The notes beneath the pieces were generated by a model that saw nothing but the letters and a program-made list of their open reading frames with translations, was not told the origin of the DNA and made no database searches. DNA of 64,000 nucleotides. Source: Bacteroidota bacterium. GTDB taxonomy: Bacteria > Bacteroidota > Bacteroidia > UKL13-3. A program made the position numbers and the translations under genes. Positions 1 through 64,000 of this stretch are shown piece after piece (positions within the stretch are counted from its first letter, which is position 1; every line of letters starts with the position of its first letter). The stretch spans positions 1 through 64,000 of the forward strand of contig JAZKBU010000001.1 in the NCBI GenBank assembly GCA_040388375.1, written 5' to 3'.

Positions 1-1421
1 GTAATAATCGGAATAGGAATAGCTACCACAGTGATATTGATACCGCGGATAGCAGCAGCAGGTACGGGACAATATCTGTCAACACCTTTTACCGTAAACG
101 AATGGGGCTGGGTGCGGGCGGCTGCAACTGGGGGGGTCCAACAGAATTTAAAGCTGTCTGCTTTAGGGCCCTGAATACCGCGTTGGGCCAATACATAATT
201 ACGCACCCAGGTGGAATTAGCCATCACAGGACTGAACTGACCCGGATTATTCCATGTTAAATCGGTGCTATCAGCTAAGATAGGGGCGGGTGTGGCCAGT
301 AAGTTTGCCTGGTCTTCAGCTACAATGTCCAAACAAATCTGTTGGCCTGCACATACTGAAAAACTTTGACCCGTTTGCAAGGTGCCATTACGGTATACTT
401 TTATTTTGGGCACTAAATTTCCGGTGCATAACATGGTTTGAAACTGCACATCACGTCTGGTGACACCAACAACCACCCAGGTATTACCCACCCGTTTCCA
501 CTGGGTTACTTCTATTACTAAATTAGATACCCATACACCCGATGGTCTGAACATCACATCGCCTGTTAAGGGGTCAATACGTATACCGGCAGGATAAGGG
601 GCGTTGGCATTGGGTGCACCTAAATAGGCAAAGGGGTAGCCTGCACTATAAGGTGGATTGTAACTTACGGGAGAACCTGGACTTTGCATAGATTGTCCGA
701 AAGCATAACTCAAGGAGTCTCCATCAGGGTCTATTGCGCCTAAATTATATATAAAATCTACACCCGCACATACTAAGGCTGCCGCATCATTGGTAAAGGT
801 AGGAGCTGAGTTACAAGGGGTCTGGCAACGGTCAATCATAGAACCGCAATAAAAATTGCCCGGCATAAAATTGGTTATGGCCTGATTACGACAACAAAGA
901 CTAAAACCCAATGCTACTTTACAGCATGAAGCCGGAATAGCGTTTAAATTAACATTACCCACAAAAGTATAAACCTCAATACCGGGAGCAAAAGTGCCCG
1001 CTGTACGCGTATTACAATTTTTACAAATGGTTTTTACAGAAGTACAGGTCTGGATTATATCAAAACCATTGGGCATCGGTTGAGCATCTAATGTAAAAGT
1101 ACCAAAATTAACACCCATGCAAGAAGGATCAGCTCCCGTAATGGTATTATTGAAACCACAACAAGAGTTAGCAGTAGTACAGCCAGATGTGTTACCATTT
1201 GGAACTGGCACATCACAAGTATAACAAAATGGCGCTCCAGCACAATCGCGGTATACTTTTAATAAAATTTTATAGACGCCTGGGGTAGATGTACACTGGT
1301 AGCTTAAATCACTTCCCACTATATGATCAGCAAAGGTGGTCTTCGTTCCAAAAAGAAAAAACAAGCTCGTTAATAAAAGGGCAAATTTATAATTACAGAA
1401 AAGAGTATATATTTTTTTCAT
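1..1421 (-). CDS. Secreted Cys-rich surface protein, C-terminal part beyond window
   Basis: An ATG at 1421 opens a frame of 473 codons that runs off the left edge without a stop, so only the N-terminal part is visible. It starts with a signal peptide (MKKIYTLFCNYKFALLLTS, then a Phe/Leu-rich core) followed by ADHIVGSDLSYQC. That opening, together with many spaced Cys residues and YRDC, is typical of very large Bacteroidota exported proteins that usually end in a gliding-motility-associated or T9SS sorting domain; that end is not visible here. An extracellular adhesin-like role is inference. The neighbour on the other strand is a threonine synthase-like gene reading away from it. Confidence 0.8.
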   Translation of the reverse strand, partial: MKKIYTLFCNYKFALLLTSLFFLFGTKTTFADHIVGSDLSYQCTSTPGVYKILLKVYRDCAGAPFCYTCDVPVPNGNTSGCTTANSCCGFNNTITGADPSCMGVNFGTFTLDAQPMPNGFDIIQTCTSVKTICKNCNTRTAGTFAPGIEVYTFVGNVNLNAIPASCCKVALGFSLCCRNQAITNFMPGNFYCGSMIDRCQTPCNSAPTFTNDAAALVCAGVDFIYNLGAIDPDGDSLSYAFGQSMQSPGSPVSYNPPYSAGYPFAYLGAPNANAPYPAGIRIDPLTGDVMFRPSGVWVSNLVIEVTQWKRVGNTWVVVGVTRRDVQFQTMLCTGNLVPKIKVYRNGTLQTGQSFSVCAGQQICLDIVAEDQANLLATPAPILADSTDLTWNNPGQFSPVMANSTWVRNYVLAQRGIQGPKADSFKFCWTPPVAAARTQPHSFTVKGVDRYCPVPAAAIRGINITVVAIPIPII

Positions 1422-1549
1422 CAGTCTGAAAATTTAATTAAACAAACTTAACATTACGTTTGCTAAAATTTTTCTTAACAAATAAACGAAAAAAAATCTA
1501 AATATAATTTTGTCTAAATTTCCTATTGTTGTTACGAATTCCAACTTTT

Positions 1550-2647
1550 ATGAAATTAATTGACCCTGAATCAAAGCAAGAATACAATTGTAACTCACCT
1601 ATATGGATATCTCCGGCAAATAACCTGTTATCCATTGAGTTTGATGCAGCGTTTAATTTGGATGCTATTAAAAAAAAACAGTCCAATTTATGGCGATATG
1701 AAGATGCTATTGCTATTGACCAAAAGCTGGGAATAGTGAGTATGCAGGAAGGATTCACCCCTCTTGAGCCTATTACCATTAATAAAAAAAAAGTATATAT
1801 TAAACATGAACAATTGTTTAGTACAGGCAGCTATAAGGACCGAGGAGCAACAACGCTTATCAGCAAAGTGAAACAATTGGGTATAGACATGGTAATACAG
1901 GATAGCAGCGGCAATGCAGGCTGTGCTATTGCTGCTTATGCGGCTAAAGCCGGAATAAACTGCCATATTTATTTGCCTGAAAATACATCGCCCAATAAAA
2001 TTGCACAAATGCAGGCTTATGGGGCCACAATAGTGAAAGTACAAGGAAACAGGGAAGATACAGCCAATGCAACATTAAAAGCAGCAGAAAAAACTTACTA
2101 TGCAAGCCATTCTTACAACCCCTGGTTTTTTGAGGGGACTAAAACATTTGCATTTGAAATATGTGAACAACAAGGATGGAAAGCGCCTGATGCCATTGTG
2201 CTTCCTGCGGGAAATGGAACACTTGTTATTGGCTGTTTTATTGGCTTTAATCAACTGGCTAAAGCAGGTATTATTACTAAAATTCCTAAAATTATTGCTA
2301 TACAAACGCAAGCTTGCAATCCGTTAAGTATTATGTTTCATAAAAATTTACCTGAACTGCCTTCTGTTGAAAGTACGGCTACTTATGCCGAAGGTATTGC
2401 CATTGCTAAACCCATAAGAGCAAAACAAATTGTATCATCGGTTAAGGAAACCAAGGGTACATTTATTTCTGTTAACGAAGAAGAAATAAAAACAGCGTGG
2501 ACAGAGATGGCTCGTATAGGTAACTATATTGAACCAACCAGTGCAGCCACCATTGCAGGTTTAAAACAATATATAAAAAATAATGATGATGAATTGGTCG
2601 TATCATTATTTAGCGGACACGGCCTAAAATCAAAACCTCTTTTCTAA
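1550..2647 (+). CDS. Threonine synthase-like PLP-dependent enzyme
   Basis: A 365-residue fold-type II pyridoxal-phosphate enzyme. The PLP lysine is in GSYKDRGA, the phosphate/substrate loop is SSGNAG, a glycine-rich cofactor loop is PAGNGT, and EGFTPL matches the threonine synthase N-terminal motif. Threonine synthase converts O-phosphohomoserine to threonine. The protein is shorter than classical ThrC and fits the short ThrC-like branch; another PLP lyase or cysteate synthase-like activity cannot be excluded. The frame extends upstream to a TTG at 1526, but the ATG at 1550 (MKLIDPESKQEY) is preferred. A TAATTTTG -7-like box lies at 1505-1512. No other threonine pathway gene is adjacent. Confidence 0.8.
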   Translation: MKLIDPESKQEYNCNSPIWISPANNLLSIEFDAAFNLDAIKKKQSNLWRYEDAIAIDQKLGIVSMQEGFTPLEPITINKKKVYIKHEQLFSTGSYKDRGATTLISKVKQLGIDMVIQDSSGNAGCAIAAYAAKAGINCHIYLPENTSPNKIAQMQAYGATIVKVQGNREDTANATLKAAEKTYYASHSYNPWFFEGTKTFAFEICEQQGWKAPDAIVLPAGNGTLVIGCFIGFNQLAKAGIITKIPKIIAIQTQACNPLSIMFHKNLPELPSVESTATYAEGIAIAKPIRAKQIVSSVKETKGTFISVNEEEIKTAWTEMARIGNYIEPTSAATIAGLKQYIKNNDDELVVSLFSGHGLKSKPLF

Positions 2648-2796
2648 ACACGGGAAATGGAAATATGAGTTATTGTTATGCTAAAAAAATAGGTTGTCAA
2701 CAAGTTATAAATTGCTTCTTATATAACTAATTCAACTGGCAATAAAATTGTGTTATCAATTATTTACAAAAAAACGTATCATGCAACTGTAATAAT

Positions 2797-4461
2797 ATGT
2801 TAAATAAACTAATCAATATATTAAATAATTTAAGCACGGGAACAAGAACGGCTATAAGTTATTTTACCATTATATTCTTTACGCTATTGGCGAGTATTAC
2901 TGCAATTCTACTACTTCAATACAGTAAAGGTATTGACGAAAAACTATCAAAAAGTTTCAACCCGGCCATTAATGCGGCTGAGGATATACACTCACTGATA
3001 GATGAGAGCAACAGGCTTTGTTACTCACTCATTACGCAGCCTAATAAAGACATCAGACTTAAACTGGAAAAAATTATTTCGAAGCAGTACAAATCGAAAA
3101 AAATATTTTTATTGGAATTATTTCAAGAGCCGGAACTGCAAAAATCGAAAGTACTTTTTAATACGGCTGATGCCAGTTTTATCAAAATAATTGAAAAGCA
3201 AAAACAACTCCTTATAAAAACTAAAGACAGTATTGATATTGAAGGCGCCAAAGCCCTGCAATTAGAAATAAAAGACGATATAGCCGCTTTGCAACCGGTA
3301 ATAGGAGAAGTAGAATTAAAGGTAATTGATGCCAGTAGAGAAATTCAATTAGAAAAATACGAAAGCTACAGAACCTTGCGGTTTGCATTATTAGCAATGA
3401 TGGTGGTAGTAGTTATGGTGGCAGCTATTTCACTGTTAATTACCAACGAAACCATTGTAAATCCTGTACGTCAGGTAAGCGAGGTACTTAATGTAATGGG
3501 CAAAGGCGATATTGTTAAGTTTGAAGTTACTACCCGAAGAAAAGATGAAATTGGAGACATGATTGAATCAGCTCAAAATTTATCTTTAGGCATGAAAAAC
3601 AAAGCCGATGTAGCCTATGCAATTGGTAAAGGCAATTATGAAATAGAAGTCCCCTTACAAGGCAAAAACGACAAGCTTGGAAAAGCATTGTTAGAAATGC
3701 GTGACAACCTTTTGCAAAGTAAAAAAACAGAAGAGAAAAACTTAAGAGAACTTGAGTTGTATACTAAAAACTTAGAGAAAAAAAATAAAGAACTTGACCA
3801 GTTTGCATACGTAACCTCACACGATTTAAAAAGCCCGCTAAGAGGTATAAACAATCTGGCTGAATGGATTGAGGAAGACATGGGAGACACTATGAGTATA
3901 GAAAGTAAAAAATACTTTTTAATGCTTAGAGGCCGTGTTCACAGAATGGAATCGCTTATTAACTCACTTTTAAAATATAGTCGTGCAGGAAGATCAAGCA
4001 ATGAGTTAGAGCTGGTAAGCAGTAAACAAATATTACTCGAAGTACTGAAAAGAATCGCCCCTTCGCCACGTTTTGCTATTTACCACGATGATGCGCTACC
4101 CACACTATACGCCAATTACAAAGAAATAGAGGATGTTTTTTTTGAATTGCTAAGTAATGCAGTAAGGTATAATTTTAGTGCAGAACCTGTAATAAACATA
4201 ACTTATAAAATAGAAAAACCTTTTTATGTTTTTTGTGTGGCTGATAATGGTTCCGGCATTTCACCTGAATACCACAAAAAAATATTTACCATATTCCAAA
4301 CACTGGAAACACGCGACAAAATAGAAAGTATGGGAGCAGGACTGGCTATTGTAAGTAAAATAGTAGAGGAAAATGGTGGTTATGTATGGGTAGAATCTGA
4401 TGAAGGATTAGGTGCTAAATTCTACTTTAAATGGCCTATTCCAAAAGAAAGTGTAAGCTAA
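2797..4461 (+). CDS. Membrane sensor histidine kinase with HAMP domain
   Basis: A 554-residue sensor kinase. In order: TM helix about 18-42, a helical sensor region about 45-190, a second TM about 192-215 (Met/Val-rich), HAMP about 215-270, a charged coiled coil about 300-335, HisKA with phospho-His in VTSHDLKSPLRG about 345, then HATPase_c with N box ELLSNAVRY, DNGSGI and a G2 box GAGLAIV. It should autophosphorylate in response to a periplasmic or membrane signal. No receiver gene is adjacent, so it is an orphan here. Its stop codon directly abuts the stop of the convergent purK gene. Confidence 0.88.
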   Translation: MLNKLINILNNLSTGTRTAISYFTIIFFTLLASITAILLLQYSKGIDEKLSKSFNPAINAAEDIHSLIDESNRLCYSLITQPNKDIRLKLEKIISKQYKSKKIFLLELFQEPELQKSKVLFNTADASFIKIIEKQKQLLIKTKDSIDIEGAKALQLEIKDDIAALQPVIGEVELKVIDASREIQLEKYESYRTLRFALLAMMVVVVMVAAISLLITNETIVNPVRQVSEVLNVMGKGDIVKFEVTTRRKDEIGDMIESAQNLSLGMKNKADVAYAIGKGNYEIEVPLQGKNDKLGKALLEMRDNLLQSKKTEEKNLRELELYTKNLEKKNKELDQFAYVTSHDLKSPLRGINNLAEWIEEDMGDTMSIESKKYFLMLRGRVHRMESLINSLLKYSRAGRSSNELELVSSKQILLEVLKRIAPSPRFAIYHDDALPTLYANYKEIEDVFFELLSNAVRYNFSAEPVINITYKIEKPFYVFCVADNGSGISPEYHKKIFTIFQTLETRDKIESMGAGLAIVSKIVEENGGYVWVESDEGLGAKFYFKWPIPKESVS

Positions 4462-5619
4462 TTACGCAGCACTAAACTTTATTAAATCCATTACCTTTTT
4501 AGCTTTCTCTTTCAATAAATCAATGTTATCAGCCATTAAAGTTATATGGCCCATTTTACGCATTGGTTTACTTTCTTTTTTATCGTACAAATGAATATAA
4601 ACGCCTTCTATAGCATGTATTTCATTTAAATTATCCAATTTATAATTACCACTAAAATCTTTGTCGCCTAATAAGTTTATCATAGCTGCAGGCCTCAGTA
4701 AATTGGAGCTCCCCACAGGTAATCCAATTAATATTCTTAACAATTGCTCATACTGCGATGTATAACAAGCCTCAATGGTATGGTGCCCTGAATTATGTGC
4801 TCTTGGTGCAATTTCATTCACCAATATTTCATTGTCATCGGTTAAAAACATTTCCACTGCAAACAATCCGGGGCTATTAAATTTTTCAATTGTTTCAATA
4901 GCTATTTGTTTAGCTTTATCAGCAATAGTATTGCTAATTTGAGCAGGAGAAAACAAAAACGTAACTAAATTAGCTGTTGGATCAAACTCCATTTCTATGG
5001 CATCATATGCTACTGTATTGCCATGTGTGTCTTTAGCAACTATAACAGCTATTTCTTTTTGGCAGGGAATAAACGCTTCTAACACACAAGGGGTATTAAA
5101 AGGTATTTTGCTCAAATCAGCTAATATAACTTCGCTTGTTAGTATAGTTACACCTTTACCATCATAACCATCAGTTCTGGTCTTAGCAACAAACTTTGCG
5201 GTACCCAATGTTTTAATAGCTGCGGGCCACTCGTCTACATTGTTAACCAATACGTAAGACGATGTAGGAATATTATTGTTGCTATAAAACTGTTTTTGTA
5301 ATCCTTTATCCTGTATAACCTGAAGCACTTTAGGCGAAGGAATAATAACTTTTCCTGCTGCTTCTAACTTCAACAATGCTGTAGTATTAATATGTTCTAT
5401 TTCAAAGGTTAAAACATCGCTGTTATTGGCCAGTTCAATAATTTTATTTTCATCGTATAAAGAACCTTCAATAAAAATATCAGCCAAATTATAACAAGGG
5501 CAATCGCTTGAATTTTCTAAAATAGCAAAATTAACATTGAGTCTCAATGCCTCTTCTATCATCATTCGCCCTAGCTGCCCTCCTCCTATAATTCCAACTT
5601 TTGTTTTAAGTCCATTCAT
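4462..5619 (-). CDS. purK: N5-carboxyaminoimidazole ribonucleotide synthase PurK
   Basis: A 385-residue ATP-grasp enzyme. PurK makes N5-CAIR from AIR, bicarbonate and ATP in de novo purine synthesis. The N-terminus GIIGGGQLGRMM is diagnostic. The middle carries the ATP-grasp segments KTRTDGYDGKG and VLEAFIPCQKEIAVI, followed by NEIAPRAHNSGHHTIEAC. Full length. It lies 15 nt downstream of bshA on the same strand and is probably cotranscribed with it. purE is not in the window. Confidence 0.95.
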   Translation of the reverse strand: MNGLKTKVGIIGGGQLGRMMIEEALRLNVNFAILENSSDCPCYNLADIFIEGSLYDENKIIELANNSDVLTFEIEHINTTALLKLEAAGKVIIPSPKVLQVIQDKGLQKQFYSNNNIPTSSYVLVNNVDEWPAAIKTLGTAKFVAKTRTDGYDGKGVTILTSEVILADLSKIPFNTPCVLEAFIPCQKEIAVIVAKDTHGNTVAYDAIEMEFDPTANLVTFLFSPAQISNTIADKAKQIAIETIEKFNSPGLFAVEMFLTDDNEILVNEIAPRAHNSGHHTIEACYTSQYEQLLRILIGLPVGSSNLLRPAAMINLLGDKDFSGNYKLDNLNEIHAIEGVYIHLYDKKESKPMRKMGHITLMADNIDLLKEKAKKVMDLIKFSAA

Positions 5620-5634
5620 AGCTGCAATAATAAA

Positions 5635-6768
5635 TTAAATACTTTTAGCACTTAAAACTTGTTTATAAAAGTTTTCATAAATAGGAACAATATTATTGAT
5701 ATCAAACTCCAGTGCGCGTTTAAGTGCATTGGCTTTAAATTCCAGCAACCTTTCTTCATTCTCTAAAATATAAATACCTTTCTGAGCCATTGTTTCCACA
5801 TCGCCAACAGTAGCCATAAATCCGGAAATTCCATCTTGCACCAGTTCTGGTATACCACCTGCTAAACTCGCTATTACGGGAACCTCACATGCCATTGCTT
5901 CTAAAGCTGCTAATCCAAAACTTTCCGTTTCACTCGGCATTAAAAATAAATCACAAACACTCAATATTTCTTCTACCGGGTTCTGTTTACCTAAAAACAT
6001 AGTACTACCACATAAATCTAACTCACGGCACAGTGTTTCTGCATTATGGCGCTCAGGACCATCTCCAACCAACAGTAATTTTGATGGAATATGCTCTCTG
6101 ATTTTTCCAAATATTTTAACTACATCTTCTACCCTCTTCACTTTTCTAAAATTAGAAGTATGCACTATTAATTTCTCATTCTGCGGAGCAATAGCCATTT
6201 TAAAATGCTCTTTTGCCTGTTTTTGAAAACGGGTAACATCTATAAAATTGGGTATTACTTCTATCGGTTTCTTCGTTTTAAAATGCTTGTACGTATCCTG
6301 TTTTAAAAAATCAGATACTGAAGTTACGGCATCTGATTGATTGATTGAATACGTTACTACCGGCTCAAAAGCTGCATCTTTACCCACTAAAGTAATATCC
6401 GTTCCATGCAAAGTAGTAATAACAGGAATATGAATCCCTTCTGTAGCCAATATATGCTTAGCCATAATAGCAGCAGATGCATGTGGAATAGCATAATGTA
6501 CATGCAATAAATCCAGTTTTTCAAATTTCACCACATCAACCAATGTACTGGCTAAGGATGTTTCGTAAGGCGGAAAATCAAAAAGTGGGTAAGTACTTAC
6601 ATTTACTTCATGGTAAAAAATATTACTCATAAAGTAATCCAGTCTGGCTGGTTGTTTATATGATATAAAATGAACCTGATGTCCTCTCTGCGCTAAAGCT
6701 TTTCCTAATTCTGTTGCCACAACACCGCTTCCACCATAAGTTGGATAGCAAACAATTCCTATTTTCAT
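5635..6768 (-). CDS. bshA: N-acetyl-alpha-D-glucosaminyl L-malate synthase BshA (bacillithiol synthesis)
   Basis: A 377-residue GT4 glycosyltransferase. BshA joins GlcNAc from UDP-GlcNAc to L-malate, the first step of bacillithiol synthesis, in the cytosol. The N-terminus VCYPTYGGSGVVATELGKAL is the family signature. HVHYAIPHA, TLHGTDITLVG and the donor-site stretch PSETESFGLAALEAMACEVP follow in the expected order, and the length is normal. It reads into purK after 15 nt. bshB and bshC are not in the window. An ATG start at 6768 fits the family start. Confidence 0.95.
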   Translation of the reverse strand: MKIGIVCYPTYGGSGVVATELGKALAQRGHQVHFISYKQPARLDYFMSNIFYHEVNVSTYPLFDFPPYETSLASTLVDVVKFEKLDLLHVHYAIPHASAAIMAKHILATEGIHIPVITTLHGTDITLVGKDAAFEPVVTYSINQSDAVTSVSDFLKQDTYKHFKTKKPIEVIPNFIDVTRFQKQAKEHFKMAIAPQNEKLIVHTSNFRKVKRVEDVVKIFGKIREHIPSKLLLVGDGPERHNAETLCRELDLCGSTMFLGKQNPVEEILSVCDLFLMPSETESFGLAALEAMACEVPVIASLAGGIPELVQDGISGFMATVGDVETMAQKGIYILENEERLLEFKANALKRALEFDINNIVPIYENFYKQVLSAKSI

Positions 6769-6884
6769 TAAAATATTTTTCTATTTAAATTAAAAATACA
6801 AATGTTGCTTAATTGTTTGGATTTAGAAATTTTTTTTACTGATATAAGTTTTTATTCTATCAAACAGCTCCGGCCATAAACAGA

Positions 6885-6921
6885 CAAAAGCCCCATAAAC
6901 AGACTGTTTATGGGGCTTTTG
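6885..6921. terminator. Rho-independent terminator of the two-component operon
   Basis: A perfect 18-bp inverted repeat (6885-6902 against 6904-6921) with GCCCC/GGGGC at its heart and A/T runs on both sides. It lies 17 nt beyond the stop of the response regulator, which reads leftwards. Only one base separates the arms, so the real loop must open some pairs. It is symmetric enough to act in both directions. Confidence 0.85.
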
Positions 6922-6938
6922 TTTTATACTTTCACTCA

Positions 6939-7649
6939 TTACATCACTGCAACTTCTTGTAAATTAAATTTATAACCAATTCCTCTTGATGATTGGAAGA
7001 AAACAGGATTTTTAGGATCTTCTTCAAAATACTTACGTAAATTCAGCATAAAATTATCAACCGTACGGGTATTCGGAATTACATTATAATCCCATACTAC
7101 CTTTAAAATATGCTCTCTGCTTACTACTGTGTTTTTGTTTTCAATCAGTAATTTAATAAGCAGTGTTTCTTTTTTGGTTAAATCAATTTTACCGTCAATT
7201 CCTTGTGCCTGATGGCTATCAAAATTAATCCAATTACCTCCAAAATGAAAAATATTAGGTAATGCTCTTTCATTGGCTTGCATCTTGTCTCTTTTGTCAA
7301 TCAGTTTTTTTATTCTTAACAAAAGTTCCTCTAAATCAAACGGTTTTGTCAAATAGTCGTCTCCACCTTTTTTCAAGCCTTCAATACGTTCAGCAGGAGT
7401 ATTTTTTGCTGATAAAAATAAAATAGGAATATTTTGATCATGTAATCGAATATTCTCGCATACCATGTAACCATCCATTTCAGGCAACATAATATCAAGA
7501 ACCACTAGGTCAAACTTACGTTCCCTAAATGTATCAATTGCTTTTTTACCATCTCCAACAGCAATTACATGGTAATTTTCCAACTCTAGGTTAAGCTTTA
7601 ATGCATGTTGTAAATTTTCTTCGTCTTCTACTAAAAGTATATTGTTCAT
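6939..7649 (-). CDS. OmpR/PhoB-type response regulator
   Basis: 236 residues: receiver domain about 1-120 with acidic pocket LLVEDEENL, phosphoacceptor in LVVLDIMLPEMDG and conserved Lys in LTKPFDLEELL, then a winged-helix DNA-binding domain about 135-230 ending SSRGIGYKF. It resembles the Bacteroidota RprY-type regulators. It follows its cognate kinase by 45 nt on the same strand, and a strong terminator ends the operon. Confidence 0.93.
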   Translation of the reverse strand: MNNILLVEDEENLQHALKLNLELENYHVIAVGDGKKAIDTFRERKFDLVVLDIMLPEMDGYMVCENIRLHDQNIPILFLSAKNTPAERIEGLKKGGDDYLTKPFDLEELLLRIKKLIDKRDKMQANERALPNIFHFGGNWINFDSHQAQGIDGKIDLTKKETLLIKLLIENKNTVVSREHILKVVWDYNVIPNTRTVDNFMLNLRKYFEEDPKNPVFFQSSRGIGYKFNLQEVAVM

Positions 7650-7694
7650 AATCTAAGGATTTATATTTTTTATAACTTTAATTATATATACGTA

Positions 7695-8831
7695 TTATAC
7701 GTTAAAAGTTACTTCAAAGTTTGTTCCTTTAGGTTGATTATTTTTTACTTCAATAGTTGCATGGTGTAATCTTAAAAGATTTTTTACTATAAACAGGCCT
7801 AGGCCAGTTCCTTTGCTTTTGCGGGTTTGTTCATCACCAACTCTGAAAAATTTTCCGAAAAGTCTCTGTTTATCAACATCTCCAATACCAATACCAAGAT
7901 CAGATACGGAAAATAATACATGCTTAGAATCAGACTTAAGCAGTACTGTAATGTTTTCGTCAGAATATTTTTCAGCATTAGAAATTAAATTTATTACCAC
8001 GCTTTCCAATGCAAATTCGTCTCCATTAATATACACTTCCTGTTCAATATTTTTGATAATGCGGTTTTTTAAATTGCGAGGAGTAGCATATTTATCAATA
8101 ACGGCATTTAAAAACTCACTGAGATTCATCTCTTTAAAAACCGGCTCATATTGCTTAGTTTCCAATTGAGCTGAAAGTAATAAATTGTCAACCAAGTATC
8201 TAAGTCTATTTACATCATTAATGGAATTGGTCATGATTGTTTTTTGCTTATCCCTCTCCAAATCATGTTTGAGCAATGTTTCCAGATAGAGCTTAACAGA
8301 AGCTAAGGGCGTTTTTAACTCATGGGTAACGGCTAGCAAAAAATTGTTTTGTTGTTTGTTTAATAAAATGCTTTTTTCAAAAGTTTTATAAACCCACATA
8401 ATGCCCCAAATTAAAAGCACAATCATTACAATACCTTCTGTAACATACATCCACTTTTTTTTGGTTAAAAGCTTAGCAGCAATACTTACTTCTTTTTCTA
8501 ATTTAATGTAAGCTGATTCTTTAGGCCTTATCATATAGCCATTAAAAGGCGTAATGGTATCAATAAAAACAAGTTCCAACCTTGGAAAAGCCTTTTTAAA
8601 ATAACCTTGCATTTGCGTGGTATCAATAAAAGCATCTTCCTTTAACTCTTCGCCCATTTCTACTGTTGCTTTGTAGCAAAGTATTTCATCTTTTTCTACT
8701 TCTAACTTCGCATTTTTTACCGTTAATGCATTAATTTCTTCGCTGCTGCGTATATGCGCAAAGGCCCACCAGCCAAAAGCAGCAACAATATACACTGATA
8801 AAAAAATGAATATTAGGCGAGGCTTATTCAT
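7695..8831 (-). CDS. Sensor histidine kinase partner of the OmpR-type regulator
   Basis: 378 residues. An N-terminal TM (about 6-27), a periplasmic segment of about 100 residues, a second TM (about 132-152), HisKA with phospho-His in AVTHELKTPLASVKLYLETL, and HATPase_c with NLISNAEKY, DLGIGI and GTGLGLFIVKNLL. The layout matches RprX-like kinases. The operon order PspC protein, kinase, regulator suggests an envelope stress sensor; that role is inference. Confidence 0.92.
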   Translation of the reverse strand: MNKPRLIFIFLSVYIVAAFGWWAFAHIRSSEEINALTVKNAKLEVEKDEILCYKATVEMGEELKEDAFIDTTQMQGYFKKAFPRLELVFIDTITPFNGYMIRPKESAYIKLEKEVSIAAKLLTKKKWMYVTEGIVMIVLLIWGIMWVYKTFEKSILLNKQQNNFLLAVTHELKTPLASVKLYLETLLKHDLERDKQKTIMTNSINDVNRLRYLVDNLLLSAQLETKQYEPVFKEMNLSEFLNAVIDKYATPRNLKNRIIKNIEQEVYINGDEFALESVVINLISNAEKYSDENITVLLKSDSKHVLFSVSDLGIGIGDVDKQRLFGKFFRVGDEQTRKSKGTGLGLFIVKNLLRLHHATIEVKNNQPKGTNFEVTFNV

Positions 8832-8863
8832 AAGTTAATAAAAAATAAATAATTGAAGATTGA

Positions 8864-9082
8864 TTATAACTCCCAAATGCTTTTACGCTTAGGGTTAAAG
8901 TATTTTTTTATATTAAGCCAGAAAGCTAAAATTAAATACACCAAAATAGGCGAAGCAGCAGTAATAAACGAAGTATAAATAAAATACATACGTATAATAT
9001 TGGAGTTTATACCAAAGCGTTCCCCAAGGTAACTACACACCCCAAATATATTTTTTTCTACGTAAAACTTTATTCTATCCAT
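8864..9082 (-). CDS. PspC-domain small membrane protein
   Basis: 72 residues from the ATG at 9082 (an upstream TTG at 9100 adds six codons and is less likely). It shows the PspC signature: DRIKFYVEKNIFGVCSYLGE, then FGINSNIIRMYFIY and a hydrophobic TM ending in FWLNIKKYF. PspC-like proteins respond to membrane stress in other bacteria. It lies 33 nt upstream of the sensor kinase and is probably in the same transcript. Confidence 0.85.
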   Translation of the reverse strand: MDRIKFYVEKNIFGVCSYLGERFGINSNIIRMYFIYTSFITAASPILVYLILAFWLNIKKYFNPKRKSIWEL

Positions 9083-9148
9083 TTCTTTTTGTACGCTCAA
9101 TATAATAAGATACAGGCTTTATCTGCAAGCAAATAAAACGTTTTTATT

Positions 9149-12100
9149 TTAATTTAATATTACTAATTTCTGGTATGCCTCTTCTGTTTTACCTTGGGCT
9201 TTTACCTTAACTTTATAAATATATACTCCTTTTCCAATCGGGTCGCCAAAATCATCGCGACCATCCCAGCTTATATCGCTAAAATGACTTGTTGCCGCTA
9301 TTATATCTCTTTGCATTGATTTAATTAACTTACCTGAAACGGTAAATATCTGAATCAGAACCTGCATATCTTGCCCGGCTTTGTTATGGTCAAAATGGAA
9401 AGCTGTATTAGTTGTAAATGGGTTCGGATAATTTAAAACATTAGCCAAAGCCAGTTTATTATCGCTGGCTACTACAAATTCAATTTCTGCCTCTCCTACA
9501 TTATTAAAAATATCGTACGCCTGAAACTTTATTTTATTTTGGCCAATAGGTAAGTTTTTATAGCTATAATTTACTACACCATTTTGGTAAGTATTTAATT
9601 CTGCTCTATAAAAATCGTTCATAATAATGGTATTAGAATTATCCTTATTCATAATAGCATTTAAATCTCTGCCTACACCCCTGCTGGTTGTATTTATTCC
9701 ATTCTCATCATAAATTTTAGCAATAAACAATGCATTTTGTGGTACAGTTCCACCATTCACAAATTTCTCATCGTTCATGTAAAGTTGTATTTTAGGACCT
9801 ACATTATCGCTCCAGGCAGTATCATAGGTACCACCTATTAATACTTTTCCTTCATAGCCGCTGGCATCTGTTGTATCATTATTAGCATAATAACTTATTT
9901 TTCCAAAACCATATTGATACGAAATATCTTTTGGTACAATGAAGCTAAATGTAAATTTACCATTGCTTACTGTTGCCGCTCCTTTGTATATAATATTGTT
10001 TTGTAAATTAAATAACTTAACCGATTTATCAGGGTCGTTATCTATAATAGGGTAAGTAGATTCTTTATCGAAAACTGTAGGATAAACAACTCCGTTAAAT
10101 GAACTCATTAAATTGTTATTTTGATCCAAAACCTGGCCTGTAATAGTAACTTTACTCAATGCTTTTACGGTATCAGTAAATGTTTCAATTAATTTACCAT
10201 TTACCGTATTGGTTTTTACCACATATTTAGGCAATGCCAATTGTAACATGGGGTCGCCCAACAGGGTAAAGTTTCTAGTATTATAAAAATTGGCAAAGTT
10301 ATTTTTAGTCTGCATCATTAAATCGCCAAAAGTTTTAGGATTTAAAATAGCATTAGAGTCCAAGCCAATTTTTGAATTAAACACAGCATTTAATCCGTCA
10401 TTAGCACCCCAGCCGGCATACACCAACCTAACAGTAGTGAACAATGAAATAGGCCCGCCATTTGGATTAACCAAAGCCAACTCCCCAGCTGCTAATCTTA
10501 GTGGGTCATCAAATCTGCTAAACTCGCAAGTAGCTGTCATTAACAAAGGCATATTTTCTTTTACATTCCAACTGTTTATTTCATCAACTGATAATATGCG
10601 CCTAGCACTCCAACCCACTTCGCCTCCGTGCCCCACATAATTTAAAACCAAACTACCTTTGTTAACAGCATTGGTTATAGCCGTATTTACTTGCGGAAAT
10701 CTTTTACCTCCGGCAGTACGTGTTGGCTCAAACGAGTTGGTATATATTTTTTCTATATTAAATTTCTTAATTGGTTTTATATAGGTAGTCGAAAGGGTTT
10801 CGCACACCGTTAAAAAATTAATTAAATTGTTATCGTCAAATTCATCATCCGCAACAAACGTTAACCTATTTCTCCAGTCGCCAAAACTACTTTTAGTCTG
10901 GTAATAAATTACTTTATCAACCACGGCTTTTGCCTGGTCTGTTTCCTGTACCGGCATCCTTCCTATGCCAATATCCAACAAATCGCCCGCTCCCGGATTA
11001 ATTAAAAAATTGCCTTCATTATCGTCTAAACATACAAAATAATCATCCGTACAATAAGCACCAGGGTCAGTACTATTAAACTCTTCGTAAGTTGGAATAT
11101 AATTGGTGTTTACGTAACCTGTTTTAGTTTTAGCCCAATTGTTTTTATAATCATAGCTGGCTCTTCCAAATAAAGTCACATATTTTAGTCTTTCGCTCTC
11201 TGCCGTATACTTTTTATAAAACATGCGTAACATATCTCTAATGGCTGTAATATCCTGCGCACCACTTCCAAACTCAGTATATATATCGGCTACATTAATA
11301 ACATGAATTTTGAACCCATTTTTTTGTGTATGGTAATCAGCTAAACGCTGTGCTTCGTTCATAAATTTTTCATGGGTAATAATTACTCCTTGTGCCGCAC
11401 TTAATCCGTGTATGTTTTGGTTACGTACTTTGCCTATATATGCAGGCTGTACATAATTACCTCCATCAAAAGCAATAAACTTTCTTAAACTATCAGCCTC
11501 CGCACTAAAACTAAACTCCAGATTATTTACATCGAAATTACCCTGTATAGCAAAAACCTGCGTTGGGTTACTTACATCCCAAATGGTTAAATTACGTGAT
11601 GAGTTAATTTTATAAAGCGCTACTGCATTAGGTGCAATAGCATTCTTATCAGTAAAAACAACCTGTTTACCTGTATTTTTCAGATTAGCTCTTGCATTGA
11701 CTGTGTAGTAATCAAGCCAACCTGTTGCACCTTGTGCTACAGAACCGTTGTAAGTATAATTAATATCTAACCTGCCTGAAGTAGTTTTAAAAGTAGCTTG
11801 CTTACTGCTTAAATCAGCATATACGCCATCGTAACGTAAAGGAATACCGGCACATGATTGCGATAATATAAACTGATTATTAATTTGAACATCGAAGGTT
11901 TGGCCTTGCGATGACCTGCCGGCTACTGATGAAGTAAAGGTAATAGCGGTTGAGGTATCAATATCATTTATAATATTGGTAAAGCTTCGTACTGGTTCTT
12001 TGTTAAACTCTTCGCCATACCAGTTTCTTCCTGTTTTTACAAAATTAACCAGGTCTTCTTCGTGGTGTTGGTTTACATCGTAAGTGGTAGTGGTATAACT

Positions 12101-13018
12101 AGGATTTAATGCGGAAGGAATACTGGTAATACGTTTTCCCACACCATTGGCAATTGTTAAATAAAAATAAGTTGTATCGCAATACAGGTTTGGCTTTGCA
12201 ATAAATGCACCTGTGTTTTTATTAAATGACCAAACATCCTTTTGGTCTTGCCCATAAAACAAAATAAAATCTCCTTGGTTAAATTTACCGTCCGATTCAC
12301 CTTGTACCAAAATAGCGTTCTCCTGCAAATCATCATACCTGAATACTGAATTTTGCTCAGGTAACATGCCTGCACCGTTGCCATAAATTTTTATATTTCT
12401 TGGATCAATACCATCTACGTTAATACCCATACTTTTTAAAAAAGTATAATCTATACGGTGCACAGCATTATTCATGGTAGCTATTCTGTACCAATTTCCT
12501 TGTGCTAAAACAGAATTAGCAGCAAAGCCTGCTTTGCCAAAAGCTTTAGGCAATTCCATTTCATCGTTCGTTTCTACCTCAATGGTAAATGAAACAATTT
12601 TTTGTAAAGTATTACCTGCTTTTATATACGGAAGTACTTTTACAAATAAGTAGGCTTGCCCTCGCTCAAAACCGATAGAAAATTCCGCTTTAACTTCCGT
12701 AATTTTAATGTCATCTAAATGATTATTATGAATAATTTCATTTTCTAAACTCAAAACTGTTATCTTTGAGTTAATAATTTTAGTACCGCATTTTCCTATT
12801 CTATCGGCATAAATTGGAACTAGATTTTGACCTCTTTCGTAGACAGCACCAAGGAATTTAGTTTGTGTTTGCCCCTCAATATTAGTTCTGGGGCTTACCC
12901 ATTCGAGATTTATATTTTTTTTAATTTTTATGGCAAAAGCCTGAATACCAAAAATAAAAACCGCTGCTAACGATAGTAGTACTGTTTTTTTTTTAATTTG
13001 ATAGAATAAAAATTGCAT
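9149..13018 (-). CDS. porU: Type IX secretion system sortase PorU (gingipain-family C25)
   Basis: 1289 residues from the ATG at 13018; the frame extends to a TTG at 13078, but the signal peptide (VLLSLAAVFIFGIQAFA) fits the ATG. PorU removes the C-terminal sorting domain of T9SS cargo at the cell surface and links the cargo to A-LPS. The C25 peptidase domain occupies the middle, with catalytic His in NYVGHGGEVGW and Cys in LMTATCEFSRF. The C-terminus (NYPNPFTTNT, WDGRDDFG, GVYIYKVKV, YQKLVIL) is itself a T9SS-type sorting domain, as in known PorU. It is divergent from two porP/sprF genes, and this neighbourhood is common in Bacteroidota. Confidence 0.93.
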   Translation of the reverse strand: MQFLFYQIKKKTVLLSLAAVFIFGIQAFAIKIKKNINLEWVSPRTNIEGQTQTKFLGAVYERGQNLVPIYADRIGKCGTKIINSKITVLSLENEIIHNNHLDDIKITEVKAEFSIGFERGQAYLFVKVLPYIKAGNTLQKIVSFTIEVETNDEMELPKAFGKAGFAANSVLAQGNWYRIATMNNAVHRIDYTFLKSMGINVDGIDPRNIKIYGNGAGMLPEQNSVFRYDDLQENAILVQGESDGKFNQGDFILFYGQDQKDVWSFNKNTGAFIAKPNLYCDTTYFYLTIANGVGKRITSIPSALNPSYTTTTYDVNQHHEEDLVNFVKTGRNWYGEEFNKEPVRSFTNIINDIDTSTAITFTSSVAGRSSQGQTFDVQINNQFILSQSCAGIPLRYDGVYADLSSKQATFKTTSGRLDINYTYNGSVAQGATGWLDYYTVNARANLKNTGKQVVFTDKNAIAPNAVALYKINSSRNLTIWDVSNPTQVFAIQGNFDVNNLEFSFSAEADSLRKFIAFDGGNYVQPAYIGKVRNQNIHGLSAAQGVIITHEKFMNEAQRLADYHTQKNGFKIHVINVADIYTEFGSGAQDITAIRDMLRMFYKKYTAESERLKYVTLFGRASYDYKNNWAKTKTGYVNTNYIPTYEEFNSTDPGAYCTDDYFVCLDDNEGNFLINPGAGDLLDIGIGRMPVQETDQAKAVVDKVIYYQTKSSFGDWRNRLTFVADDEFDDNNLINFLTVCETLSTTYIKPIKKFNIEKIYTNSFEPTRTAGGKRFPQVNTAITNAVNKGSLVLNYVGHGGEVGWSARRILSVDEINSWNVKENMPLLMTATCEFSRFDDPLRLAAGELALVNPNGGPISLFTTVRLVYAGWGANDGLNAVFNSKIGLDSNAILNPKTFGDLMMQTKNNFANFYNTRNFTLLGDPMLQLALPKYVVKTNTVNGKLIETFTDTVKALSKVTITGQVLDQNNNLMSSFNGVVYPTVFDKESTYPIIDNDPDKSVKLFNLQNNIIYKGAATVSNGKFTFSFIVPKDISYQYGFGKISYYANNDTTDASGYEGKVLIGGTYDTAWSDNVGPKIQLYMNDEKFVNGGTVPQNALFIAKIYDENGINTTSRGVGRDLNAIMNKDNSNTIIMNDFYRAELNTYQNGVVNYSYKNLPIGQNKIKFQAYDIFNNVGEAEIEFVVASDNKLALANVLNYPNPFTTNTAFHFDHNKAGQDMQVLIQIFTVSGKLIKSMQRDIIAATSHFSDISWDGRDDFGDPIGKGVYIYKVKVKAQGKTEEAYQKLVILN

Positions 13019-13154
13019 ATAAAATGTGAAATTAATTATACTTGAAAACTTGTAATTGTAAAAAGTAAGGAACGACAAACATACTAAAAAAGTATTTCAA
13101 GCATTAAATAATTAATAATTTAACTTAATAATTACCGAGGGTAAAATTAAAAAA

Positions 13155-14162
13155 ATGACCATAAAAAAAACTGTATTGAACAGATTACTTACATTTTTAA
13201 TACTAACCATATTAGGTGTAAGAGCATTTGCTCAAGATCCACAGTTTTCACAATTTTATGCCAGCCCAATGTATACAAATCCTGCCTTTGCAGGTTCCAG
13301 CAATGTAGGTCGACTTGTTTTAAATACCCGTAACCAATGGCCATCTATTACCGGAGCTTTTAGAACCGTAAACGCCAGTTACGATGAACATTTTGATGCG
13401 ATAAATGGTGGTTTTGGAATACAAGCCCACTATGACGAACAAGGAACAGGAACTTTAAGAACTGTTGGTGCCAATATTACTTATGCCTACCAAATACCAA
13501 TTACTAGGAGTTTTACATTGAGTCTGGCTTTGCAGGCCGGTTTTATGCAAAAAACGGTTGATTTTACTAAATTTTTATGGTTTGACCAATTGGGTATAAA
13601 CGGATATAAAGGGTCAACTGCTGAGCAACTGCCAAATGAAGGAACCGCCAATGTAGGGCCTAATTTTGCCGCAGGACTTTTGGGCTATTCAAAAAACTTT
13701 TATTTTGGATTTGCTTCCCACAATATAACTGAACCCAGCCAAAGTTTTACGCCAAGCATTAATGCACCTATTTACAGACGTTATACCGGCCACTTGGGTT
13801 ATGTATATGCCATGCGCGAAAGTATTAACAAAAAGAAATCGTCCTACTTATATCCAAATGTAATTTACATGCAGCAAGGGTTTGCTCAAAACCAATATAG
13901 CCAGTTAAATATAGGTTTGTATGCGAGTAAAGGCAGTGTTGTGGGTGGTGTTTACTTACGCCAAACGAGTGTTAATACGGATGCATTAATCTTTATTTTT
14001 GGTATAAGAACCGAAAAAGTAAAAATTGGTTTCTCTTATGATGGTACCGTTTCAACGGCAAGAGCAGGTGCTACCAATTCTTATGAAGTTTCTTTAGCAT
14101 TTGAGTTACGTAAAAATGTAAGAAGAAAAAATCCTAGACCAATGCATTGTCCGGATTTTTAA
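13155..14162 (+). CDS. PorP/SprF family type IX secretion outer-membrane protein (copy 1)
   Basis: 335 residues. A signal peptide ends at VRAFAQ, followed directly by the family signature DPQFSQFYASPMYTNPAFAG. The rest is an alternating beta pattern of an outer-membrane barrel (LSLALQAGFMQ, NFAAGLLGYS, VSLAFELR). PorP/SprF proteins anchor or help export T9SS substrates such as SprB-like adhesins. It is 12 nt upstream of a homologous gene on the same strand and divergent from porU. Confidence 0.92.
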   Translation: MTIKKTVLNRLLTFLILTILGVRAFAQDPQFSQFYASPMYTNPAFAGSSNVGRLVLNTRNQWPSITGAFRTVNASYDEHFDAINGGFGIQAHYDEQGTGTLRTVGANITYAYQIPITRSFTLSLALQAGFMQKTVDFTKFLWFDQLGINGYKGSTAEQLPNEGTANVGPNFAAGLLGYSKNFYFGFASHNITEPSQSFTPSINAPIYRRYTGHLGYVYAMRESINKKKSSYLYPNVIYMQQGFAQNQYSQLNIGLYASKGSVVGGVYLRQTSVNTDALIFIFGIRTEKVKIGFSYDGTVSTARAGATNSYEVSLAFELRKNVRRKNPRPMHCPDF

Positions 14163-14174
14163 TAAATTTGCTAC

Positions 14175-15176
14175 ATGGCTTTTTCGCTACCTAAAATTTT
14201 CATTACTTTTTGTTTTTCAATGCTTTTAGTTTCATTAAAAGCGCAGGATCCTCAATTAAGTCAATTTTACGCTTCGCCCATTTACACCAATCCCGCCTTT
14301 GCAGGTGCAGCTAAAAAATTACGCATTACATCCAATGCGCGTAACCAATATACCGGTTTAAGCAAAACATACAGAACAGTTGTTGCTTCGCTTGATGCTT
14401 ATATGCCCAATATGAAAAGTGGTATAGGGCTTTTGGCTTCTGGCGACCAAGCAGGCGATGGTTTTTTAACTACTGTAACTCTAGGTGCTACTTATGCTTA
14501 TAATTTAGCTATTAGCGGTAGTTGGAGTGCTAATTTTGGTATAATGGGCGAAATAAGACAACGCTCTTATGATTTTAACAAATTTGTTTTTGGCGACCAG
14601 TTAGACCCCGTTTTGGGTAATGTCAAATTATCATCAGAAAACCCGGGACAAGAAAAAATTGTTTACCCTAACTTTGGTGCAGGTGTTTTGTTATACAACG
14701 AATATTTTTACGGAGGCTTTGCTGTTCATAATTTATTAGAACCAAATCAATCATTTTTTTTAACCAATTCCGATAATACTGCTCTTTTATTGCCAAGGCG
14801 TTATACTGCACACACAGGAGCCAACATTGTATTAAAAAAAGCGCGTTACGAAGAAAACAGGGTTATTCTTTCTCCCAATATTTTATTCATGAATCAGCGA
14901 GAGTATTACCAGGTTAACTTAGGTACTTATTTAAGAAAACAATCGCTTACCGTTGGCTTATGGTACAGGCAAACCAGCCGAAATGCAGATGCTATTATTT
15001 TATTGATGGGTTTGCGCTTAAAAGGGTTTAGAATAGGCTACAGCTACGATATAACTGTTTCAAATGCCAGAACAGCCACAGTAGGCAGCCACGAAATATC
15101 AATTGGTATTGACATCAAAACACCTAAAAAAACCAGATCGCGTTACGGTAAACCTTTAAACTGCCCGGATCTTTAG
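14175..15176 (+). CDS. PorP/SprF family type IX secretion outer-membrane protein (copy 2)
   Basis: 333 residues, a diverged tandem paralogue of the preceding gene. A signal peptide ends at LKAQ, then comes DPQLSQFYASPIYTNPAFAG. Both copies end in nearly the same tail (LNCPDL here, MHCPDF in copy 1), which indicates duplication within the locus. The barrel-like beta strands continue to the C-terminus. It is probably cotranscribed with copy 1. Confidence 0.92.
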   Translation: MAFSLPKIFITFCFSMLLVSLKAQDPQLSQFYASPIYTNPAFAGAAKKLRITSNARNQYTGLSKTYRTVVASLDAYMPNMKSGIGLLASGDQAGDGFLTTVTLGATYAYNLAISGSWSANFGIMGEIRQRSYDFNKFVFGDQLDPVLGNVKLSSENPGQEKIVYPNFGAGVLLYNEYFYGGFAVHNLLEPNQSFFLTNSDNTALLLPRRYTAHTGANIVLKKARYEENRVILSPNILFMNQREYYQVNLGTYLRKQSLTVGLWYRQTSRNADAIILLMGLRLKGFRIGYSYDITVSNARTATVGSHEISIGIDIKTPKKTRSRYGKPLNCPDL

Positions 15177-15267
15177 TTTTTACTAAATAAACACCTGCTT
15201 TATTTCAAATTTTTTAAAAAACTTCCGTTTACTGCTTAAAATCAAATTGTATTTTTAAATGAAATGT

Positions 15268-15296
15268 TTGTTTTATGCCAGTAAAAATTATTTTTG
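15268..15296 (+). promoter_or_regulatory. Bacteroidota-type promoter for atpD
   Basis: TTG at 15268-15270, 18 nt spacer, then TATTTTTG at 15289-15296. This matches the Bacteroidota consensus (TTG near -33, TAnnTTTG near -7). It lies 33 nt upstream of the atpD start. Confidence 0.65.
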
Positions 15297-15325
15297 CACC
15301 ACAAAAAAATCGATTTAATCAATAA

Positions 15326-16837
<1,512 letters not shown>

Positions 16838-16866
16838 TTTTAACAGTTTTCGGTTCTTGGTTTTTA

Positions 16867-16904
16867 GTACTTAGTTTCTGTAACTGGTTTTAAAAACTAA
16901 GTAC
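16867..16904 (+). other. Inverted repeat between atpD and atpC
   Basis: GTACTTAGTTT (16867-16877) is exactly complementary to AAACTAAGTAC (16894-16904), with a 16-nt loop. No T-run follows, so it is not a classical terminator. Being inside a two-gene operon, it could stabilise or process the mRNA and tune beta versus epsilon output; that is inference. Confidence 0.5.
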
Positions 16905-16933
16905 CGGGTACTTAAAACGAATAATTAAAATAT

Positions 16934-17167
16934 ATGCAATTAGATATAATTACAGCCGACAAAGTGTTATTTACTGGCGAAGTAGAATCAGTTACTTTAC
17001 CTGGTAGCGATGGAAAATTTCAAGTATTGAAAGACCATGCTCCCATAATAAGCAGTTTGGATAAAGGCAATATAATTATTACAGGTAAAGAATGTGGCAG
17101 ACAAGAGTTTGTTATTTATGGCGGTATTGTAGAAGTGTTGGCTAACAAAATTGTTGTTTTAGCTTAA
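16934..17167 (+). CDS. atpC: F1F0 ATP synthase subunit epsilon (short form)
   Basis: 77 residues, covering only the N-terminal beta-sandwich domain (MQLDIITADKVLFTGEVESV, LPGSDGKFQVLKDHAP, GGIVEVLANKIVVLA). The C-terminal helical hairpin that inhibits ATP hydrolysis in other bacteria is absent. A short epsilon is usual in Bacteroidota, so this is not a truncation artefact. It lies 96 nt after atpD and ends shortly before a strong terminator. Confidence 0.93.
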   Translation: MQLDIITADKVLFTGEVESVTLPGSDGKFQVLKDHAPIISSLDKGNIIITGKECGRQEFVIYGGIVEVLANKIVVLA

Positions 17168-17187
17168 CCATTAAAATATAATTGCTC

Positions 17188-17223
17188 AAAAACCCGATTA
17201 GCTTAAAAGTTAATCGGGTTTTT
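17188..17223. terminator. Bidirectional terminator between atpC and the lipid kinase
   Basis: AAAAACCCGATTA (17188-17200) pairs with TAATCGGGTTTTT (17211-17223) around a 10-nt loop, with T-runs on both strands. It lies just after atpC and touches the stop of the convergent gene. Confidence 0.88.
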
Positions 17224-18077
17224 TATTTCATTTTAAATTGAAAATAATGAGGTAAAGCTTGAATAGTAAATTGTTGGGCTACCATGGCTTCCCCATCTAA
17301 ATGGGCTCTTATTGGTTTATCGGCCTCTATAAAAAACTGTGTAAATGTATTTTGCTTAACAAATACGGGCGCTTTTACAACATGCTTCCCTTTCTCAATA
17401 TATGGCAGATAAAGAAGTCGTTTAACCAAAGAGGCTTTGGTTACAAGCATTAAGTTTAATAATTTATCGGTAATTAAAGCATTAGGCGTTACATAAAAAC
17501 CTCCTCCATACCTTTTGCCATTAGCTGCACTTAACATAAACAATGGACCGTTGTAGCTAAAATTATCTGTTGTTATGGATACTTGGGTTTCTTTATATAC
17601 AAACAACAATGGAATAACGCTGGCCATGTAAGCGAGTTTTCCCTTTAAATATTTTTTTGCATATAAATGATGTGCAACTTCTCCGTCAAAGCCAATACCT
17701 ACGCCATTTAAAAACAACTTTTCATTGCAAGTACCTGCATCAACTGACTGTATTTTTCCAAAAATGGCTAAATCAATCTGTTCAGTTAAAGGGCTGTTTC
17801 CATATAAACAATACGCAAAATCGTTACCTGTTCCGCAGGCGATTAAAGCTATGGGTATGTTAATTTGCTTAAACCAGTTAATGGTATAATTCAAGGTACC
17901 ATCGCCTCCTAAAATAATTAAATCGGTGAATCCATCTAAGTTTTCGGGTAAATCATTTTCAAAAACGATATATAAAAAGGAATGGGTATTTAAAGTGCTT
18001 TTTAGTGCCGACAAAGCAATATATACATGGCCTTTGCCTGATTTAGGATTGATTATAATGGCAAATTTTTTATCCAT
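17223..18077 (-). CDS. Diacylglycerol/lipid kinase family protein
   Basis: 284 residues with the catalytic-domain motifs NPKSGKG (near the N-terminus), ILGGDGTLNYTIN and ACGTGNDFA, followed by the beta-rich C-terminal half (GKRYGGGFYVTPNA, IRAHLDGEAM). Members phosphorylate diacylglycerol or related lipids with ATP (YegS/DgkB type). The exact substrate cannot be read from the sequence. Single gene, convergent with atpC and divergent from rimP. Confidence 0.88.
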   Translation of the reverse strand: MDKKFAIIINPKSGKGHVYIALSALKSTLNTHSFLYIVFENDLPENLDGFTDLIILGGDGTLNYTINWFKQINIPIALIACGTGNDFAYCLYGNSPLTEQIDLAIFGKIQSVDAGTCNEKLFLNGVGIGFDGEVAHHLYAKKYLKGKLAYMASVIPLLFVYKETQVSITTDNFSYNGPLFMLSAANGKRYGGGFYVTPNALITDKLLNLMLVTKASLVKRLLYLPYIEKGKHVVKAPVFVKQNTFTQFFIEADKPIRAHLDGEAMVAQQFTIQALPHYFQFKMK

Positions 18078-18113
18078 AAACTATTACTGTTTTACCTGCA
18101 ACTAACTCTTTAT

Positions 18114-18143
18114 TTGTATTTTTCAAAAATAAACTTACTTTTG
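18114..18143 (+). promoter_or_regulatory. Bacteroidota-type promoter for rimP-nusA
   Basis: TTG at 18114-18116, a 19-nt spacer, and TACTTTTG at 18136-18143. This predicts a start of transcription near 18150, which leaves a leader of about 48 nt containing the hairpin at 18165-18188. Confidence 0.65.
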
Positions 18144-18164
18144 AAGCATATTTAAAAGTAATTG

Positions 18165-18188
18165 AAGAGAGGGCAACAGTCCTCTCTT
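18165..18188 (+). promoter_or_regulatory. Leader hairpin upstream of rimP
   Basis: AAGAGAGG (18165-18172) pairs perfectly with CCTCTCTT (18181-18188) around an 8-nt loop and is followed by a T-rich stretch that runs to the rimP ATG. It lies inside the predicted leader, so it could act as an attenuator or feedback site for the rimP-nusA operon, since NusA affects termination. That function is inference. Confidence 0.55.
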
Positions 18189-18197
18189 TTATTTTAT

Positions 18198-18662
18198 ATG
18201 GACATAATAGAACAAATAAAAACTTGGAGTAATGATTTTTTAGCTGCACATTTATTTGTGGTTGATGTAGAGTGGAAAGTGGGTAGCAAAAAAATTAGTG
18301 TTTTTGTTGATGGTGATAATGGAGTAAGTATTGATGAGTGCAGGTTATTAAGTAAACACCTTTCGGGCCACTTAGATGAAATTGATTACAGTGACGGAGC
18401 TTATATTTTAGAAGTATCATCGCCAGGGGTTGACAAGCCATTGAATTTTTTAAGACAGTACACAAAACATGTAGGTAGAGAGTTTAAGATAATCTTAAAC
18501 CAAAACACTGAATTGTTTGGGCGACTTGAAAAAATTGAAGGAGAAACACTTACCTTGCATTTGAAAGACAACAAGAAAGCTTACATAGCAAAAGAACCTA
18601 TATTTAAGACTATTGAATTTGGCGATATAAAAGAAAGTATTGTTCAAATTAGTTTTAAATAA
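18198..18662 (+). CDS. rimP: Ribosome maturation factor RimP
   Basis: 154 residues from the ATG at 18198. The frame opens upstream at a TTG (18162), but those codons fall in the leader hairpin. RimP acts in late 30S assembly. Recognisable elements are FVVDVEWKVGSKKISVFVDG, DECRLLSKHLS and the signature YILEVSSPGVDKPL, followed by the C-terminal SH3-like domain. nusA follows after 37 nt. Confidence 0.94.
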   Translation: MDIIEQIKTWSNDFLAAHLFVVDVEWKVGSKKISVFVDGDNGVSIDECRLLSKHLSGHLDEIDYSDGAYILEVSSPGVDKPLNFLRQYTKHVGREFKIILNQNTELFGRLEKIEGETLTLHLKDNKKAYIAKEPIFKTIEFGDIKESIVQISFK

Positions 18663-18699
18663 TTTTATAGCAATTAAACAGAAAAAATAAATATACATT

Positions 18700-19938
18700 A
18701 TGCATAGTGCAGGACTTATAGACTCGTTTGGCGAGTTTAAGGAATTTAAAAACATTGACCGTGCCACGTTACAACGTGTGTTGGAAGATGTATTTAGAAC
18801 CATGTTGCGCAAAAAATTTGTTACCGATGATAACTTTGATGTTATTATAAATGACAAAAGTGGTGACTTAGAAATTTGGCAAAACAGAACCATTGTACAC
18901 GATGGTGAAGTGGAAAATCCACGTACACAAATTGCTTACAGCGATGCTATCAAAATTGAACCTGATTTTGAAATTGGCGAGGATGTAACGGAAGAAGTAG
19001 GAATGGCTGTATTCGGAAGAAGAGCTATTTTATCGGCCCGCCAAACATTATTAGGTAAAGTGCTTGAGTTAGAGAAAGACGAATTGTACAAAAAATACAA
19101 AGATAAAGTGGGTGAGATTGTTACCGGTGAAGTTTATCAAATCTGGAAAAAAGAAATAATGGTTCTTGACGAAGAAGGCAATGAATTATTACTTCCTAAA
19201 ACTGAAATGATACCTGCTGACCATTACAAAAAAGGGGAATCAATCAGAGCTATTGTATTAAAAGTAGAAATGCACAATGGCAGCCCTCGTATTATTTTAT
19301 CAAGAACATCGCCTGTATTCTTAGAGCGTTTATTTGAATTGGAAGTACCTGAAATTATTGATGGTTTAATTAATATCAAGAAAATTGTTCGTGAGCCGGG
19401 TAAACGTGCTAAAGTAGCTGTTGAAAGTTACGATGACAGAATTGATCCAGTTGGTGCTTGTGTGGGTATGAAAGGTAGCCGTATTCACGGTATTGTACGC
19501 GAATTACGTAATGAAAATATTGATGTAATAAACTACACCAATAATTTACAATTATTAGTTACACGTGCTTTAAGCCCTGCAAAAATTACCAGCATAAAAG
19601 TAGAAGAAACTGAAAAACGCGTATCTGTATTTTTGAAACCAGACCAGGTAAGTTTAGCTATTGGTAACGGTGGTAATAATATTAAGCTTGCCGGTAAAAT
19701 GGTAGGTTACGAAATAGATGTTTACCGTGATAGTGCTGAAGAAGAAGGTGACGATATTGATTTGGATGAATTTACAGATGAAATTGATACCTGGATTATT
19801 GACGAACTGAAAAACATTGGGCTTGATACTGCTAAAGCGGTATTGGCTATAAGCAATGAAGATTTAGTACGCAGAACAGAATTAGAAGAAGAAACAGTTG
19901 CTGAAGTGAAGAAAATACTTCAAGCTGAATTCGAATAA
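18700..19938 (+). CDS. nusA: Transcription termination/antitermination factor NusA
   Basis: 412 residues. An N-terminal polymerase-binding domain, an S1 domain (GEIVTGEVYQIWKKEIMV), KH1 with DPVGACVGMKGSRIHGIVRE, KH2 with VSLAIGNGGNNIKLAGKM, then an acidic linker and a short helical tail. NusA binds RNA polymerase and modulates pausing and termination. infB, which commonly follows nusA, is absent: a terminator and the convergent uvrC come next. Confidence 0.96.
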   Translation: MHSAGLIDSFGEFKEFKNIDRATLQRVLEDVFRTMLRKKFVTDDNFDVIINDKSGDLEIWQNRTIVHDGEVENPRTQIAYSDAIKIEPDFEIGEDVTEEVGMAVFGRRAILSARQTLLGKVLELEKDELYKKYKDKVGEIVTGEVYQIWKKEIMVLDEEGNELLLPKTEMIPADHYKKGESIRAIVLKVEMHNGSPRIILSRTSPVFLERLFELEVPEIIDGLINIKKIVREPGKRAKVAVESYDDRIDPVGACVGMKGSRIHGIVRELRNENIDVINYTNNLQLLVTRALSPAKITSIKVEETEKRVSVFLKPDQVSLAIGNGGNNIKLAGKMVGYEIDVYRDSAEEEGDDIDLDEFTDEIDTWIIDELKNIGLDTAKAVLAISNEDLVRRTELEEETVAEVKKILQAEFE

Positions 19939-19959
19939 GCTTTTAATCATAGCTAATTA

Positions 19960-19998
19960 AAAGAGCCATTAACTTTTACAGTTAATGGCTCTTTTTTT
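19960..19998. terminator. Terminator between nusA and uvrC
   Basis: AAAGAGCCATTAAC (19960-19973) pairs with GTTAATGGCTCTTT (19981-19994) around a 7-nt loop and is followed by a T-run. It ends the rimP-nusA transcript and, with its A-run on the other side, can also serve uvrC. Confidence 0.9.
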
Positions 19999-20021
19999 AT
20001 TCATTAAGTTAGTCAAGTGTA

Positions 20022-21818
20022 TTACTCGTTAAAATATTCTTTCACCAGTTTGGCTTTTGCTGCACCAATAATATTGGTTAATAAATCCATATCAGCTTCC
20101 TGAATTTTCTTTACTGATTTAAGCTCTTTTAACAGCATTTTAGCCGTTTCCGGGCCTATTCCTTTTATGTTCTCCAATTCGGTTACAAACGTGTTTTTAC
20201 TGCGCCTGTTTCTATGGTTGGTTATACCAAACCTGTGTGCCTCATCGCGCAATTGTTGTATAATTTTAAGTGTTTCTGATTTCTTATCAATATACAACGG
20301 AAACTCATCTTCGGGATAATACAATTCTTCTAACCTTTTGGCTATGCCTATAACAGGTATTTTGCCGTATAAATTTAGTTTATGTAAGCTTGCAATGGCT
20401 GAACTTAACTGCCCTTTTCCCCCGTCTATAATAATTAAATTGGGTAATGGCTGTTCTTCCTCTAACAAACGTTTGTAGCGCCTGTAAATTACTTCCTCCA
20501 TGGTTGCAAAATCGTTTGGCCCTTCTACTGTTTTTACGTTAAAAATGCGGTAATCCTTTTTACTTGGTTTCGCATCTTTAAATACTACGCATGCCGACAC
20601 CGGATTTGTTCCCTGTAAGTTACTGTTATCAAAACATTCTATATGGTGTGGCAGGTCTTTTAAACGCAAATCGTTTTTCATTTGTGTTAGTATACGCTCC
20701 ACTTTTAAATCCGGATTTACCAGTTCATATTTAGCCAGCTTATCCTTTTTGTAATACAATGCATTTTTAAGTGAAAGCTCCAACAGCTTTTTCCTGTCGC
20801 CTAACTTAGGAGTGGTTATTTCTATTTTATCATCGCTCCAGTCTAAATCAAACGGAACTATAATTTCTTTGCTGGTACTATGGTATTCATCGCGCACTTC
20901 GGCAATAGCCAAACTCAACAGTTCAGCATCGCTTTCCTCCATTTTCTTTTTAACCTCAAACGTTTGGGTTTGAATAATAATACCATTGGAAACTTTCAGG
21001 TAATTAATAAAGGCAAACTTCTCATCGCTTACTATGCTGAATACATCTACATCATTTAAAATACCTGTTACTATGGTTGATTTGCTCTGGTAATTTTCTA
21101 ATACATCTAACTTTCTTTTATAACGTGCGGCCTCTTCAAACTTCAAATCCTTAGCCGCTGATTGCATCAGGTTTTTTAAATGTATTTTTACTTCACTTAA
21201 GTTACCACGTAAAATACTTTTTATGTTTTTTATATTTTGGTTGTATTCCTCTTCGCTCATTAAACCCACACAGGGTGCTTTGCAATTACCTATATCAAAC
21301 TCTAAGCAGGTTTTAAATTTTAACTCTTTAATATTTTTATCGCTTAAGTTTAAGGTGCAATTGCGTAAGGGGTAAATGGTTTTAATTAAATCTAAAATGG
21401 TATGCATCATACCGCCCGAAGCATACGGACCAAAATACTCGCTTCCATCTTTTATGGGATTGCGTGTTGGAAAAATCCTGGGGAATCGTTCGCGCTTTAC
21501 ACAAATAAAAGGATATGTTTTATCGTCTTTAAGGTTGATGTTGAACTTAGGCTGAAACTTTTTAATAAGCGAGTTCTCCAGCAACAACGCATCTATTTCT
21601 GTTTCAACTAAAGTAAAATGTATATCAACAATACGACCCACCATCACAGCCGTTTTGCGGTTTTCGTAATGGTTTTTATTAAAATAGCTGCTTACTCTTT
21701 TTTTAAGACTCTTGGCTTTACCAATGTATATAAGATTGCCTTCTTTATCGAAATACTTATAAATACCTGGTGTTTCGGGAAGCGAACTAATAATATCTTT
21801 TAAATGTGGCGTATGCAT
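20022..21818 (-). CDS. uvrC: Excinuclease ABC subunit C
   Basis: 598 residues. UvrC makes the 3' and 5' incisions in nucleotide excision repair. A GIY-YIG domain sits at about 13-95 (TPGIYKYFDKEGNLIYIGKA). Four conserved Cys lie around 160-190 (CTLNL, TCLEF, GNCKAPC), which fits the Fe-S site described for UvrC. A UVR domain follows (FEEAARYKRKLDVLE), then the RNase H-like domain (IECFDNSNLQGTNPV) and helix-hairpin-helix motifs (IKGIGPETAKMLLKEL). Full length. Confidence 0.97.
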   Translation of the reverse strand: MHTPHLKDIISSLPETPGIYKYFDKEGNLIYIGKAKSLKKRVSSYFNKNHYENRKTAVMVGRIVDIHFTLVETEIDALLLENSLIKKFQPKFNINLKDDKTYPFICVKRERFPRIFPTRNPIKDGSEYFGPYASGGMMHTILDLIKTIYPLRNCTLNLSDKNIKELKFKTCLEFDIGNCKAPCVGLMSEEEYNQNIKNIKSILRGNLSEVKIHLKNLMQSAAKDLKFEEAARYKRKLDVLENYQSKSTIVTGILNDVDVFSIVSDEKFAFINYLKVSNGIIIQTQTFEVKKKMEESDAELLSLAIAEVRDEYHSTSKEIIVPFDLDWSDDKIEITTPKLGDRKKLLELSLKNALYYKKDKLAKYELVNPDLKVERILTQMKNDLRLKDLPHHIECFDNSNLQGTNPVSACVVFKDAKPSKKDYRIFNVKTVEGPNDFATMEEVIYRRYKRLLEEEQPLPNLIIIDGGKGQLSSAIASLHKLNLYGKIPVIGIAKRLEELYYPEDEFPLYIDKKSETLKIIQQLRDEAHRFGITNHRNRRSKNTFVTELENIKGIGPETAKMLLKELKSVKKIQEADMDLLTNIIGAAKAKLVKEYFNE

Positions 21819-21850
21819 TACTTAGCACAAATGTACCTTTATTTAAAACA

Positions 21851-21886
21851 AAAAGCACTTAGCTTTCTATAAAACTAAGTGCTTTT
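21851..21886 (-). terminator. Terminator downstream of the TonB-family gene
   Basis: AAAAGCACTTAG (21851-21862) pairs with CTAAGTGCTTTT (21875-21886) around a 12-nt loop, 45 nt past the stop of the TonB-family gene and just upstream of uvrC. Confidence 0.8.
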
Positions 21887-21930
21887 CTGTGTTCATTAAC
21901 CCAATACAAATGTGTTTATCCATTCATAAA

Positions 21931-22728
21931 CTAATCAGTTACCTGGAACATAATAGGTATAATCATTCTCACTGATACTTTTCTTTTGTTTTGCATACCT
22001 GCGCTCCAATCGGGCATACTTTTTATAACACGAATGGCTTCTTCATCGCAACCAAAACCAATACCTTTTAATACAGTTGCATCTTTTACTTTTCCATCTT
22101 TATCTACCACAAATGAAACCAATACTTTTCCTTGTACATTGTTTTGCAATGCTACCGGTGGGTAATTAATTTCTTCGCCTAAATACTCATACAAATCGCC
22201 ATTAAATTCCGGCATTTGCTCCACTCCTTCCATAAAAGTTCCATCTTCGTTACCTTCATTATTACCAGCAAGACTTTTCCCTCCGGTAGGTAAAGCTGAA
22301 GAAGGTCCTGAAGGATTACCAATTGGTTCATCTATCAAAGTACTACGCACAAATGAATCCGAAGGAACTATTCTTGCCTCTGCATCGCGCCTTACATGGT
22401 AATTTCCATTATCAGCATTTTTTGTAGCCTTTGGTTTATACATTTCTTCTATCTGTTCTTTATCTTTTTTAGCAGGCATCACAATTACAATTACAGTATC
22501 ACCTGCATTAGCTTTATCAATAGGATTAACAGTAACCACATCACCATGCAACTGGTTGTAGATAATAGAGAACAAAATAATAGCAACAGGGGTAATAAAT
22601 GTAATAAGAAAGCTACGCTTTAAATTAGAAGGATACTCTTTACGCAACACATAAGCTCCGTAGGCTTTGTTTCTGTTTTCAAACACTAACTCATCTAGGT
22701 TATTGTTCGGTTGATTAAGTATGTTCAT
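21931..22728 (-). CDS. TonB-family energy-transducing protein
   Basis: 265 residues: a cytosolic N-terminus containing FENRNKAYGAYVLRKEYPSN, one TM helix (about 36-58), a flexible periplasmic linker, and a C-terminal TonB domain (INYPPVALQNNVQGKVLVSF, VLKGIGFGCDEEAIRVIKSM). The N-terminal motif is typical of the Bacteroidota TonB/BlaR-like family. It would pass proton-motive force to outer-membrane receptors. No ExbB/ExbD or receptor gene is next to it. Confidence 0.88.
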   Translation of the reverse strand: MNILNQPNNNLDELVFENRNKAYGAYVLRKEYPSNLKRSFLITFITPVAIILFSIIYNQLHGDVVTVNPIDKANAGDTVIVIVMPAKKDKEQIEEMYKPKATKNADNGNYHVRRDAEARIVPSDSFVRSTLIDEPIGNPSGPSSALPTGGKSLAGNNEGNEDGTFMEGVEQMPEFNGDLYEYLGEEINYPPVALQNNVQGKVLVSFVVDKDGKVKDATVLKGIGFGCDEEAIRVIKSMPDWSAGMQNKRKVSVRMIIPIMFQVTD

Positions 22729-22818
22729 GGTTACAATTGATTTGTTACTAGCAAGTCAATTATAAAACGTAAAAAGTTGAGCGTATTTTATTACGTGACG
22801 GAATTATTACATTGAGGT

Positions 22819-23832
22819 TTATTTTTTACCTGCAATGCGTTTCATTCCCAGTTGGGCTAATTCGTAATCAGGATTGTATTTTAATACAAACTCATAGTTT
22901 AAACGGGCATTTTCGTAATCGTTTAAACCCTCATAGCAAAGCCCGCGCATGTAGTAGGCTGGTAAATAATCGTTAGCCATACGTACACACATATCAAAAT
23001 TAACAATGGCTTCTTTTAAAAAATTGGTTTCAAAATTTATATAGCCTACGTTATAATAGCATTGAAAATAATCGGGATTATATTTAATTACTTTTTTGTA
23101 ATCAATTAAAGCCATTTTGTATTCTTTGCGTTGTTGCCAAAAAGTAGCCCTTGCAAAAAAAGCATCAGGTGCATTGGGCCTTATACGCAAAGCTGCATTA
23201 ATATATTCCAGTGCGGCCTTGTTACCTTGTGCTAACATCAGTGTAGCCAAAATCATGTGGCTATCGTAATCGTTATTATCCAACTCTATGGCTTTTTGAA
23301 AATTACTAATGGCTCTGGCTGTATCGCCAAGGTCTTTTAAGTTAATGGCACGTAAATGATAAGCATATCCGTTGTTTTTATCGTTGGCCAATATGCTATT
23401 GGCTAGGTTTATTGATTTTTGGTGCTCTTTGGTAATATAATATAAGTCGGCCAGTTTAATTTGTGCATCTACAAAATCCGGTTTTAAGGATATGGCTTTT
23501 TCGTAGTTTTTTGCCGCCAGTATGGTCTTATTCAAAGCATAGTTAGCACGTGCTGCCATAAAAAAATACAATGGATTAAGTGAGTCTAAGGTGCAGGCAT
23601 CGTTAAAATCTAATGCGGCTCTGTCCATTACTTTGGCATTATAGTATTTTGTACCTCGGTCGTAATACAACTCTGCTTTACTGGGATTATTCAATATTTC
23701 GTTCGATAAATCCTGTGCCCCTGCTTTTATGGCTATGGAATCAATAGAGCTACTTGTTTGTTTGCTATTGTTATTAGCGCACGAAGCAATGAGCAGTATA
23801 TTGAGTAAGAAAATAATGGTTTTGTTATGCAT
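22819..23832 (-). CDS. TPR-repeat lipoprotein
   Basis: 337 residues. A lipoprotein signal peptide (LLNILLIASC) is followed by about eight tetratricopeptide repeats, for example AKNYEKAISLKPDFVDAQIK, AISNFQKAIELDNNDYDSHM and ARLNYEFVLKYNPDYELAQL. TPR lipoproteins act as scaffolds at the periplasmic face of the envelope; the partner is unknown. It lies 90 nt upstream of the TonB-family gene on the same strand. Confidence 0.85.
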   Translation of the reverse strand: MHNKTIIFLLNILLIASCANNNSKQTSSSIDSIAIKAGAQDLSNEILNNPSKAELYYDRGTKYYNAKVMDRAALDFNDACTLDSLNPLYFFMAARANYALNKTILAAKNYEKAISLKPDFVDAQIKLADLYYITKEHQKSINLANSILANDKNNGYAYHLRAINLKDLGDTARAISNFQKAIELDNNDYDSHMILATLMLAQGNKAALEYINAALRIRPNAPDAFFARATFWQQRKEYKMALIDYKKVIKYNPDYFQCYYNVGYINFETNFLKEAIVNFDMCVRMANDYLPAYYMRGLCYEGLNDYENARLNYEFVLKYNPDYELAQLGMKRIAGKK

Positions 23833-23888
23833 AAACTTTTGTTTGGTAATTCAATGAGATACCTCATTTTACAAGTCGCAAAAAAACA

Positions 23889-23896
23889 TAACTTTG
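23889..23896 (+). promoter_or_regulatory. -7 box upstream of hmgA
   Basis: TAACTTTG matches TAnnTTTG and lies 54 nt upstream of the hmgA start. No well-spaced TTG is visible, so this is a weaker call than the atpD or rimP promoters. Confidence 0.4.
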
Positions 23897-23950
23897 TTGC
23901 ACTAAAAAATAATCTTTTCCATTACCTAAAATTGTAACCCTAAAAACGTC

Positions 23951-25108
23951 ATGCCATTTTACCATAAACAAGGACAAATACCCCCTAAACGTCACACACA
24001 ATTTAGAAAACCTGACGGCAGTTTATATTCAGAAGAACTTGTTTCAACTGAAGGTTTTAGCAGCTTATACTCGTTGGTATACCATTGCCATCCGCCTACG
24101 CTGGTTAAAGAAATTGGCGAAGCATACAGTATTGCACCTAAAGCGGCTATTGAAAAGAACTTACAAAACCGTAGTTTTTTAACTTTTAAAACTGCTCCTG
24201 TGGACGATTATTTAAAAAGCCGTGTATATACACTTTTTAATAACGATGTGTATTTGGCTTCGGCTGCGCCACGCAAAAGCATGACTGATTATTTTTTTAA
24301 AAATGCGGATGCTGATGAGGTAATATTTATACACGAAGGAACGGGTATTTTAAAAACGGTATACGGGCAAATTCCATTTGAATATGGTGACTATTTGGTA
24401 ATACCTCGTGGAACTATTTACCAGTTGCATTTTGAAACGGAACAAAACAGGTTATTCATTACGGAGTCTTTCTCTCCTATTTGTCCACCAAAACGTTATT
24501 TAAATAAACACGGACAATTACTAGAACATTCACCATACTGCGAGCGTGATATAAAATTACCTGAGCTGAAAGAAACTTTTGACCAAACAGGTGATTTTAA
24601 AGTTTTAATTAAAAAACAGGATATGATTTTCCCTTATACCTATGCTACGCATCCTTTTGATGTAATAGGTTGGGATGGTTTCCAATATCCTTATGGTTTT
24701 AGTATTCATAATTACGAACCAATAACAGGCCGTGTGCACATGCCACCTCCTATTCACCAAACATTTGAAGGACACAATTTTGTAATTTGTTCTTTTGTGC
24801 CTCGTTTATATGATTACCACCCGCTTTCTATTCCTGCGCCTTATAACCACAGTAATGTAGACAGTGATGAGGTATTGTATTATGTGGATGGCGATTTTAT
24901 GAGCCGTAAACATGTGGAACGTGGAATGATTAGTTTACATCCGAAAGGAATTCCGCATGGCCCGCACCCGGGCACGGTTGAAAAATCGATTGGTAAAACG
25001 GAAACGAAAGAACTGGCGGTAATGATTGATCCTTTTTATCCTTTAAAAATAACGGAAGCCGCTATGCAAATGGAAGACCCCGGTTATTATAAAACCTGGG
25101 TTGAGTAA
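23951..25108 (+). CDS. hmgA: Homogentisate 1,2-dioxygenase
   Basis: 385 residues. It opens the ring of homogentisate to maleylacetoacetate in tyrosine degradation. The iron ligands are visible as His and Glu in YNHSNVDSDEVLYY and His in HPKGIPHGPHPGTVE, and the cupin-like core has IHEGTGILKTVYGQIPFEYG. It is shorter than the roughly 430-residue proteobacterial and human enzymes but intact, as in other Bacteroidota. It is followed by hppD, which makes its substrate. Confidence 0.94.
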   Translation: MPFYHKQGQIPPKRHTQFRKPDGSLYSEELVSTEGFSSLYSLVYHCHPPTLVKEIGEAYSIAPKAAIEKNLQNRSFLTFKTAPVDDYLKSRVYTLFNNDVYLASAAPRKSMTDYFFKNADADEVIFIHEGTGILKTVYGQIPFEYGDYLVIPRGTIYQLHFETEQNRLFITESFSPICPPKRYLNKHGQLLEHSPYCERDIKLPELKETFDQTGDFKVLIKKQDMIFPYTYATHPFDVIGWDGFQYPYGFSIHNYEPITGRVHMPPPIHQTFEGHNFVICSFVPRLYDYHPLSIPAPYNHSNVDSDEVLYYVDGDFMSRKHVERGMISLHPKGIPHGPHPGTVEKSIGKTETKELAVMIDPFYPLKITEAAMQMEDPGYYKTWVE

Positions 25109-25178
25109 TAGCACTTACGGTAGGGAATAAACAAACAGTAATGAAACAATAAAATCTTTCGCAATTGTAAATAGCCAT

Positions 25179-25186
25179 TATATTTG
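25179..25186 (+). promoter_or_regulatory. -7 box upstream of hppD
   Basis: TATATTTG matches TAnnTTTG, 57 nt upstream of the hppD start, which suggests hppD also has its own promoter in addition to any readthrough from hmgA. Confidence 0.4.
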
Positions 25187-25243
25187 CCTGCGAAAAGTGA
25201 ATAGTTAAATTTAAAACAGACTTATAGTCAATACAATATAAAC

Positions 25244-26374
25244 ATGAGTACCGTAGAACAAACAAAAGAAATGTTACCAGAAACCAGCGATTTTCTTCCA
25301 TTACACGGAACAGATTACGTAGAGTTATATGTAGGCAATGCTAAACAAGCAGCCCATTTTTACAAAACAGCCTTTGGTTTTCAAAGTCTTGCTTATGCCG
25401 GACCTGAAACGGGTGTAAAGGATAGAGCCAGTTATGTATTGGTGCAAAATAAAATGCGCTTAATGTTGACTACTCCTTTGCGTTCTGATTCACCTATTGC
25501 TGAACACCACAAAAAACATGGTGATGGCGTAAAGGTATTGGCCTTAATGGTTGATGATGCTTACGATGCTTTTGAACAAACTACCAAACGTGGTGGGGTA
25601 ACTACTTTGGAGCCAAAAACCATTAGCGATGCCAATGGCGAAATACGCATGAGTGGTATAAAAACGTATGGCGAGGTGGAGCATTGGTTTATTGAACGTA
25701 AAAACTACAAAGGTGTATTTATGCCGGGTTTTGTTAAATGGGAAAGCGCTTACAACCCTGAGCCAACAGGTTTATTATACGTTGACCATTGTGTAGGCAA
25801 TGTAGATTGGAACCAAATGAATCCATGGGTTTCGTTTTACGAAAATGTAATGGGCTTTAGAAATATTCTTTCGTTTGACGACAATGATATCAGCACGGAG
25901 TACTCTGCTTTAATGAGCAAAGTAATGAGCAATGGAAACGGTTATGTTAAATTCCCTATAAACGAGCCTGCTGAAGGTAAAAAGAAAAGTCAGGTAGAAG
26001 AATACTTAGAGTTTTATGAAGGTGAAGGCGTACAACATATTGCCATTGCCACTTTAGATATTGTTTCGACTGTTAAACAATTAATGGCACGTGGTGTTGA
26101 ATTTTTAAAAGTACCAAGCAGTTATTATGACGATTTGTTGGACCGCGTAGGACCTATTGACGAAGATATTGAATCATTAAAGGGGTTGGGTATTTTGATT
26201 GATAAGGACGATGAGGGTTACTTATTACAATTGTTTACCAAACCGGTAGAAGACAGACCTACTATGTTTTTTGAAATTATTCAACGTAAAGGAGCAAAAA
26301 GCTTTGGTAAAGGTAATTTTAAAGCTTTGTTTGAAGCCATTGAACGCGAGCAAGCCAATAGAGGCAATTTATAA
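25244..26374 (+). CDS. hppD: 4-hydroxyphenylpyruvate dioxygenase
   Basis: 376 residues with two VOC-fold halves: HGTDYVELYVGNAKQAAHFY in the first, and YVDHCVGNVDWNQMNPWVSF, GVQHIAIAT and MFFEIIQRKGAKSFGKGNF in the second. The latter supply the His, His and Glu iron ligands. It converts 4-hydroxyphenylpyruvate to homogentisate. It lies 135 nt after hmgA; together they form the upper tyrosine catabolic pathway. The next step (maleylacetoacetate/fumarylacetoacetate) is not in the window. Confidence 0.95.
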   Translation: MSTVEQTKEMLPETSDFLPLHGTDYVELYVGNAKQAAHFYKTAFGFQSLAYAGPETGVKDRASYVLVQNKMRLMLTTPLRSDSPIAEHHKKHGDGVKVLALMVDDAYDAFEQTTKRGGVTTLEPKTISDANGEIRMSGIKTYGEVEHWFIERKNYKGVFMPGFVKWESAYNPEPTGLLYVDHCVGNVDWNQMNPWVSFYENVMGFRNILSFDDNDISTEYSALMSKVMSNGNGYVKFPINEPAEGKKKSQVEEYLEFYEGEGVQHIAIATLDIVSTVKQLMARGVEFLKVPSSYYDDLLDRVGPIDEDIESLKGLGILIDKDDEGYLLQLFTKPVEDRPTMFFEIIQRKGAKSFGKGNFKALFEAIEREQANRGNL

Positions 26375-26404
26375 AACAGCATAAAACATCATAGTTTATA
26401 CTAC

Positions 26405-26431
26405 AAAAGCCACCTTAAGGGTGGCTTTTTT
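26405..26431 (+). terminator. Terminator after hppD
   Basis: AAAAGCCACC (26405-26414) pairs with GGTGGCTTTT (26420-26429) around a 5-nt loop, followed by T residues. Confidence 0.88.
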
Positions 26432-26434
26432 TAT

Positions 26435-26767
26435 GTAGATTAAAGCCATTTAATCTACTAAATAGCTCATTCACAAACAAACAACTCCATGTTAGGCAAT
26501 TTGTGACTATTTTTCTATTCATTTTAAGGGTATGCGTTTCCTAAAGTTGGGATTTAAAGGCTAACGGAGGCCTAACAACCTAAAAATAAGACACCTATCG
26601 CTCTTGAAATCAAAAACCCCACAGGTGTAGGGTTTTCCACATGTTATAAACTTTATTGTGCTGATTGTTAGTATTCCATGGTAATTTGACAAAAAATTAA
26701 AGCCTGTTTACTTTTTCAAAGGAAGTTTAAGCATTAATTTAGCAGTCAGAAAAAGAAAGATATTTTA
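26435..26767 (+). other. Gene-free stretch with a second hairpin and a pseudoknot-like pattern
   Basis: No gene is seen between hppD and 26768. Just after the terminator, GTAGATTAAA (26435-26444) pairs with TTTAATCTAC (26449-26458). Further on, ACACCT (26591-26596) can pair with AGGTGT (26623-26628), and AAAACCC (26613-26619) with GGGTTTT (26630-26636). The interleaved order is that of an H-type pseudoknot. It lies about 130 nt upstream of the next gene. Chance pairing is possible. Confidence 0.35.
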
Positions 26768-27157
26768 ATGAATACAACAGACGATAAACCTATTATTTTA
26801 AGCAAACGCAAAAACATTCAAACTGTTATTGATTACTGTTTAGAACAAAAAATAAGTTTCAGTGCAAACCCACGTGCTATTAGTATAGATGAATGGGAAG
26901 TAGAATTAAACATAAGCAGTATTAAAGCAGCTATTGCTTTAGGTATGTTTGTTCGCGAAAACAAATTAGAGATGTATGGCATGGGTGAAATTATTAAACC
27001 TAAAACCAATGCTCCTGCTAATACCAGCAAAAAAACTGAAACCAAAGAAGTAACTACTACACCTACTTTAAACGATTTAGTAGCGCCTTCGCCAGCGGTT
27101 GAGGAAGCTCCGGCTCCACCAACCCTTACCTTCGACTTAAATACTAGTAATAACTAA
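26768..27157 (+). CDS. Conserved-looking hypothetical protein with Pro/Ala-rich tail
   Basis: 129 residues; no family recognised. The first 75 residues look folded and mixed helix/strand (KNIQTVIDYCLEQKISFSAN, WEVELNISSIKAAIALGMFV). The rest is low complexity and rich in Pro, Ala, Thr and Glu (SPAVEEAPAPPTLTFDL). No signal peptide or TM helix, so it is probably cytosolic. It is flanked by terminators on both sides and so is a single-gene unit. Codon use resembles the neighbours, which supports a real gene. Confidence 0.65.
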   Translation: MNTTDDKPIILSKRKNIQTVIDYCLEQKISFSANPRAISIDEWEVELNISSIKAAIALGMFVRENKLEMYGMGEIIKPKTNAPANTSKKTETKEVTTTPTLNDLVAPSPAVEEAPAPPTLTFDLNTSNN

Positions 27158-27242
27158 TAAGCAATTATTAAGTTGTTGCCATAAACGTTTAAGTGTTTCC
27201 CTTTTTGCAAGTTAGGGAAAAGATTTAATTGATTAACAAAAC

Positions 27243-27271
27243 ACGGGCACATGCAAGAGTGCCCGTTTTTG
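27243..27271 (+). terminator. Terminator after the 129-residue protein gene
   Basis: ACGGGCAC (27243-27250) pairs with GTGCCCGT (27259-27266) around an 8-nt loop, followed by TTTTT. Confidence 0.88.
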
Positions 27272-27329
27272 TTTTATAAACTTCTGTATTTTATAAGCAA
27301 AAGCTTAAACTTGCACTTTGCATTACTCC

Positions 27330-27713
27330 ATGAAAGATTTAAAAAAATACTATATTATACCTGCTACTCCTGAAGAAGTTTATCTGGCTTTAACCGTTGA
27401 ATCGACCATTATGTTATGGACTGGCGATAAGGCTGAAATGAAAGCTGAACCGGGGACTGAATTTTCTATGTGGGATGGAAGTATAGTAGGTAAAAACTTA
27501 GAGTTTGTACCCGGCAAAAAAATAGTACAGGAATGGTATTTTGGGGAGGATAATACTACGCCCTCTATTGTTACCATTATACTACACGAACACAAGCAAG
27601 GTACTTCGGCCGAGTTAAGGCACACCAATATTCCTGACGAAGATTTTGAAGATATACAAGACGGTTGGGACTTTTCTTACTTTGCTGATTTAATTGATTT
27701 TTACGAAGAGTAG
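27330..27713 (+). CDS. SRPBCC (START/AHSA1-like) domain protein
   Basis: 127 residues from the ATG at 27330; the frame also has a TTG at 27318. The sequence has the START-like ligand-binding pattern: KKYYIIPATPEEVYLALTVE, an internal beta-grasp (GTEFSMWDGSIVGKNLEFVP, KKIVQEWYFGE), and a C-terminal helix starting DGWDFSYFADLIDFY. This matches AHSA1-type SRPBCC proteins, which bind hydrophobic ligands or assist Hsp90. The ligand is unknown. It is a small single-domain protein, probably cytosolic. Confidence 0.8.
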   Translation: MKDLKKYYIIPATPEEVYLALTVESTIMLWTGDKAEMKAEPGTEFSMWDGSIVGKNLEFVPGKKIVQEWYFGEDNTTPSIVTIILHEHKQGTSAELRHTNIPDEDFEDIQDGWDFSYFADLIDFYEE

Positions 27714-27862
27714 TTATTACTCAATCTAACTAATTTTATTGGTAAGCAACGAACTCTGCATAGTATACAATGCAGCTATACAAATTATTTATTTTGGTGT
27801 AAAAAAAATAGGATACTACCCAAAATTTAAAATACATTTGGAAACAAAAAAACACTTTTTTC

Positions 27863-28816
27863 ATGCAAACCGATACGATACTTATTATTGGCTCAAACGG
27901 GCAAATTGGAACTGAACTTGCCGAAGCACTACGCGAAATTTATGGAACTGACAACGTTGTATGCAGCGATTTAAAAAAACCTGAACACACTCCCGGACCG
28001 TTTGAAATAATTGATATATTGGATAAGGATGGTGTTTATGCCATTATTAAAAAATACAAAGTAACGCAGGTTTATTTGCTGGCTGCTTTATTAAGCGCTA
28101 CTGCTGAAAAAAATCCAAAGTTTGCATGGGACTTAAACATGCAGGGCTTATTTCACATACTGGATGCAGCCAAAGAGGGTTTAATTAAAAAAGTATACTG
28201 GCCAAGTTCTATTGCTGTATTTGGCCCTACAACGCCAAGTATATTAACACCTCAATACACGGTAATGGAACCTAATACTATTTACGGTATTAGTAAACAG
28301 GCTGGCGAGCGTTTTTGCGAATACTATTTCCAGAAATACAATGTTGATGTACGCAGCATCCGTTACCCGGGTTTAATAGGCCATAAATCAGCACCGGGTG
28401 GTGGCACTACTGATTACGCAGTACATATATACCACGAAGCCATTAAAAACGGTAAATACACTTGCTTTTTAAATGAGCACACTACTTTACCTATGATGTA
28501 TATGCCTGATGCATTAAAAGCAACCATTAACTTAATGGAAGCTCCGGCCGAGCAGGTTAAAATACGCAGCAGTTATAATGTAGCGGGTATGAGCTTTAAT
28601 CCGTTGGAAATAGCAGCAGCTATTCAAAAACATATTCCTTCATTTACCATTGACTTTGCGCCTGACTTTAGACAAGCCATAGCTGATAGCTGGCCAAAAA
28701 GCATTAACGATGCAGAAGCTCGTGCGCATTGGGGATGGCAACCTGATTTTGATTTGCAAAAAATGACGGACGATATGATGTTGAACTTAAACAAACTATA
28801 CAGTCAATCTCATTAA
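27863..28816 (+). CDS. NAD-dependent epimerase/L-threonine 3-dehydrogenase-like SDR
   Basis: 317 residues, an extended short-chain dehydrogenase. The N-terminal Rossmann motif is IIGSNGQIGTELAEAL, the catalytic Ser/Tyr/Lys are in WPSSIAVFGP and YGISKQAGE, and IRYPGLIGHKSAPGGGTTDY with LPMMYMPDALKATINL resembles the SDR-type L-threonine 3-dehydrogenases, which oxidise threonine to 2-amino-3-ketobutyrate. A sugar-nucleotide epimerase is the alternative but fits less well. No kbl gene is adjacent. Confidence 0.85.
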   Translation: MQTDTILIIGSNGQIGTELAEALREIYGTDNVVCSDLKKPEHTPGPFEIIDILDKDGVYAIIKKYKVTQVYLLAALLSATAEKNPKFAWDLNMQGLFHILDAAKEGLIKKVYWPSSIAVFGPTTPSILTPQYTVMEPNTIYGISKQAGERFCEYYFQKYNVDVRSIRYPGLIGHKSAPGGGTTDYAVHIYHEAIKNGKYTCFLNEHTTLPMMYMPDALKATINLMEAPAEQVKIRSSYNVAGMSFNPLEIAAAIQKHIPSFTIDFAPDFRQAIADSWPKSINDAEARAHWGWQPDFDLQKMTDDMMLNLNKLYSQSH

Positions 28817-28833
28817 ACAAGATTTTATAAAAG

Positions 28834-28863
28834 AAAAAGGCTATCTGATTGGATAGCCTTTTT
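28834..28863. terminator. Bidirectional terminator between the SDR and DUF6265 genes
   Basis: AAAAAGGCTATC (28834-28845) pairs with GATAGCCTTTTT (28852-28863) around a 6-nt loop. It lies between convergent genes and has T-runs for both strands. Confidence 0.88.
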
Positions 28864-28871
28864 TATGTTTA

Positions 28872-29369
28872 TTACTTTGCCCTTTTCATAGGAAACTGCA
28901 TGGCTTTTTCTTTGCCTTGCTGCTTGCCGCTTATTTCGGCCACCAATGAATCGTTGGTTATTTTGGTATAGGTAATTTTTTGCGGGAAGTCGTGCGCGGG
29001 GTTTTCAAATACTAAACTATTATTGTCTGATTGGGTTAATTTAAACTCAATAGGAAGTCCACCGTTTTGGCCGGGAATGGTCGGTGCATAAAATATCTCT
29101 TTACCCGTTTGGTGTAAACTAATAAACTCGGTTGAAGCGGTATCTTTTCCCATTATAAAATAACTGGCACCAAGCAAGGTGGAGTCATTTTCTTTTTTCC
29201 ATACTTCAGAAGCGTTTCCTTCGCTTGATTTATTTTCCCAATTACCAATTAACCAACTGGCTTTCTCCAACTCGGTATAAGTGGTTGCTTGTTTATTGTT
29301 TGCAGTGTTACAAGCTGCTATTGCCAGTAAAACAATAAGGGAACTAATGGTGTGTTGTACTTTTTTCAT
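28872..29369 (-). CDS. DUF6265-like lipoprotein
   Basis: 165 residues from the ATG at 29369; an ATG at 29378 would add three codons. Lipoprotein signal with lipobox LAIAAC. The mature part has the DUF6265-type pattern: KASWLIGNWENKSSEGNASE, LLGASYFIMGKDTASTEFIS and NPAHDFPQKITYTK. These are lipocalin-like beta-barrel proteins of unknown function at the cell envelope. It is convergent with the SDR gene. Confidence 0.78.
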   Translation of the reverse strand: MKKVQHTISSLIVLLAIAACNTANNKQATTYTELEKASWLIGNWENKSSEGNASEVWKKENDSTLLGASYFIMGKDTASTEFISLHQTGKEIFYAPTIPGQNGGLPIEFKLTQSDNNSLVFENPAHDFPQKITYTKITNDSLVAEISGKQQGKEKAMQFPMKRAK

Positions 29370-29449
29370 ATCATTCATTATTTGGTTACAATATTACGGA
29401 CTGCAATTACAATTAATACTTTTTTTAAAAATTGTAAAATTGCGACAGC

Positions 29450-30265
29450 TTATTCGGTACCTGTAAACAGGGTTGACATTTTTAAATCATCGGCATAAAA
29501 TTGTTTGGGGCTTAAACCGGTAAACTCTTTAAAGTCTTTTATAAAATGTGCCTGATCATAATAGCTGCTTTCGTGTGCCAATGAAGTAAGGCTGGTAAAT
29601 TGTTTGTTGGCTAATATTTTTAAGGCGGCTTGTAGTCTGATAATTTTAGCCAGTTGTTTTGGACTTAAACCTATTACTGAAGCAAATTTACGTTCCAGTT
29701 GTCTTCGGTTTATTTGTATATGGTTTGATAATTCCTCAACCGATAGCCGGCCATTTAATTGCATGATTACTTCTACGCTTAATTTTGCCACTCTGTCAAT
29801 AGCAGCGGGTGTAATTAACTGTTGCAGTAGAAAGCTTTCTATTATAGCTATTCTATCTGTATGGCTTACAGCCTTCAATATGTTCTGTTCTAACTGTGTA
29901 CCGCTATCGCCAAATAACTCGTGTAACGGAACGGCTCTGTTTTCCATAGCACTAATGGGTAAAGTAGCAAAGGGCATAAACCCATCGGGTAAAAAACGTA
30001 CCGCAAAAATGCCTGTTACACCCGTAGGTTCAATAGCTAAGGAAGTAGTTATCTGCCCAAATACAAAACACCTGGGTTGCACAACAAAGGTTTCGTCTGT
30101 TATATATTGCTTAAACAAATCGCCATCATGAAAAATCATTTCCATGCACCCGTCCGGTACTATTTTTTGTTTAGTTGGCTTTGTTTCTTTGGGAGCTTCT
30201 AATGTCCAGTAAGATTTTACAAAGTCTGCCAAATCGTTATGGGGTGCATGGGTATTGTAATCCAT
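29450..30265 (-). CDS. AraC-family transcriptional regulator
   Basis: 271 residues from the ATG at 30265; a TTG at 30271 is the alternative. An N-terminal ligand/sensor domain of the DUF6597 type (NDLADFVKSYWTLE, PDGCMEMIFHDGDLF) is followed by a C-terminal AraC domain with two helix-turn-helix motifs (LSNHIQINRRQLERKF, LAHESSYYDQAHFIKDFKEF, then GLSPKQFY). Targets are unknown. It lies just downstream of the FN3-repeat protein gene on the same strand. Confidence 0.9.
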   Translation of the reverse strand: MDYNTHAPHNDLADFVKSYWTLEAPKETKPTKQKIVPDGCMEMIFHDGDLFKQYITDETFVVQPRCFVFGQITTSLAIEPTGVTGIFAVRFLPDGFMPFATLPISAMENRAVPLHELFGDSGTQLEQNILKAVSHTDRIAIIESFLLQQLITPAAIDRVAKLSVEVIMQLNGRLSVEELSNHIQINRRQLERKFASVIGLSPKQLAKIIRLQAALKILANKQFTSLTSLAHESSYYDQAHFIKDFKEFTGLSPKQFYADDLKMSTLFTGTE

Positions 30266-30280
30266 ATACAAACTTCCTGT

Positions 30281-32860
30281 TTATTCTATTAGTAATTTAC
30301 TGTGTACTGTTTTTTCGTTTAACTGCAGGTGTACCATGTATACTCCTTTGGTTAGAAAGCTTACGTTAAGTGTGGTGTTTACCACATCGGTATCTAATAC
30401 TTTTTGTCCGTTTAAGCTGTATATAGTAATGTGTTGTACGGGTAAATCTTTACTAAAGTTTATTATACCTGCTGATGATGGATTAGGAAAAAACCATTGC
30501 TGTGGCTCATTGCTTACTTCTTGTATACCGGTAGCGGCCACCCTGAATGTAGCTATATTGCTCCAGGCGGAAGCATAGGGTAAAATAACGGTACGCACCT
30601 GCCAGTAATAGGTAAGCCCCGGTGAAAGGTTATTGATAATGGCTTTGTTTTGGGTAGTAGTTAACGGGCTGCCGGTAAATGTTGGGCTATTGCCATACAT
30701 ATATTCATAACGCTCGGCATCGGTATTGGCTTCCCACTGTAAAGTAACCTGTGCGGGGGTAAGCAAGGTAAAATTATCGGGCACCAACTGCTGTGGTGGC
30801 ACTAACAAAACAAGTGTGGTAAACGAAAACGGAACGGACCAGGCACCGGGTTGTGTTCCATTCATACCTCTTACTCGCCAATAATACAAAGTAGAAGGCT
30901 GCAAGCCTGAAACTGTAATTTGATTGGTGGTATTGGAGCCAACAAGCGGATTACTAAAATCGGCTGATACATCTGTTTGAATTTCGTAAACAGTTACATT
31001 GGCTACTGCTGTCCATGTAAGTATTAAGCCTGTATAAGTTTGTTTAATGGCTCCATTGGCAGGTAATGATAATACGGGTGCCAAGGGTGCAACAGGTGCA
31101 ACTTTGGTGGTAAATTTATTTTCGTAATACCAATCGGTTGTATCTGCTTTATTAAAGCCTCTTACGCGTAAAAAGTAACGGGTACTGTAAGCCAAACCAT
31201 TTAAGTTTTCGCCTGATACATCGCGGTTGTTAATATACCTGTTAATGGGGTTGGTGTATAATGAGTCGGTTGATACCTGGTAATGAAAACCCCTGATACC
31301 TGTGGGTTGACTCCAACTGATATAGGTTGGGTTAACAGCTACATTTTGTTCTCCATTGTAAGGTGTATTAATATATATAGCAAAAGGTGATGTGGTAAAC
31401 TTAAGCGCAGGTGTCCATAACGAGGTATCTTTGGCACTGCGTGCCTGCATTTTCCAATAATATACCTGGTCAAATAATAAATCGTTGGTAGCAACTCTAT
31501 CGGCTAGCTTATTGCTATCTATTATCATGAGCTGGTTGCTGTTAAATAAGGCGGATGTGTCAACCATTACGCGGTAGCCTGTTAAGTGGGAAAGATTGGT
31601 CCAACTTAATACAGGATTGGTTAACTGACTGGTGCTGTTGTTTTGTGGTGTTAACAGGAAAGGGGCTGCCATGGTACGTATATTCCTGTAAAACCAGTCG
31701 GATGTATCGACCTCGGTAATGGTACGAACTTTTACATAATAAAGGGTATTAAAATATAAATTACGCAAAGCGCCATTGGCATTTTTATTTAGCGTATCGC
31801 TTATCAATACGGGTGAGTTAAATAAGGGTGTGGTATCGGCCATTATTTCGTAGCGTTTTACTCCCTGCATATTAAACAAGGTAAAACGGGCTGAGTCGGG
31901 GCGAATAATGGTATCGGTAGCTGCAGGATATGACAGGGAGGTAGGGCCGGATTTGGTACTTATAGTAATGGTACGCCAGGCTGAAGTATCTTTTAAGTGC
32001 CATACGCGTATATGCATATAGTAGTTTTTTCCGTAGTGTAATAAAAAGGGTGTGGTGTTTGTTTGCTTCTTGCTGATACTATTTACCAATAAGGGCGAGT
32101 TAAAAGCGAGCGATGTATCAAACTGCGTTTGGTACCAAATATTGGTATCGTTGGCTAAACTTGTTATGGCATAAGAACTGGCAGTTACACTTACATCGTA
32201 CACCCCACTGCTAATACTGCTGGTTGGCAATGCCAGTGTGGTAAACTTAAATGCTTTTGAAAACGGAATGGTATCGGTTACGGTATAGGCCATACCGCGT
32301 ACATAATAATTGCGCCCAAAGTACAATTGCCTTACGGGCAAACTTTGTGTATTTAAATCGTTGAATACCGTATCGGTTAATACGGGTGAATCAAAGGTAG
32401 CCGTAGTATCGTACTGCACACGTACTGTGCCGCCTATTTTTTTAAAATATACCGTTAAGCCTATATTGGTATTGGTGGCATTCATACTTGGGGTAGTTAC
32501 CTCAAAGGAGTCGATGGTTTTAAACGACCAAGTGGCAGACCATACAGAAGTATCAGTATTGTTACGTATAGAACGCATTTTCCAGTAATAGCGGGTATTG
32601 AAGTAAGCACTGTCTAAATAGGTTATCCATACATTGCTTACTTTATTAAACAATACGGGGCTGTTAAAGGTGGCTGATGTATCGTACATGAGCTGGTATT
32701 TCCACCCCGCACCTGTGAGCATGGTACAGTTTAAATAGGTTTTCAAATCTACATCAATAGCATTGTTAGCAGGGTTTGTTAAAGCCGGTACCTGGGCAGA
32801 GGCTTTAAACGCCAAAGCCATTAACAGGCTTACTATACTGAGTCGTAAATAAAATAACAT
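30281..32860 (-). CDS. Secreted FN3-repeat protein with T9SS sorting domain
   Basis: 859 residues. A signal peptide (SLLMALAFKASAQ) is followed by about eight FN3-like repeats of about 90 residues, each with a near-identical core such as YQLMYDTSATFNSPVLF, VRVQYDTTATFDSPVLT, YEIMADTTPLFNSPVLI and YRVMVDTSALFNSNQLM. The C-terminal 80 residues are a type A T9SS sorting domain (WFFPNPSSAGIINFS, GVYMVHLQL, HSKLLIE). Probably a surface or secreted adhesin-like protein processed by PorU. It reads into the AraC gene after 15 nt. Confidence 0.85.
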   Translation of the reverse strand: MLFYLRLSIVSLLMALAFKASAQVPALTNPANNAIDVDLKTYLNCTMLTGAGWKYQLMYDTSATFNSPVLFNKVSNVWITYLDSAYFNTRYYWKMRSIRNNTDTSVWSATWSFKTIDSFEVTTPSMNATNTNIGLTVYFKKIGGTVRVQYDTTATFDSPVLTDTVFNDLNTQSLPVRQLYFGRNYYVRGMAYTVTDTIPFSKAFKFTTLALPTSSISSGVYDVSVTASSYAITSLANDTNIWYQTQFDTSLAFNSPLLVNSISKKQTNTTPFLLHYGKNYYMHIRVWHLKDTSAWRTITISTKSGPTSLSYPAATDTIIRPDSARFTLFNMQGVKRYEIMADTTPLFNSPVLISDTLNKNANGALRNLYFNTLYYVKVRTITEVDTSDWFYRNIRTMAAPFLLTPQNNSTSQLTNPVLSWTNLSHLTGYRVMVDTSALFNSNQLMIIDSNKLADRVATNDLLFDQVYYWKMQARSAKDTSLWTPALKFTTSPFAIYINTPYNGEQNVAVNPTYISWSQPTGIRGFHYQVSTDSLYTNPINRYINNRDVSGENLNGLAYSTRYFLRVRGFNKADTTDWYYENKFTTKVAPVAPLAPVLSLPANGAIKQTYTGLILTWTAVANVTVYEIQTDVSADFSNPLVGSNTTNQITVSGLQPSTLYYWRVRGMNGTQPGAWSVPFSFTTLVLLVPPQQLVPDNFTLLTPAQVTLQWEANTDAERYEYMYGNSPTFTGSPLTTTQNKAIINNLSPGLTYYWQVRTVILPYASAWSNIATFRVAATGIQEVSNEPQQWFFPNPSSAGIINFSKDLPVQHITIYSLNGQKVLDTDVVNTTLNVSFLTKGVYMVHLQLNEKTVHSKLLIE

Positions 32861-32951
32861 ACTGTTTTACTATTTGTTGGGATTAATTTTCTTTAACAAA
32901 TATAAACCTGCCCGAGTGCTAAACAAGTCAAACTATTGTAGAACAACGTAA

Positions 32952-32971
32952 AGACGTTGTATGCAACGTCT
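32952..32971. repeat. Palindromic AGACGTTG repeat, copy 1
   Basis: AGACGTTG (32952-32959) pairs with CAACGTCT (32964-32971). A longer version of the same palindrome is found at 36121-36141. It is a REP-like dispersed element in the gap before the accessory block. Confidence 0.6.
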
Positions 32972-32998
32972 ATACCAATAGGCAAAACAAACTATGCT

Positions 32999-33124
32999 TA
33001 TAAAACAAAGCCAGTTTTTTGTAGTGTAGAATAATAAAATACTTTTGTGAATAGGAATGAAAAAACAGACTAATCCCACCCGATAGTGAGTAGATTGGTC
33101 TGATGAAATCAAACATATAAGTTA
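32999..33124 (+). repeat. Promoter-plus-hairpin leader repeat, copy 1
   Basis: About 126 bp that recur at 33681-33809. It holds a canonical promoter (TTG 33019-33021, 18-nt spacer, TACTTTTG 33040-33047) followed by a hairpin: CAGACTAATC (33066-33075) with GATTGGTCTG (33093-33102). The leader reaches to the start of the 173-residue lipoprotein gene. The arms differ slightly from copy 2 but pairing is kept, which points to a structured leader RNA. Confidence 0.75.
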
Positions 33125-33147
33125 TTCCCAATTTTAAGACAACAGCA

Positions 33148-33669
33148 ATGAGAAAGAATAAAATATTAATTTGCTTAACAATTTTAATACCATTTTTGAC
33201 AGGATGTTTTGTTGGTGCTGGTACTCATGGTTCTTTAAAAGGATATCAATACTCGACAACAAAAGATAAATTGGATAGTGCGGTTATGTTTGTTATAAAA
33301 AACAATCCGAACATTTATAGAAACACGAATAATGTAAATTACATCATAGACCAAACTGACGGGAAAAACGATACTATTATTGATAACTATTATAATGATG
33401 GTAAAAGTTATTTGACTATAAAAATCAAAACCGACAAAGGACAAAACGAATATACATTTCGGTATTATGGTGGCGAGGAAGATTGGAAAACAGCAACAAC
33501 ATCTGAAATTTTTATTTGCTACGCTTATGACGAACTTAGAAAAGGAGGCAGTGAAGGCAACGGAGGTATTGATAGCAAAACATTAAAACATTTAACAGAA
33601 ATTTTCGAAAAAGAATTGGTAAGCAATATTGACAAACAATTAAACTTGACACACATTAATACTAAATAG
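33148..33669 (+). CDS. Hypothetical lipoprotein
   Basis: 173 residues, no family recognised. A lipoprotein signal peptide ends in FLTGC. The mature protein is polar, with a TTKDKLDSAVMFVIKNNPN helix, a beta-rich middle (DNYYNDGKSYLTIKIKTDKG) and a C-terminal helix (LKHLTEIFEKELVSNID). It is probably attached to a membrane face in the periplasm. It is flanked by the two copies of the promoter/leader repeat and is therefore a candidate mobile or duplicated unit. Confidence 0.7.
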   Translation: MRKNKILICLTILIPFLTGCFVGAGTHGSLKGYQYSTTKDKLDSAVMFVIKNNPNIYRNTNNVNYIIDQTDGKNDTIIDNYYNDGKSYLTIKIKTDKGQNEYTFRYYGGEEDWKTATTSEIFICYAYDELRKGGSEGNGGIDSKTLKHLTEIFEKELVSNIDKQLNLTHINTK

Positions 33670-33680
33670 AAAACTGAGCA

Positions 33681-33809
33681 TATAAAACAAAGCCCATTTT
33701 TTGTAGTGTAGAATAATAAAATACTTTTGTGTGTAGGAATGAAAAATCAGGCTAATCCACCCCATATTGGGTAGATTGGTCTGATAAAATAATACATATA
33801 TATAAGTTA
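33681..33809 (+). repeat. Promoter-plus-hairpin leader repeat, copy 2
   Basis: Second copy of the element at 32999. Promoter: TTG 33701-33703, 18-nt spacer, TACTTTTG 33722-33729. Hairpin: ATCAGGCTAATCCACCC (33746-33762) with GGGTAGATTGGTCTGAT (33769-33785), a 17-bp stem with G-T wobbles and one mismatch. It leads into a gene unrelated to the one behind copy 1. Confidence 0.75.
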
Positions 33810-33853
33810 GCGGTAATAGTATGACGACCGTGCAAACTCCAACATTTTGACAA

Positions 33854-34711
33854 TTGAAACTGACAGACTACATACAAAATCTATTTGGGACTGAGCGACA
33901 CGTTTTAGAAAACGACAGGACTAAACTCATTGACAAAATGAGAAAGCTCTACAAGTTTTTAGAGACCGACTTTGGTTACACTTATACGCTTGACAAAGAA
34001 ACAGACAAGTATCCTGGCGGACCGAAGTATTACATCAACAAATACACTAACCTTAAAGCACAGCGACAAATAGAAATTACGTTGCATCGCAACAGCACAC
34101 CACTTTACTTTTACCTAAAGCGACTTCATGATAGCATTGAACCTTCATACTCGGACAACGACAACTGTTATGCTTTTTATGAGATTGACATCTATAATGG
34201 CATTGACAATCACGACAGACATCACCCGTATTTACCGCCTGATTACGAGCTTACTAATGTTAAAGTCGGACTTGAGATTTTAAAATCAATCCCAAACATT
34301 CTAAAGGGAACTGACTGGTTTGACAGAAACAGACTGGACAAAATATTTCTTGAAACCAAAGGTTATAAATCGGGACATTCCGACAATTCAACTTTTGCTT
34401 TAATTAAAAAGACATTTTCATTTTTAGAGACTGACCTTGACTTTAAAATCGTTTACGATTACGACAAGTTAAGACCCTTTGAACAAGACCTTGGCGGACA
34501 TTTGGTGTATAGTAACGACAAAATCACAATTGGTTTTTCCGTTGACTTTCGTGACCAAGACTTTTCAGTATACTTGCTTGACACTAAAGACTACGACATA
34601 GATAACTTTTGGCAAATCGGAGAACGAGTTGGTAACGGTGGGACAACAGAAAAAGAATTTATACATGCAAAGAGACAACTTGACGCACGGATTAAGAACT
34701 ACTACCGCTAA
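33854..34711 (+). CDS. Hypothetical cytosolic protein, cassette-like
   Basis: 285 residues from a TTG at 33854; an in-frame stop lies just upstream and the next in-frame ATG is 33938, so either a TTG start or a shorter protein must be true. No family recognised and no signal peptide. A sequence pattern of KLYKFLETDFGYTYTLDKET early and KKTFSFLETDLDFKIVYDYD later suggests two similar halves. Its codon use is rich in GAC and differs from the core genes, a sign of transfer. The stop TAA is inside CGCTAAC, the first arm of an attC-like structure. Confidence 0.65.
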   Translation: MKLTDYIQNLFGTERHVLENDRTKLIDKMRKLYKFLETDFGYTYTLDKETDKYPGGPKYYINKYTNLKAQRQIEITLHRNSTPLYFYLKRLHDSIEPSYSDNDNCYAFYEIDIYNGIDNHDRHHPYLPPDYELTNVKVGLEILKSIPNILKGTDWFDRNRLDKIFLETKGYKSGHSDNSTFALIKKTFSFLETDLDFKIVYDYDKLRPFEQDLGGHLVYSNDKITIGFSVDFRDQDFSVYLLDTKDYDIDNFWQIGERVGNGGTTEKEFIHAKRQLDARIKNYYR

Positions 34712-34839
34712 CAAGGTGTTTGCGATAGCGGGGGTTCCGTGCTTCGCAGACACATTTGTGCAAGGTGGAAGTTCAGTTCTCCGAATGAACTTTAGTGCTA
34801 AAAAACCCCGCCATCGCAAACCCCCGAAACGTTAACCGC
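34704..34839 (+). repeat. attC-like imperfect palindrome at the end of a gene cassette
   Basis: CCGCTAAC at the gene stop and GTTAACCG at the far end are near-complementary outer arms. Inside them GTTTGCGATAGCGGGG (34718-34733) pairs with CCCCGCCATCGCAAAC (34806-34821) with one mismatch. A 7-bp inner hairpin (AAGTTCA/TGAACTT) lies in the centre. The total of about 135 bp and the stop codon within the first arm are features of integron attC sites, although the GTTAACC end departs from the GTTRRRY consensus. No integron integrase gene is in the window. Confidence 0.5.
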
Positions 34840-34852
34840 AATGTAAAAACAC

Positions 34853-35530
34853 ATGAAACAAACACTAAGTCTTGTATTACTAATTTTTATCTTGAGTTGT
34901 TCAAATAATCAAGACAATAGTAAACGATACTCTGATTTGAAGAACGTTGATAACGACAGTTTGTTCTATTTTTTAATAAATGGGACCAAAGAAGAATATA
35001 AGGTTAGCAAGAGTAATATTAACTTAATTTATGATTTAGGAAAACTACAAAAATTCATTAATGAGTATGAGAAGAATCCTCAACATAAAATACAGAAGAA
35101 ACTTGAAATCACAGGTGAAGGAATTGGGAATACATTTTACTCATTGATAAAAAAACAAAAAGATGGATTCTTGGTGACTCATTTAATTTACCAAAATGAT
35201 CCGGTTATTTGGTGTGATTCATTAATAATAGATGATGCCGTATCTTATAGCTGGGATGACGACCCCTTGTTCTACAAACTCAAACCCTATTCTACATTTT
35301 CTATTGCTTGTTCATACGCAGATCGATTTATAAATGATCCTATTGACATTTCATCGGAATCCTACAGAGAAAATTACACCAATATTCCTAACGAGAATGA
35401 TACTGCATATTGGGACAAATATTTGCGTAACTTTAAGGGTAGAACAATTTACAAACTATCTCTTGAAGATGGAGGCACCTGGATTTGGGACATTAGAAAG
35501 AGAAAATTTATTGATTTTTTTGAACCTTAA
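34853..35530 (+). CDS. Hypothetical lipoprotein
   Basis: 225 residues; no family recognised. A signal peptide ends in a lipobox (LIFILSC). The mature part is polar with aromatic-rich segments (NDPVIWCDSLIIDDAVSYSW) and a C-terminal stretch AYWDKYLRNFKGRTIYKLSL. Likely periplasmic-facing. It starts directly after the attC-like palindrome, as a cassette gene would, and is followed by another palindromic element. Confidence 0.68.
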   Translation: MKQTLSLVLLIFILSCSNNQDNSKRYSDLKNVDNDSLFYFLINGTKEEYKVSKSNINLIYDLGKLQKFINEYEKNPQHKIQKKLEITGEGIGNTFYSLIKKQKDGFLVTHLIYQNDPVIWCDSLIIDDAVSYSWDDDPLFYKLKPYSTFSIACSYADRFINDPIDISSESYRENYTNIPNENDTAYWDKYLRNFKGRTIYKLSLEDGGTWIWDIRKRKFIDFFEP

Positions 35531-35548
35531 TAGATGTGCTGCTGTTAT

Positions 35549-35567
35549 ACGCCACAGGCGTGCGCTA
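35549..35567 (+). repeat. ACGCCACAGGCGT palindrome with CGCTA, copy 1
   Basis: ACGCC/GGCGT with an ACA loop, followed by CGCTA. The same motif recurs at 45503-45523 (followed by CGCTAAC) and, in reverse, at 36044-36055. All three lie at edges of accessory genes. Confidence 0.5.
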
Positions 35568-35642
35568 GCTGAGCAACCTTTGTGCGACATTGCGAACTTC
35601 AAACTTTTAGCTTAAAATTGACGATAGTAACAACCAAAGACA

Positions 35643-36014
35643 ATGAAAATTCATACCACAATGCCCGACAAACTTGCTCCCCACTTTGAGAGGGAACTGA
35701 CCGAGGCGAAAGATGCTTTCAAGTCACGGCATTTTCAGGTTTCATGGCGACACCTTGAAAGGGCACATATCTTAGGACAGCCGTATCCTTTGGCACACAC
35801 TTACGTTCATCTCAAAATGTTGGACTTTGGTGTTCGGACAAAAAACTTTGCCGAAGTTCTTGGACAAATACCCCGACTAATTTTCGGTGGAGTAAAATCT
35901 TTTGTTGGTGAAATTCCGGTAGGTAATACTGGTGGTGCAAATGTTCCACCACTGAAACCAATGCAAATACCAGACGATTTACAGCAAATCATTCAACAAG
36001 CAAAAAGTAAATAG
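35643..36014 (+). CDS. DUF3703 family protein
   Basis: 123 residues matching the DUF3703 pattern: a helical first half with SWRHLERAHILGQPYPLAHT, then MLDFGVRTKNFAEVLGQIPR and the Gly/Pro end PVGNTGGANVPPLKPMQIP. The function of DUF3703 is not known to me; the HLERAHILGQ segment is its hallmark. No signal peptide. It sits at the end of the cassette-like block and is followed by a dense set of palindromic repeats, which supports acquisition by transfer. Confidence 0.85.
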   Translation: MKIHTTMPDKLAPHFERELTEAKDAFKSRHFQVSWRHLERAHILGQPYPLAHTYVHLKMLDFGVRTKNFAEVLGQIPRLIFGGVKSFVGEIPVGNTGGANVPPLKPMQIPDDLQQIIQQAKSK

Positions 36015-36035
36015 TAATCAATTTTAATTCGCTGT

Positions 36036-36181
36036 TGGTGCATGCCTGTGGCGTGAACCTTATTAAAGCGGAGCAGGTAAATATTGCAGGCGAGGACGCC
36101 TGCAATGGCAGTGAATAAAAAGACGTTGCACTGCAACGTCTCTACGGGTAATAGTTGTGGTTGGTAAGGACACCAACCACA
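36036..36181. repeat. Cluster of four different palindromic repeats
   Basis: In order: reverse copy of the CACGCCACAGGC element (36044-36055); ATTGCAGGCG/CGCCTGCAAT with AGGA loop (36083-36106); AGACGTTGCA/TGCAACGTCT around one base (36121-36141), the second copy of the element at 32952; and TGTGGTTGGT/ACCAACCACA (36156-36165 with 36172-36181). The 187-bp gap between the DUF3703 and phosphatase genes is filled by these elements. Confidence 0.7.
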
Positions 36182-36201
36182 CGTAAATATTATATAGCTA
36201 T

Positions 36202-36843
36202 TTAAGCCGGGAATAAGGTGCTAAGGTCACCGGCCAGCAATAATTGCGGTATGGGAGTAAAGCTGGTAAACGGACCTGTTCCGGTGGGCCTGTCAAATAC
36301 CAGTACCATATCATAACGCGGTGCCGGCCACGGACCGGCAGGAACGGGCTGCTGCAGTGTTGACTGTTGTGTACCTGTTTGCTTCATTAGCTGGTGCACT
36401 ATACAGTCAGTTCCGGGAGTCTTAGGTAAAATATCCTGGTGTTGCCATGAAATAAGCACCGTTCCTGAAAGAGTAAGCACGTGAGTTACCATTTTCTTAA
36501 AATCCTTTTTCTTAAAAGATATATTCACCTGACCGGAAGGTAAGTTCATTTTAGCCGCTAAAGCGGATATGGTTTGGTAAGGGCGCTGGCTGGGTTCATC
36601 TCCATCTTTCTTCACCGCAGGGTCAGCCGCATAAATAAAATCAGGTTTGGCAAGCTTTGCATGTTGAAATACATTGTTAGTAGGGTAAAACAAGTTGGCA
36701 ATGCCCCCTGCCCGCTCCCAGCCCATGGTAACAAGCGAGGTTTCATCTGTAGTACCTACCGCGTTAATGCCGTTGTACTGTACTCCACCATAAGGTCCGG
36801 GCTTTTCGGCATGGCGGATAATCATAATTTTTGTTGGTCCCAT
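36202..36843 (-). CDS. Histidine phosphatase superfamily protein
   Basis: 213 residues. The N-terminal MIIRHAEKP contains the RH catalytic motif of the phosphoglycerate mutase-like histidine phosphatases. A second catalytic His is likely in LISWQHQDILPK, and the middle has the family pattern of TMGWERAGGIANLFYP. No signal peptide, so a cytosolic enzyme is expected; the substrate is unknown. It is convergent with the cassette block and divergent from the receiver/kinase pair. Confidence 0.8.
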   Translation of the reverse strand: MGPTKIMIIRHAEKPGPYGGVQYNGINAVGTTDETSLVTMGWERAGGIANLFYPTNNVFQHAKLAKPDFIYAADPAVKKDGDEPSQRPYQTISALAAKMNLPSGQVNISFKKKDFKKMVTHVLTLSGTVLISWQHQDILPKTPGTDCIVHQLMKQTGTQQSTLQQPVPAGPWPAPRYDMVLVFDRPTGTGPFTSFTPIPQLLLAGDLSTLFPA

Positions 36844-37051
36844 TGTATCTTTGGTTTAAATTTTGTTTACGTAATTGTTTAGTTGGCTAGTGTCAACTCA
36901 AACGTATTTATAAAAACGTATGGAAACAAGAGCCTGCTTTTGGGTGTTGGAATTAGCTTGACCACAACAACCCATAAAAAATGAATTGAAACTACTGAAA
37001 ACAAAACAGATAAAAACAAAAAGCGGTGTTGTACCATAAAGTATGCTGTTA

Positions 37052-37095
37052 AAAAAAGAGTATTTATACTATGAAAAAAGGGTATTTATACTACG
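37052..37095 (+). promoter_or_regulatory. Tandem 22-bp operator-like repeat in a 588-bp gap
   Basis: Two adjacent 22-bp copies (37052-37073 and 37074-37095) differ at two bases. Each contains GTATTTATAC, a palindrome with a two-base centre. The 22-bp spacing equals two helical turns, as for a regulator bound side by side. It lies about 340 nt upstream of the receiver gene. The rest of 36844-37431 holds no gene I can support. Confidence 0.5.
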
Positions 37096-37431
37096 GGTAT
37101 TAAAAACCCCTTTTTCTGTAACCTGTTTTAGTATACAGCAACGGTATTACTGACAATCTGAGACTAAAAAGTTGCTCCAAGGGGATAGCTGGAAGCGCTC
37201 AGATTATAAATTATTGCATATCATAATAATTGTATTATCTCTGTGTGGGGTAAGCAATTCATTGCTTAATTCAATAGTGCTTTTAAATGCAAAATGCTAT
37301 TCAACATTTTGCAAATCTAAAATGACAATCTTCCGGTCTTTCTTTGCTTCCTATTTTATTTTGCAACGGGCATTTGCTTCCATCAAACATAATTGCTTTA
37401 TCAGTGGCTATAGCACGCTTAATCTCTGCAA

Positions 37432-37878
37432 ATGATTGCGCAAGATATAAGCATACTTCTTGCTGATGATGATAGGGATGATTGTCTGCTTTTTAAAGAA
37501 GCATTAGAGGAGCTTCCTATCCAAACTGTACTCACAACAGTGCATGACGGGGAACAACTCATGCAAATACTCACCAAAAATACGGACAAACTTTTTCATA
37601 TTCTTTTTCTCGACCTCAACATGCCACGCAAAAATGGTTTCACTTGTTTAAAAGAAATAAAAGATAATGACCTGTTAAAGCTGCTTCCTGTAATTATTTT
37701 CTCTACATCATATGATGAGCATATTGCTGACTTGCTTTATAAAGAAGGAGCAACTCATTACATCTGTAAACCCGCTCATTTTTCTGAGCTAAAAAAAGTA
37801 ATTCAACAGGTGCTTACACTGGTTACTGAAAATAACAGTTTGCAGCCCTCCAAGAAAAATTTATTCCTCATCAGTTAA
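37432..37878 (+). CDS. Single-domain response regulator
   Basis: 148 residues, receiver domain only. The acidic pocket is LLADDDRDD, the phosphoacceptor Asp is in LFLDLNMPRKNG, and the conserved Lys is in ICKPAHF. There is no output domain, so it should act by protein contact. It lies 17 nt upstream of the CheB-CheR-kinase fusion, with which it probably forms a phosphorelay pair. Confidence 0.92.
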   Translation: MIAQDISILLADDDRDDCLLFKEALEELPIQTVLTTVHDGEQLMQILTKNTDKLFHILFLDLNMPRKNGFTCLKEIKDNDLLKLLPVIIFSTSYDEHIADLLYKEGATHYICKPAHFSELKKVIQQVLTLVTENNSLQPSKKNLFLIS

Positions 37879-37895
37879 ACGCCATTCGCTTTGAT

Positions 37896-40800
37896 ATGAA
37901 AGCCCCTTCAATAACAAAAAAAACACCCGTTAGAAAAGAAATCAAAGAGAAATCTTTTCCAGTAGTTGCCATTGGTGCATCGGCAGGTGGATTGGAAGCT
38001 ATGATGGAATTGTTAAAAAATCTTCCGGCTGATACAGGTATGGCATTTATTTATGTACAGCACCTCAGTCCAGATCATAAAAGTTTGTTAACCGAAATTT
38101 TGTCGAAGAAAACAAAAATGAAGGTGCAGGAAATTGACGACATGGATAAGATAGAGCCCAATAATGTTTTTGTCATTCCATATAACAAAGGAATTGAAGT
38201 AACTGACGGACACATAAAACTAATTCCACGCTCGGAAACCAGTGTAGCTATCTCCATTGATATACTTTTTACTTCACTTGCCGAGGCTCAAAAAGAAAGG
38301 GTTATAGGCATTGTTCTTTCGGGCAGCGCAAGCGATGGAACTGTTGGTATAAAAGCCATAAAGCAACAAGGCGGCTTAACATTTGCGCAAGATGATACTG
38401 CAAAATTCACCAGCATGCCTCACTCTGCCATTTCATCGGGCGTGGTTGACTTTATCTTATCGCCAAAAGACATAGCACTTGAACTAGCACGACTCAGTAA
38501 ACACCCGTTCCTTAAAAACAATGCCGTTAAAGTTGGCAATGAAGAGTTAATTGACAACAGCGACCCTGATTTGAAAAATATTCTCGGCCAATTACTTCAA
38601 GCCACCGGTGTTGATTTCGGTCTGTATAAAATGAATACCATCAAGAGGCGTATTATACGCAGAATATTGTTGTATAAAATAAAAACATTGAAAGCCTATG
38701 CAAAGCTGCTCACTCAAAAAAATGAAGAGATTGATATTCTTTACCAGGATTTATTGATTAATGTAACCAGTTTTTTCCGCGATACGGATACACACAAATA
38801 TTTAAAAGAAAGTCTTTTCCCTAAGTTGCTTAAAAGAAAAAAAGCGGGAGAATCTTTGCGTATATGGGTTGCTGCTTGTGCCACAGGAGAAGAAGCCTAT
38901 TCTATTGCTATGATGTTGCTCGAAATTCAAGGTAGCACAACAACAAATATACCTGTTCAGATTTTTGCCACAGACCTCAGCGAACATGCAATTGGTAAGG
39001 CTCGTGTGGGTATATACACCAAGCAAGAATTGGAAACTGTTTCACCGAAACGAATTCAGCGTTTTTTCACCAAATTGGATGGCAATTTTCGTGTAAATAA
39101 AGCGGTGCGCGATATGTGTGTATTTGCTCCACATAATATATTACGAGATCCTCCTTTTTCGCGTCTTGATTTTATCAGTTGCTGTAATCTGTTTATTTAT
39201 TTTGATACTGCTGCTCAAAAAAAAGTAGTCAATACATTTCACTACGCTTTAAATAAAGATGGTTTTTTGATGCTTGGCAAATCAGAAAACATCAGTCAGT
39301 CTGCAAATCATTTTACGGGCGTCAATAAAAAATATAAAATATTTGCTCGCAAAATAAATTCAGGTACACCTACGTTACCTGCCGTTTCACCACGCTTTGC
39401 CCAGCAAATTTCATCGGAGAAAATTGTTGCGGTAGTTAACCGAAATAAAACACCCAAAATTACTCCTGTTCATCGTAACGGGCTTGACAGTGCAATTGAT
39501 GGCGTTCTTGTTTCTGAATTTATGCCTGCAAGCGTTGTTGTTAACCACCAAATGGATATAGTGCAGTTTAGGGGCACAACCGATTTATTCCTTACTCACC
39601 CTAAAGGTAAAGCCACTTTTAATATTTTAAAAATGGCTCGACCTGAAATTGCTTTTGAATTACGCAATGCTATTTCAAAAGTGCTAAAAACCAAACATCG
39701 GTTCCGCAAAAGCGGCATTGAACTCAGAATAAATTCTGCAATCAGAATTATTAGTGTAGAAGTGGCTCCGCTTAACATAGAGTGGGATGAACCATTGTTA
39801 TTAATTCTTTTTACGGAGCACGAACAAATAGAAGTTTTTTCGCAATCGGTTAAAGGTGTAAAAAGTAATTCACTTGCTAAAGACCGTAGAATAAAAAAAT
39901 TAGAAGAGGAGTTAGCATCTGCGCAGGCTGATGCGTTTTTACTCTCGCAGGAGCAGGAGGCATTTACCCAAGAACTGCAAAGTGCCAATGAGGAAGTTGT
40001 TTCAAGCAACGAAGAATTACAAACGGTAAATGAAGAATTGGAAACATCCAAGGAAGAAATAGAATCGGCAAATGAAGAATTGACCACCACTAACCAGGAA
40101 TTACAAACACGGAACGACTTGCTTATTGAATCGTATGAATATTCGGAAGCAATCGTGTCTACCATGCATGAACCAATGCTTGTGCTTGGAAAAGACCTTC
40201 GTGTAAAATCGGCCAACAAAGCATTTTATAAAAAATTTGGTGTTACACAAGAGCAGACAGAAGGGGTGCTTTTATACCACTTAGGAAACAAACAATGGAA
40301 TATTCCTGCACTTAGAAAATTGTTGGAAGACATTATTCCTAAAAATTCTCAATTCCTTAATTACGAGGTAAAACACACTTTCCAGCACATGGGTGAAAAA
40401 ATAATGTCGCTCAATGCAAGCCGCATTATTCAGAAAACACACCGCGAACATTTAATCCTTCTTATCATAGCTGACATTACGGAAGTAAGACAGTTACTAA
40501 TAGAAAAAGAACTGAGAGAGAAAAAAATAATCAATAAGGAAGCCAGCGAGCGTAAAAAAGAAAAACTACGATTAGAAAAAGCCGTTGGTGAAAGAACACA
40601 GGAATTAAAAGAATCAAACGAATTACTCGCAGATAACAACACCGCACTTCAAAACATGAATAAAGAGCTGGAATCATTTACCTATGTTTCCAGTCACGAT
40701 CTGCAAGAGCCACTGCGAAAAATACAAACTTTCGCAAACCTCCTGCTCGAAAATGAAAATCAACAATTATCTACTAAAGGCAAAAATCATTTACACCTTA

Positions 40801-41378
40801 TACAGAATGCAGCTGAACGAATGCGGCAACTCATCAGCGATTTATTGGCCTTTTCACGCATTAGCGTAGCCGAACGGAAATTTGAAAGTACTGACCTTAA
40901 CATAATTGTTGAAGATGTAAAAGCTGAGTTTAAAGAAATTATTGAACAGAAAAATGCCGTTATTGAAGTAACAGCACTATGCACAGTAGAAACCATTCCT
41001 TTTCAGTTTCGTCAGCTCATGCACAATCTTATTGGTAATGCACTCAAATTTTCAAAACCCAATGTGCCACCACACATAACAATAAAGAGCAAAAACATTA
41101 AATACAGCAAACTTAACAGCAGTATACACCCCACGTTAAAAGAACACTGCCATATTACTATTACTGATAATGGAATTGGATTTGAAAAGGAGTTCAGCGA
41201 AAAAATATTTGAAGTGTTTCAACGCTTGCACAATAAGGACAAATACACTGGTACTGGTATTGGACTTGCTATTGTAAAAAAAATAGTGAACAACCACAAC
41301 GGGACTATTAGCGTAAGGAGCAAACTGAATAAAGGAACTTCATTTGATATATATATTCCTGTTTTGCAAAAAGCATAA
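37896..41378 (+). CDS. CheB-CheR-PAS-histidine kinase fusion protein
   Basis: 1160 residues. CheB methylesterase about 20-205, with Ser in AIGASAGGLEA, His in YVQHLSPDHKSLL and Asp in LSGSASDGT. CheR methyltransferase about 225-490 (NVTSFFRDTD, WVAACATGEEAYSIA, DFISCCNLFIYFD). A long coiled coil about 660-755 rich in SANEEL repeats. PAS about 760-880. HisKA with VSSHDLQEPLRKIQ about 935. HATPase_c with DNGIGFEKEF and GTGIGLAIVKKI. CheB has no receiver of its own; the neighbouring receiver may supply it. No chemoreceptor or flagellar gene is nearby. Confidence 0.93.
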   Translation: MKAPSITKKTPVRKEIKEKSFPVVAIGASAGGLEAMMELLKNLPADTGMAFIYVQHLSPDHKSLLTEILSKKTKMKVQEIDDMDKIEPNNVFVIPYNKGIEVTDGHIKLIPRSETSVAISIDILFTSLAEAQKERVIGIVLSGSASDGTVGIKAIKQQGGLTFAQDDTAKFTSMPHSAISSGVVDFILSPKDIALELARLSKHPFLKNNAVKVGNEELIDNSDPDLKNILGQLLQATGVDFGLYKMNTIKRRIIRRILLYKIKTLKAYAKLLTQKNEEIDILYQDLLINVTSFFRDTDTHKYLKESLFPKLLKRKKAGESLRIWVAACATGEEAYSIAMMLLEIQGSTTTNIPVQIFATDLSEHAIGKARVGIYTKQELETVSPKRIQRFFTKLDGNFRVNKAVRDMCVFAPHNILRDPPFSRLDFISCCNLFIYFDTAAQKKVVNTFHYALNKDGFLMLGKSENISQSANHFTGVNKKYKIFARKINSGTPTLPAVSPRFAQQISSEKIVAVVNRNKTPKITPVHRNGLDSAIDGVLVSEFMPASVVVNHQMDIVQFRGTTDLFLTHPKGKATFNILKMARPEIAFELRNAISKVLKTKHRFRKSGIELRINSAIRIISVEVAPLNIEWDEPLLLILFTEHEQIEVFSQSVKGVKSNSLAKDRRIKKLEEELASAQADAFLLSQEQEAFTQELQSANEEVVSSNEELQTVNEELETSKEEIESANEELTTTNQELQTRNDLLIESYEYSEAIVSTMHEPMLVLGKDLRVKSANKAFYKKFGVTQEQTEGVLLYHLGNKQWNIPALRKLLEDIIPKNSQFLNYEVKHTFQHMGEKIMSLNASRIIQKTHREHLILLIIADITEVRQLLIEKELREKKIINKEASERKKEKLRLEKAVGERTQELKESNELLADNNTALQNMNKELESFTYVSSHDLQEPLRKIQTFANLLLENENQQLSTKGKNHLHLIQNAAERMRQLISDLLAFSRISVAERKFESTDLNIIVEDVKAEFKEIIEQKNAVIEVTALCTVETIPFQFRQLMHNLIGNALKFSKPNVPPHITIKSKNIKYSKLNSSIHPTLKEHCHITITDNGIGFEKEFSEKIFEVFQRLHNKDKYTGTGIGLAIVKKIVNNHNGTISVRSKLNKGTSFDIYIPVLQKA

Positions 41379-41538
41379 ACAAACTTCTTAAGTATTTCAG
41401 TACATGCAAATATGAATAGAATGGCACCTAATTTCGGCATCCAATTATCGAACCATAGTTTGTCTAACTCCATATTTTAGTTTTGCTTCCCTTCAAATGA
41501 CGGTATACTAACACAAAAAATAATTGACAGTTTTTTCA

Positions 41539-41606
41539 ATCAGTAATTTGTTTCTTTTTTTGTGGTAATATTTGCTATTCTGACGGCCTACCAACTTTTA
41601 CATTTG
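41539..41606 (+). promoter_or_regulatory. Candidate AraC-controlled promoter of the SDR gene
   Basis: ATCAGTAATTTGTTTC at 41539 is followed by a T-run and TGTGGTAATATTTG; a TACATTTG -7-like box starts at 41599, exactly 60 bp after the element starts. The same element at the same distance precedes the aldo/keto reductase gene. Confidence 0.55.
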
Positions 41607-41630
41607 TGCTATAATTAAAACTACAACACA

Positions 41631-42470
41631 ATGAAGGAAAGTAAAGTTTGGTTAATAACCGGTGCAGGCAGTGGTATTGGATTACAAATTGCAAAAGCGG
41701 CACTTGCCGCAGGTAATAAAGTTGTTGCTACAGGCAGAGACTCAAGTAAAGTTTTTAAAGCAATTGATTCTCCTACTGATAATCTACTGGTGGTAAAAAT
41801 GGATGTAACAGATCCAAAAGAAATTGAGGCAGGAGTAAATTCAGCCATTGAAAAATTCGGAACAATTGATGTGCTTGTTAATAATGCAGGTAATTTCTAC
41901 GCAGGTTTTTTTGAGGAGTTAAGTCAAAGTCAGGTAGAACGCCAAATTGCCACCAACTTATTTGGGCCTATGAATGTAACAAGAGCTGTTTTACCTGTTA
42001 TGAGAAAGAACAAATCGGGGCATGTCATATCTATTTCATCCACTGCTGCATTGGTTGGTTATGAGCTATGTTCAGCATATGCTGCATCCAAATTTGGATT
42101 AGAAGGATTTATGGAATCTTTACAAATGGAAGTTGCGCCATTTGGTATACATACCACCATAGTAGAACCGGGGTTTTTCAGAACAAACTTATTGGAACCA
42201 TCTTCAACAATCTGGTCAGAACTTCAGGTTGAAGATTATACTGAACGTATTGCTGTACTAAAACCATGGTGGAATAGCATGAGCGGACAACAAGGTGGTG
42301 ACCCTGCAAAGTTAGCAGCAGCATTACTTAAAATTGCGGGTGAAGATACTCCCCCAAAACGCTGGATGGCAGGAGCAGATAGTATTGCCGAAGCAGAAAG
42401 AAAGGCGAATGAATTACAAGAACAGGCAAATGCTTATCGTGAGTTATCTTCATCTTTATCATACGAATAG
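41631..42470 (+). CDS. Short-chain dehydrogenase/reductase
   Basis: 279 residues, classical SDR. Cofactor motif ITGAGSGIGLQIAKAAL, NNAG in VLVNNAGNFYAG, and catalytic Ser/Tyr/Lys in SISSTAALVG and YAASKFGLEGFM. An NADP(H)-dependent oxidoreductase of unknown substrate. It is the first gene of an SDR, AraC, aldo/keto reductase, NAD(P)H oxidoreductase group. Confidence 0.92.
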   Translation: MKESKVWLITGAGSGIGLQIAKAALAAGNKVVATGRDSSKVFKAIDSPTDNLLVVKMDVTDPKEIEAGVNSAIEKFGTIDVLVNNAGNFYAGFFEELSQSQVERQIATNLFGPMNVTRAVLPVMRKNKSGHVISISSTAALVGYELCSAYAASKFGLEGFMESLQMEVAPFGIHTTIVEPGFFRTNLLEPSSTIWSELQVEDYTERIAVLKPWWNSMSGQQGGDPAKLAAALLKIAGEDTPPKRWMAGADSIAEAERKANELQEQANAYRELSSSLSYE

Positions 42471-42527
42471 CACAGTCTCATAAAGTGCTTTATGCTATTT
42501 TAAATAAAAAAATGTTTATTTTTATCA

Positions 42528-43385
42528 ATGATATTGTTCAAAGACTTCAAAACATTCAATGAATATATAGGTCTACCAACACCTTTATATAACGATATTG
42601 ACGTTGGTTACTACGACCCACCGAACATGCTTTCAAAATCGGACCCTATAACAATTGACTTTTACAGAGTTTCATTTAAAATCAATTTTGTTGACAAAAC
42701 AACACCCAACTCAAAGCCTGTTAATGCTGTGTTTTTTAGCAGCCCTGAAATGACTGGAGGATGGGATATAGAACCTACTTACAAGGGAATGTATGTGCAA
42801 CTGTCAAAAAAAATCATTGAAGAAAACAGGTTCATATTCAAGAATTATCTTGACTACGGACTGCATGAGCCCCTGTTTTTAACAGACACCGAAATTACAG
42901 AGATTACTACTCTTTTTGAATTAATGATAAAATATTACAATAAGGATAGGGAAAATTTTGCGGTGTTGCTCTCGTATGTTAATGTGTTGATTTCATTAGT
43001 AGAATCTTTTTATAAAAGACAATTTTCTACCGATCCCAAGCAATACAATCGAATTGTAACCGACTTTCAACAAAGTTTGAAAGATTATTACAACCAGCCT
43101 GTAACCCAGCTTCCTAATGTTCAGTATTTTGCAGATAAGTTGGGATTAACACCCAACTATTTTGGAGACATCATTAAACACTTTACACATAAATCTGCCA
43201 TTGAAAACATCCACGAATTTGTGATTAAAAAAGCAAAGGAGTTGTTGGAAAAGAATGCGGAGATGAATAGTACCGAAGTGGCTTACGAATTAGGTTTTGA
43301 ATATCCTAACTACTTCTCCAAATTCTTTAAAAAGCAGGTCAATCTCACACCTAAGCAATACAGATTGCAAGCAATCAAAAACTAA
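42528..43385 (+). CDS. AraC-family transcriptional regulator of the redox cluster
   Basis: 285 residues. An N-terminal sensing domain of about 170 residues (ITIDFYRVSFKINFVDKT) and a C-terminal AraC domain with helix-turn-helix segments FADKLGLTPNYFGDIIKHFT and STEVAYELGFEYPNYFSKFF, then LTPKQYR. It sits between the SDR and the aldo/keto reductase; a matching element precedes both, making it the likely regulator. Inducer unknown. A terminator follows at 43391. Confidence 0.93.
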   Translation: MILFKDFKTFNEYIGLPTPLYNDIDVGYYDPPNMLSKSDPITIDFYRVSFKINFVDKTTPNSKPVNAVFFSSPEMTGGWDIEPTYKGMYVQLSKKIIEENRFIFKNYLDYGLHEPLFLTDTEITEITTLFELMIKYYNKDRENFAVLLSYVNVLISLVESFYKRQFSTDPKQYNRIVTDFQQSLKDYYNQPVTQLPNVQYFADKLGLTPNYFGDIIKHFTHKSAIENIHEFVIKKAKELLEKNAEMNSTEVAYELGFEYPNYFSKFFKKQVNLTPKQYRLQAIKN

Positions 43386-43390
43386 ATTCA

Positions 43391-43416
43391 AAAACGCCTT
43401 CATCGAAAGGCGTTTT
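43391..43416 (+). terminator. Terminator after the AraC gene
   Basis: AAAACGCCTT (43391-43400) pairs with AAGGCGTTTT (43407-43416) around CATCGA, followed by T residues. Confidence 0.85.
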
Positions 43417-43421
43417 TCATT

Positions 43422-43489
43422 ATCAGTAATTTGTTTCTTTTTTCGTAGTAGTATGTTTCCTGCCGCTGTATTACGAACTTCTAATTTTG
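43422..43489 (+). promoter_or_regulatory. Candidate AraC-controlled promoter of the aldo/keto reductase gene
   Basis: ATCAGTAATTTGTTTC at 43422 followed by a T-run and CGTAGTAGTATGTTT; the -7-like box TAATTTTG starts at 43482, 60 bp downstream. Nearly the same element and identical spacing are found before the SDR gene. Confidence 0.55.
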
Positions 43490-43501
43490 AAGTATCATTA
43501 A

Positions 43502-44650
<1,149 letters not shown>

Positions 44651-44676
44651 AAATATAATTTAAGGAATAAAGATAC

Positions 44677-45315
44677 ATGGAATCTCAGAAAAAAGTATTG
44701 CTTATAAATACACACTTAACCTATCCCAACTGGACAGAAGGGACTTTAAACAATTCATTTATACAAAAAGCAAAAGACTTCTTTGAAACAAAAGATTTTG
44801 AAATTTTAGAAACAAAAATTGAAGATGGCTACAATCCAGACGAAGAAGTTGAAAAACACTTGCAGACAGATATTGTAATTTTACAAATGCCTGTAAACTG
44901 GTTTGGTGCACCTTGGATTTACAAAAAGTATGTTGATGAGGTTTTTAACAATGGACTTTTTAGTAAATCATTCTTGACCGGTGACGGCAGAACCAATGAC
45001 AACTCAACAAAACAATACGGAACTGGTGGACTTTTACACGGTAAAAAGTTTATGATTTGTGCCACTTGGAACGCCCCAGCAGAAGCGTTTGACAATCCTG
45101 TTCAACAGTTAATGCAAGGAAAAAGTACAGCAGACCTTTTTCTAAACATTACAAGCAACTACAGATTTTGCGGATATGAAATTATTAAAGACTATAACTG
45201 CTTTGACATTTTCAGAAAGAAACCAACACCCGAAGATTTTGAAAACTATGCAAAGCATTTAGCAAGTGTTTTCAATTTAGAGAACATAACGATAACAGCA
45301 GCTAACCTTGGTTAA
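44677..45315 (+). CDS. Flavodoxin-fold NAD(P)H dehydrogenase (MdaB/NQO-like)
   Basis: 212 residues with the flavodoxin-like fold of NAD(P)H:quinone oxidoreductases: VLLINTHLTYPNWTEGTLN at the N-terminus and ILQMPVNWFGAPWIYKKYVD around the flavin site, followed by GGLLHGKKFMICATWNAP. It reduces quinones or similar electrophiles with FAD/FMN. It is in an operon with the aldo/keto reductase; both point to detoxification of reactive carbonyl or quinone compounds (inference). Confidence 0.88.
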   Translation: MESQKKVLLINTHLTYPNWTEGTLNNSFIQKAKDFFETKDFEILETKIEDGYNPDEEVEKHLQTDIVILQMPVNWFGAPWIYKKYVDEVFNNGLFSKSFLTGDGRTNDNSTKQYGTGGLLHGKKFMICATWNAPAEAFDNPVQQLMQGKSTADLFLNITSNYRFCGYEIIKDYNCFDIFRKKPTPEDFENYAKHLASVFNLENITITAANLG

Positions 45316-45386
45316 ATACAGCATCCCTCTAATTAAACAGACCCTTGTAAACAGGGAGACTCAACTGAAGATAAAATGTCTACAAA

Positions 45387-45422
45387 AAATAAAAGCCGCG
45401 ACTAACACGGCTTTTATTTTTT
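45387..45422 (+). terminator. Terminator after the NAD(P)H dehydrogenase gene
   Basis: AAATAAAAGCCG (45387-45398) pairs with CGGCTTTTATTT (45408-45419) around a 9-nt loop, followed by T residues. The GTAGAGGAC repeat begins three bases later. Confidence 0.85.
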
Positions 45423-45482
45423 GTAGAGGACAAGGGACAAAAGTCGAACCTTGAAACGTTATTAAAAGACTTAAATCTTATA
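45423..45482 (+). repeat. GTAGAGGAC direct repeat, copy 1
   Basis: The first part is GTAGAGGACAAGGGACAAAA then GTCGAACCTTGAAAC; it matches copy 2 at 46136 closely over about 35 bp and loosely after that. Both copies sit right after a terminator hairpin, one on each side of the VOC gene. Both stay open in the same frame (VEDKGQKSNLETL), like the tail of a lost coding region. The remainder of the 45316-45638 gap holds only the palindrome at 45503. Confidence 0.65.
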
Positions 45483-45502
45483 AATGATGATAATAAAAAT
45501 AC

Positions 45503-45523
45503 ACGCCACAGGCGTCCGCTAAC
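45503..45523 (+). repeat. ACGCCACAGGCGT palindrome with CGCTAAC, copy 2
   Basis: Same palindrome as at 35549, here followed by CGCTAAC, the heptamer that also opens the attC-like structure at 34704. Confidence 0.5.
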
Positions 45524-45638
45524 AATGCTTATGTGTTTATGTATGAACTTGACGCAGAAAACCTCTTTTTTGGCGTTTTTACACCTGATTGTTTTATACT
45601 TAATTAGTACTTTTGGATAATAATAAAAACTAAAAATT

Positions 45639-46064
45639 ATGGCAACTATTAATCCTCACATTAACTTCAACGGAAATGCAGAAGAAGCATTTACTTTTTA
45701 CAAATCAGCATTTGGCGGAGCGTTTACAAACGTTGTTCGTTTCAAAGATCTTGCAAGCACTGAACATCCCATCTCGAAAGAAGAAGAAAATAAAATTATG
45801 CATATTGCTTTGCCTATTGGTAATTGTATGCTGATGGGAAATGATGTTCCGGAATTTATGGGACGAACAAATGAAAATGAGAACAGAAGTAAAATTGTAA
45901 TAGCTGCAGAAAGTAAAGAAGAAGCAGATAAATTATTTAACGGACTTTCGGCAGGCGGGCAAATCGAAATGCCTCTTGATGAAAGTCCATGGGGTTCCTA
46001 TTTCGGTATGTTCAGAGACAAATATGGTGTTGAATGGATGGTAGACTTTACCGAAAAAAAATAA
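45639..46064 (+). CDS. VOC-family (PhnB-like) protein
   Basis: 141 residues, one VOC/glyoxalase-fold unit. INPHINFNGNAEEAFTFYKS is the typical PhnB-like opening, IMHIALPIGNCMLMGNDVPE supplies the first metal-site strand, and GSYFGMFRDKYGVEWMVDFT is the closing strand pair. Often a fosfomycin-resistance or bleomycin-like fold protein, but without visible specificity. A weak promoter box TACTTTTG lies at 45608-45615. It is bracketed by direct repeats. Confidence 0.9.
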   Translation: MATINPHINFNGNAEEAFTFYKSAFGGAFTNVVRFKDLASTEHPISKEEENKIMHIALPIGNCMLMGNDVPEFMGRTNENENRSKIVIAAESKEEADKLFNGLSAGGQIEMPLDESPWGSYFGMFRDKYGVEWMVDFTEKK

Positions 46065-46095
46065 CGGAAAAATATAAACGAATCAACTTAAAACA

Positions 46096-46131
46096 AAAAT
46101 GCCCGTAACTTTTACAAGTTACGGGCATTTT
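46096..46131 (+). terminator. Terminator after the VOC gene
   Basis: AAAATGCCCGTAACTT (46096-46111) pairs perfectly with AAGTTACGGGCATTTT (46116-46131) around a 4-nt loop. Confidence 0.85.
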
Positions 46132-46135
46132 AAAA

Positions 46136-46200
46136 GTAGAGGACAGAGGACAAAAGTCGAACTTAGAAACTCTATTTGAGGATTTAAACATATTGAATAA
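46136..46200 (+). repeat. GTAGAGGAC direct repeat, copy 2
   Basis: GTAGAGGACAGAGGACAAAA then GTCGAACTTAGAAAC. The same frame as in copy 1 reads VEDRGQKSNLETLFEDLNIL. It starts four bases after the terminator hairpin of the VOC gene. Confidence 0.65.
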
Positions 46201-46289
46201 TGAACTTTTAAAAATAAATAATCAACTTTGAAATATTCATACAAAATACTGAATCCCCTACTCTACTAATTTCTGTATTTCTTAGGTTG

Positions 46290-47954
46290 TTATAAGTTGG
46301 TAGTGTCAAAATACTGTCTAGCAAAGTCAGAAATACGTTTGTGTCTTTCTATAATTTCAGTTTCAGTCCATTGAGTTTTTTCTCTAATTTCGGTGTAACT
46401 TGATAGAGCAGTGTCTTGAAATAGTTCACTTTTCTTGTCAAATGATTTGTTACCAAACCTACTATTTTGAGTCTGTGTCAATAAAGCCAAGTTACCAGCA
46501 AGTTGTAAAAAGTTCTTTTTAAACTCTTCGCTATATTTTTCGTCTGTCGGGTTTTGCGGTTTGATATGTTCAATAGTGTAACTATTGTAACGGTCTTTAT
46601 CCAATAATGCACCCGAACCCTTGTCAGTTCTTATACTATTTTCATATTGCCATAAAACAAACTTGATTGTATTGCGGTTGTAATGCCATTTTTCGTTGTC
46701 AAAATAGTTTGTGATTACATTTTTAAACCTATCTCCGTCATTCCAATACCACTTAAAGCCTGTTTTTGTGGCCTTTTTAATATCTTGATACAAATTGTTA
46801 ATGTTGTAATTAACATCGGGATTGAAATATTGCTTTGAATAATCGGGTAAATAGTCTGTGCGATAATCACCTAGTTTGAGTTTGAAGCAAAGGACTTCCA
46901 ATAATTTCAAAATCTTTTTGAACGTGTCGCCTTTTACTTCTCCTTTGTAGAAAAGTGTCAGCAAAACCAGTTTCCAATTCGCTTCGTTGCCAACAAAGAA
47001 AAGGTTTGTAATGTCCGATTGATTTTTATTACTCACAATACTTTTAGCACTATGAGTTAAAACAACAAAGTTTTCAAAAAACAACTTTATCCATTTAGTT
47101 TTATTTTCTTCTTTATTTAATTTTTTCTTTATCGCTTCAATGTTACCGTCAATGTTGAAAAACAAATTACAGTAATTGTCTAAAAGTTCATTTTCTGAGA
47201 AGTAGCCCTCAACTGCTTCAATATATCGGTATGATATGGAAATATTGCTTTGAATTTCTGCAATGTCATTATTTGCTTGATTGTTGTTTGTACTTTGAAT
47301 ATAAATTTGGTGCATTAAATATGCCTTGATAATTTCAAATCTTGAAAGTTCTTTACCACGATTGTTTTGATATTCAAAAACCTGTGTCGCCTCAACTTTG
47401 TTAGTAATATAAAATGTGCTGATTACTGCATTTTCTAAAGTCTGCTGAATTAAGTTTAAGTTCTCTGTCGCTAGTTTACTCAATTCTGTTTCAAAGAAGT
47501 TAAAGGCTTTAATTATTCTTTTTTGTGAAATTGTTTCGGTGTCGTCAATGGCTGATACCAAATGTTTTTGAGTAACTTTTTTGAAAATTACTTGGTCTTC
47601 ATCAATAGTTTTGAAAACGTCTGTCAAATAGATTTCTCTGATGCTGTCAATATTTTCGCCTTTTATAATTTTGATTTTGGCTATTGCAGAAAGAAACAAA
47701 ATTATTGTTGTAAGTCTTTGTTGTCCATCAATTATAAAAAGAGTGTTTCCGTCCTTTTCAAAAAGGAATTGTCCCAAATAATATTTCTTTCCTTTTTGTT
47801 CTAAAAGGTCGTCAAGGAATTGAGAGCATTGTTTGTCACCCCAACTGTAAGCACGCTGATAGGCTGGTATTCTAACGTAGTCTGAACTTTTGAAAAGTTG
47901 TTGAATATTTTCAGCAACTTTATTTTCAAGTGCCGTTTCTGTTTGATTATTCAT
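46290..47954 (-). CDS. DUF262/DUF1524 protein (GmrSD-like nuclease family)
   Basis: 554 residues. The N-terminal half has the DUF262 motifs RIPAYQRAYSWG and LFIIDGQQRLTTIILFLSAI; the C-terminal half has YTIEHIKPQNPTDEKY and LAGNLALLTQTQNSRFGNKS, the His-Asn-type nuclease motif of DUF1524. Fused DUF262-DUF1524 proteins include type IV restriction enzymes of the GmrSD kind that cut modified phage DNA. A restriction role is therefore plausible but unproven. No methylase or other defence gene is adjacent, so it may act alone. Confidence 0.85.
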   Translation of the reverse strand: MNNQTETALENKVAENIQQLFKSSDYVRIPAYQRAYSWGDKQCSQFLDDLLEQKGKKYYLGQFLFEKDGNTLFIIDGQQRLTTIILFLSAIAKIKIIKGENIDSIREIYLTDVFKTIDEDQVIFKKVTQKHLVSAIDDTETISQKRIIKAFNFFETELSKLATENLNLIQQTLENAVISTFYITNKVEATQVFEYQNNRGKELSRFEIIKAYLMHQIYIQSTNNNQANNDIAEIQSNISISYRYIEAVEGYFSENELLDNYCNLFFNIDGNIEAIKKKLNKEENKTKWIKLFFENFVVLTHSAKSIVSNKNQSDITNLFFVGNEANWKLVLLTLFYKGEVKGDTFKKILKLLEVLCFKLKLGDYRTDYLPDYSKQYFNPDVNYNINNLYQDIKKATKTGFKWYWNDGDRFKNVITNYFDNEKWHYNRNTIKFVLWQYENSIRTDKGSGALLDKDRYNSYTIEHIKPQNPTDEKYSEEFKKNFLQLAGNLALLTQTQNSRFGNKSFDKKSELFQDTALSSYTEIREKTQWTETEIIERHKRISDFARQYFDTTNL

Positions 47955-48153
47955 TATGCAGTTCTTGTTTTTTTACAAATTTTTCTTAAATATAAATTTA
48001 ACTCATTTTTTTCCTGAACGTCAAATAATTCACACCATGCACGCACCACGCACACAAAAAGCACACTACATGTTTTACTAGCTTTATTATTTAGATACCA
48101 TGTTAAAACTACTCAAAACTTTCGTTCTTATGAGTTTGGGTAATACAAAATAC

Positions 48154-49380
48154 TTATCTGTCAAAAATAGATATACAAATCTTTTGGGGTGCTTGCTCTA
48201 ATAAATCTTTCCTTTTGTGATGGAGTTGTTTTAAGCTATACCCAAGTGGGTAAACTTCTGCATTACTTGACATTTTAACATACTTTTTTTCACTCCATGC
48301 ATAAGTACCCTCTATTAAATACTCGCAGTAATTCTCTTTATTAAATATAAATGTATTATCCCCTAGCTTCGTATTATAATACTCAATAAAATTGCTTAAA
48401 TAAGTCCTATCAGTAAATATAAATTGCCCTGTTACACTATCTCGTTTCCATAAATCAAGTAATCGACATTCAACATGCTCACTTTTCCCATCATTATAAG
48501 AAATTATAAATGTGTTTTCATCAACTGCAATAGCTTTTTCTAATAAGCCCGAATTAAAAAAATATTCAGAGCCATACCTCATAAAGCTAGACATTCCTTT
48601 TTTATATTCTTTTCTTACCAGCGTAGAATCAAACTTGTTTTTAAACGGTTTAAAATCCTTTACGGTTTGAAGTAAATTAAGCCCTGTATCATATATATCA
48701 AAACTATAATTATAGTTTTGTGCTACTATAATGTTTTTCTCTAATAAAGTAATTGGTTCTATTGAAATATGAGTTAACTCTATATTGGTTATGTGTGGGT
48801 GTATAGCTTTAATTATTTTATGGGTTTGTAAATCCATTAAAGCAATTTCGGTTTTTACAACTTCATGGAATGGATTTGTTGAATTGTAGGCTTTTGTTAA
48901 TATTAAACGCTCACCGTATAGTTTTAAGTTTTCGTATTTTATGTTAATGTCTAAATCATGTTTAGTTAGTTTGTTATTAGTGTAGTTATAATGAAACAAA
49001 TTATCTTCAATTAATACTACTAAATTATCTTGGTTAACATCATAATCATTTATTATTAACCTATCATCTAGCATAATATCATTTAGGTTTGGTATAATAA
49101 TATATTGCTTAGTAATACTTTTAGTATTCACGTTTATTTTAGTTAAATAAAACGTGTCTAAATGCAAGTTTCTATCATAATAATTGATATAAAAAGTATC
49201 GTTCTCAAGCCTTGTTTTTATTTTACTACTTCGTGCATCTGAACCCAAATCATTTAAAAACAAAATACTATCTAATTTAGCCATTTCTGTAAAATGTCTA
49301 ATATTAGACTGCCCAATTGATAGTTTAGATACTACTATAAAAAAAACAAAGCAAAATATATAGCTTTTAAAGTTTCGCAT
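48154..49380 (-). CDS. Secreted protein of unknown function
   Basis: 408 residues; no family recognised. A signal peptide (IFCFVFFIVVSKLSIGQ) then a polar, beta-rich protein with repeated short strands such as LVVLIEDNLFHYNYTNNKLT and KIIKAIHPHITNIELTHISI, which could be a beta-propeller. No T9SS tail and no lipobox. Its start lies at the left edge of the tandem array, so the promoter must be inside or next to the array. AT-rich (few GC-rich codons). Confidence 0.68.
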   Translation of the reverse strand: MRNFKSYIFCFVFFIVVSKLSIGQSNIRHFTEMAKLDSILFLNDLGSDARSSKIKTRLENDTFYINYYDRNLHLDTFYLTKINVNTKSITKQYIIIPNLNDIMLDDRLIINDYDVNQDNLVVLIEDNLFHYNYTNNKLTKHDLDINIKYENLKLYGERLILTKAYNSTNPFHEVVKTEIALMDLQTHKIIKAIHPHITNIELTHISIEPITLLEKNIIVAQNYNYSFDIYDTGLNLLQTVKDFKPFKNKFDSTLVRKEYKKGMSSFMRYGSEYFFNSGLLEKAIAVDENTFIISYNDGKSEHVECRLLDLWKRDSVTGQFIFTDRTYLSNFIEYYNTKLGDNTFIFNKENYCEYLIEGTYAWSEKKYVKMSSNAEVYPLGYSLKQLHHKRKDLLEQAPQKICISIFDR

Positions 49381-49417
49381 TCACGGTGTTTATATTAAGT
49401 GCTAAAATAATAAATTA

Positions 49418-52290
49418 GGTTTTTAAAGTGCAGAGAACAGCAAAAAAGCGCAAAATTGTTCAAAAAATGGCAATTATAATCCAACACATCCGACTTTGGC
49501 GGTGCTGTGCATTAGAAAACATATAGTAACTGAAATAACCACTATAACCGATATTGGCTAGGGTGGTTAAACGGTTTTTTTAAGTGCAAAAAGCAGCAGA
49601 AAATGGCAAAAAAAAGCAAATTCATACCACTAAATCATACTCCAACACATTCAACCTTGGCGGTGTTGTGCATTAAAAATATATAGTAATAAGAGTTACC
49701 ACCATATCCATTATTGGCTAGGGTGGTTAAATTGGTAATTAACCGATTAGTTACCGATGGTTAACCAGTAGTAACCGCTAAATAATACCCCACCACATCC
49801 AACCTTGGCGATGCTGTGCATTAGAAAACATATAGTAATAGAAATTACCACCACATCCGACTTTGGCTAGGGTGGTTAAATGCTAATTAACCGATTAATT
49901 ACCGATAGTTAACCAGTAGTAACCGCTAAATAATACTCTAACACATCCGACTTGGGCGGTGCTGTGAATGAAAAGCATATAGCAACTGGAATAGCCACCA
50001 TATCCAATATTGGCTAGGGCGGTTACATGATATTTAACCGATAGTTAACCAGTAGTAACCGCCAATTGTAACCGCTAAATAACACCCCAACACATCCAAC
50101 CTTGGCGATGCTGTGCATTAAAAACATATAGTAACTAGAATAACCACCACATCCGATATTGGATAGGGTGGTTAAATGGATTTTCAAGTGCAAAAAACAG
50201 CAGAAAACGGCAAAATTTGGCAAAAAACGGTAAATTCATACCACTAAATTATACCCCCACCACATCCGACTTTGGCGATGCTGTGCATTAGAAAACATAT
50301 AGTAACTGAAATTACCACCATATCCAATATTAGCAGGGTGGTTACATTATAATTACCGATTAGTAACCGATAGTTAACCAGTAGTAACCGCCAATTGTAA
50401 CCGCTAAGTAATACTCCAACACATCCGACTTTGGCGGTGCTGTGCATTTGAAAACATATAGTAATTGGAATAACCGCCCCTATCCGATATTGGCTAGGGT
50501 GGTTACACGGTTATTAACCGATTAATTACCGATAGTTAACCAGTTGTAACCGCCACTTGTAACCGCTAAATAATAGTCCAACATATCCGACTTTGGCGGT
50601 GCTGTGCATTAAAAACATATAGTAATTGAAATAACCACTATAGCCGATATTGGCTAGGGTGGTTACACGGTTATTAACCGATTAGTTACCGATAGTTAAC
50701 CACTAGTAACCGCCAATTTAACCGCTAAGTAATAGCCCAACACATCCAACCTTGGCAGTGCTGGTCTTAAAGACATATAGTAATAAGAGTAACCACCATA
50801 TCCGATATTGGCTAGGGCGGTTACATGGCTATTAACCGATTAGTTACCGATAGTTAACCAGTAAATAACCGCCAATTGTAACCGCTAAATTATATCCCAC
50901 CACATCCGACTTTGGCGGTGCTGTGCATTGAAATATATAGTAAATGGAATAACCACTATAGCCGATATTGGCTAGGGTAGTTAAACGGATTTTCAAGTGC
51001 AAAAAACAGCAGAAAACGGCAAAATTTGGCAAAAAATGGCAAATTCATACCGCTAAATTATACCCTAACACATCCGACTTTGGCGGTGCTGGGCATTAGA
51101 AAACATATAGTAACTGAAATAACCACTATAACCGATATTGGCTAGGGTGGTTACACGGTTATTAACCGATTAATTACTGATGGTTAACCAGTAGTAACCG
51201 CCAATTGTAACCGCAAAGTAATAGCCCACCACATCCAACCTTGGCGGTGCTGTGCATTTGAAAACATATAGTAATTGGAATAACCGCCCCTATCCGATAT
51301 TGGCTAGGGTGGTTACATGTTTGTTAACCGATTAGTTACCGATGGTTAACCAGTAGTAACCGCCAATTGTAACCGCAAAAAATATTCCAACACATCCGAC
51401 TTTGGCGGTGGTGTGCATTAGAAAACATATAGTAAGTGAAATAACCACCATATCCGATATTGGCTAGGGCGGTTAAACCGTTTTTCAAAGTGCAAAAAAT
51501 AGCAAATTCAGACCGCTAAATCATGCTCTAGCACATACAACCTTGGCGGTATTGTGCATTAGAAAATATATAGTAACTGGAATTACCACCATATCCGATA
51601 TTGGATAGGGTGGTAACATTATTATTAACCGATAAGTTACCGATAGTTAACCAGTAACCGCCAGTAGTAACCGCTAAATAATACCCCACCACATCCAACA
51701 TTGGCGATGCTATGCATTAGAAAACATATAGCAACTGAAATTACCACTACATCCGATATTGACTAGGGTGGTTACATGATAATTTACCAATTAGTAACCG
51801 ATAGTTAACCAGTAATAATCGCCAATTGTTACCGTTAAATAATAGTCTAACACATCCGACTTTGGCGGTGCTGGCCTTAAAAACATATAGTAATAAGAGT
51901 AACCACCATATCCGATGTTGGTTAGGGCGGTTACATTGCTATTAGCCGATAAGTTACCGATAGTTAACCAGTAGTAACCGCCAATTGTAACCGCTAAATA
52001 ATATCCCACCACATCCAACTTTGGCGGTGCTGTGAATTAGAAAACATATAGTAATAAGAATAACCATTATATCCGATATTGGCTAGGGCGGTTACATGGC
52101 TATTAACCGATTAGTTAACGATAGTTAACCAGTAATAACCGCCAATTGTAACCACTAAATCATACTCCACCACATCCAACTTTGGCGGTGCTGTGCATTA
52201 AAAATATATAGTAATTGAAATGACCATATCTGATATTGGCTAGGGTGGTTAAACCGTTTTTCAAAGTACAAAAAACAGCAAAAAAATAAA
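49418..52290. repeat. Tandem array of 18 units of about 160 bp with two tail types
   Basis: Unit starts (at CCAACACATCC or a variant): 49481, 49642, 49790, 49938, 50087, 50257, 50416, 50578, 50737, 50897, 51065, 51226, 51387, 51528, 51686, 51847, 52006, 52167. Spacing is 141-170 bp, mostly 159-161. Each unit has a head of about 95 bp holding a hairpin (TAACCACC with GGTGGTTA) and then either tail A, with ACCG-type motifs every 10-13 bp, or tail B, with A-tracts about every 10 bp. Tail B ends units 1, 5, 10, 13 and 18; tail A ends the rest. A tail B also opens the array (49418). No conserved reading frame exists, so it is non-coding. Confidence 0.93.
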
Positions 52291-52358
52291 GTTTGCAATG
52301 GTAGGTGCTTAGCCATGTTACAAAAAAGAATAGTTGAGATGTATTTGTTTGATGGTAA

Positions 52359-53072
52359 TTATACAGCCTCTATCATTGCATGGGTTAAATAAATACTTAC
52401 CTTATTGTTTACTTCTTCTAATTCTAAGTTATAGTATATAGCGAGTGCTTGCAATCTGCTTAATACTTCTTTATCCGATACTTTTAATACTACTTCGTTT
52501 GGACTTATAGTAGCATAATCAATATGGTGGTTACTTATAATATCAATTATTTTGGTAATAACGAGTAGTGTTTGTTGGCTAATAATTTGGTCTAAGTTTA
52601 CTACTGCTGGTGCTATAACATGCTTATTAGTTTCATTAATTAGTTTTACATAATTATTTACCACTTCATTAAACCTTAAATCTGTTCTGTTTTCTGCATA
52701 AAATTGTAAGCTAAAGCTTTTCATTTCAAGGTTAATGGTTTCATAAGTATATATTAAATCCATTTCCCACTTTTCATACTCTTCTAAGTTAACTAACTTA
52801 TGCGAGTCAACCATACTCATTAGGTCAACTATATACGATAAATGCTTTTCCGTATAAGTTCTTCGGGTTATGGCTTTCTTTTTATTTTCCAGCTCTTGTT
52901 GCTTTTGTTCGGTTATAAATAGCAGAAGCAAATCGTTATATTTTTTATTTTGTTTTATTTTATAGCTGTTTGTTTTAAATGATAAAATCATCATAAATGC
53001 AAAAAGCAATAAACATATGGCGGTGCCACTTATAAAAACTAAACTAACTGCGTTGCTGATGCTTAAATCCAT
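52359..53072 (-). CDS. Membrane-anchored coiled-coil protein of unknown function
   Basis: 237 residues. One N-terminal TM helix (about 10-32), then a highly charged, helical cytosolic part with a Lys/Glu/Gln-rich coiled coil around 50-70 (FITEQKQQELENKKKAITRR). The overall shape recalls small histidine-kinase-like proteins with a single TM, but no His box or ATP-binding motif is visible. It overlaps the upstream gene by 29 nt, so translational coupling is likely. It is the last gene of the operon and ends just before the tandem array. Confidence 0.68.
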   Translation of the reverse strand: MDLSISNAVSLVFISGTAICLLLFAFMMILSFKTNSYKIKQNKKYNDLLLLFITEQKQQELENKKKAITRRTYTEKHLSYIVDLMSMVDSHKLVNLEEYEKWEMDLIYTYETINLEMKSFSLQFYAENRTDLRFNEVVNNYVKLINETNKHVIAPAVVNLDQIISQQTLLVITKIIDIISNHHIDYATISPNEVVLKVSDKEVLSRLQALAIYYNLELEEVNNKVSIYLTHAMIEAV

Positions 53073-53682
53073 AATGGGTTAAATAATTGTGTAAAGCCAA
53101 AAATAGTGAAATATTAGCCGCTATTCCAAATAAATCATTCAGCATCCAAAACAAATTATTCCATTCTGTTGGTAAACGATTGGCATACATAAATGAACTC
53201 AATGTTATAATATAATAAGTTGAAAAAGCGAGTATTACTAGTATTTCATATAGCTTAGCTGTTTCAAACGTAAGCCATTTATAAGCATGAAAAATACACA
53301 TACACACTATAAAAATACTTTGTGTTACTTTGGCTTCTGACGGGTACAAAGCAGGGTTTTTAATGGCAGCATAAAGCATATATATACTTGTGCAAAACCA
53401 AATTATTAAATAAGGTAATCGGTATTTATTAAACTTAGGTTGTGCTGTAAAATACAAGCAGATTAATAATAGCTCTAAAACACTATGAATGCTTGGTAAT
53501 AATGGATTGCTATAATGAAATTTATTAGCATAAAAAGAAGTGATTTCACCTAAAACAGAAAATAAAATAATAATGGCTAGTAGCTTTACATCTTTTAATA
53601 AAAAATATTTAAACCTACCAACGGCTAAAACAGCCGCTGGTAGTATTGAAAAAATAGAAATATATTTTATAATTAAAAACAC
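53044..53682 (-). CDS. Polytopic membrane protein of unknown function
   Basis: 212 residues with about six to seven TM helices (IFSILPAAVLAVG, LLAIIILFSVLGEITSFY, LLELLLICLYFTAQP, YLIIWFCTSIYMLYAAI, SIFIVCMCIFHAYKW, ILVILAFSTYYIITLSSFMY, LFGIAANISLFLALHNYL). The start is GTG at 53682, four bases from the preceding stop. No family recognised; it resembles the unnamed Bacteroidota membrane proteins seen next to signalling genes. Overlaps the downstream gene by 29 nt. Confidence 0.7.
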   Translation of the reverse strand: MFLIIKYISIFSILPAAVLAVGRFKYFLLKDVKLLAIIILFSVLGEITSFYANKFHYSNPLLPSIHSVLELLLICLYFTAQPKFNKYRLPYLIIWFCTSIYMLYAAIKNPALYPSEAKVTQSIFIVCMCIFHAYKWLTFETAKLYEILVILAFSTYYIITLSSFMYANRLPTEWNNLFWMLNDLFGIAANISLFLALHNYLTHYGFKHQQRS

Positions 53683-53685
53683 TAA

Positions 53686-53994
53686 CTAAGAGTTTAATGG
53701 ATTAGCAGATGAACAACGACTTGGACAAGGTACAGTATAATTAATAGCTAATTCCAACATATCATTTTCTACCGAATTAGCCGCAACTATAATAGGTTTA
53801 ATATTTCCTTCTGCGTCTAATCCGTTATATATACGTAAACCTTTTGCACCCTCTTGGCTTAATAATTGTTTTATCCACTCTTCGCCTACAAAATTGGCTA
53901 TAGGTTGGTTAGGAAATGTAGCTCTAAAATTTTTAGTTAATTGGGCTGCATCTTGAATGCTAATAGGTGCGCCCTCGTTTCCGTTAAATGACAT
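53686..53994 (-). CDS. Small protein with CPxxC-x-S-x-NPLN tail
   Basis: 102 residues. Start MSFNGNEGAPISIQDAAQLT, then KNFRATFPNQPIANFVGEEW, GLRIYNGLDAEGN and the C-terminal tail VPCPSRCSSANPLNS. I recall similar unnamed proteins with a Cys-Pro-x-x-Cys tail and NPLN end in other Bacteroidota, but have no function for them. The two Cys near the end could bind metal, form a disulfide or receive a modification. No signal peptide. Its gene sits between the repressor and the membrane-protein genes of the operon. Confidence 0.75.
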   Translation of the reverse strand: MSFNGNEGAPISIQDAAQLTKNFRATFPNQPIANFVGEEWIKQLLSQEGAKGLRIYNGLDAEGNIKPIIVAANSVENDMLELAINYTVPCPSRCSSANPLNS

Positions 53995-54020
53995 AATAAT
54001 AAATGGTTTTAAGTGAGTGA

Positions 54021-54467
54021 TTAATTGTTTTTTTTATCTTTTATAATTGTCTTATGCAAATGGTGTAAATCGGCAATTATGGTTTTTAGCTCTGCTAATT
54101 TGGTTACTTGGTTTAATGGGTTATTTACCCAATTAGGGTCAAGTAAAGTAAGTTGTTCCTCTAACAGCCTATTGCGTTCCATTTCGGCTATTAGTTTTTG
54201 TTGTAAAGTAAGCAGTTCATTGTTATCAGGACTTTTAAGTATAGTACCATTACCTGTAATCAACCAGTTTAAATCTATTTTCTCAAACTTATTTGCAATA
54301 TCCAATAAAATATCAACTGAGGGTTTTTTGTTTGCATCCCTTAGGCGGTTTATTTTTTCGCTTGAGGCATAGGCAAGGCCATTTATAGCAAAATCGTTTA
54401 TATTTTTATAGCCGTGGGTTTCAGCTATTTGTAAAATACGCTCAAAAAAACTGCTTTTTTTACTCAT
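54021..54467 (-). CDS. XRE-type (phage repressor-like) DNA-binding protein
   Basis: 148 residues. An N-terminal helix-turn-helix domain (about 1-72) of the CI/XRE type common in Bacteroidota: FFERILQIAETHGYKNINDF, ASSEKINRLRDANKKPSVD and NLDWLITGNG-like LNWLITGNGTILK. The rest is a helical tail rich in Leu and Glu, probably for dimerisation. It is the first gene of the operon running to 52359. A perfect 20-bp palindrome lies 13 nt upstream of its start, so autoregulation is likely. Confidence 0.88.
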   Translation of the reverse strand: MSKKSSFFERILQIAETHGYKNINDFAINGLAYASSEKINRLRDANKKPSVDILLDIANKFEKIDLNWLITGNGTILKSPDNNELLTLQQKLIAEMERNRLLEEQLTLLDPNWVNNPLNQVTKLAELKTIIADLHHLHKTIIKDKKNN

Positions 54468-54479
54468 AGGTAGTTTAAA

Positions 54480-54499
54480 TATACAAACATGTTTGTATA
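54480..54499. promoter_or_regulatory. Perfect 20-bp palindrome, candidate XRE operator
   Basis: TATACAAACATGTTTGTATA reads the same on both strands. It lies 13 nt upstream of the XRE gene in the 218-bp divergent promoter region shared with the LytTR gene. It has the size and symmetry of a dimer-repressor operator. Confidence 0.72.
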
Positions 54500-54685
54500 A
54501 ATTTGATTTTACTTATTTAGCAAGCAATATAAGCAAACAAAAACAGCAAAAACAAATTTCAACCCAACTATATAAGCCCCTTTTAGTGCTTATTAAAAAC
54601 ACTTTTTGCAAAAGCGGCTTTGTAAAAACTACTTTAAAAGGGCTTAAACTTAATACCGTATATTAATTTAACCCTTTATCATACT

Positions 54686-55090
54686 ATGAAAAAACTAAGT
54701 ATAGCCCCTACCTTTTTAAGCCCCGAAAATTATATGATAGCCAAACTACCCATAGCTATTGATAACCATTATGTACTACAACCCTTAACACGCATTATTA
54801 GGTTAGAGGCCGATACTTATTGTACTAAAATTGTTACCACAGACAAAACCTATGTGATAGCTAAAAATCTAGGACATTACGAAAAACTATTACCCGAACA
54901 CTCCTTTTTAAGGGTGCATAACAAACACATAGTTAACCTTAACTTTATTCATATAATTAACTGCAAAGGACACTGGTGTGTGGAGTTGGTAGATAAAACA
55001 GTACTCCAAGTATCGGACAAAAAACAACAACTGCTACTACAAAAACTAGGCATAAAAAACGAACCGTTAGCTGCCAAAGCCCAACCATAA
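54686..55090 (+). CDS. LytTR-domain DNA-binding protein
   Basis: 134 residues, essentially one LytTR domain without a receiver: ITRLEADTYCTKIVTTDKTY-like IIRLEADTYCTKIVTTDKTY, LLPEHSFLRVHNKHIVNLNF and VLQVSDKKQQLLLQKLG. LytTR domains bind direct repeats and usually sit behind a receiver. The lack of one means control by expression or by a partner. It is divergent from the XRE gene and upstream of two T9SS-secreted proteins that it may control. Confidence 0.88.
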   Translation: MKKLSIAPTFLSPENYMIAKLPIAIDNHYVLQPLTRIIRLEADTYCTKIVTTDKTYVIAKNLGHYEKLLPEHSFLRVHNKHIVNLNFIHIINCKGHWCVELVDKTVLQVSDKKQQLLLQKLGIKNEPLAAKAQP

Positions 55091-55175
55091 TCTAACGCTA
55101 CCCATCGGTTGGATTTTTTAGTTTAATTGTTTACTTCCGTTTTACTTTGAATGTGTTAATTAAAACCAAACACAA

Positions 55176-56207
55176 ATGAAACACCTAAACAAAACAAACC
55201 CTTGGCTAAGTCGTATTAGCCAAACATGGGCTTTTAGTTTAAAAGCCACTACACTACTTTTACTTATGTTTTGCATTACTACCAGTAAAGCCCAAACTAA
55301 CCCCTGCGGTTGCACCCCTACCAGTACCGTTTATAGTTATACATACAATGACCCAATAAATTGCCCAAATGGTTATATTGATGTGGAATTTACGATGGTA
55401 CAATGTGGCAGCAGCATAGGCATTTTGTTTAACCAAGCGGTAGGTTATAACCCCCTTGCTGCTTATCCTAACAATTTTTATCCTTGTAATTTTCAAGCTG
55501 ATTACAAAGTTGCCCAAGATAAAATTCTAAGCATGTATGGTGCAGGCAATAATATTACATTTACTTATTCGGCTGCTTGCAATGCCGTAGTTGAAATGAA
55601 TTATGGCAATATAACTTGTTACACCTTTCCGCTAGAGGGGCCTCAAACGGGCCAAGCTATACCTTATAACTTAGGTATAGTTAACCAAACGGTAGAGTGT
55701 ACGGGGGTATCGTGCTGCACCACCGAGTGGATTTTTAACGCAACAACCAACCAGTACCACCAAGCCCCTAATTACCCCGTGGTTAATTGTACCAACTCAA
55801 GCCCTGTATTACTTGCTACTTACAAAATGCAGTGTTTAGATAGAAACGGAGTACAACAAAATGTAAAGGGTACGCCAGGAAGAGTTATAGCCCCTTGTTA
55901 TTCGTTTTGCGACCCAGTGAGTGCTGCGGTTATGTTAAAAACAAACATAAACGATAAGTTTCAACCTATACCAGAGCAAACCAATATAACACTTGCACCT
56001 ATTCCTGCTACCAGTGCCGTTACTTTTTCAGATACTAAAAACATCAACAAAATTACTGTTTACGATGTAGAGGGTAAAAAAGTATTGGAGCAAAATACCT
56101 TTGAGGGCAATAGTATTGATATAAGCCAATTAAAAGCAGGCGTACATTTTGTACATGTATTTTTTAACAATGCCTCGCTGCGTACCATTAAAATCATAAA
56201 AGAGTAA
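55176..56207 (+). CDS. Secreted Cys-rich protein with T9SS sorting domain
   Basis: 343 residues. Signal peptide (LLLMFCITTSKAQ) then a Cys-rich central part (NPCGCTPTSTVYSYTYNDPI, NYGNITCYTFPLEGP, GVSCCTTEWIF), unknown in function. The C-terminal 75 residues are a T9SS type A sorting domain (ITLAPIPATSAVTFSDTK, KVLEQNTFEG, HFVHVFFNNASLRTIKIIKE). It is exported by the type IX pathway. It precedes the RCC1-repeat protein, which also has a T9SS tail. Confidence 0.85.
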   Translation: MKHLNKTNPWLSRISQTWAFSLKATTLLLLMFCITTSKAQTNPCGCTPTSTVYSYTYNDPINCPNGYIDVEFTMVQCGSSIGILFNQAVGYNPLAAYPNNFYPCNFQADYKVAQDKILSMYGAGNNITFTYSAACNAVVEMNYGNITCYTFPLEGPQTGQAIPYNLGIVNQTVECTGVSCCTTEWIFNATTNQYHQAPNYPVVNCTNSSPVLLATYKMQCLDRNGVQQNVKGTPGRVIAPCYSFCDPVSAAVMLKTNINDKFQPIPEQTNITLAPIPATSAVTFSDTKNINKITVYDVEGKKVLEQNTFEGNSIDISQLKAGVHFVHVFFNNASLRTIKIIKE

Positions 56208-56233
56208 TTACTACATTTTGCCTTTTAACTGTA

Positions 56234-56262
56234 AAAACAAGCCTGTATAGGCTTGTTTTTGT
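56234..56262 (+). terminator. Terminator after the 343-residue secreted protein gene
   Basis: AAAACAAGCCT (56234-56244) pairs with AGGCTTGTTTT (56249-56259) around GTAT, followed by T residues. Confidence 0.85.
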
Positions 56263-56298
56263 TTTTTGTATTGTATATTCGAATGAAGTAATTTTTAT

Positions 56299-59200
56299 AT
56301 GAAACTAAAATTATACACCCTATTGTTTATGCTCTATTATTTGTGTAATTGTATAAACACACAAGCCCAAGTAAACCGTAGAGAAGAGCGTAAAAATGTA
56401 CCTTACCGAGCTAACTACCAACGCATGGTAAGCAGTGCTTGCGCCAACCATAGTTTAGAAATAAAAGAAGGTTATATATGGGCATGGGGTAATAATAACT
56501 ATGGGCAGTTAGGCGATGGTACTAACCTGCAACGCAAAAAGCCAGTACGCATTAGTACTTATAACAATTGGGTATTAATAAGCACAGGCGGCAACCATAG
56601 TGCGGCCATACAAGCCAACGGTACTTTATGGACATGGGGTTATAACAACTACGGGCAGTTAGGTACTAATACTTTTTTAAATAAAAACATACCCACCCAA
56701 ATAGGTGCTGATAGCAATTGGATAAGTGTAGCTTGTGGCAACGATTTTACCTTAGCCATAAAAGCCGATGGTACTTTATGGGCATGGGGTAATAATGACA
56801 ATGGGCAGTTAGGCAATAATACTTTAGTCAGTAAAGACGTACCTACCCAAATAGGAGTAGCTACCAATTGGGTAGCCATAGGCGCAGGTTATGCACATAG
56901 TATAGCCGTACAAGCCAATGGTACTTTATGGAGTTGGGGTAGTAATAATAAAGGGCAATTAGGTATGGGCAATACTAATACTTATACTAGCCCTACCCAA
57001 GTAGGAAGCGATAGTATTTGGGTAAGCATAGCCGCAGGGTATGAACACAACATGGCTATAAAAGCCAATGGTACTTTATGGACTTGGGGAGCTAACGATT
57101 CAGCCCAATTAGGCGATGGCACATTTCAAAACAAAACCATACCCACCCTTATAGGTACTCAAAGCAATTGGGTAAGTATAGCTGCGGGTAAATACCAAAG
57201 TTTAGCCATACAAGCCAACGGTACTTTATGGGCTTGTAATAGCACCTATACTATACCCACACAAATAAGCACTGCCAAAAATTGGGTAAATATATTTGCA
57301 GGCCATACCCACAGTATAGCCCTGCAAGCCAACGGTACTCTATGGGCTTGGGGTACTAATACCTTTGGGCAAATAGGCAACGGTACAAACCTTACCGCCA
57401 CAAACCCAACAGTAATAAGCCAAGCACCAAATGGCTGGCTTATGGTTAGTGTTGCATCTAATAGCAATAGTGGTATAGGTACTAGTATGGGCATAAAAAC
57501 GGATGGAACTTTGTGGGCTTGGGGCAGTAATTTGAATGGACAGTTTGGCAATGGTACTTTAGCCGCCAGTAATTACCCTATACAAATAGGTACGGCTAGC
57601 AATTGGGTATGTGTAGAAATAACTCAATCATATACCATAGCCTTACAAGCCAATGGTACATTGTGGAGTTGGGGTAGAAACAGCTCTTATTTGGGTATAG
57701 GGGTTTCTTTTGATAACGGTTTTCAAACTACACCCGTGCGTATAGGTACAGATAGTAATTGGGCAAGCTTTTATGCATATGGGAGTGTATTTGGTTTAAA
57801 GGCTGATGGCACTTTATGGTTTTGGGGTTATACGGGTAATACTCCTTATTATATAGATACTTCCGTTACCGAAATTACTACCCCCGTGCAACACAATGCA
57901 GCCAGAGATTGGGTAAGTGCCAGCCATATGGGTTCTTATTGTTTATTAAAAGCTGATGGCTCTTTATGGGCAGCAGGAGATAATACTTTTGGACAATTAG
58001 GCAATGGTAACTATACCAATGGTACAGGTACTACACTTTCAAGAGTTGGTGATGTTAACCATAAAAACTGGATAAAAATAACTTCTTATTATTATAACTA
58101 TAATTGCGCTGCGGTACAAGCCAATGGCACACTTTGGACATGGGGCTTTAATTTATATGGGGGGTTGGGTGATGGCACCAACATTAATAGAAATAGTCCT
58201 GTACAAATAGGTGCAAATAAGCAGTGGTTATTTATTCGAACTGGAAATGCCATATCGGGTGGTAGAGCCATAGCTGCCAATGGTACTTTATGGGCTTGGG
58301 GTGCTAACGATTATGGAACGTACGGCAATGGCTATATGGGTACTTGGTTAGTACCCACCCAAGTGAATAACGATAACAATTGGATAAACATTGCTAATTT
58401 AGCTACCCATGCCATAGGTTTAAAAGCACACCGCAATGGTTTTTGTGCGGTAGGGGTAAACGATTATGGACAATTGGGTGATACCACTAACAATAGTACT
58501 ACCGTTTTTAATTGCGATTTAGGGGTAGCACCTTGCCAAATACCCCCTAAGCCCGTAGCAGATAGTGTAAAAATATGTTTAGGCAGTAGTGCTATTTTAA
58601 ATGCAAGTGGCTTAGGTGTATTAAGTTGGTATAGCGATTCCATAGATGGCAATTTTTTAGGAGTAGGGGCTAATTTTACGCCACCGCTATTACAAAATAG
58701 TACCACCTATTATGTACAAGATAGTACTTGTTTTGTAAGCAATAGGCAACCTGTACCCCTTGTAGTTTTAGCCAAACCCAAAGGGGGTTTTACCATAAAC
58801 AATAATGTACAATGTATAAAAGGCAATCAATTTGTATTTACCGATACCTCAAACATAGGTAAAAGCCATATAAAACGTATATGGAGTTTAGGCAATACCG
58901 ATACCGCTTCACTGGCAACGGTAAACAAAACCTATACCCTTACCAATGCTTACGCCATTCTGTTAGTAGTTTACGATACTAATTCGTGTACAGATACCAT
59001 TACTAAAACCATTCATGTAATAGCCAGTCCTCAATCAGGCTTTATCGTTAATCAACTCAATCAATGCGTAAATAACAACAACTTTATATTTACCGACACC
59101 TCAAGTATTAGTATAGGTACACTAAACCGCTCGTGGCAATTTGGCGATGGGGGAACAAGCATAAACACCGATTCAATAAGCCATAAAAAATACAGTTTGG

Positions 59201-59961
59201 CTAATACCTATTGGGTTAAATTAATTGTAGCTAGCGAAAACGCTTGTAAAGATTCAACACTTAAACGGGTTACGATATACGAAAAACCAACAGTTAAAGC
59301 CCTTGCTTCCGATACCCTTATTTGTGCAGGTAATACCATTGTTTTAAATGGAAACGGAGCTAAAAATTATACATGGACAGAGGGTGTTTTAAATGGTATA
59401 GCCTTTATACCCACACAAAGCAAAAACTACCAAGTAATAGGTATAGACAGTAACAATTGTGCTGATACCAATACCATACATATAACCCTTAAACCCATGC
59501 CCAATATTACTACTACTTGGAGTAAACCAACTATTACCGCTAGCCAAGTAAATGCCAGTTACCAATGGTTAAACTGCAATAGTAATTTTGCGCCCATTGG
59601 CGGAGCCAATGCACAAATATTTACCCCTGCTAATAATGGTAGCTATGCCGTAAGTATTAACTTAAATAATTGTATTGATACCTCCGCTTGTGTAGCTATA
59701 AATGGTATTGGTATAAACGAAATATACAATAACCCATTAAGCATATACCCCAACCCCAATAATGGTATATTTACCATTAACACAACGCAACAAGGCGAGT
59801 ATAAAATAAGCAATGAATTAGGGCAAACCATACAAAGTTTTAAAACCTTGTATACCGATAATAGCACCCTAATTGATATAAGTAACCAACCCAACGGCAT
59901 TTATTTTTTACAGTTTACCAATACGTTTAGTACTTATACCTATAAACTGGTAAAACAGTGA
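56299..59961 (+). CDS. Secreted RCC1-repeat beta-propeller protein with PKD and T9SS domains
   Basis: 1220 residues. After a signal peptide (YYLCNCINTQAQ) come 14 RCC1-type repeats, each with a core like GTLWAWGNNDNGQLGNNT; repeats 6, 10 and 14 are degenerate. Fourteen would fill two seven-bladed propellers. They are followed by an Ig-like domain (KICLGSSAILNASGLG), two PKD-like domains (FTDTSNIGKSHIKRIWSLGN and FTDTSSISIGTLNRSWQFGD), another Ig-like part and a T9SS type A sorting domain (SIYPNPNNGIFTINTT, YTYKLVKQ). Probably a large cell-surface binding protein processed by PorU. Confidence 0.9.
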   Translation: MKLKLYTLLFMLYYLCNCINTQAQVNRREERKNVPYRANYQRMVSSACANHSLEIKEGYIWAWGNNNYGQLGDGTNLQRKKPVRISTYNNWVLISTGGNHSAAIQANGTLWTWGYNNYGQLGTNTFLNKNIPTQIGADSNWISVACGNDFTLAIKADGTLWAWGNNDNGQLGNNTLVSKDVPTQIGVATNWVAIGAGYAHSIAVQANGTLWSWGSNNKGQLGMGNTNTYTSPTQVGSDSIWVSIAAGYEHNMAIKANGTLWTWGANDSAQLGDGTFQNKTIPTLIGTQSNWVSIAAGKYQSLAIQANGTLWACNSTYTIPTQISTAKNWVNIFAGHTHSIALQANGTLWAWGTNTFGQIGNGTNLTATNPTVISQAPNGWLMVSVASNSNSGIGTSMGIKTDGTLWAWGSNLNGQFGNGTLAASNYPIQIGTASNWVCVEITQSYTIALQANGTLWSWGRNSSYLGIGVSFDNGFQTTPVRIGTDSNWASFYAYGSVFGLKADGTLWFWGYTGNTPYYIDTSVTEITTPVQHNAARDWVSASHMGSYCLLKADGSLWAAGDNTFGQLGNGNYTNGTGTTLSRVGDVNHKNWIKITSYYYNYNCAAVQANGTLWTWGFNLYGGLGDGTNINRNSPVQIGANKQWLFIRTGNAISGGRAIAANGTLWAWGANDYGTYGNGYMGTWLVPTQVNNDNNWINIANLATHAIGLKAHRNGFCAVGVNDYGQLGDTTNNSTTVFNCDLGVAPCQIPPKPVADSVKICLGSSAILNASGLGVLSWYSDSIDGNFLGVGANFTPPLLQNSTTYYVQDSTCFVSNRQPVPLVVLAKPKGGFTINNNVQCIKGNQFVFTDTSNIGKSHIKRIWSLGNTDTASLATVNKTYTLTNAYAILLVVYDTNSCTDTITKTIHVIASPQSGFIVNQLNQCVNNNNFIFTDTSSISIGTLNRSWQFGDGGTSINTDSISHKKYSLANTYWVKLIVASENACKDSTLKRVTIYEKPTVKALASDTLICAGNTIVLNGNGAKNYTWTEGVLNGIAFIPTQSKNYQVIGIDSNNCADTNTIHITLKPMPNITTTWSKPTITASQVNASYQWLNCNSNFAPIGGANAQIFTPANNGSYAVSINLNNCIDTSACVAINGIGINEIYNNPLSIYPNPNNGIFTINTTQQGEYKISNELGQTIQSFKTLYTDNSTLIDISNQPNGIYFLQFTNTFSTYTYKLVKQ

Positions 59962-60047
59962 GTATTGTAACTCACAAAACCGTATGCGTTACTAGCATGG
60001 AAAAAGCAATACGCATATCCAATTAAAACCCTTAATTACATTTTGAG

Positions 60048-60082
60048 AAATCGTTACTTATTGTAAATAACGATTTTTTTTC
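60048..60082 (+). terminator. Terminator after the RCC1 protein gene
   Basis: AAATCGTTA (60048-60056) pairs with TAACGATTT (60068-60076) around an 11-nt loop and is followed by T residues to 60081. Confidence 0.8.
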
Positions 60083-60084
60083 GT

Positions 60085-60128
60085 TCCGAACGAAGCGTTC
60101 GGAGGTCAGTTCCGAACCGTCCCGAACG
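60085..60128. promoter_or_regulatory. Cluster of CCGAAC motifs upstream of the MerR-like gene
   Basis: TCCGAACG-AAG-CGTTCGGA (60085-60103) is an 8-bp palindrome with a 3-nt centre. It is followed by TCCGAACC (60111-60118) and CCCGAACG (60121-60128). The motif occurs four times in 44 bp, in sharp contrast to the AT-rich flanks. It could be an operator array for the MerR-like protein or the end of the element carrying the recombinase. Confidence 0.55.
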
Positions 60129-60170
60129 ATTTACTTACTTTCTATATAATGCTAATTACATCTAATTATT

Positions 60171-60199
60171 TTGAAATTAATAATATTTTATTACTTTTG
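60171..60199 (+). promoter_or_regulatory. Bacteroidota-type promoter for the MerR-like gene
   Basis: TTG at 60171-60173, an 18-nt spacer and TACTTTTG at 60192-60199. The start codon at 60206 is only 7 nt further on, about where transcription should begin, so the mRNA would be leaderless or nearly so. An earlier in-frame ATG at 60149 lies upstream of the promoter. Confidence 0.6.
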
Positions 60200-60205
60200 A
60201 GTAAT

Positions 60206-61171
60206 ATGGAAGCCACTTTTAAACGATTAATGGAATTATTCCCAACGGAAGCCACTGAAATTGAAAATGTAGATAATGCTTATCCGCTCATTAGTACAAC
60301 CGTAGTTCCTTTATCATTCACAGGAGTAAATGCACGAACATTTTATGCTTGGAAAGAGAATGGTTTAGTTGATTTAACCATCATGAAAAAACAAGATGAA
60401 ACAGGGCGAGTATGGATTAAGTTAAACCTATACGAATTTGTTTGGATTAAGATAGTACAGTGTATGCGTGATTTTGGCTTGTCTTATGACCATATCAAAA
60501 TCGTAAAAGACAGATTTGAAATAAAAACCTACATGGAAATTGTCAATAATTTAGATGAAATGGAGAACATGTGGCGCAATCATTTACATTTTAGTGAAGA
60601 AAAGGTACAGGAACTAAGGGATGTTTTCCAAAAGCTTTCAGATATAATGTGTACAGTATATGACGAAAACGACCCCTATGAACAACAAAAAACAGTGTTG
60701 TTTAATATGATAATAACAACCATGATGAAACAAGCAAAAAGTTCCATTTTATTACTAAAAGAGAAAGATGGTTTTCGCTCTGATATTATGTTCTATAATG
60801 GTATTGAGGATATTGATTCTAGAATGTTCAAAAATATCCGAAAACCTCATTTTGAAATTCCTTTATTAGAAATAATAGAGGAGTTTTTTGACCAGCCAAA
60901 GAGTGAAGAGTATGGAATGCAATTGGGATTATTTAATCCAAAAGAGAAAAGGGTATTAGATGCATTGAAAAAAAATGATTTTAAAGAATTACACATTAAA
61001 ATAGATGATAAAAACGATTTTATAATTGAGGCAATAGAAGAGGGAAATATTACTGATGAACAAGCGGCACAAGTAAGAAAAATGCTTGGATTAGGTAATT
61101 ACCAGTCTATCAATTTGAAATTTAGGAATGAAAAAAATCTATACTTTAAGAAAACTAGAAGAGTGGAATAA
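60206..61171 (+). CDS. MerR-like helix-turn-helix regulator of the recombinase locus
   Basis: 321 residues from the ATG at 60206, which fits the promoter; the frame itself extends to 60149. The N-terminal half has a MerR-type winged-helix pattern (FTGVNARTFYAWKENGLVDL, VWIKLNLYEFVWIKIVQCMR, GLSYDHIKIVKDRFEI) followed by a long coiled-coil/helical part and a C-terminal domain without a known match. No metal-binding Cys pair is seen. It precedes the serine recombinase, a common pairing in Bacteroidota mobile elements. Confidence 0.7.
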   Translation: MEATFKRLMELFPTEATEIENVDNAYPLISTTVVPLSFTGVNARTFYAWKENGLVDLTIMKKQDETGRVWIKLNLYEFVWIKIVQCMRDFGLSYDHIKIVKDRFEIKTYMEIVNNLDEMENMWRNHLHFSEEKVQELRDVFQKLSDIMCTVYDENDPYEQQKTVLFNMIITTMMKQAKSSILLLKEKDGFRSDIMFYNGIEDIDSRMFKNIRKPHFEIPLLEIIEEFFDQPKSEEYGMQLGLFNPKEKRVLDALKKNDFKELHIKIDDKNDFIIEAIEEGNITDEQAAQVRKMLGLGNYQSINLKFRNEKNLYFKKTRRVE

Positions 61172-61286
61172 TAGTTGCAAAACAAGAGATAAAATAAAAA
61201 ACACCCGTATTGGTTACGGCTTTAACGAAAACAAAAATTGAAACCTTGTAGCCCAAGTTTTCGGTTACACAGCCAACAACGCTGTT

Positions 61287-61466
61287 ATGTTAAGTTTAGA
61301 ACAATGTAAAACCATTTTACAACAACAAGGAAACAAGTACACACAAGAAGAAACAAAACAAATTAGAGATTTATTATTGGAGTTAATAGAACTTCAAAAC
61401 ATTCACGTAAACAAAAATTTTGACTATGATAAGGAAAGCGGCATTAATGGCAAGAGTTTCGAGTGA
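61287..61466 (+). CDS. Small ORF overlapping the recombinase start
   Basis: 59 codons (MLSLEQCKTILQQQGNKYTQ, then EETKQIRDLLLELIELQNIH). It ends inside the recombinase gene, overlapping it by about 41 nt in another frame, so translational coupling is likely. I recall comparable small proteins upstream of Bacteroidota serine recombinases; a role as a recombination accessory factor is guesswork. Confidence 0.6.
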   Translation: MLSLEQCKTILQQQGNKYTQEETKQIRDLLLELIELQNIHVNKNFDYDKESGINGKSFE

Positions 61467-62979
61467 CGAACAAGCCAAAGGATATTCATTAGATGTACAA
61501 TTAAATAGCTTAAACAAGTATTGTGAGCATAATTCAATAACCATTACTAAAGTGTTTAAAGAGGACTATTCCGCTAAAACATTTAATAGACCTGCTTTTA
61601 ATGAGTTTATTACCTACTTAAAAAAGAATAGGGGTACAATTGATGTACTCCTATTCACTTCATGGGATAGGTTCTCTCGCAATACTTCGGAGGCTTACAT
61701 GATGATTAACGAATTAAAAAAGCTAGGAGTACAAGCACAAGCCATTGAACAGCCTCTTGATATGTCTATACCCGAAAACAAAGCCATTCTAGCTTTCTAC
61801 TTAGCATTACCCGAAATTGACAATGACAGGCGCTCTATTAAAGTCAACGGGGGTATAAGGGGCGCAAGAAAAGAGGGCAGAATATCATGCTCCGCTCCAA
61901 GGGGTTATTCAAACAAAAGGGATGAATATAACAAACCTATTATTGTCCCCAATGAACAAGCCGTATATATTGCTAATGCTTTCAAACAAATTGCATCGGG
62001 TTTAGCCATGCCTTTAGTTATAAAAAATTTGAAAGAAAACGGTATTGTTTTAGTGAGGTCACAATATTATAAACTTTTCCGAAGTCCGATTTATTGCGGA
62101 CTTATAAGAGTACCAGCAGGGGAAAATGAAGCAGAATATTATATGAAGGGAATACATGAACCTATTATATCGGAGGAGCTTTTTAACAAGGCTCTTGATG
62201 TTTTAAATGGTAGAAAAACTGCAACAAACAGGCAAACTGTTACCAGTGAAAAAGACGAATTACCTTTAAGGGGTGTACTTGTTTGCTCAAATTGTAATCA
62301 CCATATTACAGGTAGTGCTTCACGAAGTAAAACAGGCAAAAGACATTTTTATTACCACTGTAATAAATGCAAAAAGGAACGCTACAAAGCAGATTTAGCA
62401 AACCAAGCGGTAATTGATATTCTTAATGGATTTAAAATGTCTAGCGATGTTAAAAACCTCTACCAAGCATTGGTAAAAGAATCATTGGGCGTAAACACCA
62501 CCAAGCAAGAAAAGCAAGTTAAAACTTTAAAGGAACAAATTAGCCAACAAGAAACACGTTTACAAAACTTACAAGATATGTTAGTGGACAAACAAATTTC
62601 TAATGCTGACTATGCCAGTATGAGAAAAAAATACGAGGAAATAAAAGGCAAATTTATACAAGACCTTTCTTACTTAGAACAAGCGGACACTTTTTTACTC
62701 GAAAAGCTAAACAAGTCTATACAAGCTATTGCAAACCTTGAAAACATCTATCAAACCTGCGATACCAACTCTAAAATACGTTTGTTGAGTTCGATTTTCC
62801 CCGAAAAACTAAGTTTTGATGGTTTCACATGTCGAACTCCAAGAATTAACGAAGTAATTAGACAAACACTCAATATTGACAGGGCTTTGAATGGGGCAAA
62901 AAAAAGACAACTCACAAATAATTTGGAGTTGTCTATTCAAGTAGCCTCAACGAGAATCGAACTCATATCAAATGTTTAG
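61426..62979 (+). CDS. Large serine recombinase (resolvase/integrase family)
   Basis: 517 residues from the ATG at 61426 (a TTG at 61420 is less likely). The N-terminal resolvase domain has the nucleophile Ser in ARVSSDEQAKGYSLD and the family motif FTSWDRFSRNTSEAY. A recombinase domain follows (GGIRGARKEGRISCSAPRGY), then a zinc-ribbon with CSNCNHHITG and YYHCNKCKKERY, and a long coiled coil. The last 26 codons or so read over a tRNA terminator, and the final 12 over the tRNA-Arg gene, in antisense. This is the layout of an element integrated at a tRNA 3' end. Confidence 0.93.
   Translation: MIRKAALMARVSSDEQAKGYSLDVQLNSLNKYCEHNSITITKVFKEDYSAKTFNRPAFNEFITYLKKNRGTIDVLLFTSWDRFSRNTSEAYMMINELKKLGVQAQAIEQPLDMSIPENKAILAFYLALPEIDNDRRSIKVNGGIRGARKEGRISCSAPRGYSNKRDEYNKPIIVPNEQAVYIANAFKQIASGLAMPLVIKNLKENGIVLVRSQYYKLFRSPIYCGLIRVPAGENEAEYYMKGIHEPIISEELFNKALDVLNGRKTATNRQTVTSEKDELPLRGVLVCSNCNHHITGSASRSKTGKRHFYYHCNKCKKERYKADLANQAVIDILNGFKMSSDVKNLYQALVKESLGVNTTKQEKQVKTLKEQISQQETRLQNLQDMLVDKQISNADYASMRKKYEEIKGKFIQDLSYLEQADTFLLEKLNKSIQAIANLENIYQTCDTNSKIRLLSSIFPEKLSFDGFTCRTPRINEVIRQTLNIDRALNGAKKRQLTNNLELSIQVASTRIELISNV
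62900..62934 (-). terminator. Terminator of the tRNA-Arg gene, inside the recombinase coding sequence
   Basis: Reading the minus strand, AGACAACTC (62934-62926) and GAGTTGTCT (62913-62905) form a 9-bp stem followed by eight T residues. It ends the tRNA transcript. On the plus strand the same DNA codes the recombinase C-terminus. Confidence 0.8.
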
Positions 62980-63013
62980 GAAACATCTATTCTATCCATT
63001 GAACTATGAGGCC
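62942..63013 (-). tRNA. tRNA-Arg (anticodon CCT)
   Basis: 72 nt on the minus strand. The acceptor stem GGCCTCA pairs with TGAGGCT (one G-T at the end), discriminator A. D-arm GTTC...GAAT, anticodon stem GATGT/ACATT with loop TTCCTAA, giving anticodon CCT (reads AGG, Arg). T-arm ATGAG, TTCGATT, CTCGT. All stems form with only wobble pairs. The CCA is not encoded. It lies just downstream of sucD on the same strand, after a terminator, and its 3' part overlaps the recombinase gene by 38 nt. Confidence 0.93.
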
Positions 63014-63020
63014 ATAAAAA

Positions 63021-63051
63021 AACAAAAGCTAATATAAAATTAGCTTTTGTT
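63021..63051. terminator. Terminator between sucD and tRNA-Arg
   Basis: AACAAAAGCTAAT (63021-63033) pairs with ATTAGCTTTTGTT (63039-63051) around ATAAA. It ends the sucD transcript and can act on either strand. Confidence 0.85.
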
Positions 63052-63074
63052 TAATACTATAAGAAAGAAATGTA

Positions 63075-63959
63075 CTAGTTAGCTTTTAAGCCTAATACTT
63101 CTGACATTTTTGAACCTATTTCTGCAGGTGAATCAACTACGTGTACACCACACTCTGCCATAATTTTCATTTTAGCAGCAGCAGTATCATCGTGTCCGCC
63201 AACAATTGCACCGGCATGACCCATTCTACGACCTGCAGGAGCTGTTTGACCGGCTATAAAACCAACTACTGGTTTTTTGTTTCCATTGGCTTTAATCCAA
63301 CGGGCAGCATCTGCTTCGTAGCTTCCGCCAATTTCACCTATCATAATAATAGCATCTGTTTCAGGGTCGTTCATTAATAACTCTACTGCATCTTTGGTTG
63401 GTGTTCCAATAATTGGGTCGCCACCAATACCTATAGCGGTAGATATACCTAAACCTGCTTTTACTATCTGATCGGCTGCTTCGTATGTTAATGTTCCTGA
63501 TTTTGAAACAATACCTACTCTACCTTGCTTAAATACAAAACCCGGCATAATACCTACTTTGGCTTGTCCAGGTGTAATAACACCCGGGCAGTTTGGACCA
63601 ATTAAAGTACAACCGCGTGATTTGATGTATTCTTTTACCGGAATCATATCGGCTACCGGAATTCCTTCTGTAATACAAATAATTACTTGTATACCTGCTT
63701 CTGCTGCTTCCATAATGGCATCAGCGGCAAATGCCGGTGGCACAAAAATAATAGAAGTATTTGCCTGAGCTTGGTCTACTGAATCTTTAACTGTATTAAA
63801 TACGGGTCTATCTAAATGTATTTGACCACCTTTACCGGGGGTAACGCCACCAACAACGTTGGTACCGTATTCTATCATTTGTTGGGCATGGAAAGTACCT
63901 TCACTACCGGTAAATCCTTGTACAATTACTTTTGAATCTTTGTTTACTAAAACTGCCAT
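63075..63959 (-). CDS. sucD: Succinyl-CoA synthetase subunit alpha
   Basis: 294 residues, the normal length. SucD binds CoA and carries the phosphorylated His of the TCA-cycle enzyme that makes succinate and ATP/GTP. CoA-binding region [51 protein letters not shown]; and the active His in [13 protein letters not shown]. sucC is not in the window. Its promoter lies at or beyond the right edge. Confidence 0.97.
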
Positions 63960-64000
63960 TTTGTATTTTTAAAAAAGTGTGGGCAAATATGCTATTTTAT

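Follow-up and report, generated by a model that had tools for sequence, protein, structure and literature searches.

The 64-kb stretch of DNA analyzed here (the window), from a Bacteroidota genome, holds a long tandem array at 49418–52290, which raises the question of what kind of element it is and what maintains it. A preliminary description made from the sequence proposed a non-coding array of 18 units, each with a common head and one of two tails, and offered as candidate roles a protein-loading platform, a set of small RNAs, or a recombination-maintained locus. We found no description of such arrays in the literature and, to our knowledge, bacteria seldom carry large non-coding satellites.

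Anatomy of the array and its copies in the genome

A nhmmer search of the window with one head as query recovered 18 heads of ~90 bp, from 49479–49569 to 52166–52251 (E 3.1e-25 to 5.5e-13), and TRF reported periods of 160 and 161 for the array (scores 1015 and 2050). The array of 18 units, each a head with one of two tails, is confirmed. The tails between heads were of two types and measured 39–82 bp; their letters were assigned automatically and, for the window array, checked by eye. The tail order in the window, an opening B followed by B, AAAB, AAAAB, AAB, and AAAAB, exactly reproduced the one given before, with tail B at both array edges and truncated at each. The features are as follows:

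48154–49380, minus strand: flanking gene for a 408-aa protein, directed away from the array; the protein start resembles a signal peptide (by eye) and no family was matched
49418–52290, plus strand: complete array with 18 heads and 19 tails, flanked on each side by a hypothetical gene on the minus strand
49418–49478, plus strand: opening tail B, truncated on the left; it lies 37 bp upstream of where ORF 48154–49380 (minus strand) starts
49479–49569, plus strand: head 1, two imperfect palindromes with cores of CCRAYWTTGG type
49570–49640, plus strand: tail B following head 1
49641–50174, plus strand: heads 2–5 (49641–49729, 49790–49878, 49937–50025, 50087–50174) and three A tails
50175–50256, plus strand: tail B following head 5, full length, phased A-tracts
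50257–50983, plus strand: heads 6–10 (50257–50344, 50415–50505, 50577–50665, 50736–50823, 50896–50983) and four A tails
50984–51064, plus strand: tail B following head 10
51065–51475, plus strand: heads 11–13 (51065–51153, 51226–51315, 51386–51475) and two A tails
51476–51526, plus strand: tail B following head 13, 30 bp shorter (three iterons)
51527–52251, plus strand: heads 14–18 (51527–51614, 51686–51774, 51846–51933, 52005–52094, 52166–52251) and four A tails
52252–52290, plus strand: closing tail B, right-truncated
52359–53072, minus strand: flanking gene for a 237-aa protein without a Pfam match, with its end towards the array

The head has two imperfect palindromes of ~20–25 bp, CACATCCRACYTTGGCGGTG on the left and ACCACCATATCCGATATTGGCTAGGGTGGT on the right. 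Tail A is made of about five ~11-bp iterons of the GTTAACCGATA type, and tail B of about five ~10-bp phased A-tracts of the GGCAAAAAAC type. The last ~18 bases (ACCGCTAAATnATAC...) are common to A and B tails, so that the common part of the unit amounts to ~110 bp; the shared head described earlier is real, but not its length of 95 bp. Besides small indels, tail lengths differ in jumps of 10, 11, 13, or 30 bp, which places unit spacing near 141–150, 160, and 170 bp. Measured in both arrays, head-to-head spacing ran from 141 to 170 bp in classes of 141, 145, 147–150, 157–162, and 169–170, that is, in ~10-bp steps. The earlier figure of mostly 159–161 bp covers the ~160-bp class of this range.

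The whole genome contained 33 strong head matches. A second array of 13 heads (array 2) was located at C1:173662–175695, on the same contig as the window array, and contig C9 carried a remnant of two heads, one good and one strongly diverged. Both arrays are on the dnaA contig, 170 and 294 kb from dnaA and 124 kb apart. Behind a degenerate opening B, the tails of array 2 read A, B, A, B, then seven A, then B, B, which shows that B is not a regular separator; two successive heads were repeated exactly. The proposal of a two-letter tail code with B as separator is not supported as a code, since array 2 departs from the pattern and heads that are nearly identical are flanked by different tails.

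Among 40 genomes searched, the product of 48154–49380 was present only in the source genome, where it has a 44% paralogue at C1:91693–92832. Both flanking proteins tested were private to the source genome among these 40, so no empty site could be found. Other genes in the surroundings include a type IV restriction gene of the GmrSD type close to the array (window 46290–47954, minus strand), an AbiH-like gene near the C9 remnant (L010:4252–5235), and a gene for a 1220-aa RCC1-repeat protein with a Por secretion tail (window 56299–59961, plus strand).

Coding potential, RNA, and distribution

Neither strand of the array gave a coding signal. The longest stop-free runs, 54 codons on the top strand and 88 on the bottom, were below the 81 and 100 expected from Markov-shuffled sequence, in agreement with the initial view that the array is non-coding and conserves no frame. 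Heads on the bottom strand had a slight folding advantage over shuffled sequence (mean z −1.5, best −4.7), as an array of small non-coding RNAs with one RNA per unit might do. Against such RNAs, the top-strand z was −0.5, no Rfam 15 family matched within the array (one sub-threshold match, E 0.41, lay outside it), promoter-like sites were at chance level (17 vs. 17.4), terminator-like sites numbered 0 vs. 3.2, and no Bacteroidota-type promoter was matched in the array. With weak fold scores and no promoter excess, the suggested set of small RNAs is disfavoured, and we regard it as improbable.

The search of the head against other genomes, proposed in the preliminary description, was run on several genome sets, which overlap partly and of which searches over 40 genomes applied stricter filters. 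No comparable unit was detected in 57 relatives (DNA or profile searches), in 63 other genomes of the order (head model), or in 394 other genomes of the class (window head, and likewise the C9 remnant), and phages and plasmids gave no comparable match. Two pattern scans of 84,980 GTDB species genomes and of viral contigs, in which records from the source genome or near ones may be omitted, returned nothing beyond single chance-like matches: four singles in unrelated phyla and three in viral contigs. Seven weak head-model matches (E 0.001–0.01) occurred in six of the 63 other order genomes; inspection of the sequence at two of these seven, both in genome G080, revealed no repeat unit. A head-model match in one of the 394 class genomes (G376, E 3.6e-5) lay inside an ORF and was discarded. 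Tail-B-like scraps were seen as well, two among the 57 relatives, one of them in G022. The array is thus a species-private satellite, without counterpart in the other genomes searched. As it has no detectable homologue in relatives, there is no cross-species conservation to back a function.

Comparison with known repeat systems

CRISPR was rejected because there are only two recurring spacer types, and a PADLOC scan of ten ORFs had no CRISPR or Cas model among its matches; the earlier statement that the array is neither CRISPR nor rRNA stands.

A miniature transposable element of the MITE or REP/RAYT type, amplified in tandem, would fit copies at unrelated sites (two arrays plus a remnant), as well as imperfect palindromes in a genome with four Y1 transposase (Y1_Tnp) genes. 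However, neither array had inverted ends of at least 9 bp or a clear target duplication, no flanks were shared, and there were three loci only. The Y1_Tnp genes lie on contigs C16, C7, C5, and C6, away from the arrays, with no match on C1 or C9 and none beside an array, on which grounds REP/RAYT was rejected. We consider an origin of this kind hardly likely. BrickBuilt of Porphyromonas gingivalis is a minisatellite inside a MITE, species-specific, intergenic, and non-coding, with a 23-nt unit without spacers, 19 loci, small inverted-repeat ends, and promoter activity (PMC4596501). The present array likewise belongs to a Bacteroidota genome and is a non-coding tandem repeat, intergenic and specific to its species, but differs in its 160-bp composite units, two tails, three loci, and the lack of any inverted ends found.

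Array 2 has its end ~86 bp upstream of the start of an integron-type integrase (tyrosine recombinase), and the head is reminiscent of attC in that a spacer separates two sites with inverted repeats. The arrays could accordingly be recombination sites of this neighbouring integrase, related to attC or attI and without genes between them. The integrase passes the NF040815 model (NCBI XerA/integron integrase) with 226 bits vs. a cut-off of 220, and scores 211 bits against the integron integrase proper (cut-off 265). Its family is present in 55 of 97 genomes including the source (E ≤ 1e-60). The source-genome integrases, L009:4503–5540 and L036:6324–7361 (both minus strand), belong to this integron-type family with homologues in relatives. 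In the 28 loci compared, the integrase 3′ end is followed by a palindromic attI-like site ending in AGTTA and then by cassettes; four of the 28 contigs end exactly at AGTT or AGTTA, perhaps because the cassettes differ between cells.

Several results speak against the arrays being such sites. An attC profile made from 12 sites (11 from relatives, one from the source genome) gave three strong matches elsewhere, at L036:3326–3455, at window 34730–34842, and to one training member, and it matched no unit of either array at E ≤ 10. The head profile had no attI or other match in the integrase loci of relatives, and the array was found in 0 of 35 other integrase loci. Array 2 lies on the 5′ side of the integrase, whereas the attI-like site of the family is on the 3′ side, and the 64-kb window around the other array contains no integron-type integrase. 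No gene cassettes separate the sites; the gaps of 39–82 bp hold no long open frame. An attC, attI, or CALIN identity was rejected on the missing profile match, the missing cassettes, and the wrong integrase side. The array is not an attC array; the integrase-site explanation is largely refuted and very improbable, and the adjacency of array 2 to the integrase may be due to chance.

The VCR of Vibrio are the attC repeats of integron arrays, and CALINs (PMC9668308) are a further example of attC arrays. Such arrays resemble ours in having species-typical ~100-bp repeats with two palindromic half-sites, as well as in one array lying beside an integrase, and differ from ours, which lack gene cassettes and an attC-profile match and lie on the wrong integrase side.

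Two further observations were made at these loci. The attC-like site at window 34730–34842 (E 3.6e-10) lies directly after ORF 33854–34711 and is an isolated integron-type cassette end, and the attC sites L036:1876–1987 and 3326–3455 adjoin the second integrase and bound ORF 2005–3372, which encodes an RCC1-repeat protein. Non-coding tandem repeats were present within 1 kb upstream in five of 35 other integrase loci vs. 13 of 269 other genes (Fisher P = 0.043), a comparison in which the 1-kb limit was picked after seeing the data and the G009 repeat was counted as coding by the ORF filter; at 500 bp the counts were 3 of 35 and 12 of 269 (P = 0.24). This tandem-repeat excess on the integrase 5′ side is a weak lead. 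The closest case, in G029, is an 87-bp unit repeated five times (L068:10626–11061), at a distance of 748 bp on the upstream side of a related integrase; in G009, a 7-bp repeat of ~31 copies starts 8 bp upstream of the integrase start (L039:1089–1300).

Mosaic units, helical geometry, and interpretation

Linkage was analyzed in 29 heads (two exact copies were dropped) at 21 sites with two common variants. The r2 between variable sites fell from 0.17 at 1–3 bp (15 pairs) to 0.03 at 51–100 bp (27 pairs), and 0 of 5000 position permutations were as extreme as this decay. All four gametes were present in 91% of the 74 site pairs 26–50 bp apart and already in 53% of the 15 pairs 1–3 bp apart, the latter implying that part of the mosaic signal comes from recurrent mutation or misalignment. 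No correlation was found between left-half and right-half head distances (r = 0.13, P = 0.09), between heads and which tail type follows them (r = −0.13, P = 0.96), between A tails and their own heads (r = 0.07, P = 0.29), or between adjacent heads (r = −0.08, P = 0.76). The two arrays were undifferentiated (P = 0.24), and one head-B-head block was 97% identical between them.

The units are therefore mosaics in which association decays within tens of bases and tails assort freely with heads. This is the pattern that frequent short exchanges would give, and recurrent mutation contributes too. Free assortment, together with undifferentiated arrays, means that the tail code is not an inherited order. 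Linkage decay, free assortment, and undifferentiated arrays give good support to the idea of a recombination-maintained locus. The copying and reshuffling probably proceeded by homologous recombination, through unequal exchange and short gene-conversion tracts, also between the arrays.

Both tails have a 10.5–11 bp period in GC content. At period 11, GC power was 6.8 for A (20 tails) and 7.1 for B (nine tails) vs. at most 2.1 in shuffles; in the head, the period is 8, with none at 10–11. In 20 A and seven B tails (truncated end tails and two duplicates omitted), the phase from the head edge, out of 10.5 bp, was 4.09 for A and 4.10 for B, or 3.62 and 3.92 with the shared ends trimmed. At period 10.5, the difference between the trimmed phases was 0.3 bp when counted from the left edge and 0.7 bp when counted from the right. 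This agreement is suggestive, being one comparison with a chance of roughly 1 in 10 to 1 in 17. The two cores of each head are ~57 bp apart, ~5.4 turns, and so are not on the same helix face; among the candidate sites, the tails are phased and the head cores are not. Variation along the unit was uneven, with a variance/mean of 1.86 in 20 A units and a weak effect in seven B units (P = 0.019), by a tree-based test whose assumption is violated by recombining units.

We favour, with a probability of about 0.42, a recombination-maintained satellite made of composite duplex-DNA sites, in which the linkers are helically phased and which is probably bound by protein. Each unit is a palindromic head plus one of two sequence-unrelated linkers. 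Less surely, the array would act as double-stranded DNA with the palindromes as putative protein sites, and the linkers may be interchangeable, helically phased spacers that hold neighbouring sites on a defined helix face. The palindromes of the heads and the phasing of the linkers are compatible with duplex DNA bound by proteins, and the protein-loading platform suggested earlier gains circumstantial support from the phased tails, at the level of sequence. Against this reading, short tandem repeats of 10–11 bp give helical periodicity by themselves, and slippage can make them without selection. In a more specific form, which we think unlikely, the array would serve as a nucleoprotein scaffold on the chromosome, where TTAACC iterons could stand in for phased A-tracts and vice versa because only helical phase matters, so that recombination would shuffle linkers while binding-site geometry is kept. 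The plasmid centromere parC of R1 has 11-bp iterons. Sites of this centromere/iteron type, like our array, contain ~11-bp direct repeats that are helically phased and come about five to a group; unlike them, the array is chromosomal, has 160-bp composite units with palindromic heads, and has no par genes identified nearby.

A functionless satellite, selfish or neutral, explains nearly as much and is nearly as likely. Slippage and unequal exchange would have multiplied a short sequence in accessory regions that tolerate it, and the sequence would have spread to a second site, with periodicity and palindromes as by-products. Its confinement to a single genome among those searched in the order and class, its position among accessory genes without relatives in 39 other genomes, its mosaic, freely assorting units, and tails that are themselves short tandem repeats all agree with this explanation. 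Less readily accounted for are the uneven variation along the unit, the helical phase shared by two unrelated tails, and the occurrence of just two discrete tail types in 33 tails.

If the array is protein-bound, it would offer a natural test of whether helical phase, not sequence, is preserved by selection in spacer DNA. If it is functionless, it would be a clean case of satellite evolution in a compact genome, with mosaic units and exchange between loci 124 kb apart.
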